This document shows, piece after piece, positions 1 through 64,000 of a stretch of 64,000 nt of DNA (the stretch's first letter is position 1; each line of letters opens with the position of its first letter). The stretch comes from Streptomonospora litoralis (GTDB taxonomy: Bacteria > Actinomycetota > Actinomycetes > Streptosporangiales > Streptosporangiaceae). Where the stretch lies: assembly GCF_004323735.1 (NCBI RefSeq), contig NZ_CP036455.1, positions 2,289,101-2,353,100 of the forward strand, given 5' to 3'. Made by a program: the position numbers and the translations under genes. The notes beneath the pieces were generated by a model. The model was not told the origin of the DNA, did not search any database, and saw only the letters and a program-made list of their open reading frames with translations.

Positions 1-743
1 TGCACAGCGTCGTGGTCGGCGGATCGGCCTGCCCGCCCGCGCTGATGGAGCGCTTCGAGGCGCGCTACGGGGTGCCGGTGCTGCACGCCTGGGGCATGAC
101 CGAGACGTCGCCGCTGGGCAGCTTCGCGCGCCCGCCCGCCGAATCCGCCGGGGAGGAGCGCTGGGCCTACCGGCTCAGCCAGGGCCGCCTGCCTGCCACG
201 GTGCAGGGCAGGCTCATCGGCCCCGACGGCGCGCCGGTGCCCTGCGACGGCACCTCCGTCGGCGAGCTGGAGGTGCGCGGCCCCTGGGTCACCGGCTCCT
301 ACTACAACGACGAGGACCCGGAGAAGTTCCACGACGGCTGGCTGCGCACCGGCGACGTGGGCACGCTCGCCCCCGACGGCTTCCTGCGGCTCACCGACCG
401 CGCCAAAGACGTGATCAAGTCCGGCGGCGAGCGGATCTCCTCGGTCGAGCTGGAGAACGCCGTCATGGCCCACCCGGCGGTCGCCGAGGCCGCCGTCGTG
501 GCGGTACCCGACCCGAAGTGGGACGAGCGCCCCCTGGCCGCGGTCGTTTTGAAGGAGGGCGCGACCGCCGGCGCCGCGGAGCTGCGGGCCTTCCTCGCCG
601 ACCGCGTCGCGCGCTGGCAGCTGCCCGACTTCTGGAGCTTCGTCGAGGAGGTCCCCAAGACCAGCGTCGGCAAGTTCGACAAGAAGTCGCTGCGCGGCAG
701 CCACGCCTCGGGCGATCTCAAGGTCGTCGACACCCGTTCCTGA
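1..743 (+). CDS. Acyl-CoA ligase (AMP-binding enzyme), C-terminal part, 5' end outside window
   Basis: The frame is open from the window edge, so only about the last 247 residues are seen. They carry the adenylate-forming core motifs in the usual order: WGMTETSP, GWLRTGDVG with the Asp that contacts the ribose, DRAKDVIKSGGERIS of the hinge region, and TSVGKFDKKSLR near the C-terminus with the catalytic Lys. Family knowledge: such enzymes activate a carboxylic acid as acyl-AMP and pass it to CoA in the cytoplasm. The hinge and C-terminal motifs resemble medium/long-chain fatty-acid ligases rather than acetyl-CoA synthetase. The exact substrate cannot be read from this part. The next gene is convergent, 21 bases downstream. 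Confidence 0.9.
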   Translation, partial: HSVVVGGSACPPALMERFEARYGVPVLHAWGMTETSPLGSFARPPAESAGEERWAYRLSQGRLPATVQGRLIGPDGAPVPCDGTSVGELEVRGPWVTGSYYNDEDPEKFHDGWLRTGDVGTLAPDGFLRLTDRAKDVIKSGGERISSVELENAVMAHPAVAEAAVVAVPDPKWDERPLAAVVLKEGATAGAAELRAFLADRVARWQLPDFWSFVEEVPKTSVGKFDKKSLRGSHASGDLKVVDTRS

Positions 744-764
744 GCGTCACGGGCCGCGCCCGGC

Positions 765-1634
765 TCACCGGCGCACATGGTGCAGCGCGCTGGGCCGGGT
801 GCGCAGGAAACCCTCGATGGACTGGGCCGGGCGCCCGGTCAGCTCCGGCACGGCAGGCGAGACCGCGTCCAGCTCGCCGGCGGCGATGGCGGCGCAGGCC
901 GCGGGGTCGGCCCCCGTCCGCGCGCTCGGCGCCCAGGCGGCCGACTCCTGCCAGGTCTCGGCGACGTAGACGATCCTGCGCGCGGTCAGCGCCGAGAGGC
1001 GGCGCGCGGTCTCGCCCAGGGTGACCGCCTCGGGGCCGGTCAGGTCGTAGGTGCGGCCTTCGTGCGCATCGCCGCCGGTGAGCACGGCCACCGCCGCGTC
1101 GGCCACGTCGTCGCGCGAGACCCACGCCAGCCGCCCCCGCCCGGCCGGGCCGCGGAGGAGCCCTTCGGCGTCGACCCACGAAGGCAGCAGATCCAGGTAC
1201 AGGCCGGGCCGCAGGACGGTGTGGGCCACTCCCGCGGCGCGGATGTGCGCCTCGCTGTAGAAGTGGTCGCGCGCGGCGGTGTAGACCGCCGCCGGCCCGG
1301 CCGAGAGGAACGACACGTAGACGATGCGGGTCACACCCGCCGCCAGGGCCGCGTCGATGGCGCCGAGGTGCAGTTCGACACGCAGATCGGACTCCGGCGC
1401 CGGTACCAGCAGCAGGGTGTCGACGCCCTTGACCGCGCGCTCGAAGGCGGCGGTGTCCTCGTAGGCGGCCATCGCGGCGCCGGCGCGGGGCAGTTCGGGG
1501 GCGCGGTTGAGGTCGCGGACGATGAGCCGCTGGGCCTCCCCGCGCCGCGCCAGCCGCTCGGCGATCCGCCGCCCGAGGGCCCCCGTGGCGCCCGTGATGC
1601 CGAAGAGGTGCAGTGTCTCCCGATCGTCGCCCAT
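765..1634 (-). CDS. NmrA-like / atypical SDR NAD(P)-binding protein
   Basis: About 289 residues. The N-terminus has a Rossmann glycine motif, GITGATGALG, followed by a helix rich in Ala/Arg, and the middle has IVYVSFLSAG and VLRPGLYLDLL, typical of NmrA-like NAD(P)H-binding proteins and NAD(P)H:quinone or azo reductase-like SDRs. The canonical YxxxK pair of classical SDRs is absent, so it belongs to the atypical group, which includes redox sensors and reductases. I chose the ATG at 1634 because the Rossmann strand follows within nine residues; an in-frame ATG 36 bases upstream is possible. It is transcribed toward the acyl-CoA ligase gene. The specific substrate is unknown. Confidence 0.8.
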   Translation of the reverse strand: MGDDRETLHLFGITGATGALGRRIAERLARRGEAQRLIVRDLNRAPELPRAGAAMAAYEDTAAFERAVKGVDTLLLVPAPESDLRVELHLGAIDAALAAGVTRIVYVSFLSAGPAAVYTAARDHFYSEAHIRAAGVAHTVLRPGLYLDLLPSWVDAEGLLRGPAGRGRLAWVSRDDVADAAVAVLTGGDAHEGRTYDLTGPEAVTLGETARRLSALTARRIVYVAETWQESAAWAPSARTGADPAACAAIAAGELDAVSPAVPELTGRPAQSIEGFLRTRPSALHHVRR

Positions 1635-1725
1635 GGTCCGCATTGTCCGGCAACATCCCGGCCGCGTCATCGACCGCGGGACAACACCCCCGGCAACCGC
1701 CGTCCCGCGGCGGTTTCCGCGGTCC

Positions 1726-3045
1726 TCAGCGCGTCGCGGGCGGTCCGCCCGGGCCGGAGGGTCTTCCCGCCCTGTCTGCGCCGGGCGCGGTCGACACCCC
1801 GGCCGCCGGCTCCGTGCTCGCCGGGGAGCGGTAGACCAGCCGCCGCATCAGCGCCTCGGCCGGCCCGCGGCGGCCGGCGCGCTCCAGGCCGTAGGCTCCG
1901 ACCAGCGTGACCAGCCACACGCCCACGGCGAACAGTGCCATCGTCGCGCTGCCCAGTTGCGCGCCCAGCCCCAGCCCCCAGGCGGCCAGCAGCGGAGCGC
2001 AGATCACCGACTGGGCCAGGTAGCACGACAGCGAGCGCTTGCCGACGGCGGCGACGGCGACCACGCCCGCACCGCGCCGCGCCCGGCGGGCCAGCGCATC
2101 GCCGACCAGGCCGAACAGGGCGACGTAGCCGGGCCCGCCGAGGACGCCGCTCATCTGCCGCACCCCGCCCAGCGAGAGTGCGACGGTTTCGGATGCGTCG
2201 ACGAGCCCGACGTGGACCAGCGCTTCGGGCAGCCCGCATAGCCACGCGCCGCCGATCCCGATCGCGGCCGTCCAGGCCAGTAGGCCGCGGTAGTGCTCGG
2301 TCCGCTCCAATACGCGGAGTCGGCCGATCGCCATGCCCAGCGCGATCATGGCCGGTATGACCGGCATGAGTACCGTCAGTGGCAGCAAGAAGAGCCAGCC
2401 GAGGATTCGGGGGCCGATGGAGGCGAAGTAGCCGGGTTCGCTGAAGCTGTCGTAGAAGAAGCCGGGCGATCCCGCGGCCTGTTCCCCGCCCCCTGCCGGG
2501 ATCAGCGTGGCCGCGGCCGCCGACAGGCCGAGGATCAGCAGCAGCGCCAGTGAGAGTCCGACCAGCACGGCGGCGGTGACGCGCATCGCCCGCTCGCTGC
2601 GGCGCAGTAGTAGCCAGCCCAGGACCAGGCCGGTCAGGCCGTAGGCGGCCAGGATGTCCCCGGTGAACAGCAGGGCCGCGTGCGCGAAACCGAGCACCAG
2701 AAGCCACAGGTTGCGGCGTTGCACGACCGCGGCGGCCGCCTTGATCCGGGTGCCGGCCTCGCGCTGGCGGTCGTAGAGGCGGATCAGCCCGTAGCCGAAC
2801 AGAAGGGCGAACATCGGCAGGATGCGCCCGTCCACCGCCGTGAGCATGGCGAACTGCACGACGCGGTCGACCGCCGATCCGTCGGCGGGATGGGCGACCG
2901 TGCCCGCCTGCTGGGCGGCGTACAGATACCAGGGTGTGTTGGCCAGCGCGATGAGCAGCAGCATGAACCCGCGCGCGAGGTCGGGCGCCGGCGCCCGCTC
3001 GTCGGGGCGCACGGGACCGCGGGCGGGGTCTCGGATGGCGTCCAC
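1726..3045 (-). CDS. DUF418 family integral membrane protein
   Basis: A 439-residue, strongly hydrophobic protein with about ten predicted membrane spans. The N-terminal ARGFMLLLIALANTPW, the GRILPMFALLFGYG segment and the C-terminal block with KRSLSCYLAQS match the DUF418/YeiB family, whose role is not firmly established although transport has been suggested. The GTG at 3045 is preferred over an upstream ATG because it has GGAGG eight bases before it, and the extra upstream residues are low-complexity. It lies alone on the minus strand between an NmrA-like gene and a long repeat-filled intergenic region. Confidence 0.85.
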   Translation of the reverse strand: MDAIRDPARGPVRPDERAPAPDLARGFMLLLIALANTPWYLYAAQQAGTVAHPADGSAVDRVVQFAMLTAVDGRILPMFALLFGYGLIRLYDRQREAGTRIKAAAAVVQRRNLWLLVLGFAHAALLFTGDILAAYGLTGLVLGWLLLRRSERAMRVTAAVLVGLSLALLLILGLSAAAATLIPAGGGEQAAGSPGFFYDSFSEPGYFASIGPRILGWLFLLPLTVLMPVIPAMIALGMAIGRLRVLERTEHYRGLLAWTAAIGIGGAWLCGLPEALVHVGLVDASETVALSLGGVRQMSGVLGGPGYVALFGLVGDALARRARRGAGVVAVAAVGKRSLSCYLAQSVICAPLLAAWGLGLGAQLGSATMALFAVGVWLVTLVGAYGLERAGRRGPAEALMRRLVYRSPASTEPAAGVSTAPGADRAGRPSGPGGPPATR

Positions 3046-3913
3046 GGCAGTGCCTCCAGCAGGGGATGAAGGTCCCCCGAAGGGGGCTTTTCCCTCAGAA
3101 TGCACCAATCGCCGTTGCGACGGCATCCTCCGCAAGTCGGTAGGCCCCCCGACTTCCGGCTCGGGCCGGTCCCTGAGAGGCGGTAGGGGTAGGCGTCCGG
3201 GCCTGTGGTGGTCGGGTTGGGTGTTCGCCGGTGGCGCGCCCGGCGGGGGCGGCTCAGGCCCGCTGAGCGGCCTTGCCGACCTGCCGGGAAACGGGCGGAC
3301 TTAACGGAAAAGCGGCGGCGACGACGGCGGGGCCGGGCCTGCGTGGTCGGGGCGGCGGTCACCGGCCCCGGCCGCGGTGGTCGAGCCCCGGGGGGCCGCC
3401 GCCCGGTTGTCGGCGCGGGCCTGCGGGGCGGTGGGCGGCGGCCATACAGCCGGATCGGGCCACGAGATGCACCTACGTGCGGCGGCATCGGCCTCGGCGT
3501 CGCCCCGACGTGCCGTCCTGGCGCTGCCATTCCGCGATACGAAACAACACGGGGTGCTTTGTCCGCCAATGCCCGATTCCTCGGTGGGTCCGCGGCCGCG
3601 CTGCGGCGGCGGTGGCCCACGAAGCGCGCCGAATGGCGCGAAAACAGTCCCGGAGTCAACTTTTCGTGCGCCTCGTGGCCGCGGCGCCCGCCGAGACCGC
3701 CCGCAAAACGGACATAGACCCCCAAAAGCCCACCCCATCAGAGGGGTGGAGCCCCCGGGGGCCGCGCCCGGGCGCCACGAGCGACGTGTCGTCGCCCCCC
3801 GGCCCCCGATCCGGCGCACTCCCGGGGCGTGCGAGCACCCGCGACCGCGCCCCGCAGCGCGGCCACCCCCACGCGCGGGCCCGGCCCCAACGCGGCGGCA
3901 CCCAGCCGGCCAA
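3046..3913. other. Gene-free stretch with repeat fragments
   Basis: I see no credible gene here. The open frames on both strands are Arg/Pro/Gly-rich, lack a ribosome-binding site and match no family. It holds an inverted copy of repeat module B (about 3270-3362) and a small hairpin, CCACCCC/GGGGTGG, at 3730-3749. Base composition is GC-rich but less regular than in flanking genes, with short AT-richer spots near 3530-3560 and 3640-3670. It could hold eroded coding DNA, but I cannot identify any. Confidence 0.5.
3270..3362 (-). repeat. Repeat module B, copy 1 (inverted)
   Basis: Read on the minus strand this contains CGCCGCCGCTTTTCCGTTA, then CCGCCCGTTTCCCGGCAGG and TCGGCAAGGCCGC. The same order of blocks (GCCGC-TTTTCCGT, CCACCCG, CCCGGCAGA, CAACAAG-GCCGC) occurs near 4.2 kb and 25.1 kb and, more eroded, near 4.4 kb. 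GGTGACCGCC lies about 50 bases before the TTTTCCG block, as in the 4.4-kb and 25.1-kb copies. No reading frame is shared cleanly, so I treat it as a non-coding dispersed repeat. Confidence 0.6.
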
Positions 3914-4021
3914 CCGGCGCCGGTATGTCCGGTATGCCGGTTCATCCGGCGATGATCGCGAACTTATGGCCGCGGAATACGCCTTCCTGCGACCATAAGT
4001 TCGCGATAGACGGGAGAAGCC
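3914..4021 (-). repeat. Palindromic repeat module A, copy 1
   Basis: The core reads GCGAACTTATGGCCGC at 3958-3973, a 16-17 base centre, then GCGACCATAAGTTCGC at 3990-4005, a near-perfect long dyad. The reverse complement of the whole interval matches copy 3 (53947-54047) almost base for base over about 100 bases, including the flank ATCGCCGGATG and the segment CCGGCATACCGGACATACCGG. Copy 2 (24987-25054) shares the core and the GACGGGAGAAGCC flank. The similarity outside the dyad shows a mobile or duplicated unit and not just convergent hairpins. Confidence 0.8.
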
Positions 4022-4159
4022 GGGACCGGTGCCGCCCAACGCAGGGTTTTAACCAGACAGCGGCCGCGGGTTCAGGGGGTGAGTGCAACACCGGCTCCGC
4101 ACGGAGGTGTTGTGATGAATACCCACCCCCGGGGGGCGGCCCCCGCTGCCCGCCGAACA

Positions 4160-4275
4160 CGAGCACCGGGTGCGTCGGCCGCCGGCCGGACCCGGCGCCG
4201 TCCTCGGCGCCGCTTTTCCGTGAGGCCACCCGTTTCCCGGCAGACCAACAAGGCCGCACAGCCAACCGCTGCCGC
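4160..4275 (+). repeat. Repeat module B, copy 2
   Basis: Contains GCGCCGCTTTTCCGTGAG, CCACCCGTTTCCCGGCAGAC and CAACAAGGCCGCACAGCC at about 4207-4263. It is nearly identical in block order to the copies at 3270-3362 (inverted) and 25078-25197. It lies 140-250 bases downstream of palindrome copy 1, in the interval 3' of the polyprenyl synthetase gene. Confidence 0.6.
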
Positions 4276-4285
4276 CCCGCCGCAA

Positions 4286-4392
4286 CCGCCACCGGCGGCA
4301 CCCGACCCGGTGACCGCGGGCCCGGCCATCCGGCGCCCTCGCCGCCCCTCGCCGGCCGCCGCCACCGGCGGCACCCGACCCGGTGACCGCGG
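4286..4392 (+). repeat. 34-bp direct repeat, two copies 73 bp apart
   Basis: A 34-base segment beginning CCGCCACCGGCGGCACCCGA and ending GGTGACCGCGG occurs at 4286-4319 and again at 4359-4392. It links module B copies 2 and 3 and suggests that the B region grew by local duplication. Confidence 0.7.
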
Positions 4393-4484
4393 AGCCCGGC
4401 CCCGCTGCCACCGTTGCCGCCGCCTCCCCGAAGACACCCGCACGCCGGCAGACCAACAAGACCGCACAGCAGACCCGACCCGCC
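4359..4484 (+). repeat. Repeat module B, copy 3 (eroded)
   Basis: Shares GGTGACCGCGG, GGCCCCGCTGCCACCGT, GCCGCCGC, ACACCCG and CGGCAGACCAACAAGACCGC with the 25.1-kb copy, but the TTTTCCGT block is altered to CTCCCCGA. It ends in CAGCAGACCCGACCCGCC, an 18-base string that recurs at 54054-54071 just after palindrome copy 3. Confidence 0.55.
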
Positions 4485-4519
4485 CTACGTCGGTCGCCCT
4501 GCCCGCCTTAGCGGTCAGC

Positions 4520-4564
4520 GACCGCCTTCCGGCCCACCGCCTTCCGGCCCACCGCCTTCCGGCC
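4520..4564 (+). repeat. 15-bp tandem repeat, three units
   Basis: Three adjoining units of CACCGCCTTCCGGCC (the first begins with G) fill 4520-4564, directly 3' of the polyprenyl synthetase stop codon. The unit length is a multiple of three but no gene covers it. Confidence 0.8.
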
Positions 4565-4597
4565 GACCGCCCCGTCCGCCGGAGTCCGCGATCCCCC

Positions 4598-5668
4598 TCA
4601 GTGCTTGCGGGCGGTGGCGGCGACGACGAGGTCGGCGAGGGCCGAGCGGGCGGTGGCGTCGATCCGCCCGGTCTCCAACGCCGCGGTGGCCTGGGCGACG
4701 TAGTCGTCGATGCGGCGCTCGCAGGCCGCGAGGGCGCCGCAGTCCTCGGCCGCACCGCGCATCCACTCGACCGTCTCGGCGCTCAGCAAGGGGTCGCCCA
4801 GATGGCGCAGGAACTCCGCGCGGTCGGCGGATCCGGTCCGCTCCAGCGTCTCGGCGACGATGAGGGTGCGCTTGCCCTCCCGCAGGTCGTCCCCCGCTGG
4901 CTTGCCGGTCTGCTCGGGGTCGCCGAAGACGCCGAGGATGTCGTCGCGCAGTTGGAAGGCCACCCCCAGCGGCAGCCCGTAGTCGGTGTAGACGGGCGCG
5001 AGGTCGTCGTAGCGCCCGGCCAGCGCGGCGCCCAGGTGCAGCGGCCGCTGCACGGTGTACTTGGCCGCCTTGTAGTGCATGACCCGCAGCGTCGCCTCGA
5101 CGCCGCCGTCCTCGCGCACCTGTTCCAGCATGTCCAGGTACTGCCCGGCCATCACCTCGGTGCGCATCGCGTCGAAGGGGACGCGCCCGGTTTGCAGCGC
5201 CTCCGGGCCCAGCCCGCTGGCCTGGTAGAGGTCCTCGCTCCAGGCCAGGCACAGATCGCCGATCAGGATCGCGGCGCCGCGGCCGAACGCTTCGGCCGAG
5301 CCCGTCCAGCCCGAGGCCGCGTGGAGGCTCTCCAGGCGCTTGTGGGTGGCGGGCAGGCCGCGGCGGGTGTCGCTGTTGTCGATCACGTCGTCGTGGATCA
5401 GCGCGCAGGCCTGCAGGAATTCCAGCGAGGCCGCGGCGGCGTGGATCCCGGCGACGTCGGCGCCGCCGGCTCCGCGCCACCCCCAGTAGCAGAACGCCGG
5501 GCGCAGCCGCTTGCCCCCCGCGAGCATGGCCTCCAACGCGTCGGCGACCGGCACCAGCTCGGAGCCGACCTCCAGCAGCTGGGCGCGCCGCCGGTCGAGG
5601 AAGCGGGCGATCTCCCCGTCGACGGCGGCGCGGACGAAGGAGACCGGGGAGGAGGCGGAGAAGGACAT
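4598..5668 (-). CDS. Polyprenyl (geranylgeranyl-type) diphosphate synthase
   Basis: A 356-residue trans-isoprenyl diphosphate synthase. It condenses isopentenyl diphosphate with allylic diphosphates to supply prenyl chains for quinones, carotenoids or lipid carriers. Visible signatures are GGKRLRPAF near residue 51, the first Asp-rich motif in LIHDDVIDNSDTRRG, and the second in FQLRDDILGVFGD, together with the KAAKYTVQRP segment. Length fits bacterial (all-E) synthases. It is divergent from metF with 72 bases between them, so both promoters must lie in that short gap. Chain length cannot be assigned with confidence. Confidence 0.93.
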   Translation of the reverse strand: MSFSASSPVSFVRAAVDGEIARFLDRRRAQLLEVGSELVPVADALEAMLAGGKRLRPAFCYWGWRGAGGADVAGIHAAAASLEFLQACALIHDDVIDNSDTRRGLPATHKRLESLHAASGWTGSAEAFGRGAAILIGDLCLAWSEDLYQASGLGPEALQTGRVPFDAMRTEVMAGQYLDMLEQVREDGGVEATLRVMHYKAAKYTVQRPLHLGAALAGRYDDLAPVYTDYGLPLGVAFQLRDDILGVFGDPEQTGKPAGDDLREGKRTLIVAETLERTGSADRAEFLRHLGDPLLSAETVEWMRGAAEDCGALAACERRIDDYVAQATAALETGRIDATARSALADLVVAATARKH

Positions 5669-5727
5669 AGCCTGCAGGTTATCGGGTAGCCGGTACCCAC
5701 CTGCTCCCCCTCCCGAAGGGCTTCGCC

Positions 5728-5733
5728 TAAGGT
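5728..5733 (+). promoter_or_regulatory. Candidate -10 element for metF, leaderless arrangement
   Basis: TAAGGT lies exactly seven bases before the metF ATG at 5741, which would place the transcription start at or beside the A of the start codon. No good -35 is visible, and AGAGGAC between them could also serve as a weak ribosome-binding site on a longer transcript. Confidence 0.35.
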
Positions 5734-5740
5734 AGAGGAC

Positions 5741-6694
5741 ATGCCTGGGTCACCGACACGCAACGGGAGCGCGCCCGCCGCAGCGACGCGGCCGCGCGAC
5801 ATCCGCGAACTGCTCAAAGCCGGCGAACCGACATTCTCTTTCGAGTTCTTCCCACCGAAGACCGACGAGGGGCTGCGCAAACTCTGGCAGGTCATCCGCC
5901 AGATCGAGGCGCTGGCGCCCTCATTCGTCTCGGTCACTTACGGAGCCGGGGGCGGGACGCGCGATCTCACCGTGGAGATCACCGAGCAGCTGCAAACCGA
6001 CACGACGCTGCTCCCCGTCGCCCACTTCTGCGCCGTCAACCACTCCGTGAGCGAGCTGCGCCACCTCATCGGGCGCTTCGCCAGCGTGGGTGTGAACAAC
6101 ATCCTCGCTCTGCGCGGCGACCCGCCCGGCGACCCGCTGGGCGAATGGGTCAAGCACCCCGAGGGCCTGGAGTACGCCGACGAGCTGGTGCGGCTCATCA
6201 AGGAGCTCGGCGACTTCAGCGTCGGCGTCGCGGCCTTCCCCTACAAGCACCCGCGCTCGCCCGACATCGAGTCCGACACGAAGTACCTCGTGCAGAAGTG
6301 CCGTGCGGGGGCCGACTACGCCATCACCCAGATGTTCTTCGACCCGGAGGACTACCTGCGGCTGCGCGACCGCGTGGCGGCAGCGGGCTGCGACACCCCC
6401 ATCATCCCGGAGATCATGCCGGTGGTGAAGTACTCCACGATCGGGATGTCCGAGCAGCTCTCCGGCGCGCCCTTCCCGCGCCACCTGGCCGCGGAGTTCG
6501 ACAAGGTCGCCGACGATCCGGAGTCGGTGCGCAAGCTCGGCATCGAGCAGGCGCAGCGGATGTGCGAGCGGCTGCTGGACGAGGGCGCTCCCGGCATCCA
6601 CTTCATCACGTTCAACCAGTCCACTGCCACGCGGGAGATCTACGAGCAGGTCGCCTACGACCGCTTGCCCGCAACGGCAGGGGCGCGGCCATGA
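5741..6694 (+). CDS. metF: Methylenetetrahydrofolate reductase
   Basis: A 317-residue TIM-barrel flavoenzyme that reduces 5,10-methylene-THF to 5-methyl-THF for methionine synthesis in the cytoplasm. FSFEFFPPKTDEGL carries the conserved active-site Glu. FVSVTYGAGGGTRD, HFCAVNHS, ILALRGDPPGDP, ADYAITQMFFD and PEIMPVVKYSTI are all typical of MetF. The length matches the family. Its last 83 bases are overlapped by the convergent acetyltransferase frame, which is unusual for two genes that both look real. With metK further along, methyl-group metabolism is represented twice in the window. Confidence 0.97.
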   Translation: MPGSPTRNGSAPAAATRPRDIRELLKAGEPTFSFEFFPPKTDEGLRKLWQVIRQIEALAPSFVSVTYGAGGGTRDLTVEITEQLQTDTTLLPVAHFCAVNHSVSELRHLIGRFASVGVNNILALRGDPPGDPLGEWVKHPEGLEYADELVRLIKELGDFSVGVAAFPYKHPRSPDIESDTKYLVQKCRAGADYAITQMFFDPEDYLRLRDRVAAAGCDTPIIPEIMPVVKYSTIGMSEQLSGAPFPRHLAAEFDKVADDPESVRKLGIEQAQRMCERLLDEGAPGIHFITFNQSTATREIYEQVAYDRLPATAGARP

Positions 6695-7223
6695 TCGTGA
6701 AGGGCCGGTGAGGACTGCCGGGGAAGTGGAACTCCGGTAGCACGTCGACGAAACCACACGAGAGGTACAGGCTCCGGGCGACCGTGGGTCCGGCCGGGGT
6801 CGACAGGGCGGCGGTGCGCTCCTTGCGCGCCGCCGTCAGTGCTTCCAGCAGGCCGCGCCCGATGCCGCGGCCCTGGTGGCCGGGCAGCACGTGCAGTTCG
6901 GCCACCTCGAAGGAGTCGCCGAACCAGCGCCGCTCGGCCTCGGGATCGCGCTCGCACACCTCGCCCGAGACGATGTCGTGCCACCACTGCCCCGGGTGGC
7001 CGTGGAAGCCGTAGCCGAACCCGGCGGCGTCCGCATTGCCCCGGGGAAGCGCGATCACCGAGCGGAACCGCGCGTTGCGGGCGTGCTCGCGCATGATGGA
7101 GCGCCGCCCGGCCAGCTGCTCGCGCGGGGGCTCCATCGCGGCGGCGTAGATCTCCATCAGGGCGGGAAGGGCGTGCAGGAACGCCGGGGCGGCCAGCTCC
7201 CACAGCTCGATGTCGGTGCGCAC
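6612..7223 (-). CDS. GNAT family N-acetyltransferase
   Basis: About 203 residues. The acetyl-CoA-binding signature is plain: VAELHVLPGHQGRGIGRGLLEAL, with the QGRGIG pyrophosphate loop, followed by the later ARSLYLSCGF strand-helix. GNAT enzymes move an acetyl group to an amine; the substrate here is unknown. The natural domain seems to end near FTIMAAPLPL; the last ~25 residues are Arg/Ala-rich and are encoded on the reverse of the metF 3' end, so the stop has probably drifted into metF. A GTG start at 7223 is assumed. Hairpins and bldD lie upstream. Confidence 0.85.
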   Translation of the reverse strand: MRTDIELWELAAPAFLHALPALMEIYAAAMEPPREQLAGRRSIMREHARNARFRSVIALPRGNADAAGFGYGFHGHPGQWWHDIVSGEVCERDPEAERRWFGDSFEVAELHVLPGHQGRGIGRGLLEALTAARKERTAALSTPAGPTVARSLYLSCGFVDVLPEFHFPGSPHRPFTIMAAPLPLRASGRRRPARRSPAWQWTG

Positions 7224-7452
7224 ACCGCCACGGTAGACGAAGCGGGCCCGCCGGGGGCGTTGTTGACGCCGGCGACGGGGGTGCGCTTAACTGTCCTTGT
7301 TCGTACTTCTGTTCGAAGTAGCGGGAGTGCGGACGGTCCGTGTTCGCCGCCGCGTAGGCGACGCGCGAACGCGGGAAGCGGCCGGGCGGGGGGAGGGGAA
7401 GCCTCTTGCCCGGCCGCGGCCATCCCCGGGCGGAAAGGGCGCGCCCGTCCGG

Positions 7453-7469
7453 GGGGCGGGTGCCGCCCC
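7453..7469. terminator. GC hairpin
   Basis: GGGGCGG, loop GTG, CCGCCCC: a perfect seven-base-pair stem 3' of bldD (minus-strand sense). No T-tract follows. Confidence 0.4.
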
Positions 7470-7482
7470 TCCTTGCGGCCCC

Positions 7483-7546
7483 GCAGACGACGAGCGGCCG
7501 TGTCCCCGTGGGAAACCGTGCGGGGACACGGCCGCTCGTCGTCTGC
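7483..7546. terminator. 25-bp perfect hairpin downstream of bldD
   Basis: The left arm 7483-7507 (starting GCAGACGACGAGCGG) is the exact reverse complement of the right arm 7522-7546, around a 14-base loop. It sits about 245 bases past the bldD stop and before the GNAT gene on the same strand. Actinobacterial terminators often lack a T-run, so transcription termination or mRNA 3'-end protection is the simplest reading. A stem this long and perfect is uncommon. Confidence 0.6.
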
Positions 7547-7633
7547 CGCCGCGTCGTGCGCGGCGCGTGCCTGTGCGCGCGGTCGCACCGCGCCGCGGGG
7601 AGAGGGGACGGACCGTCCGGGTCGGCCCGGGTG

Positions 7634-7661
7634 CTGCGGCCGCCTCCTTGCGCGGCCGCAG
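7634..7661. terminator. 10-bp GC hairpin downstream of bldD
   Basis: CTGCGGCCGC, loop of eight bases, GCGGCCGCAG: a perfect stem about 130 bases past the bldD stop on the minus strand. No T-tract. Together with the 25-bp hairpin it forms a tandem array. Confidence 0.5.
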
Positions 7662-7789
7662 GCGGTGAGGGGCGCTCCCCGGCCCGGGTCAGGGGGCGCC
7701 GGCGCAGGGCGCCGGGAGGACGCGCGCGGCTGCGAGGGGCGCGCGTCTCCGGGGCCGCTGGAGCTCGGCTGGAAGGCGTTCCGGCTCGA

Positions 7790-8284
7790 CTAGAACGCGT
7801 CGACGGCGCGGCGCGCTTCGGGGTCGAGGACGCCCCAGTTGATCAGCTCCTCGGTCAGGTCGCCGGGCGAGCGGTCGTAGATGACCGCCAGCGAGCGCAG
7901 GTCCTCCTGGCGAATGGACAGCACCCGGCCGTTGTAGTCGCCGCGCTGGCTCTGGATGGTGGCCACGTAGCGGGCGAGCGGGCCGGCCTTCTCCTGCGGC
8001 AGCTGCTGCATCCGCTCCAGGTCGATCACCAGCTTGGGCGTGGGCCCCAGCGGGGTCGGTGCGGCGCCGCCGGGCAGCAGCTCCGACATGGGCACGCCGT
8101 AGAAGTCGGCGAGCTCGGCGAGCTTCTGCACGGTCACGGCGCGGTCGCCGCGCTCGTAGGATCCCACCACGACGGCCTTCCAGCGGCCGTGGGACTTCTC
8201 CTCCACTCCGTGCAGGGAGAGCCCCTGCTGGGTGCGGATGGCGCGCAGCCGCGCACCGAGGGACTTGGCGTATTCCGATGGCAT
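7790..8284 (-). CDS. bldD: Developmental regulator BldD (c-di-GMP-responsive XRE repressor)
   Basis: A 164-residue protein recognised along its whole length. The N-terminal XRE helix-turn-helix runs from about residue 8 to 65 (LRAIRTQQGLSLHGVEEKS, AVVVGSYERGDRAVTV). The C-terminal domain keeps the c-di-GMP signature RGD, eight residues, RQED. In streptomycetes, BldD bound to c-di-GMP dimers represses many sporulation genes and its own promoter. The ATG at 8284 is chosen because the protein then starts exactly where the family does (MPSEYAKSLG); GGGGAG lies 11 bases upstream. It is divergent from pyrR. A BldD-like operator lies 143 bases upstream, which suggests autoregulation. Confidence 0.96.
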   Translation of the reverse strand: MPSEYAKSLGARLRAIRTQQGLSLHGVEEKSHGRWKAVVVGSYERGDRAVTVQKLAELADFYGVPMSELLPGGAAPTPLGPTPKLVIDLERMQQLPQEKAGPLARYVATIQSQRGDYNGRVLSIRQEDLRSLAVIYDRSPGDLTEELINWGVLDPEARRAVDAF

Positions 8285-8426
8285 CTTCTTCGTCGCTCCC
8301 CGGCCGTGAAGGTGGCTGGTGCGGGCGGTGGGCCCCGAGTGCGCCCGTGGTGACCGCGCCCGGCCGAGGGCGCCCGGTGGGTGCCATCCGCAGGGCCCGG
8401 ACGAAAGCGGTCCCGCCCGAGATTGG

Positions 8427-8440
8427 TTACGGACAGTGAC
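8427..8440. promoter_or_regulatory. Candidate BldD operator in the bldD-pyrR gap
   Basis: TTACGGACAGTGAC keeps the outer TNAC and GTNA half-sites of the reported BldD box (TNACNC-A/T-GNGTNAN) and differs at two central positions. It lies upstream of bldD, where autoregulation is known in Streptomyces. Recognition is by eye only. Confidence 0.45.
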
Positions 8441-8715
8441 GGTAAGGCTGTTCGGTTGCCAGGTCAAGCCGTTGGGTGGAAACGCGACGATTCAGTGGCC
8501 AAACCGTGTGTAAGTGAGGGGACTCTCATTTCGGGACCGATGCGGACATCCCGTGCAGCTTCGGTGTACGGAAAGGCCGCTGACACGGGGATTCCGACTG
8601 ATCGCCCGACATGCGCACCGCCCGTGGCGTCCGTTTCACCGAACGATGGGATGATATGTCAAGAATACCGCATGTGATGAGAGTCATATTTTCTACCGGT
8701 TTCGGGGGGCTGTCG

Positions 8716-8740
8716 ATCAGCGCCGCGGCGCCGCGCTGAT
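8716..8740. promoter_or_regulatory. Inverted repeat upstream of pyrR
   Basis: ATCAGCGC and GCGCTGAT flank a nine-base GC centre, and TGATAAC at the right edge could be a -10 element for pyrR. It may be an operator or an mRNA hairpin at the 5' end of the pyr leader. Confidence 0.35.
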
Positions 8741-8770
8741 AACGTGAAGTCGTTCGACATCCTTTAACCG

Positions 8771-8788
8771 CCTGTCCAGTGAGGCAGG
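8771..8788 (+). promoter_or_regulatory. PyrR-binding RNA loop in the pyr operon leader
   Basis: CCTGTCCAGTGAGGCAGG folds as a six-pair stem (CCTGTC/GGCAGG, one G-U pair) with loop CAGTGA. It contains TCCAGTGAGG, the conserved PyrR-binding loop (UCCAGNGAGG). It ends only a few bases before the AAGGGGG ribosome-binding site and the pyrR GTG. That geometry fits translational repression by PyrR-UMP as described for mycobacteria, and not the attenuator of Bacillus. Confidence 0.85.
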
Positions 8789-8804
8789 GAAGGGGGTCAC
8801 TACT

Positions 8805-9443
8805 GTGTGTGCGCAATCTCGCGCTGAGAGTGATGCGGGCGCATCGCCGCCCGATTCCGCCGAATCCGCGGAACGCGTCCCCGTGCCGGCGCGGACCGTC
8901 CTGGACGGTCCCGAGATCCAGCGGGCGCTGACCCGCATCGCCCACGAGATCCTGGAACGCACCAAGGGCGGAAGCGACATCACCCTGCTGGGCATCCCCT
9001 CGCGGGGCGTCCCGCTGGCCCGCCGCCTGGCCGAGCGCCTGGAGCGCGTCGAGGGTGGGGCCGTCCCCTGCGGCTCGCTCGACATCACGATGTACCGCGA
9101 CGATCTGCGGCTGGCGCCCGCCCGCGCGCTCGGGCGTACCGAGATCCCGCCCGAAGGGGTCGACGGGCGCCTCGTCGTCCTCGTCGACGACGTGCTGTTC
9201 TCCGGCCGCACGGTGCGCGCCGCGCTCGACGCCCTCAACGACATCGGCCGCCCCCGCGCGGTGCAGCTCGCCATCCTCGTCGACCGCGGCCACCGCGAGC
9301 TGCCCGTCCGGGCGGACTACGTGGGCAAGAACCTGCCCACCTCGCTGCGCGAGACCGTGACCGTGCAGCTGGCCGAGTCCGACGGCGCCGACGCCGTCCT
9401 GCTGGGCCCGGCCAAACCGCGCCCCGGCGAAGAGGAGGGCTGA
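8805..9443 (+). CDS. pyrR: PyrR: pyr operon RNA-binding regulator / uracil phosphoribosyltransferase
   Basis: 212 residues with a poorly conserved ~25-residue N-terminal extension, then a type I phosphoribosyltransferase fold. [18 protein letters not shown], the YRDDL segment and the PRPP loop [21 protein letters not shown] identify PyrR. It binds the leader loop just upstream when UMP is high and lowers pyr expression; it also has uracil phosphoribosyltransferase activity in studied species. The GTG start at 8805 has AAGGGGG at eight bases. Its stop overlaps the pyrB ATG (TGATG), so it heads the operon and is translationally coupled. Confidence 0.97.
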
Positions 9444-10351
9444 TGCGCCACCTGCTGTCCACCGGCGACCTCTCCCGCGACGAGGCGCTGCTGGTGCTCG
9501 ACACCGCCGCCGAGCTTGCCCAGGTCAGCGGCCGCTCGGTGAAGAAGCTGCCCACGCTGCGCGGCCGCACCGTGGTCAACCTCTTCTACGAGGACTCCAC
9601 CCGCACCCGCACCTCCTTCGAGCTCGCCGCCAAGCGGCTCTCGGCCGACGTGGTCAACTTCTCCGCCAAGGGCTCCAGCGTCTCCAAAGGCGAGAGCCTC
9701 AAGGACACCGCGCTGACACTGCAGGCCATGGGCGCCGACGGCGTGGTCGTGCGGCACAGCGCCTCCGGCGCGGCCCACCGCCTCGCCGAGTGGGTCGACG
9801 GCGCCGTGCTCAACGCGGGCGACGGCACCCACGAGCACCCCACCCAGGCGCTGCTGGACGTCTTCACCATGCGCGAGCGCCTGGGACGGCTCGACGGACT
9901 GCGCGTGGCCATCGTCGGCGACGTCCTGCACAGCCGCGTGGCCAGATCCAACGTGCTGCTGCTGCACACCCTGGGCGCCGAGGTCACCCTGGTCGCCCCG
10001 CCCACCCTGGTCCCGGTGTCGGTGCACACCTGGCCCTGCGCGGTCTCCTACGACCTCGACGCCGTGCTGCCCAAGAGCGACGTGGTCATGCTGCTGCGGG
10101 TGCAGGCCGAGCGCATGCACGACGCGTTCTTCCCCACCGCGCGCGAGTACAGCCGCCGCTACGGGCTCGACCGCGAGCGCTTCGCCCGCATGCAGGACGA
10201 CGCCATCGTCATGCACCCGGGCCCCATGGTCCGCGGGATGGAGATCTCCGCCGAGGTCGCCGACTCCGCGCGCACCACCGTCAACGAGCAGGTCGCCAAC
10301 GGCGTCAGCGTCCGCATGGCCGTGCTCTACCTGCTCCTGGGCGGGTCCTAA
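9443..10351 (+). CDS. pyrB: Aspartate carbamoyltransferase catalytic subunit
   Basis: 302 residues. It catalyses carbamoyl phosphate + L-aspartate to N-carbamoyl-aspartate, the first committed pyrimidine step. [13 protein letters not shown] is the carbamoyl-phosphate-binding motif. [25 protein letters not shown] and [12 protein letters not shown] complete the active site and aspartate loop. The ATG overlaps the pyrR stop codon. No regulatory pyrI chain is present, as expected for actinobacteria, where the enzyme works as a catalytic trimer, possibly complexed with PyrC. Confidence 0.98.
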
Positions 10352-10445
10352 GCCCTGCCGCCGCCGCGCGCCCCGTGCCCCGCGTCCCACGCCGCGGGGG
10401 CCGCGGCCCGCGCCCGCCCGCACCGCAACCACTGACAAAGAAGCG

Positions 10446-11753
10446 ATGGAAGAGATGACCCAGAGCAGCGCCGCCTACCTGATCCGCGGCGCCCGCATCG
10501 CCGGGGGCGAGCCGGCCGACATCCTGATCCGCGACGGCGCCGTGGCCGAGGTCGGCCCCCGAATCAGCGCGGCCGATGCCGCCGTCGTCGACGCCGCCGG
10601 GCTCGTCGCCCTGCCCGGACTGGTCGACCTGCACACCCACCTGCGCGAGCCCGGCCGCGAGGACGCCGAGACCGTGGCCGGCGGCGCCCGCGCCGCCGCC
10701 GCGGGCGGCTACACCGCCGTGCACGCCATGGCCAACACCGACCCCGTCGCCGACACCGCCGGCGTGGTCGAGCAGGTCTGGCGCCTGGGCCGCGAATCCG
10801 GCCACTGCGACGTGCAGCCCGTGGGCGCGGTCACCCGCGGGCTCGGCGGCGTCCAGCTGGCCGAACTGGGCGCCATGGCCGACTCCGCGGCCGGGGTGCG
10901 CGTCTTCTCCGACGACGGCAGGTGCGTCTCCGACGCGCTGCTGATGCGCCGCGCCCTGGAGTACGTCAAGGCGTTCGACGGAGTGGTCGCCCAGCACGCC
11001 CAGGAGCCCCGGCTCACCGAGAACGCCCAGATGAACGAGGGCGTGGTCTCCGACCGGCTGGGCCTTGCGGGCTGGCCGGCCGTGGCCGAGGAGGCCGTCA
11101 TCGCCCGCGACTGCCTGCTCACCGAGCACGTCGGCTCGCGGCTGCACGTCTGCCACGTCTCCACCAAGGGCTCGGTGCAGATCCTGCGCTGGGCCAAGAG
11201 CCGCGGCTGCGACGTCACCGCCGAGGTCACTCCGCACCACCTGCTGCTGACCGACGACCTCGCCGAGAGCTACGACCCCGCCTACAAGGTCAACCCGCCG
11301 CTGCGCACCGCCGAGGACGTGCACGCGCTGCGCGAGGGCCTGGCCGACGGCACCGTCGACATCGTCGCCACCGACCACGCGCCGCACCCGGCCGAGGCCA
11401 AGGAGACCGAGTGGGCCACCGCGGCGATGGGCATGCTCGGGCTGGAGACCGCGCTCTCGGTCGTCCAGCACACCATGGTCGACACCGGCCTGCTCGACTG
11501 GGCCCAGCTGGCCCACCGGATGTCGGCCCTTCCGGCTCGCATCGGACGTCTCGCAGGTCACGGGCGTCCCATCGCCCCCGGCGAGCCCGCCAACGTTACG
11601 CTGTATGACGCGGACACCGCTTCGGAAATCGACCCGGCGGCCCTGGTCTCCAAGAGCGCGAACACCCCCTACCGGGGCATGCGCCTGCCCGGCCGCATCC
11701 AGGCGACGTTCCTGCGCGGCATCCCCACGGTTCTCGATGGGAAGATCAAGTGA
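10446..11753 (+). CDS. pyrC: Dihydroorotase
   Basis: 435 residues, amidohydrolase fold. It cyclises carbamoyl-aspartate to dihydroorotate using a binuclear zinc site. [10 protein letters not shown] gives the first metal-binding histidines, and [17 protein letters not shown] and ATDHAPHP the remaining ligands and catalytic Asp. Length and motifs fit class I dihydroorotase. Two ATG codons nine bases apart are possible starts; the second has GGAAGAG very close in front of it. Its last bases overlap the carA GTG (GTGA), so the two are translationally coupled. Confidence 0.97.
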
Positions 11754-12931
11754 CTCCACCAGCAGCCTCCGGCCACGCCGACGCCATCCTGGTTCTGGAG
11801 GACGGGCGCGCCTTCCGCGGCCGGTCCTTCGGCGCGCAGGGGGAGACCCTCGGCGAGATCGTCTTCAACACCGGCATGACGGGCTACCAGGAGACGCTCA
11901 CCGACCCGTCCTACCACCGGCAGATCGTCGTCATGACGGCCCCGCACATCGGCAACACCGGCGTCAACGACGACGACCCCGAGTCCGGGCGCATCTGGGT
12001 CTCGGGCTACGTCGTCCGCGAGCCCGCCCGCGTCGCCTCCAACTGGCGCGCCCGGCGCACGCTGGACGAGGAGCTGCAGCGCCAGGACGTCGTGGGCATC
12101 GCGCTGGACGGCACCCGCGCCCTAACCCGCCACCTGCGCGACCGCGGCGCCATGCGGGCCGCCATCAGCACCGTCGAGACCGACCCCGAGCGGCTGCGCG
12201 AGCGCGTCCTGGCCAGCCCGCAGATGGCCGGCGCGGACCTGGCCGGCGAGGTCACCACGACCGAGCCCTACACCGTCCGCCCGCCCGAGGGCGTGCCCGC
12301 CCGCTTCCGCGTCGCCGCCGTCGATCTCGGCATCAAGGCGATGACGCCCCAGCGCCTGGCCGAGCGCGGCTGCGAAGTCACCGTGCTGCCCGCCGACACC
12401 ACCGCCGAGGCGATCCTCGCCCTGGAGCCCGACGGCGTGTTCTTCAGCAACGGCCCCGGCGACCCCGCGACCGCCGAGAAACCGGTGGCCCTGATGCGCG
12501 CCGTGCTGGAGTCGCGCACCCCGCTGTTCGGTATCTGCTTCGGCAACCAGATCCTGGGCCGCGCACTGGATCTGGGCACCTTCAAGCTGCCCTTCGGCCA
12601 CCGCGGCGTCAACCAGCCGGTGCAGGACGTGCACACCAAGCGGGTGCACATCACCAGCCACAACCACGGCTTCGCCGTCGACGCACCCGCCGACGGGCCC
12701 TTCGAGACCCCCTACGGTCGCGCCGAGGTCAGCCACGTCGACCTCAACGACAACGTCGTCGAAGGCCTGCGGCTGCTCGACCGGCCCGCCTTCAGCGTCC
12801 AGTACCACCCCGAGGCCGCCGCCGGACCGCACGACGCCGCCGCGCACTTCGACGCGTTCTGCGACCTCATGGCCGCCTCATCCGACCCGTCCAGCAGCTC
12901 CGGCCGGCCGGCCGAGCCCGTCCAGTCGTAA
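11750..12931 (+). CDS. carA: Carbamoyl phosphate synthetase small (glutaminase) subunit
   Basis: 393 residues. The N-terminal CarA domain includes [10 protein letters not shown] and GMRAAIST-like segments. The C-terminal class I glutamine amidotransferase has the nucleophile Cys in [12 protein letters not shown] and the His-Glu pair in [10 protein letters not shown]. It releases ammonia from glutamine and channels it to CarB. The GTG start overlaps the pyrC stop by four bases. Slightly longer at the C-terminus than usual, with a Ser/Pro-rich tail after the last conserved helix. Confidence 0.98.
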
Positions 12932-12947
12932 GCCGGGGGATCCACAC

Positions 12948-16247
<3,300 letters not shown>

Positions 16248-16286
16248 GCCCCCGCGCGCGGGGGCGTCCGCGCGGCGGGGCAGGGT

Positions 16287-16309
16287 CCGGCCGCCGCACA
16301 GGCGGCCGG
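16287..16309. other. Hairpin between carB and pyrK
   Basis: CCGGCCGCC, loop GCACA, GGCGGCCGG: a perfect nine-pair stem inside the operon, 40 bases after the carB stop and without a T-tract. It may stabilise the mRNA or cause partial termination between the long car genes and pyrK-pyrD. Confidence 0.5.
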
Positions 16310-16370
16310 TGGGGGCCGGGCGCGGGCCGGTGAGTCCGCGCAGCCGAGCGGATCGAGGCGGGGCAACCGA

Positions 16371-17276
16371 GTGAGTGACAACGGGCCGGTGCAGACACGC
16401 AGCCCTGTGCTGACCGTGCGCCGTGTCGACGCCTACCACGCCATCACGGTGGTGGCGCCGCAGATCGCCGAGCGGTTCCGCTCGGGCCAGTTCCTCTCGG
16501 TGGCGGTGGGCGGCGACCAGTCGAGCATGCTGCTGCGCCGCCCCTTCGCCATCCACGACGTCAAACCCGACTACGGCGGCACCGTCGAGTTCCTGTTCGC
16601 GGTGCGCGGCGCCGGAACCGCGTGGCTGGCCGAGCGCCGCTCCCGCGACCTGATCGACGTCGTCGGGCCGCTGGGCCGCCCCTTCCCGCTGCCGCGCGAC
16701 CCCGTCAACTGCCTGCTGGTGGGCGGCGGCTCGGGCGCGGCGCCGCTGTTCCCGCTGGCGCACGCGCTGCGGCGGCGGGGCTGCCGGGTGGACTTCGTGC
16801 TGGGCGCCGCCTCCGCCGACCGCGTCTTCTCGGCGATCAGCGCCCGCCGGATCGCCGAGACCGCCACCTTCACCACCGACGACGGCTCCTTCGGCGTGCG
16901 CGGTCGGGTCACCGACGCTCTGGAGCGGGTCGCCGCCGACGCCCGCTCCGACGTCGTCTACGCCTGCGGGCCGATGCCGATGCTGGGCGGCGTGGCCGCC
17001 GCGGCCGCGCGCATGGGGATCCCCGCCCAGGTCGCGGTGGAGGAGGCCATGGCCTGCGGTACGGGCATGTGCATGAGCTGCGTCATTCCGGTGGTCGGCG
17101 AGGACGGGATCACCCGGATGGCGCGTGCCTGCGTCGACGGCCCGGTCTTCCGCGCCGAACGGGTCCGCTTCGGCGACGTGGGCACCATCCCCTTCGACGC
17201 ACTGGGCGCACCCGGATGGAAGGCCCGCGCCGAGGACACCGCTGCGGGCGGGGCCGCTGAGCGGGAGGCCGGCTGA
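16371..17276 (+). CDS. pyrK: Dihydroorotate dehydrogenase electron-transfer subunit
   Basis: 301 residues of the ferredoxin-reductase superfamily. An N-terminal FAD-binding barrel (LLRRPFAIHDV gives the RxxS/T-like flavin site), an NAD-binding domain (LLVGGGSGAAPLFPLA), and a C-terminal [2Fe-2S] region with CGTGMCMSC and a distal Cys in RACVDG. PyrK passes electrons from PyrD to NAD+. It lies directly before pyrD with a two-base gap, which supports a heterotetrameric class 1B enzyme. About 30 residues longer than firmicute PyrK, mostly in the ends. Confidence 0.95.
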   Translation: MSDNGPVQTRSPVLTVRRVDAYHAITVVAPQIAERFRSGQFLSVAVGGDQSSMLLRRPFAIHDVKPDYGGTVEFLFAVRGAGTAWLAERRSRDLIDVVGPLGRPFPLPRDPVNCLLVGGGSGAAPLFPLAHALRRRGCRVDFVLGAASADRVFSAISARRIAETATFTTDDGSFGVRGRVTDALERVAADARSDVVYACGPMPMLGGVAAAAARMGIPAQVAVEEAMACGTGMCMSCVIPVVGEDGITRMARACVDGPVFRAERVRFGDVGTIPFDALGAPGWKARAEDTAAGGAAEREAG

Positions 17277-17278
17277 GC

Positions 17279-18226
17279 ATGAACCCCGACCTGCGCACCC
17301 GCCTGGGCGCACTGGAGCTGGCCAACCCCGTCATGGCGGCCGCCGGGTGCGCCGGCACCGGGCGCGAGCTCGCCCGCTTCTACGACATCGCGCGGCTCGG
17401 CGCCGTGGCGACCAAGTCGGTGATGCTGCAACCGCGGGCGGGGCGGCCCGCGCCCCGCATGGCCGAGACCCCCTCCGGCATGCTCAGCGCGATCGGGCTG
17501 CAGGGGCCGGGCATCGAGGTCTTCCTGCAGCGCGACCTGCCCTGGCTACAGGCGCGCGGCGGGACCACCGTGGTGTCGGTGGCCGGGGGAGCGGCCGACG
17601 AGTACGCCGAAGTGGCCCGGCGGCTGCCCGCCTCTGCGGGGGTCGCCGTGATCGAGGTGAACCTCTCCTGCGCCGACCCGGCCGGGCAGGGGCGCCACTT
17701 CACCGACGACGCCGGCGCGGCGGCGCGGGTGGTGCGGGCCGTGCGCGCCGCCGCCGACCCGCAGGTGCCGGTCCTGGCCAAGCTGGCCGCCGACGTCCCC
17801 GATCCGGTGGGCCTGGCGGGGGCGTGCGCGGAGGCGGGCGCGGACGGGCTGTCCATGGTCAACTGCCTGCGGGGCATGTCCGTCGACCCCCTGACCCTGC
17901 GGCCCGCGGTGGCCGGGGGCATGGGCGGGCTCTCCGGACCGGCGATCCGCCCGGTCGCCGTGGGCTGCGTCTACCAGGTGAGCGCGGCGCTGCCGGACGT
18001 GCCGATCGTCGGCATGGGCGGGGTGCGCACCGGCGCCGACGCATTGGAGTTCCTCGCAGCGGGGGCCTCGGCGGTCGCGGTGGGCACGGTGAACTTCGCC
18101 GACCCGTCGGCGTGCGTGCGGATCCTGCGCGAACTGGAGGAGCTGCTGGAGGAGCGCGGTGTGGACCGGGTCACCGACGTCATCGGCGCCGCCCACCGTT
18201 CTACGGGGACTGCGCTGGGACGATGA
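17279..18226 (+). CDS. pyrD: Dihydroorotate dehydrogenase, class 1B catalytic subunit
   Basis: 315 residues, FMN TIM-barrel. It oxidises dihydroorotate to orotate. VIEVNLSCADP contains the catalytic Cys typical of class 1 enzymes (class 2 has Ser), and GMGGVRTGADALEFLAAGASAVAVGT is the phosphate-binding end of the FMN site. Adjacency to pyrK confirms class 1B. This differs from Streptomyces, where a membrane-linked class 2 enzyme is usual. It starts three bases after the pyrK stop. Confidence 0.96.
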   Translation: MNPDLRTRLGALELANPVMAAAGCAGTGRELARFYDIARLGAVATKSVMLQPRAGRPAPRMAETPSGMLSAIGLQGPGIEVFLQRDLPWLQARGGTTVVSVAGGAADEYAEVARRLPASAGVAVIEVNLSCADPAGQGRHFTDDAGAAARVVRAVRAAADPQVPVLAKLAADVPDPVGLAGACAEAGADGLSMVNCLRGMSVDPLTLRPAVAGGMGGLSGPAIRPVAVGCVYQVSAALPDVPIVGMGGVRTGADALEFLAAGASAVAVGTVNFADPSACVRILRELEELLEERGVDRVTDVIGAAHRSTGTALGR

Positions 18227-18510
18227 CCCTAGGAGAGTCTCAGGGGCCCTCTCGCGGCTCGCGGTACCCGGGCAGCCTCGTGGCCTAGGCTCGGGGGCGG
18301 AAAGCGCCGCTGCGGCCGTCTCAGCGGCGCCGACGGATGCTTCCCGGCGTCCATGCATGAACCGGCCGCACCGGGGAACCGCTCGGGACAGCGCGTCAAC
18401 GCCGATCATCCGAACGCCCCGCCCGCAGGCGCCGCAGTCGCCGGTGCCCGAAGCCGGCGCACGACCCTGAACCGCCTTTGCCAGCCCCAGCGAGCCGAAG
18501 GAGAACCACC

Positions 18511-19212
18511 GTGGCAGCGCCCATCGCCGTCGCCATCGACGCACCCGACATCGAGACCGCCGCACGCTGGGCCTCCGAGGTCGCCCCCCACGTCAGCACG
18601 GTGAAGGTGGGGCTGGAGCTCTACCTGCGCTACGGCCCCGAGGTGGTCGGCACGCTGCGCGGCGGGAACAAGACCTCGGTTTTCCTTGACCTCAAACTGC
18701 ACGACATCCCCGCCACCGTCGCGGGAGCCGCGCGCAATCTGGCCCGCTTGAAGCCCTCCATCCTGACCGTGCACGCGGCCGGGGGGCGCGAGATGATCTC
18801 CGCCGCGGTCGAGGCGGCGCCGCAGACCACCATCGCCGCGGTGACGCTCCTGACGTCGCTGGACGACGCCGCCCTGGCCGACGTCGGCATCACCGGCCCC
18901 TCTGCCGACGCCGCGCGGCGCTTGGCGGTGCTGGCGGTGGAATCGGGCGCCCGCGCACTGGTGTGCTCGCCGAACGAGGTCGCCTCGCTGCGCGCGGAGG
19001 TCGGGCCGGAGGTGACGCTGATCACCCCGGGAGTCCGTCCCGCGGGCGCCGACCACGGCGACCAGGCCCGGGTGGCGACGCCCGAGGCGGCCTACGAGGC
19101 CGGAGCCGATCTGCTGGTGATCGGCCGCCCGATCACCCGGGCGGCCGACCCGGGGGCCGCCGCTGCCTCGATCGCGGCTGCGCTGCGGCGCGCGGAGGCC
19201 GCCTCGGCGTGA
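18511..19212 (+). CDS. pyrF: Orotidine 5'-phosphate decarboxylase
   Basis: 233 residues. Converts OMP to UMP, the last step of the pathway. FLDLKLHDIPATV holds the catalytic Lys-Asp network, VTLLTSLDD and TPGVRPAGADHGDQARVATP the phosphate loop, and LLVIGRPITRAADP the C-terminal signature. The GTG at 18511 is chosen over an earlier in-frame ATG because GGAGA lies seven bases before it and the barrel starts at once (PIAVAID). A 284-base gap separates it from pyrD, longer than elsewhere in the operon, so an internal promoter is possible. Confidence 0.96.
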   Translation: MAAPIAVAIDAPDIETAARWASEVAPHVSTVKVGLELYLRYGPEVVGTLRGGNKTSVFLDLKLHDIPATVAGAARNLARLKPSILTVHAAGGREMISAAVEAAPQTTIAAVTLLTSLDDAALADVGITGPSADAARRLAVLAVESGARALVCSPNEVASLRAEVGPEVTLITPGVRPAGADHGDQARVATPEAAYEAGADLLVIGRPITRAADPGAAAASIAAALRRAEAASA

Positions 19213-19405
19213 TCCCGCCGACCCCGTGGGCCCACAGGATGACCGGTTGCGGCCACCTTTCAGCCAGAAAAAGTTCAGGTCCGAAACCCGCCCGACCCTG
19301 CACCTCCCTGACCTGCGCGGTCCGGGGAGGACGTCGCGGCGGGTACGGTTGCACCGAACTTCAACCGGGCCGAAAGTCCTAAATTTCATACCTCTGCGCA
19401 ATCAT

Positions 19406-19426
19406 GTAATTACAAAGGGTAATTAC
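19406..19426. promoter_or_regulatory. Twin GTAATTAC palindromes upstream of mihF
   Basis: GTAATTAC, itself a perfect palindrome, occurs twice with five bases (AAAGG) between, 114 bases before the mihF start. The surrounding 60 bases are far more AT-rich than the rest of the window. CAAAG and CTTTG also flank the second copy as a wider dyad. This looks like a paired operator or nucleoid-protein site in the mihF control region. Candidate promoter hexamers (TTGCCG ... TAACTT, 19461-19490) lie downstream of it. Confidence 0.5.
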
Positions 19427-19539
19427 TTTGATGAAATGGCGCTTGAAAGGCGACTTTGCGTTGCCGAACAGGGTCGGAACCTACTAACTTGCGCAGGCGT
19501 CCGCCCTCTACAAACGAGAGAAAACCGAGGTGACCCGGC

Positions 19540-19860
19540 GTGGCCCTTCCTCCCCTCACACCCGAACAGCGCGCCGCGGCTCTGGAGAAAGCCGCGAAGG
19601 CCAGAAAAGAGCGCGCAGAAGTCAAGAACCGCCTGAAGCACGGCGGCGTCTCCCTGTCCGAGGTTCTCGCCGACGGACAGACCGACGACGTCATCGGCAA
19701 GATGAAGGTCTCGGCTCTGCTCGAATCCCTCCCCGGCGTCGGCAAAGTCCGCGCCAAGCAGATCATGGAGCGGCTGAACATCGCCGAGTCCCGCCGCGTC
19801 CGAGGGCTGGGTGCCAACCAGCGCTCGGCGCTGGAGCGCGAATTCGGCGGAGCCGAGTAG
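19540..19860 (+). CDS. mihF: Actinobacterial integration host factor (mIHF)
   Basis: 106 residues, basic, matching mIHF/sIHF along its length: [22 protein letters not shown], then the helix-two-turns-helix part [21 protein letters not shown] and the ESRRVRGLG tail. This small nucleoid protein binds DNA without marked sequence specificity, affects topoisomerase action and is essential in mycobacteria. It is unrelated to the enterobacterial IHF fold. GTG start at 19540 gives the family N-terminus. It sits between pyrF and gmk, as in other actinobacteria. Confidence 0.97.
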
Positions 19861-19898
19861 CGTTCGAAGGCGGATGTGCCGTTTTTCACGGCGACTTC

Positions 19899-19928
19899 GG
19901 GCCGCCCGCGCTGACAGCGGGCGGGCCC
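19899..19928. terminator. Hairpin after mihF
   Basis: GGGCCGCCCGC, seven-base loop, GCGGGCGGGCCC: an eleven-pair stem with one bulged G, about 40 bases after the mihF stop and without a T-tract. It lies in the 329-base gap before gmk, in which I see no gene. Confidence 0.5.
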
Positions 19929-20189
19929 GGGCGCGGCCGCCGGTGCCCCGACCTCCGCAGCCCCGCGGTGGCGGGCACCGGCGGCGCGCCGAACGGCACC
20001 GTCGCGTCGGCGCGGCCGCCGGCGGCCCCGCGCAGCGCATCGGCGGTCTCCGCCGCACAGCGGTGGTATAAAAGACCAATCGCCACCGGAATTCCGCCGA
20101 GCAGGCGGCCGCCCGCGCACCGTGCGCCGGGCAGGCCCGGCGCGTTCGTCCGGCGGCGAGAGCGTCGAAATCGAGAGTTAGATCCTCAC

Positions 20190-20822
20190 GTGTCCAACGA
20201 CTCCGCCGCCCACGCCGCCTCCGCCGAGGAAGAGCGGCCCGCGGGGCGGGAGCAGCGGCTCACCGTCCTCTCCGGCCCCTCCGGAGTCGGCAAGAGCACC
20301 GTGGTCCGCGAGATCCGCGCGCTGCACCCGGAGGTGTGGCTGTCGGTCTCGGTGACCACGCGCGCCGCCCGGCCCGCGGAGACCGACGGTGTCGAGTACC
20401 ACTTCACCGACGACGCGGGCTTCGACCGGATGGTCGCCCGGGGTGAGTTGCTGGAGTGGGCGCAGTTCGCGGGCAACCGCTACGGCACCCCCCGCGCCCC
20501 CGTCGAGGAGCGGCTGCGCCGGGGGCAGCCGGTGCTGCTGGAGATCGACCTGCAGGGCGCGCGCCAGGTGCGTGAGAGCATGCCGGACGCCCTGCAGGTG
20601 TTTCTGGCCCCTCCCTCCTGGGAGGAGCTGGTGCGCCGGCTGACGGGGCGCGGCACCGAGCCTCCCGAGGTCGTGCAGCGGCGCCTGGACACCGCACGCG
20701 TCGAGCTCGCCGCGGAGAAGGAGTTCGACGCCACCCTCGTCAACACGTCCGTGCGCGACGTGCGCGAGGAGCTGCTAGCGTTGATCGGGATTTCCGGCGC
20801 CGGTTCCGCGGCACTGTCCTAG
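20190..20822 (+). CDS. gmk: Guanylate kinase
   Basis: 210 residues. Phosphorylates GMP to GDP. The P-loop is [10 protein letters not shown], preceded by a short Ala/Glu-rich N-terminal extension. [21 protein letters not shown] binds GMP (Arg and Tyr contacts) and [14 protein letters not shown] follows as in the family. The GTG at 20190 is chosen because the P-loop then starts near residue 32, as in related actinobacterial enzymes. The frame stays open upstream across mihF, but that part is out of frame with mihF and has no family match. rpoZ follows. Confidence 0.96.
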
Positions 20823-21014
20823 GCCGCTCCGCCGGCCGCCGCGCCCGCATCGCCGGGCCGCAGCCGCGCACCGGCGGCGCCGCGAGGCGGCCGGGGTTTC
20901 GGTGGTCGTGTCGGCGTTGGCGTCGGTAGCGGCCCGCGCGGTCGACTATCCTTTCAGTCGAATCAGATTCCGCAGGTTCCGCAGGGGACCGTCCGACCCT
21001 CCAGGGGGACGCAC

Positions 21015-21281
21015 GTGGCAGGCACCGAGCCCGTCGCCGAAGGCATCACCAACCCGCCGATCGACGACCTCCTCGAATGCGTCGAGAGCAAGTACAGCCT
21101 GGTCACCATGAGCGCCAAGCGGGCGCGCCAGATCAACGCCTACTACGCCCAGCTCGGCGAGGGCCTGCTGGAGTACGTGGGCCCGCTGGTCGAGACCCAG
21201 GTGCAGGAGAAGGCCCTGTCCATCGCGCTGCGCGAGGTCAAGAGCGGACTCCTCACCGCGGAGCCCTACGAGGGCGCCTGA
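21015..21281 (+). CDS. rpoZ: RNA polymerase omega subunit
   Basis: 88 residues. [32 protein letters not shown] is the conserved omega core that holds the beta-prime C-terminus during assembly, with the usual actinobacterial C-terminal extension ending [14 protein letters not shown] start with GGGGG upstream. gmk-rpoZ-coaBC is a conserved neighbourhood. Confidence 0.97.
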
Positions 21282-21300
21282 CCCGCACACCCGCGGGCGT

Positions 21301-21339
21301 GTTCCGCCGTCGGCCGCCGCACCGGCGGCCCAGCGGAAC
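21301..21339. terminator. Two-tier hairpin between rpoZ and coaBC
   Basis: Outer stem GTTCCGC/GCGGAAC and inner stem GGCCGCCG/CGGCGGCC with loop CAC, separated by a small internal loop. It begins 20 bases after the rpoZ stop and ends 60 bases before coaBC. No T-tract. It may be a terminator or an attenuating structure between the genes. Confidence 0.5.
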
Positions 21340-21399
21340 GCGGCCCCGCCGGTGCGGTGCGCGATCTGCGGCTGCGTTTGCGTCTGCTGAAATTGCCTC

Positions 21400-22626
21400 G
21401 TGAATACCGATAACCGGCCCGAGGTCGTCCTGGGAGTCGGGGCAGGCATCGCCGCCTACAAGGTGTGCGAACTGCTCCGCCGCCTCACCGAATCCGGGCA
21501 CAGTGTCCGAGTCGTCCCCACCGCCGACGCGCTGCGGTTCGTGGGCGAGCCCACCTGGTCCGCGCTCTCCGGCCGCCCGGTCGCCACCGGTGTCTGGGAC
21601 TCCGTGCACGAGGTGCCGCACGTGCGCATCGGCCGGCGCGCCGACCTCGTGCTCGTCGCCCCGGCGACCGCCGACCTGCTCGCCAAGGCCGCGAACGGCC
21701 TCGCCGACGACCTGCTCACGAATACTCTGCTCACCGCGCGCTGCCCCGTCGTCTTCGCGCCGGCCATGCACACCGAGATGTGGGAGCATCCGGCCACCCG
21801 CGCCAACGTCGCCACACTGCGCTCGCGCGGCGCCGTCGTCGTCGACCCGGCCGTAGGGCGGCTCACCGGAGCCGACACCGGCCCCGGGCGGCTGCCCGAG
21901 CCCGACGACCTGTACGCCGTCGCGCGCCGCGTGCTCGCCCGCCGCGACCTGCCCGCCGACCTTTCCGGGCGCCGGGTGCTCATCACCGCCGGCGGCACCC
22001 GCGAGGCCGTCGATCCCGTCAGATTCATCGGCAACCGCTCGTCGGGCCGCCAGGGCTACGCCTTCGCCGCCACCGCACTCGCCCGCGGTGCCCGGGTCGA
22101 TCTCATCTCGGCCAACGTGGCGCTTCCGGATCCTCCGGGCGCCGAGATCACCCGTGTGGAGTCGGCGCGCGAAATGCGCGAGGCCGCGCTCGCCCACAGC
22201 ACCGCGGCCGACGTCGTCATCATGACGGCGGCCGTCGCCGATTTCCGACCGGCGGAATCCGCGCCCGGAAAGATCAAGAAAACGGGAGAAGGTCCGGCGC
22301 CGATCGAACTGGTGGAGAACCCCGACATCCTGGCGGAGTTGGCGAGCAGGCGCGACGACCCCGGTCGGCTCGTGGTGGGATTCGCCGCCGAGACCGACAA
22401 TGTGCTGGAGTACGGCCGCGCGAAACTGGAGCGCAAGGGCTGCGACCTGCTCGTGGTGAACCAGGTCGGCGACGGGCGCGCCTTCGGCACCGAGGACAAC
22501 CAGGCGGTGGTCCTGGGCGCGGACGGGTCGGCGACGGAGATCCCCCACGGCCCCAAGGAGGAGTTGGCCGACCGCGTCTGGGACCTCGTGGCCCCGCGGT
22601 TGGGTCCCGCCCATACCCGGCCGTAG
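21400..22626 (+). CDS. coaBC: Bifunctional phosphopantothenoylcysteine decarboxylase / phosphopantothenate-cysteine ligase
   Basis: 408 residues in two domains. The N-terminal CoaC flavoprotein (about 1-185) has GVGAGIAAYK, ADLVLVAPATADLLAK and FAPAMHTEMWEHPA. The C-terminal CoaB ligase (about 190-400) has LITAGGTREAVDPVRFIGN, SSGRQGYAFA, VIMTAAVADFRP, and the CTP-site KIKK and NPDIL segments. It makes 4'-phosphopantetheine from phosphopantothenate and cysteine on the way to CoA. GTG start. A 427-base leader separates it from metK. Confidence 0.97.
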   Translation: MNTDNRPEVVLGVGAGIAAYKVCELLRRLTESGHSVRVVPTADALRFVGEPTWSALSGRPVATGVWDSVHEVPHVRIGRRADLVLVAPATADLLAKAANGLADDLLTNTLLTARCPVVFAPAMHTEMWEHPATRANVATLRSRGAVVVDPAVGRLTGADTGPGRLPEPDDLYAVARRVLARRDLPADLSGRRVLITAGGTREAVDPVRFIGNRSSGRQGYAFAATALARGARVDLISANVALPDPPGAEITRVESAREMREAALAHSTAADVVIMTAAVADFRPAESAPGKIKKTGEGPAPIELVENPDILAELASRRDDPGRLVVGFAAETDNVLEYGRAKLERKGCDLLVVNQVGDGRAFGTEDNQAVVLGADGSATEIPHGPKEELADRVWDLVAPRLGPAHTRP

Positions 22627-22944
22627 CGCCCCGTGCCCACGATGACCCTCGGTGATGGGAAAGGCGGTCGAGCCGGCCGACGCATCGTCGGCCCTTTTGT
22701 GGAGTGGTGTTGCGTGTCTAGCTTTCCGTTCCGCGTTGCGCTACGGAAATTCCCAGCACACCGGCATGATCGGGGCGGTATCGGAAATTCGGCTGTGTCG
22801 TGTGTCACACGCCGCGGGTCGCCGCCTGAGTAGGCATTCCGCGTCACCGCGCCGACGCCGCGCCGCCCTGTGGGCGGTCGCGACACGACCACTCCCGCGA
22901 GCCCGCCCGAGCGCTCCGAGCACCGTCCCACTACAGTGGTGCGG

Positions 22945-22996
22945 GAAACCAACCGCGTCGGTCGGTTTCACGGAGGAGACCCCCTTCCCCTCCGTG
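22945..22996 (+). promoter_or_regulatory. Paired hairpins in the metK leader
   Basis: Hairpin 1 is GAAACCAACCG/CGGTCGGTTTC (22945-22969, loop CGT, one mismatch). Hairpin 2 is CACGGAGG/CCTCCGTG (22969-22996, 12-base loop) and shares one base with it. They stand 58 bases before the metK GTG. CTACAGTGG at 22931-22939 resembles a -10 (TACAGT) just upstream, so both would be in the mRNA leader. It does not match SAM riboswitch classes I can recall. The rest of the 427-base gap shows no gene. Confidence 0.45.
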
Positions 22997-23053
22997 ATGG
23001 CCGAGCCGAGCCGACAACTGTCAGCCAGCAGCCGCTGCAAGGAGTCACTCAAC

Positions 23054-24247
<1,194 letters not shown>

Positions 24248-24312
24248 CGCTCCGCTGATCCGACGGCGAGCGCCCCTGACCATCCCGGTCGCGGGCGCCC
24301 GGCGCTGATGCA

Positions 24313-24356
24313 CGCCCGGCCGCGGCCCCGTTTTCGGGGTCGCGGCCGGGCGTTTT
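24313..24356 (+). terminator. Intrinsic terminator of metK
   Basis: CGCCCGGCCGCGGCCCCG, loop TTTT, CGGGGTCGCGGCCGGGCG, then TTTT: an 18-pair stem with one G-T pair and a short T-tract, 65 bases after the metK stop. Confidence 0.92.
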
Positions 24357-24502
24357 CGTGCGCGTGGTCTCCGCGAAGCGCAGGGTGGTCGGCGGGCGGG
24401 GCGCTGGCATGGTCGCAGGCGTGATGGCGGCGAAACGCCGATATTAGCCGTATCCGGCCGGTCGCTCCGAGTAGCATCCGGTGGTCGGGCCGCATCGCTA
24501 GC

Positions 24503-24994
24503 GTGAACGGGAAGAAGAAGGGAATGCCCGTGGCTATGGAACTATGCGAGCGCCCGCACACGGTCGAGGCCGACCCGGTTCGCGTGATCGCCGAGCAGAT
24601 GGTTGTTCCCGAGGGCTCGAATGTGGAGATCCTCGGAGGACGCATCTACGTGAGTGCAGCGCCCATGCATGTTCTCATCGCCCATGAGATCATGGAGCAG
24701 TTGATGGAGCGGTTCTCCGGCACGGATCGCTGTCCGACGACGGCTGGTGCGGCCGTTGGAGTGGACATCAGAAAAGGGGACTTCGTCATCCCCGATGTCG
24801 TGCTGACAACCCGCAGTGCCCTCCATGTGGATCGGCCGATGCTGCCCGTAGCGGATGTCGAATTCGTCGTCGAGGTGGTTTCCAAGGGGAGCGTCGAGAA
24901 GGACGTCGAAATCCTCCCGACGCTGTACGCCGAGTGGGGGATGCCGATCTACCTGCTTGTAGACCCGCGAGCGGTCTTGTGGCGCCTATCGTGA
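24503..24994 (+). CDS. Uma2 family (PD-(D/E)XK) endonuclease-like protein, C-terminally truncated
   Basis: Up to 163 residues. VPEGSNVEILGGRIYVSAAP, IPDVVLTT and EFVVEVVSKGS are the Glu, Asp and Glu-x-Val segments of the Uma2 nuclease fold; AEWGMPIYLLVDP is the usual next helix-strand. Family members continue for roughly 25-50 residues (the intact relative at 33870-34502 does), but here the frame ends six codons later (RAVLWRLS), where palindromic repeat copy 2 begins. The gene therefore looks cut by the repeat and may be inactive. Start is uncertain: GTG 24503, ATG 24524, or GTG 24530 with AAGGGA at six bases. Codon third positions are less GC-biased than in neighbours. Confidence 0.8.
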   Translation: MNGKKKGMPVAMELCERPHTVEADPVRVIAEQMVVPEGSNVEILGGRIYVSAAPMHVLIAHEIMEQLMERFSGTDRCPTTAGAAVGVDIRKGDFVIPDVVLTTRSALHVDRPMLPVADVEFVVEVVSKGSVEKDVEILPTLYAEWGMPIYLLVDPRAVLWRLS

Positions 24995-25054
24995 ACTTAT
25001 GGTCGCGGAATGCGCTTTCCGGGGTCATAAGTGCACGGTAGACGGGAGAAGCCG
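24987..25054 (+). repeat. Palindromic repeat module A, copy 2
   Basis: TATCGTGAACTTATGGTCGC followed by GGAATGCGCTTTCC and GTCATAAGTGCACGGTAGAC. The core aligns with copies 1 and 3, and GTAGACGGGAGAAGCCG matches copy 1 on the right. The right arm has decayed (GTGCACGG against GTTCGCGA). The first bases overlap the last codons of the truncated Uma2 gene. Confidence 0.8.
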
Positions 25055-25077
25055 CCGGGCCGCTCCGCCGGCCGCCG

Positions 25078-25197
25078 TCACCGGCGAGCCCCCGACGCGG
25101 TGGGCGCAGGCCTGGCCCCGCTGCCACCGTCGCCGCCGCTTTTCCGTAAGACCACCCGCCGCCCGGCAGATCAGCAAGACCGCGCAGCCAACCCGAG
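25078..25197 (+). repeat. Repeat module B, copy 4
   Basis: Blocks GCCCCGCTGCCACCGTCGCC, GCCGCTTTTCCGTAAGACC, CCGCCCGGCAGATCAGCAAG and ACCGCGCAGCCAACCCG match copies 2 and 3. It follows palindrome copy 2 by 24 bases, so modules A and B form a composite here. I see no gene in 24995-25389 apart from a possible very short one. Confidence 0.65.
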
Positions 25198-25256
25198 CCG
25201 CCCCCGCCGACTCCGGCGCGGCCCCGGGAGCGCCTTCACGCGGCAGGGGTGTCTGG

Positions 25257-25346
25257 GTGGTGGTCTCCTGGGCCGTCGTCGCGCTGCTGCTGGGCTACGC
25301 CCTCGTTCGCATCACCGCCACAGCCGCCCGTCTGTTCACGGGCTGA
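25257..25346 (+). CDS. Possible small single-span membrane protein
   Basis: A 29-residue frame, nearly all hydrophobic (SWAVVALLLGYALVRI), ending ARLFTG. The GTG at 25257 has AGGGG about seven bases upstream. It follows repeat module B directly. It could equally be a chance frame; I know no family for it. Confidence 0.3.
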   Translation: MVVSWAVVALLLGYALVRITATAARLFTG

Positions 25347-25389
25347 GGCCGCGTGCGGTGGCGGCCGCACGCCGCAGCGGTCCCGGCGG

Positions 25390-25854
25390 CTACAACCGCA
25401 CCGTCGTACTCCGCACGATCTCGAAGACCGGGTGGGTGGCGACCTCCTGCCGGAACGTCTCGACCGGGGCGTCGGGTTCGGCGGTGAACTGCTGGGACAC
25501 CATGATCGCGCGGGGGTGGTCCAGGTAGTCCTTGAGCACCGGGGCGGCGCGGTCGGGGCCGGATTCGACGACGCTGATCAGCTCGATCCACCCGCCGTGG
25601 CGCAGCGTGGCGAATCCGTCGCGGCGGAGGTTGCGCACCCATCCCGACTCGCCGTAGACGCCGACGAGGTACCTGCCGTGCTCGTTCTCGACCAGGCTGA
25701 CGGGCGTGGTGCGCAGGAACCCCGAACTGCTGCCGCGCGTGGTGAGCAGCCGCAGGTCACCGGGGCTGATGCCGTACCTGATGAACCCCCCGATGACGGC
25801 GTTGGCGGTGCGCCACAGCCGCGTGCGGGGAAAGCGGCCGGCCTCGTTTGCCAT
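25390..25854 (-). CDS. Deazaflavin (F420)-dependent nitroreductase-family protein
   Basis: 154 residues of the split-barrel family once called DUF385. LRLLTTRGSSSGFLRTTPVSLV, YLVGVYGESGWVRNLRR and FATLRHGGW are the conserved strands; in Ddn-like proteins this region binds F420H2. The family reduces varied substrates, so the reaction here is unknown. ATG at 25854 has GGGAGAGG at a suitable distance, better than an upstream in-frame start. It lies downstream of the acyl-CoA dehydrogenase gene on the same strand with 78 bases between. Confidence 0.85.
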   Translation of the reverse strand: MANEAGRFPRTRLWRTANAVIGGFIRYGISPGDLRLLTTRGSSSGFLRTTPVSLVENEHGRYLVGVYGESGWVRNLRRDGFATLRHGGWIELISVVESGPDRAAPVLKDYLDHPRAIMVSQQFTAEPDAPVETFRQEVATHPVFEIVRSTTVRL

Positions 25855-25932
25855 CGACCTCTCCCTTGCTCGGTTGCCCCCATTGTGGTGCCTGCGCGCA
25901 CTGACCGCACCTCGCACCGCCTTCCCGGCCCC

Positions 25933-27123
25933 CTACCGGAACGCCGAGACCCCCGTCACCGCCTGGCCGATGCTCAGCGCGTGGATCTCCTCGGTGCCCT
26001 CGTAGGTCGCCACGGTCTCCAGGTTCACCATGTGCCGCATCACCGGGTACTCCAGGGTGATGCCGTTGGCGCCGTGCACCGACCGGGCGCTACTCGCCAC
26101 CCGCTGTGCGGCCGCGACGTTGCCGAACTTGCCGAGGCTGATGTGGTTGCGGTGGCAGTCGCCGGCGTCCTTGAGCCGGCCGATCCGCAGTGCGGTCAGC
26201 CCGGCCTGGTTCACGTCGAGGACCATGTCGGCGAGCTTGCGCTGGGTGAGCTGGAAGCCGGCGATGGGCCCGCCGAACTGCTCGCGGGTGGTGGCGTAGT
26301 CCAGCGCGGCCGCGTAGCAGGCGCGCGCCGCTCCCGCCGCGCCCCAGACGATCCCGAAACGGGCCTCGTTCAGGCACGACAGCGGAGAGCCCAGACCCGC
26401 GGAGTGCGGCAGCACCGCGTCGGCGGGCAGCCGGACGCCCTCCAGGACCAGTTCGGAGGTGATCGAGGCGCGCAGCGACAGCTTGCGGTGCACCGTATTG
26501 GCGGTGAAACCGGGCGTGTCGGTGGGGACGACGAACCCGCGGACGCCCTCGTCGGTGGCGGCCCAGACGACGGCGACGTCGGCGACCGAACCGTTGGTGA
26601 TCCACATCTTGGTGCCGTCGAGCACCCAGTCCGAGCCGTCGCGCCGGGCGCGGGTGCGCATCGAGCCGGGATCGCTGCCGGAGTCGGGTTCGGTCAGGCC
26701 GAAGCAGCCGATCGCCTCGCCCGCGGCCATGCGCGCGAGCCAGGTGCTCTTCTGCTCCTCGGAGCCGAAGCGGTGGATGGCGAACATGGCCAGTGAGCCC
26801 TGCACCGACACGAAGCTGCGCAGCCCGGAGTCGACCGCCTCCAGTTCGCGGCAGGCGATCCCGTAGGCGACCGCGTTCGTGCCTGCGCAGCCGTGGCCCT
26901 GCAGGTGCATGCCCAGCACGCCGAGGTCGCCGAACGCCTTGGCCAGACCGCGCGGGTCGGGCAGCGTGCCGGCCTCGAACCAGTCGGCGATGTGCGGGCG
27001 CAGTTCACGGTCGGCGAAGGCGCGGACGGCGTCGCGGATGTCGGTCTCCTCCGCCGACAACGTGGCGTCGAGGGCGAGGAAGTCCTGCGGATCGGGTGCC
27101 TCGGGCCGCAAGCGGTCGGTCAT
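25933..27123 (-). CDS. Acyl-CoA dehydrogenase, glutaryl-CoA dehydrogenase-like
   Basis: 396 residues with the three-part acyl-CoA dehydrogenase fold. LRSFVSVQGSLAMFAIH aligns with the Arg-Ser substrate-binding segment of glutaryl-CoA dehydrogenase; CFGLTEPDSGSDPGSMRTRA is the FAD-binding loop; TYEGTEEIHALSIG carries the catalytic Glu. Glutaryl-CoA dehydrogenases oxidise and decarboxylate glutaryl-CoA to crotonyl-CoA in lysine/tryptophan breakdown. The ATG at 27123 has GGAGG nine bases before it. The CaiB-type CoA-transferase upstream on the same strand supports a glutarate route. Substrate is inferred, not shown. Confidence 0.88.
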   Translation of the reverse strand: MTDRLRPEAPDPQDFLALDATLSAEETDIRDAVRAFADRELRPHIADWFEAGTLPDPRGLAKAFGDLGVLGMHLQGHGCAGTNAVAYGIACRELEAVDSGLRSFVSVQGSLAMFAIHRFGSEEQKSTWLARMAAGEAIGCFGLTEPDSGSDPGSMRTRARRDGSDWVLDGTKMWITNGSVADVAVVWAATDEGVRGFVVPTDTPGFTANTVHRKLSLRASITSELVLEGVRLPADAVLPHSAGLGSPLSCLNEARFGIVWGAAGAARACYAAALDYATTREQFGGPIAGFQLTQRKLADMVLDVNQAGLTALRIGRLKDAGDCHRNHISLGKFGNVAAAQRVASSARSVHGANGITLEYPVMRHMVNLETVATYEGTEEIHALSIGQAVTGVSAFR

Positions 27124-27316
27124 TTCGCGGATGCCTCCTTCTGGCGCGGAACTCCAGTGCGGGATCGTGGGCGCGGCGTCCGGGCGCTGCGCGGAACCCG
27201 GTGCGGGCTCTTTCGGAAGTGGACGGGCGCGGACGGATCGTGGACGGCGCCGCGGCGGCGCCCACACACCGCGGGATCGCCTCGCGGCACGGGTTTCGGC
27301 TCGCGGCGCGGAAACA

Positions 27317-28600
27317 TCAGTCCGACGGCGGCGCGTGCGCCGACTCGCCGTCCCGGCGCTGCGCCTGATGGACCGTGCCGCGCTCGACCAGCCGGGCGAT
27401 GCGGTCGGCGCCGACGCCGAACTCGCCGAGGACGGCGGCGGAATGCTCGCCCAGCAGCGGGGGAGCGGTGGTGGCGCGCTCGCCGCCGGAGGCTGCCGAG
27501 CCCATCCGGAACCCTGCGCGTACCAGCTCCAGCGGCCCCGCCGCGGGGTGGTCGGCGTGCAGCAGCACGTCGTCGCCGGCCTGCTGGGCGCTGCGCAGCG
27601 CATCGAGCACGCCGCGGACCCGGCCGACGGGAACCCCGGCCTCCAGCAGGCGCTCCAGCCAGTCCGCGGCGGGGCGTCGGCGCAGTTCCGCGGTGATCTC
27701 GGCGACGAGTTCGGCGCGGTGCGCCACCCGGTCGGGGTTGGTGGCGAACCGGGGATCGGCTGCGAGGTCGCCGCGTCCCAGCACCTCGCACAGGCGCCGG
27801 TAGAGTGCGTCGTTTCCGGCGGCGACGACGATGTCGGAATCGGCCGTGGGAAACGCCTGATAAGGGACGATCGAGCCGTGGGTGTTGCCCGCCCGCTCGG
27901 GTTCTTCGCCGGTCACCAGCGCCTGCTGCGTGACGTTGGCCAGGCCGGAGAGCGCGGAGTTGATCAGCGAGACGCTGATGTGCTCCCCGCGGCCGGTGGC
28001 GCGGGCCCGCACCAGCGCGCCCAGGACCGACACCGCCGCGTTGAGCCCGGTCAGCACGTCGGTGATGGCCACTCCGGCCTTGGTGGGCGGCCCGCCGGGT
28101 TCGCCGGTGGCGGCCATGAACCCGCTCTCGGCCTGCACGATGAGGTCGAAGCCCGGTCGCCGGGCCGGTTCGTGCTCGGGGCCGAAGCCGCTGATGGAGC
28201 AGTAGACCGCGGCGGGATTGCGTGCGCTGACGTCGCCGTAGCCCAGTCCGAGGCGTTCGGCCACCCCCGGACGGAAGTTCTGTACGACGACATCGGCGCC
28301 CGCGCACACCTCCTGCACCGCGGTGCGAACCTCGGGGTCCTTGAGATCCGCGGCCAGGCTGCGCTTCCCGCGGTTGACCGAGAGGAAGTAGCTCGCCTCC
28401 CCGCCCACCCACGGCGGCCCCCACGCGCGTGTGTCGTCGCCGCGGCCGGGATGCTCGATCTTGACGACGTCGGCGCCCATGTCGGCCAGCAGCATCGTGG
28501 CGTAGGGCCCCGCCAGCACCCGGGACAGGTCGGCTACGCGCACCCCCGCCAGCGGGCCCGCGCCTTCGGCCGGCTCCGGCGCGCTCCGGGCCGGTCTCAT
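27317..28600 (-). CDS. Class III (CaiB/BaiF) CoA-transferase
   Basis: 427 residues. LAGVRVADLSRVLAGPYATMLLADMGADVVKIE is the family N-terminus, FLSVNRGKRSLAADLK follows, and the catalytic Asp lies in RRPGFDLIVQAESG. It would load a carboxylic acid with CoA from a donor thioester. Next to a glutaryl-CoA dehydrogenase-like enzyme, glutarate or another dicarboxylate is the likely substrate. Its ATG overlaps the stop of the DUF3870 gene (ATGA), so translation is coupled. The last 30 residues are poorly conserved. The 193 bases between it and the dehydrogenase start hold no gene that I can see. Confidence 0.9.
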   Translation of the reverse strand: MRPARSAPEPAEGAGPLAGVRVADLSRVLAGPYATMLLADMGADVVKIEHPGRGDDTRAWGPPWVGGEASYFLSVNRGKRSLAADLKDPEVRTAVQEVCAGADVVVQNFRPGVAERLGLGYGDVSARNPAAVYCSISGFGPEHEPARRPGFDLIVQAESGFMAATGEPGGPPTKAGVAITDVLTGLNAAVSVLGALVRARATGRGEHISVSLINSALSGLANVTQQALVTGEEPERAGNTHGSIVPYQAFPTADSDIVVAAGNDALYRRLCEVLGRGDLAADPRFATNPDRVAHRAELVAEITAELRRRPAADWLERLLEAGVPVGRVRGVLDALRSAQQAGDDVLLHADHPAAGPLELVRAGFRMGSAASGGERATTAPPLLGEHSAAVLGEFGVGADRIARLVERGTVHQAQRRDGESAHAPPSD

Positions 28601-28983
28601 CCGCGCCCCGCTTCCCGATCGTGCGTCTGCGCTTCGCTCTCGCGCCGCTGGTGGAACGCCTCCAGGCAGCGGCGCAGGGCGGTGGCCAGCGCGCCACCGG
28701 ACTGGCCGGCGTAGCGCCGCTGCACACGTTCGACGATCTCGGCCATGTCCTCGGTCACTGAAAGCCCCTCCACCAGCGCCCGGAAGAACTCCTTGGCCAG
28801 GTCGGTGAGCAGAGTGGTGTCGGCGGCGACGATCCTCCCGTCGGCCACGTCGACGGCGAGCACGACGCCGAGCCGCTCGTACTGCGAATGGCTCGCCACG
28901 GCGTCGGGCAGCCGGGCGTAGCCGGAGACCAGGATGATCCCGGGATCCTCCAGCAGCGGCCGGATCCCGTCGTTGCTGCGCAC
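28597..28983 (-). CDS. DUF3870 domain-containing protein
   Basis: 128 residues: ILVSGYARLPDAVASHSQYERLGVVLAVDVADGRIVAADTTLLTDLAKEFFRAL matches DUF3870 well, a small family of unknown function often found beside CoA-ester metabolism genes. GTG start with GGGAGGA eight bases upstream. It is first in the minus-strand unit DUF3870 - CoA-transferase - (dehydrogenase - F420 protein). The polar C-terminal 15 residues are not conserved. Confidence 0.82.
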   Translation of the reverse strand: MRSNDGIRPLLEDPGIILVSGYARLPDAVASHSQYERLGVVLAVDVADGRIVAADTTLLTDLAKEFFRALVEGLSVTEDMAEIVERVQRRYAGQSGGALATALRRCLEAFHQRRESEAQTHDREAGRG

Positions 28984-29095
28984 AGCGCACGTCCTCCCTT
29001 CGGGCAGGCGAAAACCCCGTGTTGACTGGAGTCTCGCGCCTGGTGGGGCAGCCGGGGGAAGCCGGACACCCTCGGCGGGAGGGCAGACGCCTCAC

Positions 29096-29126
29096 AGTAT
29101 CCACGACGGCCGCGCTCGGCTGTCAA
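29096..29126 (-). promoter_or_regulatory. Sigma-70-like promoter for the DUF3870/CoA-transferase unit
   Basis: On the minus strand, TTGACA (29126-29121), 19 bases, GATACT (29101-29096). Both hexamers are near consensus, with slightly long spacing. The transcript would carry a leader of about 105 bases before the GTG at 28983. The rest of 28984-29435 contains no gene; TAACAT near 29304 on the plus strand may be a -10 for the methyltransferase. Confidence 0.5.
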
Positions 29127-29435
29127 TCGGGTCCGGCGTGCGGTGCGTGGCCGCCCCAGGCCACCGCGGTGCGCGCCGAGCGCCCGTCCCCGTGCGCCCC
29201 GCCCGCGGCGCGGGTCCAGCACGGCCGGTGCGCCCTGCGACAGAGGTGCGCGGGAAAAAGAACCGTGAACTTTTCCAAGGGTGAATGATGTGGCTCACAA
29301 CCGGTAACATCGGGCGCTGACGAAGGTGCAGCGGGCGGCCTCCACTGCCCCGGTGCCGCGGAGGCCGCGTGGACCACGCGCCCTCCGCGGCACCGGGCGC
29401 CCGCGGCACCGGCCGACGGCCCGGGGAGCGCGACC

Positions 29436-30233
29436 GTGACTGACCACTGGCGAGCGGTGCAATGCGACGACCAGCAGCCCCTTGCGGAGATCCCCGATCC
29501 GCGCGTGGTGCACATCAGCGAACGCTTCGGCCGCTCCGCCGCGCCGCCGGCCGCCGGTCTCGCCGGCTCCGCCCAGGACGGCGGCGCCCACGACGCCCGA
29601 TCCCCGCACGCGGGTGTGCCCGCCCAGATCGGCGGCCCCGTCATGGAGGCCCGGCGCGGATTCCTGCGCCGGACCGTGGGCTATCTGGCCGCCGACGCGA
29701 GGGTCCGCCAGTTCGTCGACCTCGGGTCCCGGCTGCCCGCGGGCGACGGCATCGGCCGGGCGGCGCGCGAGTACGCTCCCGGGTCGCGGGTGGTCTACGT
29801 CGACGCCGAGTCCACCGCGGCGCTGCACGGCGGCCGCGCGGCGGCCGAGGACACCGCCGTTTCCGTGGTCGCCGTGGCGCACATGGATCCGCACGCGTTG
29901 ATCGACCGGCTCATCGGGCGCGGAGTGATCGACTTCGCCGATCCGGTGGGGGTGCTCGTCACCGACACCACCGCGCTGCGCCGCGACGGCGTCCTCGTGC
30001 ACGACCTCGTCCGGGCGCTGCATATGCGGATGGGACCCGGCGGCCACGTCGCCATCGCCCAGCCCGCCTCCGACTCGCGCGACCCGCACTGCCGGGAGTT
30101 CGCCGCGTCGGTCTTCGAGCCCTTCACCCTGGTCGAGCCGGGACTCACCGACATGGCCTGGTGGCCCTACCCGGACGAGGAGGTCAGCGGCGAACCGACC
30201 GGAATCCTGGCCGGACTGGGCCGCCGCGGCTGA
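29436..30233 (+). CDS. Degenerate SAM-dependent methyltransferase-like protein (PF04672 type)
   Basis: 265 residues. RRGFLRRTVGYLAADARVRQFVDLGSRLPAG and SRVVYVDAESTAAL clearly align with the actinobacterial methyltransferase family PF04672. But the usual YDYLLGGKDN segment near the N-terminus is missing, and the glycine-rich DIGTGLPT loop is DLGSRLPA. The N-terminal ~65 residues are polar and low in complexity. It may have lost catalysis or may bind a different ligand. Start GTG at 29436 is uncertain. The DinB-like gene follows on the same strand 170 bases later. Confidence 0.75.
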   Translation: MTDHWRAVQCDDQQPLAEIPDPRVVHISERFGRSAAPPAAGLAGSAQDGGAHDARSPHAGVPAQIGGPVMEARRGFLRRTVGYLAADARVRQFVDLGSRLPAGDGIGRAAREYAPGSRVVYVDAESTAALHGGRAAAEDTAVSVVAVAHMDPHALIDRLIGRGVIDFADPVGVLVTDTTALRRDGVLVHDLVRALHMRMGPGGHVAIAQPASDSRDPHCREFAASVFEPFTLVEPGLTDMAWWPYPDEEVSGEPTGILAGLGRRG

Positions 30234-30402
30234 GCGTGCCCGCCGGCGGTCGGCCGAAGGCGGGCGGGTACCCCCGGCGTCCGAGAGACCGGCGCGAAGG
30301 CATATGTACTCGGCAGGGCGGCCCGAACGGCTCAGCCGGGTACAGCGGCGGGATGGGCGGCTGACGCGCGGACGGCACGAACGGCATAGCAGGGGAGTGG
30401 CC

Positions 30403-30960
30403 ATGACGGCGCCGGTGTGGGGCGCGGAGATCCTCGACCAACTGGAGTTCCACTGGACCACCTGCGTTTGGCCCCGGCTGCAGGGGCTGGACGACGACGA
30501 GTACTTCTGGGAGCCGGTCGAAGGCTGCTGGTCGGTCCGTCCCCGCCCGGACGGATCGTTCAGCATCGACTACGCCGCCCCCGCCCCCGATCCGCCGCCG
30601 GTGACCACCATCGCCTGGCGGCTGAGCCACATCCTCGTGGCCGTGCTGGAGATGCGCCTCGACCACCACTTCGGCGACGGCACGCTGACGCCGGAGGACG
30701 CCGTGTGGCCGGGCGGCGCCGCCGAGGCCCTCGACCGGCTCGACCGCGCCTTCCGCCGCTGGTGCGCCGAGCTCCGCAAGCTCGACGACGCCGCCTTCGC
30801 GGCGCCCGTGGGCGCCGCCGAGCCCCCGCAGTGGTCGGCGTTCCCGTTCGTGACACTGGCGCTGCACGTCAACCGCGAGATCATCCACCACCACGCCGAG
30901 GTCGCCCTGCTGCGCGACCTCTACCGCTCCCACCCGGCCCACCGCGGCGACGCCGTCTGA
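30403..30960 (+). CDS. DinB-fold protein
   Basis: 185 residues. WRLSHILVAVLEMRLDHHFG and the C-terminal NREIIHHHAEVALLRDLYRSH carry histidines in the places where DinB/YfiT-like four-helix proteins bind a metal. Related proteins include thiol-dependent S-transferases, for example using mycothiol, so that role is possible. The ATG at 30403 has AGGGGAG five bases ahead. The frame is open 33 codons further 5' without a ribosome-binding site. Confidence 0.82.
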   Translation: MTAPVWGAEILDQLEFHWTTCVWPRLQGLDDDEYFWEPVEGCWSVRPRPDGSFSIDYAAPAPDPPPVTTIAWRLSHILVAVLEMRLDHHFGDGTLTPEDAVWPGGAAEALDRLDRAFRRWCAELRKLDDAAFAAPVGAAEPPQWSAFPFVTLALHVNREIIHHHAEVALLRDLYRSHPAHRGDAV

Positions 30961-31135
30961 GGACGCACCGGCGCCGTCCGGGTCCGGGCGAGCGCCGCGG
31001 GGCGAGAGGGCGCGGGAACGCCGCCGCGGCGGGCGCACCCGCTGCGGGGGAGGCCGATTTCACGCGTGAGCACGGCGGAGCGGGGTAGCCGTCCGCCAGC
31101 CCGATCCCCCGCCGACGCGACCACGGGTGGAGACG

Positions 31136-32365
31136 ATGGCGAACACAGCGGACGACGCCTCCAGCACCGCCGAACAGTACGCGCCGACCACGCGACTGGC
31201 CCAAGCCGCCGCGGCGCTGCGCCGCGCCCGCAGATACGCGGGACCGGAGCGCGCCACCCTGCTCATGGTGGCCAAGAGCGCTCTGGCCGCGACCATCGCC
31301 TGGGCCGTCGCCGCGCCCCTCCTCCAGTTCCAGGCGCCCGCCTTCGCGCCGTTCGCGGCCATTCTGATCATCCAGGCGACCGTGCATCAGTCGGTGGTGC
31401 GCTCGCTGCGCTTCGTCGGGGCGGCTGTGCTGGGCGTCTCACTCCAGGGGATGCTCGGCTTCTTCTTCGCGCCCAGCCTCTACACATTCGCCGCGGTCGC
31501 CGTGATCGCCCTGCTCCTAGGCAGGTGGCGGCGGCTGGAGCAGCAGGGCAGCCTGGTGACGACCTCGGCGTTCTTCGCCTATTCCGCCTTCATCACAGCC
31601 GAGGAGACCGTAGATCGCGTGGCGGTGCTGGGCCAACTCATCGGGCTGGTGCTGCTGGGCTGTGCGATCGGGTTGCTCGTCAACGTCGTGCTGCTGCCGC
31701 CGATGCGCTACCGCGGCGCCCAGTACGGACTGACCAACGTCGCCCGCTCACTGCACGACCTGCTGGGTGACGTCGCCCAGTCGATGCGGGAGCGGACGCT
31801 CGGCAGCGAGGAGGGCGACGACTGGGCCTACCGCGCCCAAGGCATCGAGTCGCTCGGTCACCAGGCCCAGGACGCCGTGACCAGCGCCCGCGAAAGCATG
31901 CGGTGGAACCCGCGGCGGATGCTCGTCCGGTACCGGCCCTCGCTGGCCGGCTACACCCAGCTCATCGGCGAGGTCTCCAGGACGGGCGGACGGCTGCGGT
32001 CGGTCACCGACATCCTGCGGCGCGTCTCCGACACCTCCGATCCCGCGCAGACGGCCTTCCTGCAGCGCTACGGCGAGTTCCTCGACCGCATCCGGACCGG
32101 AGTGGGCATGCTCGCCGACGTCGAGCCCGGCCGGCTCACCGAGGCCGAGCAGGAGTTCACGGAGAACATCTCGCAGGCGCGGCAGATCCACGACGATATG
32201 ACGCAGATGGAGAACCCGGACGGCTCGGACGGCAGCGGCCACGGCAACCTCGGCGACGCCCGCGTCTACGGCGGTCTGCTGCTGGAGGCCGAGCGGATGC
32301 TGCTGGAGATGGAGTCGGCGGGCACCACCCTGCGGCAGTCGCCGGGGTGGACGACCGCGGAGTGA
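31136..32365 (+). CDS. Aromatic-acid-exporter-like (FUSC family) membrane protein
   Basis: 409 residues. Residues about 45-195 form five or six membrane spans (LLMVAKSALAATIAWAVAAPL, PFAAILIIQATVHQSVVRSL, AAVLGVSLQGMLGFFF, GLVLLGCAIGLLVNVVLLPP), the half-size transmembrane unit of FUSC/ArAE proteins; the rest is a helical cytoplasmic part. Family members export aromatic acids or are uncharacterised. A GTG nine bases upstream is an alternative start. It stands just before the tnpB insertion. Confidence 0.85.
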   Translation: MANTADDASSTAEQYAPTTRLAQAAAALRRARRYAGPERATLLMVAKSALAATIAWAVAAPLLQFQAPAFAPFAAILIIQATVHQSVVRSLRFVGAAVLGVSLQGMLGFFFAPSLYTFAAVAVIALLLGRWRRLEQQGSLVTTSAFFAYSAFITAEETVDRVAVLGQLIGLVLLGCAIGLLVNVVLLPPMRYRGAQYGLTNVARSLHDLLGDVAQSMRERTLGSEEGDDWAYRAQGIESLGHQAQDAVTSARESMRWNPRRMLVRYRPSLAGYTQLIGEVSRTGGRLRSVTDILRRVSDTSDPAQTAFLQRYGEFLDRIRTGVGMLADVEPGRLTEAEQEFTENISQARQIHDDMTQMENPDGSDGSGHGNLGDARVYGGLLLEAERMLLEMESAGTTLRQSPGWTTAE

Positions 32366-32499
32366 GGGCGGCGCGGCGGGGCCGACGCCCGCCGCCGGAC
32401 CGAAAACGTTCCCCTTCGGCGACGACGAGCACGAGCGCACACCGCTCGAACCGCAGTCGCCAGGCGCTCGAACGGGTTCAGCCGATTTTAGCGAGGAGC

Positions 32500-32519
32500 C
32501 CCGGCTCTTCAGAGCCGGG
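32500..32519 (+). repeat. Hairpin at the left side of the IS605-type element
   Basis: CCCGGCTCT, loop TC, AGAGCCGGG: a perfect nine-pair stem about 100 bases before tnpB. Subterminal hairpins of this sort are what TnpA-type transposases recognise at IS200/IS605 ends, so it probably marks the left end. The precise boundary cannot be fixed. Confidence 0.5.
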
Positions 32520-32620
32520 AGGAATCGCTTCTCATCACGGCCCTGCCCCGAATACGAGCACGCCTGCGGATATCGGCGTTCGGCCCCCATCGGGGCGGCG
32601 GTGATCGTAGGATCGCCGCT

Positions 32621-33775
32621 GTGAAGCTCGTCGTGCAGGTCAAACTCGTGCCCGATGCCGCACAGGCGTCCGCGCTGTCAGCGACCCTGCGCACTCTCAA
32701 CGAGGCCGCCAACCGGGTCTCGGCGGTGGCCTTCGACCTCGGTGTGCCGCGCACGAGCTGCGCAAGCACACCTACGCCGACCTGCGCTCCCAAGGTCTGG
32801 GCGCCCAGGCGGCCCAGCACACCATCAAGAAGGTCCGCGACGCCTACACGACGCTGGCGGCCGATATCCGGGCCGGCCACCTCGGCACACCCGGTTCGAA
32901 GCGCCGCCGCAACGCCGAGTCCGCGCCGATCTCCTTCCGGCCCCAGGCCGCCCCACCCCTTCGACGACCGGTGTCTGAGCTGGCAGTACGATCAACAGAG
33001 GGTCTCCATTTGGACCACCGCAGGCCGGTTGAAGAACGTGGGTTTCGCCTGCGCACCGGAGGCCCTCAAGACGCTGATCGAGCACCGGCAGGGCGAATCC
33101 GATCTGGTCGAACGCGACGGCGTGTTCTACCTGATGGCCACCTGCGAGGTGCCCGAAGCCGAACAGTATGAACCGGACGGGTTCATCGGTGTGGATCTGG
33201 GCATCGCCAACATCGCGACCACCTCCACCGGCTACCGGGCGGCCGGGCGGGGCTTGAACCGCCACCGCAAGCGCCAGGCCGCCCTGCGGACCAAACTCCA
33301 GGCCAAAAAGACGACATCGGCGAAACGCCGGCTCAAGAAACGCAACCGCCGCGAGCGGCGCGACGTTGCGAACACCAACCACGTCATCGCCAAGCAGATC
33401 GTGACCGAGGCTGAACGCACCTCATCCGGTATCGCCCTGGAAGACCTGACGGGCATCCGGCAGAGGGTACGGCTTTGCCGGCCCCAACGGGTCGCGATCC
33501 ATTCCTGGGCCTTCGCCCGGCTCGCCGCCTTCATCACCTACAAGGCCAAGCGGGCCGGGGTCCCGCTGGTCTCGGTGGATCCGGCCTACACCAGCCGGGA
33601 ATGCGCCGAATGCCGGTACATCGACACGAGGAACCGGGTCGATCAGGCCCGGTTCGTGTGCCGGTCGTGCGGGGTCGTTGCCCACGCCGACCGCAACGCT
33701 TCCCGCGCCATCGCCCGCCGGGGCGAGGCTGCGTGGAATGCGGGGCGTGAGTCGCGCGTCCCTGCCGCCCCGTAA
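32621..33775 (+). pseudogene. tnpB: IS200/IS605 family TnpB, with two compensating frameshifts
   Basis: A 384-codon open frame. TnpB is an RNA-guided nuclease of IS605-type elements. The RuvC-like triad is present: Asp192 (FIGVDLGIANIA), Glu274 (IALEDLTGI) and Asp357 (AHADRNASRA), with zinc-finger cysteines in ECAEC and CRSC. But residues about 42-112 are out of frame. The -1 frame there reads AHELRKHTYADLRSQGLG and continues to SAPISFRPQAA, a normal TnpB N-terminal region. A one-base loss near 32745 and a one-base gain near 32955 explain this. The frame is open but the N-terminal part is scrambled, so activity is doubtful. No tnpA is present. The DNA could also contain two sequencing errors. 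Confidence 0.8.
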
Positions 33776-33833
33776 GGGGTGTCTGGACGGAGGAGCCCAC
33801 CCGGCAGCCGGTCGGGCGGCTACCTCCAAGCCC

Positions 33834-33863
33834 GCCTATCAGGGCCTATCAGGGCCTATCAGG
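33834..33863 (+). repeat. 10-bp tandem repeat, three units, at the tnpB right side
   Basis: GCCTATCAGG repeated exactly three times, followed by GCC. It lies between the tnpB stop and the stop codon of the convergent Uma2 gene, within the zone where the element's right end and guide-RNA scaffold would be expected. Slippage or target-site copying could have made it. Confidence 0.85.
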
Positions 33864-33869
33864 GCCGGG

Positions 33870-34502
33870 TCAAGTTGACTCCTCCTCCGGGATTCCACTG
33901 CCGTCGATGTGGTCCGCCCAGTCGTCGGTGTCCGCCTGCAGCCAGTACGGCACGAGGCTGAAGGGGAACGGCGCGTCCGTTTTGAACACGTCGCGGCCGA
34001 CGGCACGGGAGGCGTCCCGGTACTGGCCGTCCTCCAGCCGCAGTTCGATGATGCCCGCTTCTTCGGCCACCTCGCCGGGATTGACGATCCAGTAGGACTC
34101 GATCCCGAACTTGGCGTACTCGAACCGCTTGATGTGGTGGTCGTGGAACACGCTCGACTTCGAGACGATCTCGACGGCCAGCAGCGGCGGGCGGGTCAGG
34201 TAGGGCTCCTCGCGTGCGCTGCGGTGGATCACCGAGAGGTCCGGAATCCGGTGGTGTGTCCGGTCCGCGTTGAAGTTGATGCCTGCCCCACTCGCCCTGA
34301 TGAAGCCCTTCGGGGACTGGCGAAACAGAGCGATACTCAGCCGCTCGTTGATGTCGGCATGCAGCAGTGACGGCGCCGGTGACACGTCAAGCCGCCCGTC
34401 GACCAGCTCGTAGCGCTTGCCGTCGTCCGGCGTGTGCTCCAAGTCCTCGACCGTCAGTGGGCGCGGATGCGGATCCGTCTCGCCGATGCTCATGAGTACC
34501 AT
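33870..34502 (-). CDS. Uma2 family (PD-(D/E)XK) endonuclease-like protein
   Basis: 210 residues, full length. TPDDGKRYELVDGRLDVSPAP, HRIPDLSVIH and LLAVEIVSKSS provide the conserved Glu, Asp and Glu-x-Val positions, and YAKFGIESYWIVNPG the following helix. Uma2 proteins are abundant in actinobacteria and cyanobacteria; their role is unclear, although a nuclease fold is certain. The ATG at 34502 has GGAGG close upstream. It is convergent with the tnpB element, whose right side abuts its stop codon. Confidence 0.88.
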   Translation of the reverse strand: MVLMSIGETDPHPRPLTVEDLEHTPDDGKRYELVDGRLDVSPAPSLLHADINERLSIALFRQSPKGFIRASGAGINFNADRTHHRIPDLSVIHRSAREEPYLTRPPLLAVEIVSKSSVFHDHHIKRFEYAKFGIESYWIVNPGEVAEEAGIIELRLEDGQYRDASRAVGRDVFKTDAPFPFSLVPYWLQADTDDWADHIDGSGIPEEEST

Positions 34503-34626
34503 GATGCCTCCTTGCGTTCATGGGTACCAGTATTCGAAATCCGTGTTCGGTTGCGGGTGGGTACGCTGCGATTTCTCAGCGCCGGTTTCCGGCATGTCAC
34601 CCGCAAGCCGCAAAACGCCCTGTGAT

Positions 34627-36963
34627 CTACACCACCTGCAGCGGGTCCATGCGGATCTGCGCGAGGTGCTCGTCCTTGCGGGCGCTGCGCGCCGACGCGG
34701 CGGCCTTCAGCGAGGCGGCCAGGGCGAGGGTGTCGGCGCGCGGCACCCGCAGCAGGGCGCGCTCGGCGGAGTCGTCGCCGTCGCCGCCCGCACCGCCGAC
34801 GGGCACCGGCCCCAGCAGTTCGGCGGAGGCGGGCAGTTCCACCTGGTCCAGCAGTTCGCGCACGTGCGCCGGATCGCCGGTGACCGAGGCCATCGCGACC
34901 GCGGGCGGAAAGCCCAGCTCCCGCCGCTCGGCGAGCTCCCGCTCGGCAAAGCCGCCCGGATCCCAGCGCACCAGCGCCTGGGTGGCGGACACCTGCGCGT
35001 CGGCGACCACGACCACGCGGCCGCCTTCTGCCGCCGGGCGGACCAGGGCGGCGGCGTTGCACCATCGCCGCAGCGCCTCCTCGGCCGCGCGCAGGTCGGC
35101 GCGGCCGAGCAGCGCCCAGCCGTCGAGCAGCACGGCGGCCGCGTAGCCGCCCTCGGCCGCGGGCTCGGCGCCGGGGGTGGCCACCACCAGTGCGGGGCGC
35201 TCGCCGACTCCGGTCAGCACCTCGTCGCGCCCGGAGGTGCGCACGGTCAGCGAAGGGAACGCACGGCCCATCTCCTCGGCCGTGCGGCGCGCGCCCACCA
35301 CCGCGGCGCGCATCCGGGCGGCCCCGCACGAGGGGCAGCGCCACTCCCCGGCGATCCGCCCGCACCAGCGGCAGTAGGGCATGGCGTGCGCGCCGCGCAC
35401 AGCCAGTGGTCCCTGGCAGGAGCCGCAGCGCGCCGGTGCCCGGCACGACGCGCATGCCAGCGAGGCGAGGTAGCCGCGGCGGGGCACCTGGACGAGCACC
35501 GGACCGCTCTGGGCGGCCTCGCGTGCGACGCGCAGCGCGAGACTGGGGATGCGGGCGGTGCGGGCGGCCTCGTCGCGCGCCAGTTCGCTGTCGTCGCCCG
35601 AGGGCTGCACCCGGGGGGCGCGCTCGCGCACGGTCGCGCGGTCGGCCGCCAGCGGGTGGGCCCAGCCGGACTCCACGAGCTGCGCGCCTTCGCTGGTGCG
35701 GGTGAAGCCGCCGATCAGCGCCGCCGCCTGCGCCCGGTGCGCGCGCATGGACAGGACCGTGCGCGCGTGCGGGTAGGGCGCGTGCGGGTCGGCGTGCACG
35801 TCGTCGCCGTCGTCCCACAGCACCACCAGGCCCAGCTTGCGCACCGGGGCGAAGGCGGCGGCGCGGGTGCCCACGACGACGCGGACGCGGCCGCGCAGCA
35901 CCGCCAGCCACCGGCGGTAGCGCTCGGCGGGACCCAGGTCCGCCGTCAGCGCGACGTGGCGGCCCGCACCCAGCCGGCTGGCCAAGGCGGCGTCCACGGC
36001 TTCGACGTCGCGGCCGTCGGGCACGACCGCGACCGCGCCCTGGCCTGCGGAGAGCGCCGTGGCGGCGGCGACGGCGATCGCGTCGGCCCAGTCGGGACCG
36101 GGCAGGGCGTTCCACACGGCCCGCGGCGCCGCCCCCGACCGCAGCGCGGCGAGGAAGGAGCGCCCGGCCGGATAGCGCGACCAGGGACCGGGGTCGGGCG
36201 CGGAGGAGGAGACCCCGCTCGGCGCGGCGTCCGCGGGCGAAACCGCGGCCGGTGCGGAATCGGGGCCGCCGCCCGTGCTCGGCGGGTCGCCGTGCGGAGT
36301 CTCCGGAGGCTGCTCGCCGGCCGCCGCCTCCGCCGCCGAGCCATCGGCTCCGGTGCCGTCCGCGCCCGAGTCGGCGCCGGGCCTGTCGGGGTCCGCACCG
36401 GGTGCCGCGGCTCCCGCCGGCCCGCCGCCCTCCTTCTCGACGCGGGCGTGGCGCGGCGGCACCGCCAACCGCAGCACGTCGCTGAACGTGCCCGCGTAGC
36501 GGTCGGCGACGGCGCGGGCCAGTGCGCTGATCTCGGGGGTGAGAACCGGCTCGGACGAGACGACCTGGTGCAGGTAGGCCAGTTCGCCCTGGAAGTCGGA
36601 CTCGGTGCGGCGTTCGATCACGAAGCCGGCGAGGAGCCGGCCGTGGAAGCGCACCCGCACCCGGCAGCCGGGCACCGCCGCCGCATCCATGCTTTCGGGG
36701 ACCAGGTAGTCGAAGAGGCGGTCCAGGTGGGGGAGGGGAGTGTCGACGGCGACGCGCGCGACGGGATCGCGCTCGGCGGGGCGCTTGGGTTCGGGACGCT
36801 TGGTGCCCTTCGCTTTCCCCGCCCCCTTGGCGGCCGCCTTGCCGGCGCCTGCGGATTCCGCGTCCCTCCCGGTCGAGCCGTCTGCCCGCCGCTGCCCCGC
36901 GGCGGGCCGCGGCACGTCGAACAGGATTCCCTCGTCGGGGTCGGGCTGCGGAGTCATCGACAT
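34627..36963 (-). CDS. priA: PriA primosome protein, actinobacterial form
   Basis: 778 residues. The N-terminal DNA-binding domain (PLPHLDRLFDYLVPE, GCRVRVRFHGRLLAGFV) and the zinc-binding cysteines in LACASCRAPARCGSCQG and YCRWCGRIAGEWRCPSCG identify PriA, which reloads the replicative helicase at stalled forks. The helicase Walker A Lys motif is absent (ALSAGQGAVAVVPDG) and the DEEH box reads WDDGDD, as is typical for actinobacterial PriA, so it probably acts without unwinding. A ~65-residue Pro/Ser/Ala-rich insert lies near residues 185-255. It is divergent from fmt with a 137-base gap. GGTACACC just before the ATG may be part of the promoter. Confidence 0.95.
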   Translation of the reverse strand: MSMTPQPDPDEGILFDVPRPAAGQRRADGSTGRDAESAGAGKAAAKGAGKAKGTKRPEPKRPAERDPVARVAVDTPLPHLDRLFDYLVPESMDAAAVPGCRVRVRFHGRLLAGFVIERRTESDFQGELAYLHQVVSSEPVLTPEISALARAVADRYAGTFSDVLRLAVPPRHARVEKEGGGPAGAAAPGADPDRPGADSGADGTGADGSAAEAAAGEQPPETPHGDPPSTGGGPDSAPAAVSPADAAPSGVSSSAPDPGPWSRYPAGRSFLAALRSGAAPRAVWNALPGPDWADAIAVAAATALSAGQGAVAVVPDGRDVEAVDAALASRLGAGRHVALTADLGPAERYRRWLAVLRGRVRVVVGTRAAAFAPVRKLGLVVLWDDGDDVHADPHAPYPHARTVLSMRAHRAQAAALIGGFTRTSEGAQLVESGWAHPLAADRATVRERAPRVQPSGDDSELARDEAARTARIPSLALRVAREAAQSGPVLVQVPRRGYLASLACASCRAPARCGSCQGPLAVRGAHAMPYCRWCGRIAGEWRCPSCGAARMRAAVVGARRTAEEMGRAFPSLTVRTSGRDEVLTGVGERPALVVATPGAEPAAEGGYAAAVLLDGWALLGRADLRAAEEALRRWCNAAALVRPAAEGGRVVVVADAQVSATQALVRWDPGGFAERELAERRELGFPPAVAMASVTGDPAHVRELLDQVELPASAELLGPVPVGGAGGDGDDSAERALLRVPRADTLALAASLKAAASARSARKDEHLAQIRMDPLQVV

Positions 36964-37100
36964 CTGGTGTACCAGAGCCCGCCGACACCCCCGCAGCGCT
37001 GCGCCGACGCCGACGCGGTCGGCGACGGGCGCCCGGGAGCGCGGGCGGGCTGGTAGACAAGTGCCAGGCGGAACACGATCGGTGAGGAAGAACGGTCCGA

Positions 37101-38033
37101 ATGAAACTGGTCTTCGCGGGAACCCCTGAGGCGGCGGTGCCTTCGCTCAGGACGCTGCTGGGGTCGAGCCACGAGGTGGCCGCGGTGGCGACCCGGCCCG
37201 ATGCCCGCGCCGGGCGCGGGCGGCACCTCTCGCCCAGCCCGGTCGCCCAGGTGGCCGAGGAGGCGGGCATCGAGGTGCTCAAGCCGGAGAAGGCGAGCGA
37301 TCCCGGGTTCCTGGACCGGTTGCGGGAGATCGCCCCGGACTGCTGCCCGGTGGTGGCCTACGGTGCGCTCCTGCGCCAGGAGGCACTCGACGTCCCGCGG
37401 CACGGCTGGGTGAATCTGCACTTCTCGCTGCTGCCGCACTGGCGCGGCGCCGCCCCGGTGCAGCACGCGGTGCTGCACGGTGACGACCTCACGGGGGCGT
37501 CGACCTTCCGCATCGAACCCGACCTCGACTCCGGGCCGGTGTTCGGCACGCTGGTCGAACCCATCGGCCCCGCGGACACCAGCGGCGACCTGCTCGCGCG
37601 GCTCGCCGAGTCGGGCGCGGGTCTGCTGCTGCGCACCCTGGACGGCATCGAGTCGGGGGAGCTGGAGGCGCGGGCGCAGAGCGAGGAGGAGGTCTCCTTC
37701 GCGCCGAAGATCACCTCCGCCGACGCCGAGGTCGAGTTCACCGCCCCGGCCATGCGCGTCGACCGCCTGATCCGCGCCTGCACCCCGGCCCCCGGCCCGT
37801 GGACCACCTTCCGCGGCGAACGCCTGAAGCTCGGCCCCGTCCGCCCGGTCACCGACGCCGACGCCGTCCCGCCGGGGCGCCTGGTGGTCGCCAAGGACCG
37901 CGTGTTCGCCGGCACGGCCACCCACCCGGTCGAGCTGGGCGAGGTCCAGCCCCAGGGCAAGCGCCGCATGCCCGCCGTGGACTGGGCGCGCGGCGTCCGC
38001 CCCGGCGACTCCGACGTCCTCGGCGCGACCTGA
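37101..38033 (+). CDS. fmt: Methionyl-tRNA formyltransferase
   Basis: 310 residues. Formylates initiator Met-tRNA using 10-formyl-THF. [19 protein letters not shown] starts the catalytic domain; [20 protein letters not shown] holds the Asn-His-Asp active site region and SLLP signature; the C-terminal OB-like domain ([23 protein letters not shown]) binds tRNA. GAGGAAG precedes the ATG. fmt-rsmB-rpe follow in one direction, as in other actinobacteria. Confidence 0.97.
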
Positions 38034-38351
38034 GCCCCTACGGGGGTGCCGGCGCCCGCTGCCCGCGGGCACGCGCCTCCACGGCCGTGCGGACGCTCCC
38101 CGGAGCCGCCGGGACGACGGGCGCCACCCGTCCGGATCGAGGCGCCGCAAGCACCGGCCCCTGCGCGGTGATCGCCCGTAGCCGCGACCCCGCTCCGCCG
38201 ACCCCACCGGGTACGCAGAGTGAGTATCCTCGTAATCCCGGTTCGACGCGATTCCCCGTGCCCGCGCGCCCGTACGAGGCCGAGCGCGGGGCGGTCGGCG
38301 CGTCCGGTTGCGAGTGCAGATCCCCCGGTGAGGCTGAAGGCAGAGTTCCCT

Positions 38352-39842
38352 GTGAGTGACCGTTCCCGTCCGCCCTCCCGCTCTTCCGGCAAGAGCGGGG
38401 GCAAGGGCGCCAAGAACACGCCGCCCGCCCCGAAGGATCCGGCTCGCCGGGCCGCCTACGATGTACTGCGGGCGGTGCAGGACCGCGACGCCTACGCCAA
38501 CCTGCTGCTGCCCTCCATGCTGCGCGAACGCGGCATCCACGGGCGCGACGCCGCCCTTGCGACCGAGCTGACCTACGGCGCCCTGCGCCGCCAGGGCACC
38601 TACGACGCCATCCTCGACGCCTGCATCGACCGCTCGCTGTCCTCCGTCGACCCCGAGGTGCTGCCGGTTCTGCGCCTGGGCGCCCACCAGCTGCTCGCCA
38701 CCGCCGTCCCGCCGCACGCCGCCGTCAGCGCGACCGTCGACCTCGCCCGCCGCGTGGTCGGGCACCACCGGGGCCGGTTCGCCAACGCGGTGCTGCGCAA
38801 GGTGGGCCGCCGCGACCTGCCGGACTGGACGGCGGTCGTGGCGCCCGACCGCGCCACCGACCCCGTCGGCCACCTGAGCATCGTGCACAGCCACCCGCGC
38901 TGGATCGTCGAGGCCCTCGCCGCCGCGCTGGGTGAGGCGGCCGACAAGGCCCCCGGCGCCCCCGGCGGCGCGGGCCCCGATGCGGAGGGGGCCGGGCTCG
39001 CCGAGACCGAGCAGCTGCTCGCCGCGCACAACGAGCGGCCGCGGGTGACCCTGGTGGCCAAGCCGGGCCGCGCGTCGGTGGCCGACCTCCTGGGAGGCGG
39101 CGCCACCGCCGCGCGGTACTCGCCCTACGGTGCCTATCTGGCCGAGGGCGACCCGGCCGCCCTGCGCGAGGTCCGCCAGCGGCGCGCCGCCGTCCAGGAC
39201 GAAGCGAGCCAGCTCGTCGCACTCGCGCTGACCCGCGTCGGTGTCGAAGGCGCCGACGCGCGCTGGCTGGACGCCTGCGCCGGGCCGGGCGGAAAGTCGG
39301 GGCTGCTCGCCGGGCTCGCCGGCAAGCGGGAAGCGCGGCTTTTGGCCGCGGAGGTCCAGCCCGCCCGCGCGGGACTGGTGGCCCAGGCCGTGGAGCGCTC
39401 GGTGCGCGACGCCGGCCGGACCGTGGTGGCCGACTCCACCCGCCCGGCCTGGCGCCCCGGCGCCTTCGACCGGGTGCTCGTCGACGCGCCCTGCACCGGC
39501 CTGGGGGCGCTGCGCCGCCGCCCCGAGTCGCGCTGGCGGCGCACGCCCGAGACCGCCGACGGCCTGGCGCCGCTGCAGCGCGACCTGCTGCGCGGCGCGC
39601 TGGATTCGGCGCGTCCCGGCGGCGTGGTCGCCTACGTCACCTGCTCGCCGCACCTGGCCGAGACCAGCGCGATCGTGGCGGCGGTGCTGTCGGAACGCTC
39701 CGACGCCGAGGTGCTGCGCGCCGCCGACTACCTCGACGAGGTCCCCGGCATCGCGGCCGGCGCCGGAGGCCGGTACGTGCAGTTCTGGCCGCACCGCCAC
39801 GGTACCGACGCCATGTTCCTCGCGCTGCTGCGCAAACGCTGA
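38352..39842 (+). CDS. rsmB: 16S rRNA cytosine(967)-C5-methyltransferase
   Basis: 496 residues. N-terminal NusB-like RNA-binding domain (about 35-165), then a Rossmann methyltransferase: [16 protein letters not shown] binds [21 protein letters not shown] has the PC motif, and [13 protein letters not shown] has the catalytic TC motif. A Lys/Ser/Gly-rich N-terminal tail (about 30 residues) and an Ala/Gly linker near residues 195-215 are extra. The GTG at 38352 begins this tail; the frame is open further upstream without support. Confidence 0.95.
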
Positions 39843-39924
39843 GGCCCGGCGCCGCCGCCGGTGCGTGCCGCCTCGGCCGCCGGTCCCCGGCGCGCGGGGC
39901 GCCGCCCCGCCCGGGGCCTGCTAA

Positions 39925-39930
39925 TAGACT
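39925..39930 (+). promoter_or_regulatory. Candidate -10 for rpe, leaderless arrangement
   Basis: TAGACT stands seven bases before the rpe GTG, and there is no ribosome-binding site between. Transcription would begin at the start codon. This fits the frequent leaderless mRNAs of actinobacteria. Confidence 0.5.
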
Positions 39931-39937
39931 CGGCGGC

Positions 39938-40612
39938 GTGGCCATCCGAATCTCACCCAGCATCCTGTCCGCCGACTTCGCCCACCTCGCCGACGAGGCC
40001 GCGGCGGTCTCCGACACGGCCGACTGGCTGCACGTCGACGTGATGGACAACCATTTCGTGCCCAATCTGACACTGGGCCTGCCCGTCGTCGAGTCGCTGC
40101 TCAAGACGGTCACGGTGCCCATGGACTGCCACCTGATGATCGAGGACCCCGACCGCTGGGCGCCCGCCTACGCCGAGGCGGGTGCGGGCAGCGTCACCGT
40201 GCACGCCGAGGCGGCGCGCTCGCCGGTGCGCACGTTGCGGGAGATCCGCGGCCAGGGCGCACGCGCCGGTCTGGCGCTGAATCCCGGCACGGCCCTGGAG
40301 TCCTACGCCGACCTGGTGCCCGAGGTCGACATGCTGCTGCTGATGACGGTCGAGCCGGGCTTCGGCGGGCAGCGGTTCCTCGACATCGTGCTGCCCAAGA
40401 TCCGCCGCGCCCGCGAGTTGATCGCGGCCGGTGGGGGCTCGATCTGGCTCCAGGTGGACGGCGGGATCAGCGAGGAGACGGTCGAGCGTGCCGCGGAGGC
40501 CGGCGCCGACGTCTTCGTGGCCGGCTCCTCGGTCTACAAGGCGGAGGACCCCGCCGCCGCGGTGCAGAGCCTGCGCGCCCAGGCGGAGAAGGCCGCCGTG
40601 TCCGGCAAGTAG
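39938..40612 (+). CDS. rpe: Ribulose-phosphate 3-epimerase
   Basis: 224 residues, TIM-barrel. Interconverts ribulose 5-phosphate and xylulose 5-phosphate. [35 protein letters not shown] (metal-binding His and Asp), [11 protein letters not shown] and [11 protein letters not shown] with [10 protein letters not shown] at the phosphate end are all present. GTG start with no ribosome-binding site and a -10 seven bases away. Ribulose 5-phosphate is also the substrate of RibB, encoded a little downstream. Confidence 0.97.
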
Positions 40613-40796
40613 CACCGGTTTCCGCGGCGCCGGGCCGACTGCGGCGAGAACCCGATGGAACGGATGTCCGCGCCCGCGGGTTGGGAGACCACCGCGGGTG
40701 CATCTACGATCACTGCTGAGCCGAGGTCTGGAATTCGGTGTCGGAACGCACCGGTAAGGCGCGCTCCAGACTCCGAGTCCGCTAGGCGAGGTGTGC

Positions 40797-41825
40797 ATGA
40801 ACGCGGTGTGGGACGCCGAGATCGGCGTCGTGGAGTGGGTCCAGAGCTGGGGAGGATGGCTCCAAGCCCCGATGCAGGGCGTCAGCGTCTTGGGCTCCCA
40901 GGCGATGCTGCTCGTCGTGGTGACGCTGGTGTTCTGGTGCCTGCACGCGGGACTGGGCGCGCGGACCTTCGTCGCCGTCTCCGGCGGCGCGCTGCTCGTC
41001 GGCCTGCTGAAGATCGTGCTGTACGCCCCGCGGCCCTCCTGGTACCACCACGCCGTGCGGCCGATCGCCGCGCCCACGACCTTCGGCGCCCCTTCCGCGC
41101 ACGCGTCGACGTCGCTGCTGCTGTGGGGGTCGCTGGCCCTGCGCAGCCGGCGGCGGTGGATCTGGGGCGCGGCCGCCGCCGTGGTCCTGGCCGTAGGGGT
41201 GACCCGGATCTACCTCGGCGCCCACTTCGTCACCGACCTGCTGGCCGGCTGGCTGGTGGCCGCCGCCGTGCTGTGGGCCGCGCTGCGCTACGAGGCGGCG
41301 GTGACGGCGCGCTGGCGCAGCCTCCCGCTTTCGGCCCAGGTCGGACTGGCGCTGGCCCTGTCCCTCGCCCCGCTGCTCGCCGCCGCCGGGTGGCAGGCGC
41401 TCGTCCACGCCGGCTGGAGCCCGCCCGAGGCCTGGACGGGCGGCGTGCCGCCGCGGATCGGCGCCACCTCGCTTACGTACGTGGCCGGGGCCGCGGGCGG
41501 TTTCTTCGGCGGCGCCGCGGGGCTGTCCGTGCTCGCCGCGCGCGGCTGGTACAGCGCCGCGGGGTCGGCGGTCTCCCGCACCGCGCGGTATGTGATCGGA
41601 ATCTCCGGCGTCGTGCTGATCCTGGCGGTCGCCGGGGTGGCCGTCCCCGAAGCCGCGGGCGCCTCCGCGGCCGTGCGCGACTACGTGCTCTTCGCGGTGC
41701 TGGCGGCCTGGTGCGCGCTGGGCGCCCCCGAGCTGTTCCTGCGGATGGGACTTGCCGAGCGCCCCGAACCGGCCGCACCGAACGAGCAGTCGCCGACAGG
41801 CGGGCCCGGTGCGGGCCGGGAATGA
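40797..41825 (+). CDS. PAP2 superfamily membrane phosphatase
   Basis: 342 residues with about eight membrane spans. The three phosphatase motifs are visible: KIVLYAPRP, the PSAH box in FGAPSAHAS, and TRIYLGAHFVTD with the nucleophile-activating His. Relatives remove phosphate from lipid phosphates such as undecaprenyl diphosphate or phosphatidate. The ATG at 40797 has GAGG five bases before it; a GTG six bases upstream is possible. The C-terminal half has four further hydrophobic segments without motifs. It precedes the riboswitch-controlled rib genes but is not under the riboswitch. Confidence 0.9.
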   Translation: MNAVWDAEIGVVEWVQSWGGWLQAPMQGVSVLGSQAMLLVVVTLVFWCLHAGLGARTFVAVSGGALLVGLLKIVLYAPRPSWYHHAVRPIAAPTTFGAPSAHASTSLLLWGSLALRSRRRWIWGAAAAVVLAVGVTRIYLGAHFVTDLLAGWLVAAAVLWAALRYEAAVTARWRSLPLSAQVGLALALSLAPLLAAAGWQALVHAGWSPPEAWTGGVPPRIGATSLTYVAGAAGGFFGGAAGLSVLAARGWYSAAGSAVSRTARYVIGISGVVLILAVAGVAVPEAAGASAAVRDYVLFAVLAAWCALGAPELFLRMGLAERPEPAAPNEQSPTGGPGAGRE

Positions 41826-41869
41826 GCCGGCGTGGCACACTGTTGGCAGATACATTGACACGACACGAC

Positions 41870-41997
41870 GCGTGCTCCGGGGTCGGTGAAAGTCCGAACC
41901 GGCGGTGACAGTCCGCGACCCGGCCGAGGCCATCGGCCGGTTGAACCGGTGGAATTCCGGTACCGACGGTGAAAGTCCGGATGGGAGGCAGTACGCG
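41870..41997 (+). promoter_or_regulatory. FMN riboswitch (RFN element)
   Basis: All the conserved RFN parts occur in order: GTGCTCCGGGGTCGGTGAAA, CCGAACCGGCGGTGACAGTC, CGCGACCCGGC, a variable arm, GGTTGAACCGGTGGAATTCC, TACCGACGGTGAAAGTCC and GGATGGGAGGCAGTACG. FMN binding shuts down rib expression. A GCGGG/CCCGC hairpin at 42015-42031 lies downstream without a T-run, so the switch may act on translation or by a Rho-type mechanism. TTGACA at 41855-41860 lies just upstream. Confidence 0.97.
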
Positions 41998-42112
41998 TGG
42001 GATACGGCCGAGTCGCGGGTGCTGTGCCCGCTCTTCGCGGTTCCCCCGGGCGGACCTGACCGCCTGCACGCCACCCCCGGAGCCCTGAGCAGGGTTAGGG
42101 GATGGATGGGAC

Positions 42113-42727
42113 GTGTTCACCGGAATCGTCGAGGAGCTCGGTGAGGTCACCGAGATCGAGCAGGCGGGCGACTTCGTCGGCGACGCCGTACGGCTGACGC
42201 TGCGCGGGCCCGTCGTCACCGCCGATGCGGCACACGGCGACTCCATCGCCGTCAACGGCGTCTGCCTCACCGTCACCGCCGTCTTTGGCGAGTGCTTCAG
42301 CGCCGATGTGATGAAGGAGACGCTGGACCGCTCCAGCCTCGGTGCCCTGAGCTCGGGGTCGCCGGTCAACCTGGAGCGCGCAGCCAAGGTCTCCGACCGC
42401 CTCGGCGGCCACATCGTGCAGGGCCACGTCGACGCCAAGGCCGAGGTCGTCGAGCGCATCAGCGGCTCCCGGTGGGAGACCGTCCGCTTCTCCCTGCCCC
42501 CCGAGTCGGCGCGCTACGTGGTCGAGAAGGGCTCCATCACCGTCGACGGCGTGAGCCTGACCGTCGCCTCGGTGGCCGCCGACAGCTTCACCGTCAGCCT
42601 CATCCCCACCACGCTCCACCTCACCACGCTCGGCGCCAAGGGCATCGGCGCCCCGGTGAACCTGGAGACCGACATCGTCGCCAAGTACGTCGAGCGCCTC
42701 GTCGCCGGCTCCGCGGCGGGTGCCTGA
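42113..42727 (+). CDS. ribE: Riboflavin synthase alpha chain
   Basis: 204 residues built of two similar lumazine-binding halves. [12 protein letters not shown] starts the protein, and each half has a [12 protein letters not shown] / [12 protein letters not shown] pair with [11 protein letters not shown] between. It turns two 6,7-dimethyl-8-ribityllumazine molecules into riboflavin. GTG start, 115 bases after the FMN riboswitch. The stop overlaps an ATG in frame with ribBA (TGATG). Confidence 0.97.
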
Positions 42728-42843
42728 TGAGCAGGCACGACAGCGCCCGGCGCGCCCGGCGCGCCCGGCGCACCGCGCCCCGCACACCCGTCGACGCAGC
42801 CGCCACACGCACCGCAGGCCACGGCCAAGGAGTTCCCGCAGCG

Positions 42844-44205
42844 ATGACCGGCATCACCACCGAGCAGCCCGCCGCAGCGAACGGCCACCGCGACGCGGGC
42901 GGCGCGCCGCGCCCGCGCCTCCTCGACGACATCGCCGACGCCGTCGCCGACATCGCCGCCGGGCGACCGGTGATCGTGGTCGACGACGAGGACCGCGAGA
43001 ACGAGGGGGACCTCGTCTTCGCCGCCGAGGCCGCCACTCCCGAACTGCTCGCGTTCACCGTCCGCCACAGCTCCGGGCTGGTGTGCGTGCCCATGCTCGG
43101 CGAAGACCTCGACCGGCTCGAACTGCCGCTGATGACCGCCGACAACCAGGACGGCCTGGGCACCGCCTACACCGTCACCGTGGACGCCCGCTCCGGTATC
43201 ACCACCGGCATCTCCGCCGCCGATCGGGCGCGCACCATCAGCCTGCTCGCCGGGCCCCGCACCGAGGCCGGCGACCTGCGGCGGCCCGGCCACGTGCTCC
43301 CGCTGCGGTACCGCCCCGGCGGGGTGCTCACCCGGCGCGGGCACACCGAAGCCTCGATCGATCTCGCCCGGCTGGCCGGCATGCGGCCCGCCGCGGTCAT
43401 CGCCGAGGTCGTCGAGGACGACGGCACCATGGCCCGCCTGCCGCGGCTGCGCGAGTTCGCCGACGAGCACGGGCTGCGCGTCGTCTCGATCGACCAGTTG
43501 GTGCACCACATCGAGGCGAGTGCCGCCGACGCCGACGCTGCCGCCCCCGGCGCACCCGCCGCCGTGCCGGGCGCAGCCGCCTCGACCGCCCGTCCGCCGC
43601 TGGTCGAGCGCGTCGTCGAGACCCGCATCCCCAACAGCCACGGCGAATGGCGCGCCGTGGGCTACCGCGGTACCACCGACGGTGCCGAGCACGTCGCGCT
43701 GGTCTTCGGCGATCCCGCCGACGGCGCCGAGACCCTGGTGCGCCTGCACTCGGAGTGCCTCACCGGCGACGCGTTCGGCTCCCACCGCTGCGACTGCGGC
43801 GCCCAACTGGAGGCGGCGATGGCCGCCATCGCCGCCGAAGGGCGCGGCGTCCTGGTCTACCTGCGCGGCCACGAGGGACGCGGCATCGGACTGCTGCACA
43901 AGCTGCTGGCCTACCGGCTGCAGGACTCCGGCGCCGACACCGTCGACGCCAACCTGGAGCTGGGCCTGCCCGCCGACGCCCGCGACTTCAGCGCCGGCGC
44001 GGCGATCCTGGCCGACCTGGGTGCCCGCTCGGTGCGGCTGCTGAGCAACAACCCGCGCAAGACCGACGGGCTGAGCGAGCACGGGATCACCGTCGCCGAG
44101 CGGATCCCCATGCCCAGCGCGGTGACCGCCGACAACCTGCGCTATCTGCAGACCAAGCGCGACCGGATGGGCCACGACCTGCCCGGGATCGTCGCCGCCA
44201 CCTGA
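42844..44205 (+). CDS. ribBA: Bifunctional DHBP synthase / GTP cyclohydrolase II
   Basis: 453 residues. The N-terminal RibB domain (about 25-230) has [17 protein letters not shown], with the acidic Mg site, and [10 protein letters not shown]. The C-terminal RibA domain (about 255-450) has [21 protein letters not shown] with the zinc cysteines and [13 protein letters not shown]. It makes both riboflavin precursors, one from ribulose 5-phosphate and one from GTP. I chose the ATG with AAGGAG 11 bases upstream. An in-frame ATG at 42727 overlapping the ribE stop would add 39 Arg/Ala-rich residues. An Ala/Pro linker joins the domains. Confidence 0.96.
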
Positions 44206-44257
44206 TGCGGCGCGCCGCACCCCGACCCCAGTCCGAGCAAGCCGGAGGGAAACCGAC

Positions 44258-44755
44258 ATGAGCGGAACCGGACGCCCCGAGGAGCACGCGGTCGACGCCG
44301 CGGGCCTGCGCGTGGGCATCGTCGCGACCCGCTGGAACGCCGATGTCGTCGAGCCCATGCTCGCCCGCGCCCGCGAGGCCCTGGCGCACTGGGGCGCCGA
44401 GGAGCCCGACGTCGTCCACGTGGCCGGGGCGGTCGAGCTCCCCGTCGTGGCCCAGCAGTTCGCCCGCACCCGCGACGCGGTCGTGGCGCTCGGCGCGGTC
44501 ATCCGCGGCGGCACACCGCACTTCGACTACGTGTGCCAGTCGCTGACGCAGGGCCTGACGGAGGTGGCGCTGGCCGAGTCCACCCCCGTCGCGAACGGGG
44601 TGCTCACCTGTGATACCCAAGAGCAGGCGCGCGACCGCGCCGGGCTCCCCGGCAGCCGGGAGGACAAGGGCTGGGAGGCCGCGACGGCCGCCGTCGACAC
44701 CGCGGCCGTCCTGCGCGGTCTGCGCACCGCCGGCGGCGAGCGCGTCGCCGGCTAG
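44258..44755 (+). CDS. ribH: 6,7-dimethyl-8-ribityllumazine synthase
   Basis: 165 residues. GIVATRWNADVVEPML, VAGAVELPVVAQQF, AVVALGAVIRGGTPHFDYVC (with the catalytic His of the family region) and GVLTCDTQEQARDRAG match RibH. It condenses the ribBA products and forms icosahedral particles in many bacteria. Family enzymes usually have N at the start of the NG-L-T-DT strand, as here (NGVLTCDT). GGAGG precedes the ATG. No ribD is present in this operon. Confidence 0.96.
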   Translation: MSGTGRPEEHAVDAAGLRVGIVATRWNADVVEPMLARAREALAHWGAEEPDVVHVAGAVELPVVAQQFARTRDAVVALGAVIRGGTPHFDYVCQSLTQGLTEVALAESTPVANGVLTCDTQEQARDRAGLPGSREDKGWEAATAAVDTAAVLRGLRTAGGERVAG

Positions 44756-44828
44756 CGAGGGAGCACGTGCGAAGGCGGAGGGCGGGCCGGTGGGCGCCGA
44801 CGAAGCGGAACGAGGAGACACAGGCACC

Positions 44829-45302
44829 GTGGACGAGGACGGGCGCGAAGGGCGGGCCCCGGGCCTGCCGGTGACGTGGCGGCCGCGCAACATGCGCATC
44901 GTGGGCTACGCCCTCGCCGCGCTCGTCCTGGCGACCATGGTGCTGCTGGCCATCGTGCTGCCGCCCGACTGGCGGCTCTCCGACCGGTTCGGCCTGGTGT
45001 TCCTGGGTCTGGTCGGCGTGGGCGTGCTGCACCTGCTCGCCCGGCCCTGCCTGCGCGCCACCGAGGACCGCGTGACCGTGGTCAACAGCATCCGCACGCA
45101 CGTGCTGGAGTGGCCCGAGATCGTCGACGCCCGCATGCCGGTGGGCGAGCCCTGGCCGACCATCGACCTCGCCGACGGCTCGACGCTGGCGGTGATGGGC
45201 ATCCAGAGCAACGACGGCGCCATGGCGCGCCGGGCGCTCGCCGACTTCCAGCACCTGCTGCACAGCCGGGGAGAGGCCGAGGAGCCGGAGCGGCCGGGGT
45301 GA
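44829..45302 (+). CDS. PH-domain membrane protein
   Basis: 157 residues. Two hydrophobic spans near the N-terminus (YALAALVLATMVLLAIVLPP; FGLVFLGLVGVGVLHLLARP) lead into a bacterial PH domain: RVTVVNSIRTHVLEWPEIVDARMP, ending in a C-terminal helix (RRALADFQHLL). Such proteins follow ribH in many actinobacteria. Their role is unknown. GTG at 44829 has GAGGAG 11 bases before; GTG 44790 with GGAGG at eight bases is an alternative. Confidence 0.85.
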   Translation: MDEDGREGRAPGLPVTWRPRNMRIVGYALAALVLATMVLLAIVLPPDWRLSDRFGLVFLGLVGVGVLHLLARPCLRATEDRVTVVNSIRTHVLEWPEIVDARMPVGEPWPTIDLADGSTLAVMGIQSNDGAMARRALADFQHLLHSRGEAEEPERPG

Positions 45303-45470
45303 CGGCGGCCCGGCTCGCCGACGACTCGCGCTAGCGCCGGGCGGTCCCGCGCGGGCTCCGATCGCCGCACCCGGCCGGAGTCGCGGTTTTCACCGTTTCG
45401 GTCGCCCGCCGCGCACTCGGTCCGCGATCGGGGGCTTGACGGCGCGGCGGAAAAGGCGCCTGCTGGAGGT

Positions 45471-45602
45471 ATGGATACCGGCGACCGGCACGAGCGTCCG
45501 CACCGCCCGCGTCCGCTCAACCTCCGCGCCAAGGCGCTGCTGTGGACGGCGGTCGTGAGCGTCGTCGCGCTCGACGACCTGCTGGGCCGCCTGGCGATCT
45601 GA
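45471..45602 (+). CDS. Possible small membrane protein
   Basis: 43 residues: a basic N-terminus (MDTGDRHERPHRPRP) then one hydrophobic segment (ALLWTAVVSVVALDDLLGRL). Third codon positions are almost all G or C, as in real genes nearby. GGAGG lies only one base before the ATG, which is too close to be ideal. I know no family. Flanking 45303-45470 and 45603-45882 show no gene. Confidence 0.4.
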   Translation: MDTGDRHERPHRPRPLNLRAKALLWTAVVSVVALDDLLGRLAI

Positions 45603-45882
45603 GGCCGCGCCGCCCGGCCCGGCGGCGCGCCGCCCCGAGCGCCGCCGACACCGTCGCCGCGGGTTCGCCCGAAGAGCCCGCGGGCGGCCGCATCCGCGCG
45701 GTGCGGCACCGGCCGCGGCCACGGCTGTGCCGCGGAGCCGATCGGCGCCCCGCAGCCGACGGTTCGAAAACACCGCACAATGCGGCCGCCGCGGGTTTGT
45801 CGATTCTTGTCCCCCGCTGCACTCTCCCCCTAGCGTGCGGACCGTCTAGCCTGGGCCCGAGGAGGAGGGGAGGCCCACTTCG

Positions 45883-46824
45883 ATGGCTGACGCACCGGGA
45901 GCCGCCGCGGCGATCACCGGCCCCGAGCAGTTCGCACGGCGGCTCGACGAACACGACTACCTGGCAGACGACGGCGCCGCTACCGCCTGCTTCCTGGCCG
46001 TGCGCATGGGCCGCCCGCTGTTCCTGGAAGGCGACGCCGGAGTGGGCAAGACCGAGCTCGCCAAGGCATTGGCCGCCGTGCTGGACGCTCCCCTCATCCG
46101 CCTGCAGTGCTACGAGGGCATCGACGCCGCCCAGGCGCTCTACGACTGGGACTACCCGCGCCAGCTGCTACACCTGCGCGCCGCCCAGGCCGCGGGCGCC
46201 GGCGCAGACGCCGACCAGCTCGAATCCGGCCTCTACGACCGCCGCTTCCTGCTCGCGCGCCCGCTGCTGCGCGCCCTGGAGGCCGGCGCCGCCGGTCCCG
46301 GCGTGCTCCTCGTCGACGAGATCGACCGCGCCGACGACGAGTTCGAGGCGTTCCTGCTGGAGTTCCTCTCCGACTTCACCATCTCCATCCCCGAACTCGG
46401 CACGGTGCGCACCGCCAACCCGCCGGTCGTGGTGCTCACCTCCAACCGCACCCGCGAGGTGCACGACGCCCTGAAGCGCCGCTGCCTCTACCACTGGATG
46501 CCCAACCCCGGCTTCGAGCGCGAGGCCGCCATCATCCGCCGCCGGCTGCCCGAGGCCGCCGACCGCCTCGTCCACCAGGTCGCCGCCGCCGGCCAGCGGC
46601 TGCGCGACCCCGACAGCGAGGGCTTCGACCTGGTCAAGCCGCCCGGAGTGGCCGAGACCATCGACTGGACCGCGGCGCTGGTCGCGCTGGGCGCCCGCGA
46701 ACTCGACCCCGACACCGCCGCCCGCAGCCTCGGCGCGCTCATCAAGCACCGCGAGGACTCCGAGGCCGTCCGGCTCAAACTCGCGGCGCTGCTCGACGGG
46801 CACGAACCCGAACCGGCGGGGTGA
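45883..46824 (+). CDS. MoxR family AAA+ ATPase (CoxD-like)
   Basis: 313 residues. Walker A GDAGVGKTELAKALA, Walker B GVLLVDEIDRADDEFEAFLLE, sensor VVVLTSNRTREVHDALKRRCLYHW. MoxR ATPases work with VWA-domain partners to mature metalloenzymes; the CoxD group inserts the Cu/S-Mo site of CO dehydrogenase. GAGGAGGGGAGG lies upstream of the ATG. The stop overlaps the GTG of the VWA gene (GTGA). The neighbours XdhC and MocA support a molybdo-hydroxylase maturation role. Confidence 0.93.
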   Translation: MADAPGAAAAITGPEQFARRLDEHDYLADDGAATACFLAVRMGRPLFLEGDAGVGKTELAKALAAVLDAPLIRLQCYEGIDAAQALYDWDYPRQLLHLRAAQAAGAGADADQLESGLYDRRFLLARPLLRALEAGAAGPGVLLVDEIDRADDEFEAFLLEFLSDFTISIPELGTVRTANPPVVVLTSNRTREVHDALKRRCLYHWMPNPGFEREAAIIRRRLPEAADRLVHQVAAAGQRLRDPDSEGFDLVKPPGVAETIDWTAALVALGARELDPDTAARSLGALIKHREDSEAVRLKLAALLDGHEPEPAG

Positions 46825-47963
46825 GCGGCGTGGAGCGGGCCGCACGCGACGCCATCGAGACCCTGCTGGGTTTCGTGCGGACCCTGCGCGCCGCCGGAGT
46901 CGGTGCCGACACGGGCCGCGCGGCGGCGTTCCTGCGCGCCGTGGACACCCTCGACGTCACCCGCCCCGAACCCGTCTACTGGGCCGGGCGGCTGACCCTG
47001 TGCTCCCACGGCGCCGACCTGGCCCGCTACGACGCCTGCTTCGCCGCCTACTTCGGCGGCGCCGCCCCCGCCGCGGCCGAACACGCCCGACCCCTGGCCA
47101 CCACGGCTCCGGCCATGTGGAACCCGCCCGCCTCCGACGACACCGACACTGACACCGATACCACCGGCCTCGCCGCCGGCGACACCGAGGTGCTGCGCAC
47201 GGCCGACATCGCCGCTCTCACTCGCGAGGAACGCGCGGCCGTGGCCCGGCTCGTATCGCGGATCTCAGCCGACCGCCCGCGCCGCCGCACCCGCCGCCTC
47301 GAACCCGCCGTCCACGGCCGCCTGGACCACCGCCGCATGCTGCGCTCCGCGCTGCGCACCGGCGGCGAGCCGCTGCGGCTGCCGCGCCGCCACCGCTCCA
47401 CCCGGCCCCGCCGCGTCGTCCTCCTCGTCGACATCAGCGGATCCATGGCGCCCTACGCCGACGCCCTGCTGCGCCTGGCCCACGTCGTCGTGCGCGGACA
47501 CCCCCGCCACACCGAGGCGTTCAGCGTGGGCACCCGGCTGACCCGGCTGACGCCGCAGATGCGGCTGCGCGACCCCGCCGCCGCGCTGGCCGCCGTCGCC
47601 GACGCGATCCCCGACTGGAGCGGCGGCACCCGGCTGGGCACCGAGCTCAAGGAGTTCCTCGACCTCTACGGCCGCCGCGGCACCGCCCGCGGCGCCCTGG
47701 CGATCATCGCCTCCGACGGCTGGGAGCGCGGCGACGCCGCCCTGCTGGGCACCCAGATGGCCCGGCTCGCCCGGCTGGCGCACCGCGTGGTGTGGGTGAA
47801 CCCGCATAAGGCCCAGCCCGGCTACGCCCCGCTCACCGCGGGGATGCGGGCCGCCTGGCCGCACATCGACGACTTCGTGTCCGGACACAGCCTGGACGCG
47901 CTGGAACAGCTCGCCACCGCCGTGATCGGCGGTCGGCGCGAGGGAGGAGTGCACCGTGCGTGA
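46821..47963 (+). CDS. VWA-domain (CoxE-like) protein
   Basis: 380 residues. A helical N-terminal part (about 1-180, with an Asp/Thr repeat DTDTDTDT near residue 108) is followed by RPRRVVLLVDISGSMAPYA, a complete MIDAS metal site (DxSxS), and a von Willebrand A fold to the C-terminus (SGGTRLGTELKEFL; IIASDGWERGD). It pairs with the MoxR ATPase. GTG start coupled to the MoxR stop; its own end overlaps the xdhC start by eight bases. Confidence 0.92.
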   Translation: MSGVERAARDAIETLLGFVRTLRAAGVGADTGRAAAFLRAVDTLDVTRPEPVYWAGRLTLCSHGADLARYDACFAAYFGGAAPAAAEHARPLATTAPAMWNPPASDDTDTDTDTTGLAAGDTEVLRTADIAALTREERAAVARLVSRISADRPRRRTRRLEPAVHGRLDHRRMLRSALRTGGEPLRLPRRHRSTRPRRVVLLVDISGSMAPYADALLRLAHVVVRGHPRHTEAFSVGTRLTRLTPQMRLRDPAAALAAVADAIPDWSGGTRLGTELKEFLDLYGRRGTARGALAIIASDGWERGDAALLGTQMARLARLAHRVVWVNPHKAQPGYAPLTAGMRAAWPHIDDFVSGHSLDALEQLATAVIGGRREGGVHRA

Positions 47964-49116
47964 CATCCGCGCCGCTGTCGCCGACATGTACGCCCGCGGC
48001 GAGACGTTCGCCCTGGCCACGGTCATCGACACCTACCACAGCGCGCCGCGCGAGGCCGGTGCCGCGATGGCCGTGGGCCCCGGCGGCGAGGTCGCCGGCA
48101 GCGTGTCCGGCGGCTGCGTGGAAGGGGCGGTCTACGAACTGGCGCAGGAGGTCGTCGCCACCGGCGAGGCCGCCCGCGCCACGTACGGCGTCAGCGACGA
48201 CGACGCCTTCGCCGTCGGGCTGACGTGCGGCGGAACCCTGCACGTACTCGTCGAACCGGTCGACCCCGCGCACCACCCGCACCTGGGCGGCGTCCTCGCC
48301 GACATCGAGGCGCACCGCCCGGTCGCCGTGGCCACCGTCGCCGGAGGGCCGGGCCGCGTCGGCGCGCGCCGGGTGATCCGGCCCGACCGCGCGGAGGGCG
48401 ACCTGGGCGGCAGCCGCCTGGAGGCCGCCGTCGACGACGACGCCCGCGGAATGCTCGCCCAGGGCAGCACCGGCATCTTGCGCTACGGCGCCGACGGCCA
48501 GCGCCGCGGCGACGAACTTGAGGTGTTCGTGCAGTCCTTCGCGCCTTCGCCCCGCATGCTCGTCTTCGGTGCGATCGACTTCGCCGCGGCGGTCGCCGAG
48601 ATCGGCGCCTACCTGGGGTACCGCGTCACCGTCTGCGACGCCCGGCCGGTCTTCGCCACCGCGAAGCGCTTCCCCCGCGCCGACGAGGTGGTGGTCAAGT
48701 GGCCGCACGTGTTCCTCGGCGAGATCGAGGCCCAGATCGACGAGCGCACCGCCGTCTGCGTGCTGACCCACGACCCCAAGTTCGACGTGCCGGTCCTGGA
48801 GGTGGCGCTGCGCACCCCGGCCGGCTACATCGGGGCGATGGGCAGCCGCCGCACGCACGAGGACCGCCTGGCGAGGCTGCGCGAGGCGGGGATCGAGGAG
48901 CACAAGCTCGCGCGGGTGCGCTCGCCCATCGGGCTCGACCTCGGCGCGCGCACGCCCGAGGAGACCGCAGTGTCCATCGCCGCCGAGCTGATCCAGACCC
49001 GCTGGGGCGGCAGCGGGCGGCCGCTCTCGGCGACCACCGGCCGCATCCACACCGAACCGCTCGCGGCCGCCGGCGTCCGCGACGACGAGGCCGTGCCCGC
49101 GGCGCGCTCCAGCTGA
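47956..49116 (+). CDS. XdhC/CoxF family molybdenum-cofactor insertion protein
   Basis: 386 residues. N-terminal XdhC domain with PREAGAAMAVGPGGEVAGSVSGGCVEGAV (conserved Cys) and a C-terminal Rossmann part ending GYIGAMGSRRTHEDRLARL and SPIGLDLGARTPEETAVSIAAELI. XdhC proteins bind the molybdenum cofactor and protect or load the sulfurated form into xanthine- or CO-dehydrogenase-type enzymes. GTG start inside the end of the VWA gene. No such enzyme is encoded in this window. Confidence 0.95.
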   Translation: MRDIRAAVADMYARGETFALATVIDTYHSAPREAGAAMAVGPGGEVAGSVSGGCVEGAVYELAQEVVATGEAARATYGVSDDDAFAVGLTCGGTLHVLVEPVDPAHHPHLGGVLADIEAHRPVAVATVAGGPGRVGARRVIRPDRAEGDLGGSRLEAAVDDDARGMLAQGSTGILRYGADGQRRGDELEVFVQSFAPSPRMLVFGAIDFAAAVAEIGAYLGYRVTVCDARPVFATAKRFPRADEVVVKWPHVFLGEIEAQIDERTAVCVLTHDPKFDVPVLEVALRTPAGYIGAMGSRRTHEDRLARLREAGIEEHKLARVRSPIGLDLGARTPEETAVSIAAELIQTRWGGSGRPLSATTGRIHTEPLAAAGVRDDEAVPAARSS

Positions 49117-49334
49117 GCCCGACCGGCGGGCCCGGATCGCGCCCGCGCGGCGGAGGCGGCGCGACACGCCCGGGCGCAATCCGCGCGGACGGCCGGATGC
49201 GGACAGCGGTTGCGGTAACCCCGCTCGCCGATGTGCCGCGATCTACCCGCACGCGGGCCGTTTCGGGATCCACCCGGCCCCGGCGGCCGCCCACGGCGAG
49301 CCGCGGCGGGGGGTCGGCGTGGCATCATCGCGCC

Positions 49335-49973
49335 ATGACGACACGCGAGCAGAGCGACGCCGGCGCGAGCGACACGCCGATCGCCGGGATGCTGCTGGCC
49401 GCGGGGCAGGGGAGCCGACTGGGCCGGCCCAAGGCGCTGGTCGAGGTCGCGGGGGAGCGGCTGGCCGACCGCGGCGCCCGCATGCTGCGCGAAGGCGGCT
49501 GCGCACCCGTCTACATCGTGACCGGAGCCGCCGAGGTCGACGTGGAGCGCGCTGCGGCCGTACACAACCCCGACTGGGAGACCGGGCTGGGTTCGTCGCT
49601 GCGGGTCGGGCTGGAGGCTATGCCGGGCGACGTCGACGCGGTCGTCGTCGCGCTGGCCGACCAGCCGTTCGTGAGCGCGGCCGCGGTGCGGCGACTGCTC
49701 GCGGCCTACGGCGACGGCGCACGCGCCGCCGTCGCGACCTACGCGGGCAACCTGCGCAACCCCGTGCTGCTGGCCCGCGAGCACTGGCCCAGCGTCCACG
49801 CCCTCGCCGAGGGCGACGTGGGAGCGCGCCCGTTCCTGCGGGCCTACTCCCACCTGGTGACCACCGTTCCCTGCGACGACGTGGCCAGCCCCGACGACAT
49901 CGACACCCCCGAGGACCTCATGCGGCTGCAAACCGTCCTGGACGGTCCCGCAGCCCCGCCCTCCGCGGACTGA
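49335..49973 (+). CDS. mocA: MobA-like nucleotidyltransferase (molybdenum cofactor cytidylyltransferase type)
   Basis: 212 residues. GMLLAAGQGSRLGRPKALVEVAGERL is the NTP-binding N-terminus and VVVALADQPFVSAAAVRRLL the metal-binding loop; NPVLLAREHWPSV and DIDTPEDLMRL follow. Members add CMP to molybdopterin for the hydroxylase class, which fits XdhC upstream. It starts 219 bases after xdhC on the same strand, so it may have its own promoter. Confidence 0.87.
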   Translation: MTTREQSDAGASDTPIAGMLLAAGQGSRLGRPKALVEVAGERLADRGARMLREGGCAPVYIVTGAAEVDVERAAAVHNPDWETGLGSSLRVGLEAMPGDVDAVVVALADQPFVSAAAVRRLLAAYGDGARAAVATYAGNLRNPVLLAREHWPSVHALAEGDVGARPFLRAYSHLVTTVPCDDVASPDDIDTPEDLMRLQTVLDGPAAPPSAD

Positions 49974-50001
49974 CCCGCCCCCCGCGCATCCCCGCCGCGG
50001 G

Positions 50002-50919
50002 TTACGACGAGCCGGCCTGCGGCTCGGTGCGGGCGATGCCGAACCGCGAGCGCGTCTCCTCGCCCGGCTCCAGCACTATCAGATCGGTGCCCGAGGAGAA
50101 CGCGTCCGGCGGGCACGTCATCGGCTCGACCGCCAGCCCGCGCCGGTGCATCCCCTCGGGCAGGCCCTCCGCGCTGAACACCTGCAGCCAGCCGAACGAG
50201 GCGTCGGCCCACACCGCCACCGCTGCGCGTCCGAAGGACAGCACCGTCCACGCCAAGCCGTCGGAATCGCGCTCCAGGTCGGTGAACGCGGTGTCGAACG
50301 CCGTCGGACCGATCGGGCGCGGAGTGCGGAAGTCGTGCTCGGTGCCCGCGACCGGCTCGGGCGGTCCCGCCGGGAGCAGCCGCTCGTCGGCGGGCTGCCG
50401 GCTGCCGGCGGGCAGCCGCAGCACCGCGTCGTCCAGCGGCCCAGCGACGGCGAGGTAGGGGTGGGCGCCGGCCCCGTAGGGCGCGGCCGAGTCGCCGGCG
50501 TTGCGTGCCCCCAGGGTGACCGTGAGCCCCGAGGCGGCGTCGAGCTCGTAGACCGCGGTCAGCTCCAGGCGGAACGGGTACCCCGGCGCGCCGTCGAGGA
50601 GGCAGCTCAGCTCGGCCCGGTCCGATGCGATCTCCACCGGCAGCCACGGGCGCGCGTGGGCCAGCCCGTGCAGCGCGGTGCCGCGCTCCGGCTCGGTGAT
50701 CTCCAGCTGGTGCTCGACGCCTTTGAAGACGTAGCTGCCGTCACCGACCCGGTTGGGCCAGGGCGCCAGCAGCCGGCCTTCGAAGGCGGCGGGCTGGACG
50801 TCGGGCGGGCAGGTCCAGATCAGCTCCTCGCCGCCGTAGGCCAGGCGGCACATGGAGGCGCCCTGACGGCTCACGACCGCCTCGTAGTCCCCTGCCGTCA
50901 ACTCGATCGCGTCGCCCAC
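50002..50919 (-). CDS. Aldose 1-epimerase family protein
   Basis: 305 residues, beta-sandwich mutarotase fold. LIWTCPPDVQ, GRLLAPWPNRVGDG, GTALHGLAHARPW with a catalytic-type His, YGAGAHPYLAV with the second His, and LAVEPMTCPPDAF with the Glu base are in order. It would interconvert sugar anomers. GTG at 50919 is supported by the family N-terminus (DAIELTAGDYEAVV) and AAAGGG 11 bases upstream. Convergent with mocA (28-base gap). Confidence 0.9.
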   Translation of the reverse strand: MGDAIELTAGDYEAVVSRQGASMCRLAYGGEELIWTCPPDVQPAAFEGRLLAPWPNRVGDGSYVFKGVEHQLEITEPERGTALHGLAHARPWLPVEIASDRAELSCLLDGAPGYPFRLELTAVYELDAASGLTVTLGARNAGDSAAPYGAGAHPYLAVAGPLDDAVLRLPAGSRQPADERLLPAGPPEPVAGTEHDFRTPRPIGPTAFDTAFTDLERDSDGLAWTVLSFGRAAVAVWADASFGWLQVFSAEGLPEGMHRRGLAVEPMTCPPDAFSSGTDLIVLEPGEETRSRFGIARTEPQAGSS

Positions 50920-51054
50920 CGGTGCCCGCCCTTTCCGTTCCGTTACCGATCCCGGGCGATGATAGTGCCCCCGGGCCGCTCTCGGGGGCGCCGCACCGCA
51001 CCCGGCCCGCGGGCGTGACGAACGTCCCGCACCCGGCACCGCCCGGTCCGAAAG

Positions 51055-53742
51055 TCAGCCGAAGACGTTGTACAGCGGGATCAGCACGCCCGCGCCCACC
51101 ATCAAAAGGCCGGTGGAGCACAGGACGAGCAGCATCAGCAGCGAGCCCGCGACGGCGATCCGGTAGGACACCAGCCGGGAGCGAGCGGGCGACCGGCTCG
51201 CCGCCTTGCGGCCCAGTAGCACCAGGAGCACCCCGAGCAGGGCGGGCAGCCACCACTGGTCCTCCACGTCCCCGGGCAGCAGGCCCACCACGGCGCCGGC
51301 CGCGGCCGCGACCGCCGAGACGATCGGACTCGCGGTGAATTCGACCACCGCCGTGTAGGCGTCGGCGAAGGGACCGGGCCGGTCCGGGTAGAACCCGCCC
51401 GCGCGCAGCAGCCGGCCGAGCCCGTCGAGCAGGCCGAGAACGGCCGCGGGGTAGGCGAACCGGCGACCGCGCCCGGCACCCTGCGCCCGTTCGATCTGGC
51501 GCATGCTGCGATTGACGCGCGCGCGCTCCTTCTCCTCCCTGCGGCGCGCCTTGCGCTGCTCGACCTCGGTCAGCGGCCGCCCGTAGTGCGTGCCGTACCC
51601 GCCGTAGGGGGTGGTTCCCCAGGGCGCGCCCGAGGGGTCCGCGGGCTGCGCCGTGCCCGATCCCCCGATGCGGCCGCGCACCCGCTGCCAGCGGTCCGCC
51701 ACGGCGTCGGAGAAGGCCGCCCGGCGGTCGCGCCGCCGCGCGCGCCCCTCCTGCTTGTCGTGCTCGCGCTGGGCGGCGCCGATGCGCGCGGCCACCGGCT
51801 GCAGCAGCGAGGCGGCGACCAGGGCCGAGTTGGCGGCGAGCGCGCCAGAACGGCGGCTCAGCCCCGTGTCGCGCTGTCGGCGCCACCAGTCGACGTGCGG
51901 AGCCGGGCTGCGGTGGCGCGGATGCCACGACTGCGCGCGCAGCCGGCCCCGCTCGCGTCCGGCCGCGTCGGGGTCCAGTACGAGTTCGACGGCCAGCGCC
52001 CAGGCGCCGTCCCACGCGTGGCGAGGCAGGTCCGCGGCGCCGGCGGCCGCGGCCGGGCCCTCCGCCAGCCCCCGCACCGTCGCCTCGACCTGGCGCATGA
52101 TCAGCGGAACATCGTGCTGCACGTGCTCCAGCGGCGCGCAGCGGCCGACCCCCTCCGCGCGGCATCCGGGGTGGCCGCACCAGTGGCGCGCCGCCAGATC
52201 CAGAGCACCCAGCTCCAGCGCCTCCCGCAGTGCCGCATGCCGGCTGGCCCCGCCCCGGGCCAGCGCCAGCACACCCTCGGCGCCGACCTCCAGCCCGCGG
52301 AAGCGCGGCGGCATGCCCGGCACGAACCGGGCCGCCAGCGCGCTGATGGCCAGGTGCACCCGCTCGGGACGGGCGTCGAGGTCGGTGAGGTAGGCCCGGT
52401 CGAACGTGTAGTCGTTGACCTCCCGGTCCAGCCAGGTGCGCAGCGTCGGCCAGTGCGTACGCAGCCACACCTCGCCGCGGTCCCAACGGTCCAGCAGGTC
52501 GAACGCGAGGCTGGGCGGGTCGTCGTGGGAGGTGTCGGCGAAGCTGATGGGGGCGTGCCGGCGCGGCCGGGCGATGGTCGGCCGCCCCCCGGCCAGCCAT
52601 TCGCGTACCTCGGCGTGGCCCCAGCGCGCCGAGGGAGCGGGGGTGAGCAGGCCGCGCGCCAGCAGCCGCCAGGACTCGTCGGTGATGGCCGAGACGTCGA
52701 TCTCGGTGCTGCGCGCCGTCAGCCAGCTCTCACCGCGCTCGGGGCGCCGCCCGGTGAGCAGTTCGTGCACCATGACGCCCAGCGACCACCACGCCGCGGG
52801 GGCCTCGCGCCGGCCCTCCACGACCTCGGGCGCGGCGTAGGCCTCGGTGATCGCCAGCCCGCCGTAGACCCGGCTCATGGTGGCCCGCACGGCGCCGCCG
52901 AAGTCGGTCAGCGCGAACACCGGAGGGTCGCTGGAGCGGACCAGCAGGTTCTCCGGCTTGACGTCGGTGTGGTTGTGCTGCAGATCCTCCTGCCAGTGGC
53001 GCAGGCAGTCGGCGACCGCGGCGACCACGGCCCGCGCCGTGGCGTCGTCGACGGGGGACCGCTCCATCACCGACCGCAGCGAGCCGTCGGCGAAGTACTC
53101 CTGGGCCTCCCAGGCCACCTCCTCGTCCCACGAGCTGCGGGCCCAGCCGTAGCCGTCGATGGCGGGAGTGTGCGGGTCGCCCTCCCCGCGGGCGCGCAGC
53201 CGGTCGAGCAGTTCGCGGTTGATGTCGTGGCCGGGGCGGTAGACCTTCAGCGCGATCCGGCGCCCGGCCCGCTCGCCGGACGCACTCCGCTCGTGGCGGC
53301 GCCCGGCTTCGAGGGGCTCGGCGAGGTAGACGACGGCCTCACCCCCCGATCCGATGCGCTCCAGCACCGTGTAGCTGCGGCGCAGGTCCGCGGGCACCGC
53401 ATAGTCGATCTCGCCGGCCGGGCCCACCACCACCCGCGTGAGCAGACGCGGGAACCAGGCGAACAGGGGGGCGAGCAGTCGGCGCCACCACGGCGGCGCG
53501 GGGCGCTCGGCCGCGCCCTCGGCGGTGCGGGGGGTCAGCCCGGCGCGCGTCAGCGCCCGGGTATGGGGCCGGGTGTGGGCCCGCGTTCGACCGCTGTCGC
53601 CGGCACCCGGGCTCGCCCCGGTGCGCGGTCGCAGGACGCGGGTGACCCACCGGGTGCGGGCGCGATCGGCGTCGAGCCGGGTGGTCGTTCCGGCCGGCTC
53701 GACATTCCGGGTGGGTGAGTCGGGATCCCAGGACTCGGGCAT
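51055..53742 (-). CDS. Large Ser/Thr protein kinase with C-terminal membrane segments
   Basis: About 895 residues. A ~120-residue Arg/Thr/Pro-rich N-terminus with a hydrophobic patch (WWRRLLAPLFAWFPRLL) precedes the kinase domain (about 124-385): IGSGGEAVVYLAE glycine loop, Lys in RIALKVYRP, catalytic HTDVKPENLL (HTD replaces HRD), LTDFGGAV and YAAPEVVEG. After it come ~380 residues without a family I recognise, including a Cys/His cluster (HWCGHPGCRAEGVGRCAPLEH), a charged coiled stretch (EVEQRKARRREEKERARV) and three or four membrane spans at the end. The ATG at 53742 is assumed; a GTG ten codons earlier exists. Target unknown. Confidence 0.88.
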   Translation of the reverse strand: MPESWDPDSPTRNVEPAGTTTRLDADRARTRWVTRVLRPRTGASPGAGDSGRTRAHTRPHTRALTRAGLTPRTAEGAAERPAPPWWRRLLAPLFAWFPRLLTRVVVGPAGEIDYAVPADLRRSYTVLERIGSGGEAVVYLAEPLEAGRRHERSASGERAGRRIALKVYRPGHDINRELLDRLRARGEGDPHTPAIDGYGWARSSWDEEVAWEAQEYFADGSLRSVMERSPVDDATARAVVAAVADCLRHWQEDLQHNHTDVKPENLLVRSSDPPVFALTDFGGAVRATMSRVYGGLAITEAYAAPEVVEGRREAPAAWWSLGVMVHELLTGRRPERGESWLTARSTEIDVSAITDESWRLLARGLLTPAPSARWGHAEVREWLAGGRPTIARPRRHAPISFADTSHDDPPSLAFDLLDRWDRGEVWLRTHWPTLRTWLDREVNDYTFDRAYLTDLDARPERVHLAISALAARFVPGMPPRFRGLEVGAEGVLALARGGASRHAALREALELGALDLAARHWCGHPGCRAEGVGRCAPLEHVQHDVPLIMRQVEATVRGLAEGPAAAAGAADLPRHAWDGAWALAVELVLDPDAAGRERGRLRAQSWHPRHRSPAPHVDWWRRQRDTGLSRRSGALAANSALVAASLLQPVAARIGAAQREHDKQEGRARRRDRRAAFSDAVADRWQRVRGRIGGSGTAQPADPSGAPWGTTPYGGYGTHYGRPLTEVEQRKARRREEKERARVNRSMRQIERAQGAGRGRRFAYPAAVLGLLDGLGRLLRAGGFYPDRPGPFADAYTAVVEFTASPIVSAVAAAAGAVVGLLPGDVEDQWWLPALLGVLLVLLGRKAASRSPARSRLVSYRIAVAGSLLMLLVLCSTGLLMVGAGVLIPLYNVFG

Positions 53743-53946
53743 CGTGGTGGCGGCGTCCCTCGGGGTTCTCACTGCTGCGGCAACGCGGCGCCGGGGGCGG
53801 CGCCGCGCCGTGCTGACCCCTTACAGACTAGGTGAGGCGGTGCCCGGCGAGAGGCGCCTGAGACCCGGATTCATCCCTGATCCCGCCGGGGCCTGCGTCG
53901 GGACGGTTTTCGGACGGGTGTCGGTGGACGCATCGAGTCGGCTTGG

Positions 53947-54047
53947 CCCGTCTATCGTGAACTTATGGTCGCAGGTAAGCGCATTCCTCGGCCATAAGTT
54001 CGCGACCATCGCCGGATGGACCGGCATACCGGACATACCGGCGCCGG
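53947..54047 (+). repeat. Palindromic repeat module A, copy 3
   Basis: CCCGTCTATCGTGAACTTAT through GGCCATAAGTTCGCGACCAT and on to GACATACCGGCGCCGG. Over about 100 bases it matches the reverse complement of copy 1 (3914-4021) with only scattered differences. CAGCAGACCCGACCCGCC at 54054-54071 then repeats the end of module B copy 3. It lies in the 429-base gap upstream of the kinase gene, which holds no other feature that I can support. Confidence 0.85.
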
Positions 54048-54171
54048 GCCGCCCAGCAGACCCGACCCGCCCCCGCCAGACGTCCAACCGGTCGGCACCC
54101 GGCCCCGGTGACCGCGGGGACAAGTCCCGTGCGAGTGCGTGCGAGGTGAACGGGCGGTCGGGCCCGGAAGG

Positions 54172-54501
54172 TCAGTGGCCGCCCGGTTCCTCGTCTCCCG
54201 CGGGTGCGATGCCCAGCAGTTCGCAGGCGTCGCGGTACATCCGCACCACCTCGCGGCGGACCTGGCCGCGTTCGGTGAGTTCCTGCGACCAGGGGATGCG
54301 CACCGCCGCCTCGGCGCCGTCGACGGTCGCCAGGTAGTCGCCGCCCGCGGCGTCGACGCCGGTCATCCGCGCGGCGGTGGCCTCGGGAACCCCGCCCAGT
54401 GCGCGGCAGATGGCCAGGGTCTCCTGCGGATGGTCGCCGTTCATGTGGGCGGTGATCGCCGAGACGACCTCGGCCGTGAACGGTGTGGAGGGCACGGTCA
54501 T
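54172..54501 (-). CDS. DUF2470 domain protein
   Basis: 109 residues. EVVSAITAHMNGDHPQETLAICRALG and MTGVDAAGGDYLATVDGAEAAVRIPW match DUF2470, which is often the C-terminal domain of heme-oxygenase-like or split-barrel flavin proteins and binds tetrapyrroles in some; here it stands alone. ATG at 54501 has GGAGG eight bases upstream. It follows the YceI gene on the same strand. Confidence 0.85.
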   Translation of the reverse strand: MTVPSTPFTAEVVSAITAHMNGDHPQETLAICRALGGVPEATAARMTGVDAAGGDYLATVDGAEAAVRIPWSQELTERGQVRREVVRMYRDACELLGIAPAGDEEPGGH

Positions 54502-54632
54502 CGGGGGTTCCTCCGGCGTGGCTGTGTCGGGCGGACCCGCCGGAGCGGGCTCCGGGACGCGAGCGGGCCGCCGCCCGGCGGCGGCGCGACGAGCATATCC
54601 GCCGCGCCGCCGGAGCCTGGCCGGCGCCGCCT

Positions 54633-55178
54633 TCACCCCTCCTCGCGGGTGAACTCCGCGTCGATGTCGATCCTGATGCGGTCGGCCACGACCACGCCGC
54701 CGCCGTCCATCGGCATCTCGATGTCGACGCCGAACGCGCTGCGGCTGATCTCGGTCTCCGCGTGGAACCCGGCACGGGTCATGCCGTAGGGATCGCGTGT
54801 CACACCGTTGAACTCCAGCCGGAGCTCGATCGGGCGCGTGGTGCCCCGCACGGTCAGCTCCCCGTCGAGCAGGAAGTCCTCGCCCGAGGTGCGGATGCCG
54901 GTGGACTCGAACGTCCACTGCGGATGGGTGGCCGTGTCGAAGAAGTCCGCGGAGCGCACGTGGTTGTCGCGCTGCTCGTTGTCGGTGTTCAGCGAGTCGG
55001 CCTCGATGGTGGCGCGCACGTGCGACCGCAGCGGGTCCTCGGGCACGGTCAGCACGGCGTCGAACCGCTCGAACCGGCCGCGTACCCGGCTGACCATCAT
55101 GTGGCGTACCGAGAACCCGAGAATCGAGTGCACGGTGTCGATCCGCCAGGTGCCCGGTTCCAGCTGCTGATCGGACAT
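54633..55178 (-). CDS. YceI family lipid-binding protein
   Basis: 181 residues. PGTWRIDTVHSILGFSVRHMMVSRVRGRFERFD is the family signature, with VTIEADSLNTDNEQRDNHVRSADFFD-like and ELTVRGTTRPIELRLEFNG strands of the lipocalin-like barrel. YceI proteins bind polyprenyl chains; this one has no signal peptide and so is cytoplasmic, as usual in actinobacteria. ATG at 55178 with GGGGGAG a few bases before it. Confidence 0.93.
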   Translation of the reverse strand: MSDQQLEPGTWRIDTVHSILGFSVRHMMVSRVRGRFERFDAVLTVPEDPLRSHVRATIEADSLNTDNEQRDNHVRSADFFDTATHPQWTFESTGIRTSGEDFLLDGELTVRGTTRPIELRLEFNGVTRDPYGMTRAGFHAETEISRSAFGVDIEMPMDGGGVVVADRIRIDIDAEFTREEG

Positions 55179-55418
55179 GTTCTCCCCCTGCATTGCGCAT
55201 TGTCCGTATTCGTCGCTCAGTGTATCGGGGCGATCGCTTCCGGTGGCGGCGCGGCCGGTGTCCGACGTGCCGCGGGCGGCATGAGCGTTACGGCGGAGCG
55301 GCACCTGCAGGTGAATCGGGTGTTCCACCCCGGGCGGTGCGTCCGGTTGGCTAAGCTGGTCCGCGGACATCCCGACTGGGGCGGGTTCCGCCCCGACGAG
55401 CAGGAGCCTGAACCCGTC

Positions 55419-56135
55419 GTGAACCGCCCTACCATCACCGGAGCGCAGCGCTTCCGCGACGACGACGGCTCGGCCGACCCCGCCGTCGCCGCCCGGCTCG
55501 ACGCGTATTCGCGCGGTGAGGCCGGCGACCGCCAGGTGCTCGACGCACTGGGGGAGTCGCGTCTGCTGGTGCCGGTGCTCGCCGTGCCGGGCGAGGGCGA
55601 GGACAACGAGGGCGAGAACACTGCGGGGCGCACGCGCGAGAAGGCCGCCGACGTCGCTCTGCCGCTGATGGTCGGCCAGGACGGCCGCCGCGGCGTGCCC
55701 GCCTTCACCTCGGTCGGCTCCGCCCGGGCCTGGCGCGAGGACGCCCGCCCGGTCCCGGTCACCGCCGTCGACGCCTGCCGCGCCGCCATGGACGAGGGCG
55801 CCGACGCCGTGGTCGTCGACGTCGCCGGGCCCGTCACCTACTCCATCCGGGGGCGGTTCCTCACCACCCTGGCCGAGCACGGCACGGTGCCCGCACCCAA
55901 GGAGGATCCGCAGGTCCTCGCGCTGATCTACCGGGTCACCCACACCGAGTTCGGCATCGGCCGCGTGCGCGTGCACGAGTCCGAGCGGGCCGACATCGGC
56001 ATCCGCCTGGAGCTCGACCGGCGCGACGACGAGTCGCTGCGGCGCGTCGCCGACCGGCTCTCCACCGAACTCGCCCCCATGCTGCCGGGCGGGGTCGAGC
56101 TGAGCGCGGTCGTACGCGCCGAGCGCCGTGGCTGA
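55419..56135 (+). CDS. SseB family protein
   Basis: 238 residues. RLLVPVLAV, VALPLMVGQDGRRGVPAFTSVGSARAWRED and DEGADAVVVDVAGPVTYSIRGRFLTTLAEHG match the SseB N-terminal domain common in actinobacteria. Function unknown. The GTG at 55419 has CAGGAG 12 bases before it. It is divergent from yceI and followed at 71 bases by the prepilin peptidase gene. Confidence 0.82.
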   Translation: MNRPTITGAQRFRDDDGSADPAVAARLDAYSRGEAGDRQVLDALGESRLLVPVLAVPGEGEDNEGENTAGRTREKAADVALPLMVGQDGRRGVPAFTSVGSARAWREDARPVPVTAVDACRAAMDEGADAVVVDVAGPVTYSIRGRFLTTLAEHGTVPAPKEDPQVLALIYRVTHTEFGIGRVRVHESERADIGIRLELDRRDDESLRRVADRLSTELAPMLPGGVELSAVVRAERRG

Positions 56136-56193
56136 CTCGTCCCGCCGCCCCGGCTCCGCCAGCCCCGGCTGGGCACGGTTGCGCGGGATCGGC

Positions 56194-56199
56194 TAGCTT
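56194..56199 (+). promoter_or_regulatory. Candidate -10 for the prepilin peptidase gene, leaderless arrangement
   Basis: TAGCTT stands seven bases before the ATG, with no ribosome-binding site between, so the mRNA may begin at the start codon. Confidence 0.4.
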
Positions 56200-56206
56200 C
56201 CCGCCC

Positions 56207-57064
56207 ATGCTCGGAATCGCCGACGCCGCGCTGGCGCTGCTGCTGGCGGCCGCGGGCGCACCGGTCGGCGCGGCCGCGGGCCGCCTGGTCCCCCTGTTCG
56301 CCCGGCACGACCCCGGTCCCGACGACGACGCTCCGCCGCCCCCGCCCGCCTGCCCCGCCTGCGGAGCGCCGATCCCGTTCGTCGGCTGGCTGCCCGCGGT
56401 ACGCCTGCGCGGATTCGCCCGCAACGGGCGCTGCCCTGCCTGCGCCCGCTCCGTGCCGCCCTCAGCACCGCTCGCGGCCGCCACCGGCGTGCTCTTCGGC
56501 GCCGTCGGCCTGTCCGCGGGGGTGTCCGGGGCGGCGGCCGATCCCGTGTGGACGGCGGCGCTGCTGTTCTTCGCCGCGGTCGGCGCGCTGCTGGCCGCCG
56601 TCGACGTCCGAGTGCACCGGCTGCCCGACGCCATCGTCGGCCCGGCCTACCCGATCGCGGTCCCGCTGGTGTGCGGCGCCGCCGTGCTGGAGAGCGCCGC
56701 TGGCACCCCGGCCCCCGCGCTCTCCGCCGCCGACCTGGGCGCCGCCGCCTACCCGCTGGGCGGCCTGGCCGGCCTGGCCGCCTTCTACTGGCTGCTGTGG
56801 TTCATCCACCCGGCCGGGATGGGCTGGGGAGACGTGAAGATCGCCGGACTGGTCGGGCTGTACCTCGGGGCCGCCGGATTCGCCGCCGCGGTGGCGGGCA
56901 CCCTGGCCGCGTTCCTGGCATCCGCGGTCTACGGCGTGGTGCTCCTGGCGCTGCGCCGCGCCACCCGACGCACCCAGATCCCCTTCGGCCCGTTCATGAT
57001 CGGCGGCGCACTGGCCGTGCTGCTCGCCGGGCCGCACGCGGGCCTGCCGGGCCTGGCAGGCTGA
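56207..57064 (+). CDS. Type IV prepilin peptidase (A24 family)
   Basis: 285 residues with about seven membrane spans. Two CxxC pairs ([19 protein letters not shown]) in the cytoplasmic loop mark the methyltransferase-bearing form. The two catalytic aspartates lie in [16 protein letters not shown] and [18 protein letters not shown]. It would cut and N-methylate class III signal peptides of pilin-like proteins. None is encoded in this window, so its substrates are elsewhere. In actinobacteria this gene often stands before aroC, as here. Confidence 0.93.
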
Positions 57065-57128
57065 GCCGGCCGGCGGCCGGGGATACTCGATGTGCCCGCC
57101 CGCCCCCGCACGTGAAATGATCGGGACC

Positions 57129-58313
57129 ATGTTGCGCTGGCTTACCGCAGGGGAGTCCCACGGCCCCGCACTCGTCGCGATACTGGAGGGCCTCCCGGCC
57201 GGCGTCGCCGTCACCTCGGACGACATCGCCGCCGCACTGGTCCGCCGTCGCGCCGGGTACGGCCGGGGCGCCCGGATGAAGTTCGAGCAGGACGAGGTGA
57301 CCGTCGTCGGCGGCATCCGGCACGGCCTGACCCAGGGCGGTCCCGTGGCCGTGGAGGTCGCCAACTCCGAGTGGCCCAAGTGGGAGCGGGTGATGTCGCC
57401 CGACCCGGTGCCCGCGGAAGAGCTGGAGGGTGTGGCGCGCAACGCCCCGCTGACCCGGCCGCGCCCGGGCCACGCCGACCTCGTCGGCATGCAGAAGTAC
57501 GGCCACGACGAGGCCCGGCCGGTGCTGGAGCGCGCCAGCGCCCGCGAGACCGCCGCCCGCGTGGCCCTCGGCGAGGTCGCCCGCGCCTTCTGCCGCCAGG
57601 CACTGGGCGTGGAGATCCTCAGCCACGTCGTGTCGATGGGCGGTATCAGCGCCCCCGAGACCGAGCTGCCCGAGCCCGGCGACCTGGAGCGCATCGACGC
57701 CGACCCGCTGCGCTGCTTCGACGCCGAGACCAGCGCGCGCATGGTCGCCGAGGTCGACGACACCAAGAAGGCCGGCGACACCCTGGGCGGGGTCGTTGAG
57801 GTGCTCGCCTACGGCCTGCCGCCGGGGCTGGGCAGCCACGTCCACTGGGACCGCCGCCTGGATTCGCGGCTGGCCGGCGCGCTCATGGGCATCCAGGCCA
57901 TCAAGGGCGTCGAGCTCGGCGACGGGTTCCGCACGGCCGCCCGCCGCGGCTCGGAGGCCCACGACGAGATCGAACCCGATCCCGGCGCGGCGGGTGTGCG
58001 CCGCCGCAGCAACCGCTCCGGCGGCGTGGAGGGCGGCATGACCACCGGCGCGCCGCTGCGCGTGCGCGCCGCCATGAAGCCCATCGCCACGGTCCCCCGC
58101 GCACTCGACACCGTCGACGTCGCCACCGGCGAGGCGGCCCAGGCCCACCACCAGCGCAGCGACGTCACCGCGGTCCCCGCCGCGGGCGTGGTCGCCGAGT
58201 CGATGACGGCCCTCGTACTCGCCGAGGCGGCCGTCGAGAAGTTCGGCGGCGACTCCCTGGCCGAGACGGCCCGCAACGCCCGCGCCTACCTGGATACGCT
58301 GGAGACCCGGTAG
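57129..58313 (+). CDS. aroC: Chorismate synthase
   Basis: 394 residues. Makes chorismate from EPSP with reduced [41 protein letters not shown], the [14 protein letters not shown] signature and [16 protein letters not shown] are conserved. The start is fixed by the family N-terminus at the ATG 57129. First of aroC-aroK-aroB. Confidence 0.98.
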
Positions 58314-58342
58314 CCCCGCCCGACGACCGAGGGAGACAGGCG

Positions 58343-58867
58343 ATGAGCACACCGATCGCGGTTCTGATCGGCTCGCCCGGCGCGGGCAAGACCACCGTCG
58401 GCCGGGCGCTGGCGGAGCGGTTGGGCGTGGACCTGCTGGACACCGACACGGAGATCGAGGCGCGCGCCGGCAAGCCCATCGGCGACATCTTCGTCGAGGA
58501 CGGCGAGCCGGCCTTCCGCTCGCTGGAGCGCGAGATCACCGCCGAGGCGCTGGCCGCCTGGACCGGCGTCGTCGCGCTGGGCGGGGGAGCGATTCTCGAC
58601 TCCGCGACCTCCGCCGAACTCGACCGGCACCACGTGGTCTATCTGCAGGTGGACTTCGCCGACGCCGCCAAGCGGGTCGGCCTGGACACCCCGCGCCCGC
58701 TGCTGGCCGGCAACCCCCGCACCCGGCTGCGCCACCTGCTGGAGGAGCGCCTGCCGCTGTACGAGGGACTGGCGCGGGCCACCGTGCCCACGAGCGGCTA
58801 CCACCCCGAGGAGATCGTGGACGCCATCGTCGAGGGCCTGCCCGAGCACCGGGAGCCGAGCCGATGA
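58343..58867 (+). CDS. aroK: Shikimate kinase
   Basis: 174 residues. P-loop GSPGAGKTTVGRALAE, DTDTEIEARAGKPIGDIFVEDGEPAFRSLE binding shikimate, and VVALGGGAILDS. Phosphorylates shikimate at the 3-hydroxyl. GGGAGA precedes the ATG, and the stop overlaps the aroB ATG (ATGA). Confidence 0.97.
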   Translation: MSTPIAVLIGSPGAGKTTVGRALAERLGVDLLDTDTEIEARAGKPIGDIFVEDGEPAFRSLEREITAEALAAWTGVVALGGGAILDSATSAELDRHHVVYLQVDFADAAKRVGLDTPRPLLAGNPRTRLRHLLEERLPLYEGLARATVPTSGYHPEEIVDAIVEGLPEHREPSR

Positions 58868-59946
58868 GCGCGACCCGCATCGGCGTGGGCGGCCCCGCCG
58901 CCGACCCCTACGACGTCGTCGTGGGCAGCGGCGTCTTCGCCGAACTGCCGGAACTGGTGGGCAAGCGCGCCGAACAGGTCGCCGTGGTCCACCCCGAGGG
59001 GCTCGCCGAGCTGGCCCGCCCGGTGCTGGGGGCGCTGGAGTCGGCCGGCTACACCGTCCACCCGCTGCCCGTGCCCGAAGGCGAGGCCGCCAAGACCGCC
59101 GAGGTCGCCGCCGGCCTGTGGAGCGCCCTGGGCCGAGCGGGCTTCACCCGCACCGACGCCGTGGTGGGGGTGGGCGGCGGCGCCGTCACCGACCTCGCCG
59201 GGTTCGTCGCCGCCACCTGGCTGCGCGGCGTCCGCTGCGTCCTGGTCCCCACGACCCTGCTGGGCATGGTGGATGCCGCCGTGGGCGGCAAGACCGGCAT
59301 CAACACCCCCGAGGGCAAGAACCTGGTCGGCTCCTTCCACCCGCCCGCCGGCGTGCTCTGCGACCTGGCCACCCTGCCCAGCCTGCCCGCCGCCGACTAC
59401 ATCGGCGGCCTGGCCGAGATCGTCAAGGCGGGATTCATCGCCGACCCGGCGATCCTCGACCTCATCGAGGCCGACCCCGTAGGCGCCACCCGTCCCGAGG
59501 GGCGCCACACCCGCGAACTCATCGAGCGCGCCGTCGCCGTCAAGGCCGAGGTCGTCTCGGCCGACCTGCGCGAAAGCGGCCGCCGGGAGATCCTCAACTA
59601 CGGCCACACGCTCGGCCACGCGATCGAGCGCGCCGAGGACTACACGTTCCGGCACGGCTACGCGGTCGCCATCGGCATGGTCTTCGCCGCCGAACTCGCG
59701 CGCCTGGACGGCCGCATCGGCGCGGACCTGGTCGAGCGGCACCGCCGCGTGCTCGCGGCGCTTGGGCTGCCCACCGGCTACACCGACCGGGCGTGGCCCG
59801 CCCTGCGGCAGAGCATGCGCGTGGACAAGAAGGCGCGCGGCGCCACCCTGCGCTTCATCGTGCTCGACTCCCTCGGCGAGCCCGCCGTGCTCCCCGGGCC
59901 TTCGGCGGAGCTGCTGGACGCCGCATACGCCGCGATCAGCACGTGA
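58864..59946 (+). CDS. aroB: 3-dehydroquinate synthase
   Basis: 360 residues. NAD- and metal-dependent cyclisation of DAHP. VGVGGGAVTDLAGFVAATWLRG, TTLLGMVDAAVGGKTGIN, GGLAEIVKAGF, LNYGHTLGHAIE with the metal His residues, and HGYAVAIGMV are all typical. Overlaps aroK by four bases. Confidence 0.98.
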   Translation: MSATRIGVGGPAADPYDVVVGSGVFAELPELVGKRAEQVAVVHPEGLAELARPVLGALESAGYTVHPLPVPEGEAAKTAEVAAGLWSALGRAGFTRTDAVVGVGGGAVTDLAGFVAATWLRGVRCVLVPTTLLGMVDAAVGGKTGINTPEGKNLVGSFHPPAGVLCDLATLPSLPAADYIGGLAEIVKAGFIADPAILDLIEADPVGATRPEGRHTRELIERAVAVKAEVVSADLRESGRREILNYGHTLGHAIERAEDYTFRHGYAVAIGMVFAAELARLDGRIGADLVERHRRVLAALGLPTGYTDRAWPALRQSMRVDKKARGATLRFIVLDSLGEPAVLPGPSAELLDAAYAAIST

Positions 59947-59989
59947 GTACGCGTAGCCCGACGTGAACGCCCGCACCGGTGAGACCCAC

Positions 59990-59995
59990 TAGACT
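59990..59995 (+). promoter_or_regulatory. Candidate -10 for efp
   Basis: TAGACT, close to the actinobacterial TAGRRT consensus, 100 bases before efp in the gap after aroB. No clear -35. Confidence 0.3.
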
Positions 59996-60095
59996 GCGAT
60001 GACGACGACGGCGGAGCCCCGCTTCGGCCCGGCCGCCCCGAGAAGGACGGCACTCCGCCACCGACCGAGCCCGACACTCTGGAGAGACGACCCAA

Positions 60096-60659
60096 GTGGC
60101 CTCGACGAACGACCTGAAGAACGGCACGACCCTGAAGCTCGACGGCGGTGAACTCTGGAACGTCGTGGAGTTCCAGCACGTCAAGCCCGGCAAGGGCGGA
60201 GCGTTCGTCCGCACCAAGCTGAAGAACGTCATCTCGGGCAAGGTCGTGGACAAGACCTTCAACGCCGGCGCCAAGGTCGAGATCGCCAACGTCGACCGCC
60301 GCGAGATGCAGTACCTCTACACCGACGGCGAGTCCTACATCTTCATGGACACCGATACCTACGACCAGCTGCCGGTCGAGGCCAAGGTGGTCGGCCGCAA
60401 CGCCGACTACCTGCTGGAGAGCGCGACGATCACGGTAGCCGTCAACGAGGGCGTGCCGCTCTACGTCGAGCTGCCCGCTGCGGTCGAGGTCGAGATCACC
60501 CAGACCGACCCCGGGGTGCAGGGCGACCGCTCCACGGGCGGCACCAAGCCCGCCACCATCGAGACCGGCGCGGTCATCCAGGTCCCGCTGTTCATCACCA
60601 CCGGCGAGCGCGTCAAGGTCGACACCCGCACCGGCGACTACCTCGGCCGCGTCAACTGA
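60096..60659 (+). CDS. efp: Elongation factor P
   Basis: 187 residues in three barrel domains. [40 protein letters not shown] places the tip Lys/Gly loop that contacts the peptidyl-tRNA. It relieves stalling at proline runs. GGAGAGAC upstream of the GTG. Followed by nusB, a common actinobacterial pair. Confidence 0.98.
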
Positions 60660-60705
60660 TGGCGCTGTTCGCGAGCGTCCGCACCGGCGGCCGGGCGGAG
60701 ATCCG

Positions 60706-61125
60706 ATGAGCAGCGGCGGGGCGCGGCGCAAGGCGCGCAGACGCGCGGTCGAGATCCTGTACGAGGCCGAGGTGCGCGGCGCTGGAGTGACCGCGGTCAT
60801 CGAACGCCGCCGTGCCCAGGCCGAGCCCCCGATCAACGAGTTCACCGAGCAGCTGGCACTGGCCGTCGACGGCCACCGCGACCGCCTCGACACGCTGCTG
60901 GACGACTACGCGATCGGCTGGACGCTTGAGCGCATGCCGGTGGTCGACCGCAACATCCTGCGGATGGGCGCCTACGAGCTGCTGTGGGCCGCCGACATCC
61001 CCGACGGCGTCGCCATCTCCGAGGCCGTCGCGGTGGCCAAGGAGCTCTCCACCGACGAGTCGCCGACCTTCATCAACGGTCTGCTGTCGCGGCTGATGGA
61101 GAACAAGGCCCAGCTCGCGCCCTAA
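60706..61125 (+). CDS. nusB: Transcription antitermination factor NusB
   Basis: 139 residues, all-helical: ARRKARRRAVEILYEAEVRG, WTLERMPVVDRNILRMGAYELLWAADIPDGVAISEAVAVAKELSTDESPTFINGLLSRL. With NusE it binds boxA RNA in rRNA operons. In Streptomyces, as I recall it, nusB is next to bldD; here that gene is more than 50 kb away in this window. Confidence 0.97.
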   Translation: MSSGGARRKARRRAVEILYEAEVRGAGVTAVIERRRAQAEPPINEFTEQLALAVDGHRDRLDTLLDDYAIGWTLERMPVVDRNILRMGAYELLWAADIPDGVAISEAVAVAKELSTDESPTFINGLLSRLMENKAQLAP

Positions 61126-61183
61126 AGGCCCGGGCCGGGCCGGCCGGGCGGGCGGCCGCAAGGACGAACGAGAAGGGGAGCCG

Positions 61184-61987
61184 GTGAGCGACAAGCCCCG
61201 CGGCGGCGCCGTGCCGACCGAGCACGGTGCGGGCGCCGGACCGCACCGGGCGGCCAACGCCGCCCGCACCGAGGTCGTCTGGGAGGTGCTGCGCGCCGCC
61301 CTGGCCGACCAGCAGCCCGCCGACTCCGAGGCCGAGGGCCTGGACATCGTCGACGCGGGCGGCGGCACCGGCGGCGCGGCCGTCCCGCTTGCGCGGCTGG
61401 GCCACCGCGTTACCGTGGTCGATCCCAGTCCCGACTCGCTGGCCGCGCTGGAGCGCCGGGCCGCGGAGGCCGGGGTGCGGGTGCGCGCGCTCCAAGGCGA
61501 GACCGGCGACCTGGCCCGGCTGCTGCCCGCCGAGCACGCCCATCTCGTCCTCATGCACAACGTGCTGGAGTACGTCGAAGAGCCCGCCGCCGCCCTGTCC
61601 GACGTCGCCGCGCTGACCCGGCCCGGCGGCGCGGTCAGCGTGCTGGCCGCCAACGCCGTGGCCGGTGTGCTCCACCGGGCGCTCACCGGCCACCTCGCCG
61701 ATGCCCTCCGCCTGCTGGAGGACGCCGAGGGGCGCTGGGGACCGGGCGACCCCATGCCCCGCCGCTTCACCTCCGGCCAGCTCGTCGACCTCGCCGAGCG
61801 GGCCGGGCTGGGCGGAGCCGACATCCGCGGGGTCCGGGTCTTCGCCGACCTGCTGCCCGGCCGTGTGCTCGACGGCGAGGCGCACGTGGGCGAGCAGCTG
61901 GTCGAGCTGGAGAAGGCCGCCTCGGAGCACCCGGCCCTGTCCGGGATCGCTACCCAGATCCACCTGCTGGCGCGCAGGCCGCGGTGA
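61184..61987 (+). CDS. Class I SAM-dependent methyltransferase
   Basis: 267 residues. LDIVDAGGGTGGAAVPLARLGHRVTVVDPSPDSL is motif I with the following acidic residue; LVLMHNVLEYVEEPAAALSDVAALTRPGGAVSVLAAN covers motifs II-III. The middle (RRFTSGQLVDLAERAGLGGADIRGVRVFADLLPG) resembles the CmoA/SmtA-like group, but the substrate is unknown. AGGGGAG precedes the GTG. It lies 55 bases before dinB. Confidence 0.85.
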   Translation: MSDKPRGGAVPTEHGAGAGPHRAANAARTEVVWEVLRAALADQQPADSEAEGLDIVDAGGGTGGAAVPLARLGHRVTVVDPSPDSLAALERRAAEAGVRVRALQGETGDLARLLPAEHAHLVLMHNVLEYVEEPAAALSDVAALTRPGGAVSVLAANAVAGVLHRALTGHLADALRLLEDAEGRWGPGDPMPRRFTSGQLVDLAERAGLGGADIRGVRVFADLLPGRVLDGEAHVGEQLVELEKAASEHPALSGIATQIHLLARRPR

Positions 61988-62042
61988 CGGCGCCGCGAGG
62001 GCCCGTTGGCGCCGGTCACGGTGCAGGCGGCAGACTGGTGGC

Positions 62043-63320
62043 ATGAGCCGACGCCAGCTTGAGCGCGGGCAGGCGCTGCGGGGGATCATGGGGCCCGAGG
62101 GGGTCGAACCGCTGCCCGAGGGCGGCCTCGACGGCCTCGACGACGACTGCACCATCCTGCACATCGACATGGACGCCTTCTTCGCCGGCGTCGAGCGGTT
62201 GGAGCACCCCGAGACCCGGGGCAAGCCCATCATCGTCGGCGGTACGGGGCCGCGCGGCGTGGTCTCCTCGGCCGACTACATCGCCCGCTCCTACGGCGTC
62301 CACTCGGCCATGCCGATGGTGCGGGCGCTGCGGCTGTGCCCCGACGCCGTGGTCTTCCCGCCCGACGGCGCCGCCTACAAGCGCGTCTCCGAGGCGGTCA
62401 TGGACATCCTGCTGTCGGTGACCCCCGAGGTCGAGCCCGTCTCGCTGGACGAGGCGTTCCTGGACGTCTCCGGCGCGCGCCGGAGGCTGGGCTCGCCGGT
62501 GCGCATCGCCGAGCTGATCCGCAGCCGGGTGCGCGACGAGCAGAGCCTGACCTGCTCGGTGGGTGCGGCCGCGACCAAGTTCGCGGCCAAGCTCGCCTCG
62601 ACCCGGTGCAAGCCCGACGGCCTGCTGGCGGTGCCCACCGAGAGGGTCACCGCGTTCCTGCACCCGATGCCGGTGGGCGCGCTGTCGGGCGTGGGCGACA
62701 AGACCGAGCAGACCTTGACCCGCCTGGGGCTGCGCACGGTCGGCGACGTGGCGCGGGTCTCGGCGGCCACGTTGCGCGGCGAGTTCGGCGCCGCGCTGGG
62801 GGAGCGCCTGGCGGCCTTGGCCCGGGGCCGCGACGAGCGCCCCGTCGTGCCGTCCTCGCCCGACAAGAGCATCGGTGCCGAGGAGACCTTCCCCCGCGAC
62901 GTCGACGACCCGGCCACCATCCGGCGGGAGCTGCTGCGCCTCGCCGAGAAGGTCGCGCGGCGGATGCGCGGCCGCGGGCAGGTCGGCCGCACGGTGGTCG
63001 TGAAGCTGCGCCGGGCCGACTTCACCACCATCACCCGCTCGCGCACCCTGGCCGAGCCCACCGACGTCGCCCACGAGATCAACGCCGCCGCGCGCGAACT
63101 CTACGCCGCAGCCGGCCTGGAGCGGGTGCGGCTGCGGCTGGTGGGGGTGCGCGTGGAGGGGCTGGGGCCGGTCTCGGCGTCCCACCGCCAGCTCAGCCTG
63201 GAGGAGCCCGAGACCGGATGGCGGGAGGCCGAGCAGGCCATGGACGCCGTCACGCGCCGTTTCGGGGCCGGAGCCATCCGCCCGGCGGCTTTGGCCAAGC
63301 GTGAGGAGAATGACGTATAG
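62043..63320 (+). CDS. dinB: DNA polymerase IV (Y-family)
   Basis: 425 residues. ILHIDMDAFFAGVERLEHPE and EPVSLDEAFLDVSGA hold the catalytic acidic residues; SVGAAATKFAAKLAS and GVGDKTEQTLTRLGLRTVGDVAR are the palm and helix-hairpin-helix parts. HRQLSLEEPE near the C-terminus resembles a beta-clamp-binding site. It copies past DNA lesions at low fidelity. ATG start by homology. A possible promoter overlaps its stop codon. Confidence 0.96.
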   Translation: MSRRQLERGQALRGIMGPEGVEPLPEGGLDGLDDDCTILHIDMDAFFAGVERLEHPETRGKPIIVGGTGPRGVVSSADYIARSYGVHSAMPMVRALRLCPDAVVFPPDGAAYKRVSEAVMDILLSVTPEVEPVSLDEAFLDVSGARRRLGSPVRIAELIRSRVRDEQSLTCSVGAAATKFAAKLASTRCKPDGLLAVPTERVTAFLHPMPVGALSGVGDKTEQTLTRLGLRTVGDVARVSAATLRGEFGAALGERLAALARGRDERPVVPSSPDKSIGAEETFPRDVDDPATIRRELLRLAEKVARRMRGRGQVGRTVVVKLRRADFTTITRSRTLAEPTDVAHEINAAARELYAAAGLERVRLRLVGVRVEGLGPVSASHRQLSLEEPETGWREAEQAMDAVTRRFGAGAIRPAALAKREENDV

Positions 63321-63321
63321 T
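63291..63321 (+). promoter_or_regulatory. Candidate promoter overlapping the dinB stop
   Basis: TTGGCC, 19 bases, TATAGT (63316-63321). The -10 is near consensus and contains the dinB stop codon. It would drive a ~280-base leader before the DUF3040 gene. Confidence 0.4.
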
Positions 63322-63542
63322 ACGGCAACTTTCGGGTCATAGGACTCGTTATAGGGGCAGGGGGAGCCCGCCGGCCGACCGGTTCGCGGACCGGGCATCC
63401 CCCGGCAGTACTGGGGACAGCAGAAGGGCGAGCGCAGCGGTGTTGCGGTTAGACGGTGAGGGTAATGTGGCCTACGTGGGCCGGCTACACGTTCATCTTT
63501 TCTTTTCAGTAGGCGCTAAGGCACCTTATTCTGGGCATACCA

Positions 63543-63565
63543 CTGAACAACAGCTTGTTGTTCAG
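63543..63565 (+). promoter_or_regulatory. AT-rich perfect dyad before the DUF3040 gene
   Basis: CTGAACAACA, spacer GCT, TGTTGTTCAG: ten-base perfect arms, 40 bases before the GTG. TTATTCT at 63527-63533 may be a -10 just upstream. It could be a protein operator or a leader hairpin. The rest of the 285-base gap holds no gene. Confidence 0.5.
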
Positions 63566-63605
63566 CAAACCTCACCCCACGCAGGGACTGTCATTGGGAG
63601 GCGCC

Positions 63606-64000
63606 GTGCCGCTCTCTGAACACGAGCAGCGTATGCTCGACCAGATCGAGCAGGCGCTGTACGCCGAGGATCCGAAGTTCGCCAACACTGTGCGCCAGAC
63701 GAACCCGGCCGTGCACTACAAGCGGTCGATCGTCCAGGCATCGATCGGGTTCGTCGTCGGGATCTCGCTCCTCATGGGCGGCGCGATCTTCCAGCAGGTC
63801 ATCGTGGGTGTCATCGGCTTCGTCGTCATGCTCGCCTGCCTGCTGTGGGGACTCTCCGCCTGGCGGCGCGTCGCCGGCGGCACCGCTGAGGCCGCCGCCG
63901 AGCCGCAGGGCAAGAGCAAGGGCAAGAGCTCCGAGCCCAAGCAGCGCCGGCGCCAGCAGCGCCCCGGGATGATGCACCGCTTCGAGGAGCGCTGGCGCCG
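63606..64000 (+). CDS. DUF3040 membrane protein, 3' end outside window
   Basis: 131 residues are visible. PLSEHEQRMLDQIEQALYAEDPKFA is the diagnostic DUF3040 N-terminus. Two membrane spans follow (SIVQASIGFVVGISLLMGGAIF; VIVGVIGFVVMLACLLWGL), then a basic, Gln/Arg-rich tail (KGKSSEPKQRRRQQRPG). Function unknown. In actinobacteria it usually stands just upstream of mraZ and the dcw division cluster, so that cluster probably begins beyond the window edge. GGGAGG lies four bases before the GTG. Confidence 0.93.
   Translation, partial: MPLSEHEQRMLDQIEQALYAEDPKFANTVRQTNPAVHYKRSIVQASIGFVVGISLLMGGAIFQQVIVGVIGFVVMLACLLWGLSAWRRVAGGTAEAAAEPQGKSKGKSSEPKQRRRQQRPGMMHRFEERWR

Follow-up and report, generated by a model that had tools for sequence, protein, structure and literature searches.

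Module A of Streptomonospora litoralis: a candidate exchangeable hairpin module in mosaic intergenic islands with inverted tandem arms

Known mosaic repeats and the islands of S. litoralis

REP, BIME and REPIN sequences are extragenic palindromes, often species-specific, that occur in mosaic clusters, and gene conversion is said to have been raised for REPs by Higgins et al. in 1988. Pneumococcal BOX elements, which are intergenic and modular and contain an inner unit that is repeated, are smaller than the repeats described below and are not known to carry an inverted arm on each side. MITEs and palindrome-associated elements are non-coding, repeated and palindromic, and MITEs have fixed ends matched to a transposase. 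In foldback transposons, the arms contain sub-repeats. For Galileo, a Drosophila foldback element with long inverted arms around a middle segment, one report describes target-site duplications and chimeric copies produced by ectopic recombination, and work cited there assigns the element to the P superfamily (PMC2775673). CGTC-tagged REPs reportedly lack a dedicated transposase (PMC3733652).

Here, we analyzed a repeat in a window of S. litoralis DNA (the whole stretch under study, 64,000 bases) and in sampled blocks of the same chromosome. Judged from sequence, module A appears to be a hairpin module that can be exchanged within the core of gene-free intergenic islands, built as (arm units)n - core - (inverted arm units)m. 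Like REPs and REPINs, the islands contain many-copy palindromes outside genes and, like BIMEs, they are mosaic clusters of several extragenic motifs; in contrast to these, the palindrome forms one part of a larger unit that reaches 2 kb and has inverted tandem arms, cores differ between species and no RAYT was seen in a Y1_Tnp search of S. litoralis. CGTC is present in the flank of module A, a resemblance to CGTC-tagged REPs rather than an established tag. Long inverted arms of tandem sub-repeats around a core give the islands a foldback-like layout close to that of Galileo, which is eukaryotic and whose P-superfamily relation and target-site duplications were not found for the islands. BOX elements share the modular intergenic make-up and the repeated inner unit, whereas the islands are larger and carry inverted arms on both sides. 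With MITEs the islands share their non-coding, repeated and palindromic nature, but fixed ends matching a transposase were not seen, and no fixed terminal inverted repeats could be identified, island and tract ends lying at varying places. The islands are not assigned to the MITEs, no fixed ends having been seen, nor to the REPINs, no RAYT having been found among the Y1_Tnp matches. An earlier note on this DNA had suggested a MITE-like or REP-like element, possibly mobilized in trans; the REP/BIME-like position and mosaic make-up agree with our data, whereas MITE-like mobilization in trans is a less likely reading, neither fixed ends nor a clear target duplication having been observed. We file the islands as a new variant among intergenic mosaic repeats, one that works like an extragenic palindrome mosaic with foldback-type arms. 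No published report of such islands was found in the open-access literature searched.

Module A and the architecture of the islands

Positions 3914-4021 had been described as a dispersed palindromic element present in three copies within 50 kb, one of them inverted. All three copies are present, but two are inverted relative to the 53.9-kb copy. The claimed agreement over about 100 bases is real: the minus strand of 3914-4021 and the plus strand at ∼53.94-54.05 kb are identical at 99 of 108 positions, and the minus-strand copy at 24,987, said to share the core and one flank, matches at 60 of 74 positions. Hairpin RNA folds were predicted for all three copies on both strands (z between -8.3 and -4.3), in line with the proposed palindromic core. 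As noted before, the copies lie outside called genes or at a gene end, the one at 24,987 overlapping the last bases of a Uma2-family ORF (24503-24994) whose TGA stop sits inside module A. The proposed bounds of the first copy do delimit repeated sequence, but the repeat runs well past them within a larger island (Table 1). At the Uma2 site, flanking alignments are separated by 2.2-3.4 kb in relatives.

Table 1. Features of the repeat islands in the window and the genes flanking the first of them
Feature	Position	Strand	Basis
Repeat island: arm - D - H - A - K - E - opposite arm (core on minus strand)	3197..4498	-	self-comparison depth, motif order
Left arm, motifs in reverse orientation, limits approximate	3197..3409		arm-motif scan
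Core segment E (TTTCGTATCGCGGAATG), limits approximate	3524..3598	-	motif order
Core segment K (CTTTTGGGGGTCTATG), limits approximate	3699..3748	-	motif order
Module A: hairpin core plus flanks	3913..4021	-	repeat comparison
43-bp hairpin core GAACTTATGG...CCATAAGTTC	3960..4002		exact half-site search, RNA folding
Optional core module H (GCTGTCTGGTTAAAACCC), limits approximate	4022..4064	-	motif order
Optional core module D (TTCATCACAACACCTCC), limits approximate	4065..4145	-	motif order
Right arm, motifs oriented away from core, limits approximate	4145..4498		arm-motif scan
Short island: module A and one arm, behind Uma2-type ORF	24981..25218	-	self-comparison, motif order
Short island: module A and arm-like remnant	53939..54105	+	self-comparison, relatives
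Flanking gene, DUF418	1726..3045	-	gene calling, domain match
Flanking gene of the polyprenyl synthetase family, used as anchor for named relatives	4598..5668	-	gene calling, domain match

Within the window alone, a motif scan was unremarkable (5 matches, a count reached by 4 of 100 shuffles). The genome consists of a main contig of 5,814,190 bases and a second contig of 89,998 bases, and the search for further copies that had been proposed revealed 62 exact half-site pairs of the palindrome, far above three, versus none for the reversed control pattern, which rules out a three-copy curiosity. At least 40 copies showed at least 90% identity over most of a 117-bp query among the 40 of 120 first-look candidates that were scored, and a profile search identified 42 matches in 1.664 Mb of sampled sequence. 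It should be noted that the sampled blocks were picked after the first copy search and hold 25 of the 62 exact sites in 29% of the chromosome; because they are enriched in module A, we estimate ∼100 copies in the whole genome, scaled by the share of exact sites, rather than the 144 of a plain extrapolation. Selection for one RNA strand of the hairpin was considered, since one strand gives the better fold in 39 of 50 copies, and rejected: the bias hinges on one nearly fixed G-T pair, without which the strand asymmetry is weak (25 G-T versus 16 A-C cells).

Using a maximum self-comparison depth of at least 15 and excluding a CRISPR-like array, we identified 69 mosaic islands of 85-1,988 bp, which cover 53,850 of the 1,664,000 sampled bases (3.2%, which may be an overestimate given the A-rich blocks). 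Based on codon-usage gene calls made for this analysis, 68 of them have no overlap of more than 60 bp with a called gene, and the single exception overlaps an ORF matching an IS110-type transposase (L095, 4505-6067). All but one of the 42 module A matches lay in or beside islands, and 40 islands contained such a match. A CRISPR-like array was observed at L047 (G000:C1:26433-30497), with 20-mers occurring up to 82 times in the sample.

Cores are built up of modules, A being preceded by optional D, H and palindrome B and followed by segments K and E. Among 13 islands with the exact K motif, 9 carry A and 4 carry a hairpin module P in the same slot. Tandem arm units, for which a 137-bp consensus was built from 36 units, lie on both sides of the core. 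Where an island has a core motif, 139 of the 142 arm-motif matches to the left of that motif point left, and 122 of the 123 to the right of it point right (261 of 265 outward; four matches between core motifs were set aside, and each arm unit holds two motifs, so that matches rather than units are counted). In the outer 300 bp of the 36 islands of at least 800 bp, mean GC skew was +0.22 on the left (36 of 36 positive) and -0.21 on the right (35 of 36 negative), compared with -0.02 in genes and about 0 in 98 ordinary convergent gaps. Of 72 arms, 20 carry a G4 motif on their inward strand and 1 on its outward strand. Mean identity of arm units was highest within the same arm (0.842), followed by opposite arms (0.790) and different islands (0.772); because units are most alike within one arm, the arms probably grow through local duplication. 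Palindrome B forms perfect 56-bp dyads in 13 of 25 copies, comprising 8 different sequences. Its true arm pairs gave 636 of 700 Watson-Crick cells, versus a mean of 576 (s.d. 8, largest 604) in 2,000 re-dealings of arms among copies, a comparison that ignores common descent. Structure selection or templated repair is a possible cause of this pairing.

Placement behind gene ends and occurrence in relatives

Convergent gene pairs flank 27 of 68 islands versus 218 of 1,263 adjacent pairs overall (odds ratio 3.2, P = 3e-5); 32 islands lie between co-directional and 9 between divergent genes, and 1 more falls outside these classes. The distance from an island to gene 3' ends had a median of 84.5 bp, with 17 of 86 within 20 bp, whereas that to 5' ends had a median of 211 bp, with 0 of 51 within 20 bp. 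By these gene calls, islands are placed mostly behind gene ends. One study describes REPs as favoring positions between co-directional and convergent genes (PMC3733652). Across the 18 islands with module A between co-directional genes, neither orientation of the module was favored: the 11 between plus-strand genes have it 6 times on the minus and 5 times on the plus strand, and the 7 between minus-strand genes 4 and 3 times, respectively.

Comparison with relatives, in alignments of mostly 75-91% identity, indicated that the islands are missing at many orthologous sites. The 464-kb block around the window holds 21 islands, 14 of which had a comparable site in the same-genus genome G005; 12 of these gaps were shorter there (51-651 bp) and 2 longer, and no comparable islands were found across 400 kb of that genome. 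Shorter gaps were also found at five of six compared sites in Streptomonospora sp. PA3 (G004; 7-143 bp) and at four of six in G002. For instance, the gap holding the island at 53.9 kb is 276 bp here versus 7 bp in PA3. At the first site of the window, gaps are ∼140-215 bp in PA3, S. alba and G005, and 1.6-2.3 kb in S. mangrovi and G002, which have inverted arms (66-70% self-match) around a different core. A 1.1-kb gap was also seen at this site in Marinitenerispora (L194). The earlier description of a dispersed, palindromic, many-copy element outside genes was borne out, with presence in S. litoralis and absence at many orthologous sites.

With up to 40 candidates scored per genome, the G002 core matched 11 times in its own genome, weakly at 5 places in S. 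mangrovi and nowhere in S. litoralis. A sequence from PA3 matched 166 times in that genome, with many of the matches in tandem or self-inverted, and weakly in G005 (13), G001 (8) and S. litoralis (4). Intergenic hairpins of one family, some of them in tandem, are also abundant in PA3, together with short minisatellites (L162 13360-13600 and other loci). Among 44 loci examined in relatives, some overlapping, 19 have a flank in the sampled S. litoralis blocks; the two strong G002 islands fall at S. litoralis islands, and most others do not. At the G001 locus, a 51-bp gap corresponds to 2146-3533 of the S. litoralis counterpart. Relatives have islands with other cores, so the general shape recurs within Streptomonospora with sequences that differ between species, although not in every species.

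Module A itself had no match in 40 relatives, five of the same genus (all first-look candidates were scored in these five and at most 21 per genome elsewhere), and none in 80 loci of named relatives around one anchor gene. When the 460-bp core was searched against 200 genomes, short matches (∼40-140 bp, E 3e-7 to 3e-6) were found in 7 of the 199 other than S. litoralis; absences in this search are weak because three candidates per genome were scored. Exact-pattern scans of genome and viral contig collections gave no match, and the S. litoralis genome may itself be missing from them. Plasmid and phage collections contained no similar DNA at E 1e-5. The second contig, a potential prophage or episome of 90 kb, had no module A or island match; the density in the sampled blocks would predict two to four, and fewer once their bias is considered.

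Sharing of core tracts among islands

We detected 31 near-identical tracts between islands (at least 200 bp, at least 92% identity), none of which extended more than 30 bp outside the islands. In 19 tracts, all four ends lay more than 30 bp inside the islands; in 12, at least one end came within 30 bp of an edge, and one tract covered nearly a whole island. A 386-bp tract of ∼99% identity was internal to four islands. The clearest of nine profiled pairs (I8/I60) showed ∼420 bp at 97-100% identity with mostly 70-90% on either side. For most of the nine, at least one side of the tract drops to poor alignment or a gap, not to a diverged homologous island, some of these pairs having diverged homology on the other side; in I19/I20 high identity spans nearly all of I19. 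An independent case was found in G002, in which two islands 23 kb apart are identical at 784 of 798 bp, with ends inside repeated arms. Tract-sharing pairs (n = 27) had a median distance of 197 kb versus 1,288 kb for 1,485 pairs (P = 6e-4). Six islands at 0.58-0.78 Mb account for ten of these pairs, and the neighbor preference rests on this cluster: the remaining 17 pairs had a median of 446 kb (P = 0.30), and 2 of them lay within 150 kb, versus 12.5% expected.

From these tracts we infer that ectopic gene conversion may be the main route by which existing islands come to share module A, another process accounting for new sites. RecA-type homologous ectopic gene conversion or double crossover would trade core sequence between islands, and with arms and core supplying the homology for exchange, one core family would become common throughout a species. 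New islands would arise by a separate event and be tolerated behind stop codons. We give about an even chance to this combined reading, in which module A sits in islands that exchange cores by ectopic conversion or double crossover and new sites are filled separately. Against it, conversion leaves the filling of new sites unexplained, and edge-reaching tracts would fit whole-unit copying. In addition, the genome report states that repeats in the S. litoralis M2 assembly were corrected by hand (PMC8448680), which might homogenize copies.

Edge-reaching tracts also bear on a tentative alternative, a non-autonomous MITE-like or foldback-like element moved in trans by a transposase, with the patchwork added later through occasional recombination and arm growth. 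The shorter gaps at most sites in G005 and PA3, the many copies in one species, the inverted arms and hairpins, and the presence of an IS200/IS605-type Y1 transposase in the genome all agree with such an element, but constant ends or a clear target duplication were not seen and tract ends are variable and internal. Where island ends were compared with relatives, gaps were shorter and the intergenic sequence was too diverged for base-level alignment of target duplications; repeats at indel ends were mostly 0-6 bp among the 45 of 87 indel classes listed. A search for Y1_Tnp, the sole transposase family searched genome-wide, gave one full-length and two partial matches in S. litoralis, and no module A or island match was present in these three loci (∼3 kb each), and a REP plus RAYT system was rejected on this basis. 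The full-length transposase adjoins an OrfB_IS605/TnpB-like ORF (E 1e-4, below cut-off), and this pair (L132) adjoins a 155-aa ORF with a TetR_N match, possibly cut short. Separately, a segment of ∼680 bp (33179-33856) occurs in about four copies across the sampled chromosome; as a called gene at 33038-33775 matches OrfB_IS605 and a Cas12f1-like TNB domain, the segment looks like TnpB-type gene copies.

A host-useful role as gene-end structures, that is, bidirectional barriers or 3'-end structures met in the same G-rich sense from both sides, seems slightly less likely than this alternative. The convergent-pair excess, the proximity to 3' but not 5' ends, the mirror GC skew and the inward G4 motifs are what such structures would show, but selection against damage alone would give an identical placement, islands are missing at most compared sites in relatives, and neither the unbiased orientation of module A at co-directional genes nor the weak strand asymmetry of its hairpin favors the idea. 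Far less probable still is that the islands are decayed members of a gene family or encode a structured non-coding RNA. Strong hairpins and the pairing excess of palindrome B would be compatible with an RNA, but cores are optional and rearranged, and decayed genes were rejected on the near-complete lack of called genes in islands. At the gathering threshold, Rfam matched in the window only an FMN riboswitch (41868-41998, plus strand, 93 bits), so that no known RNA family accounts for the repeat there, and when the main island was scanned permissively, three matches to microRNA precursors were obtained that lay far below that threshold.

Mirror-symmetric non-genic islands make up about 3% of the sampled chromosome, a large share for a bacterium, and they vary between sister species. 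As a broader and more speculative proposal, bacterial elements might spread without an enzyme of their own, with inverted tandem arms maintaining homology while cores compete through ectopic gene conversion and give rise to species-specific core families. If cores compete by conversion, each Streptomonospora species would come to carry a core family of its own in islands of foldback shape, and if enzyme-free spread is true, the perfect dyads of palindrome B would record hairpin-templated copying. If the copying pattern holds, whether REPs spread by gene conversion or by transposition, an old question, becomes testable.
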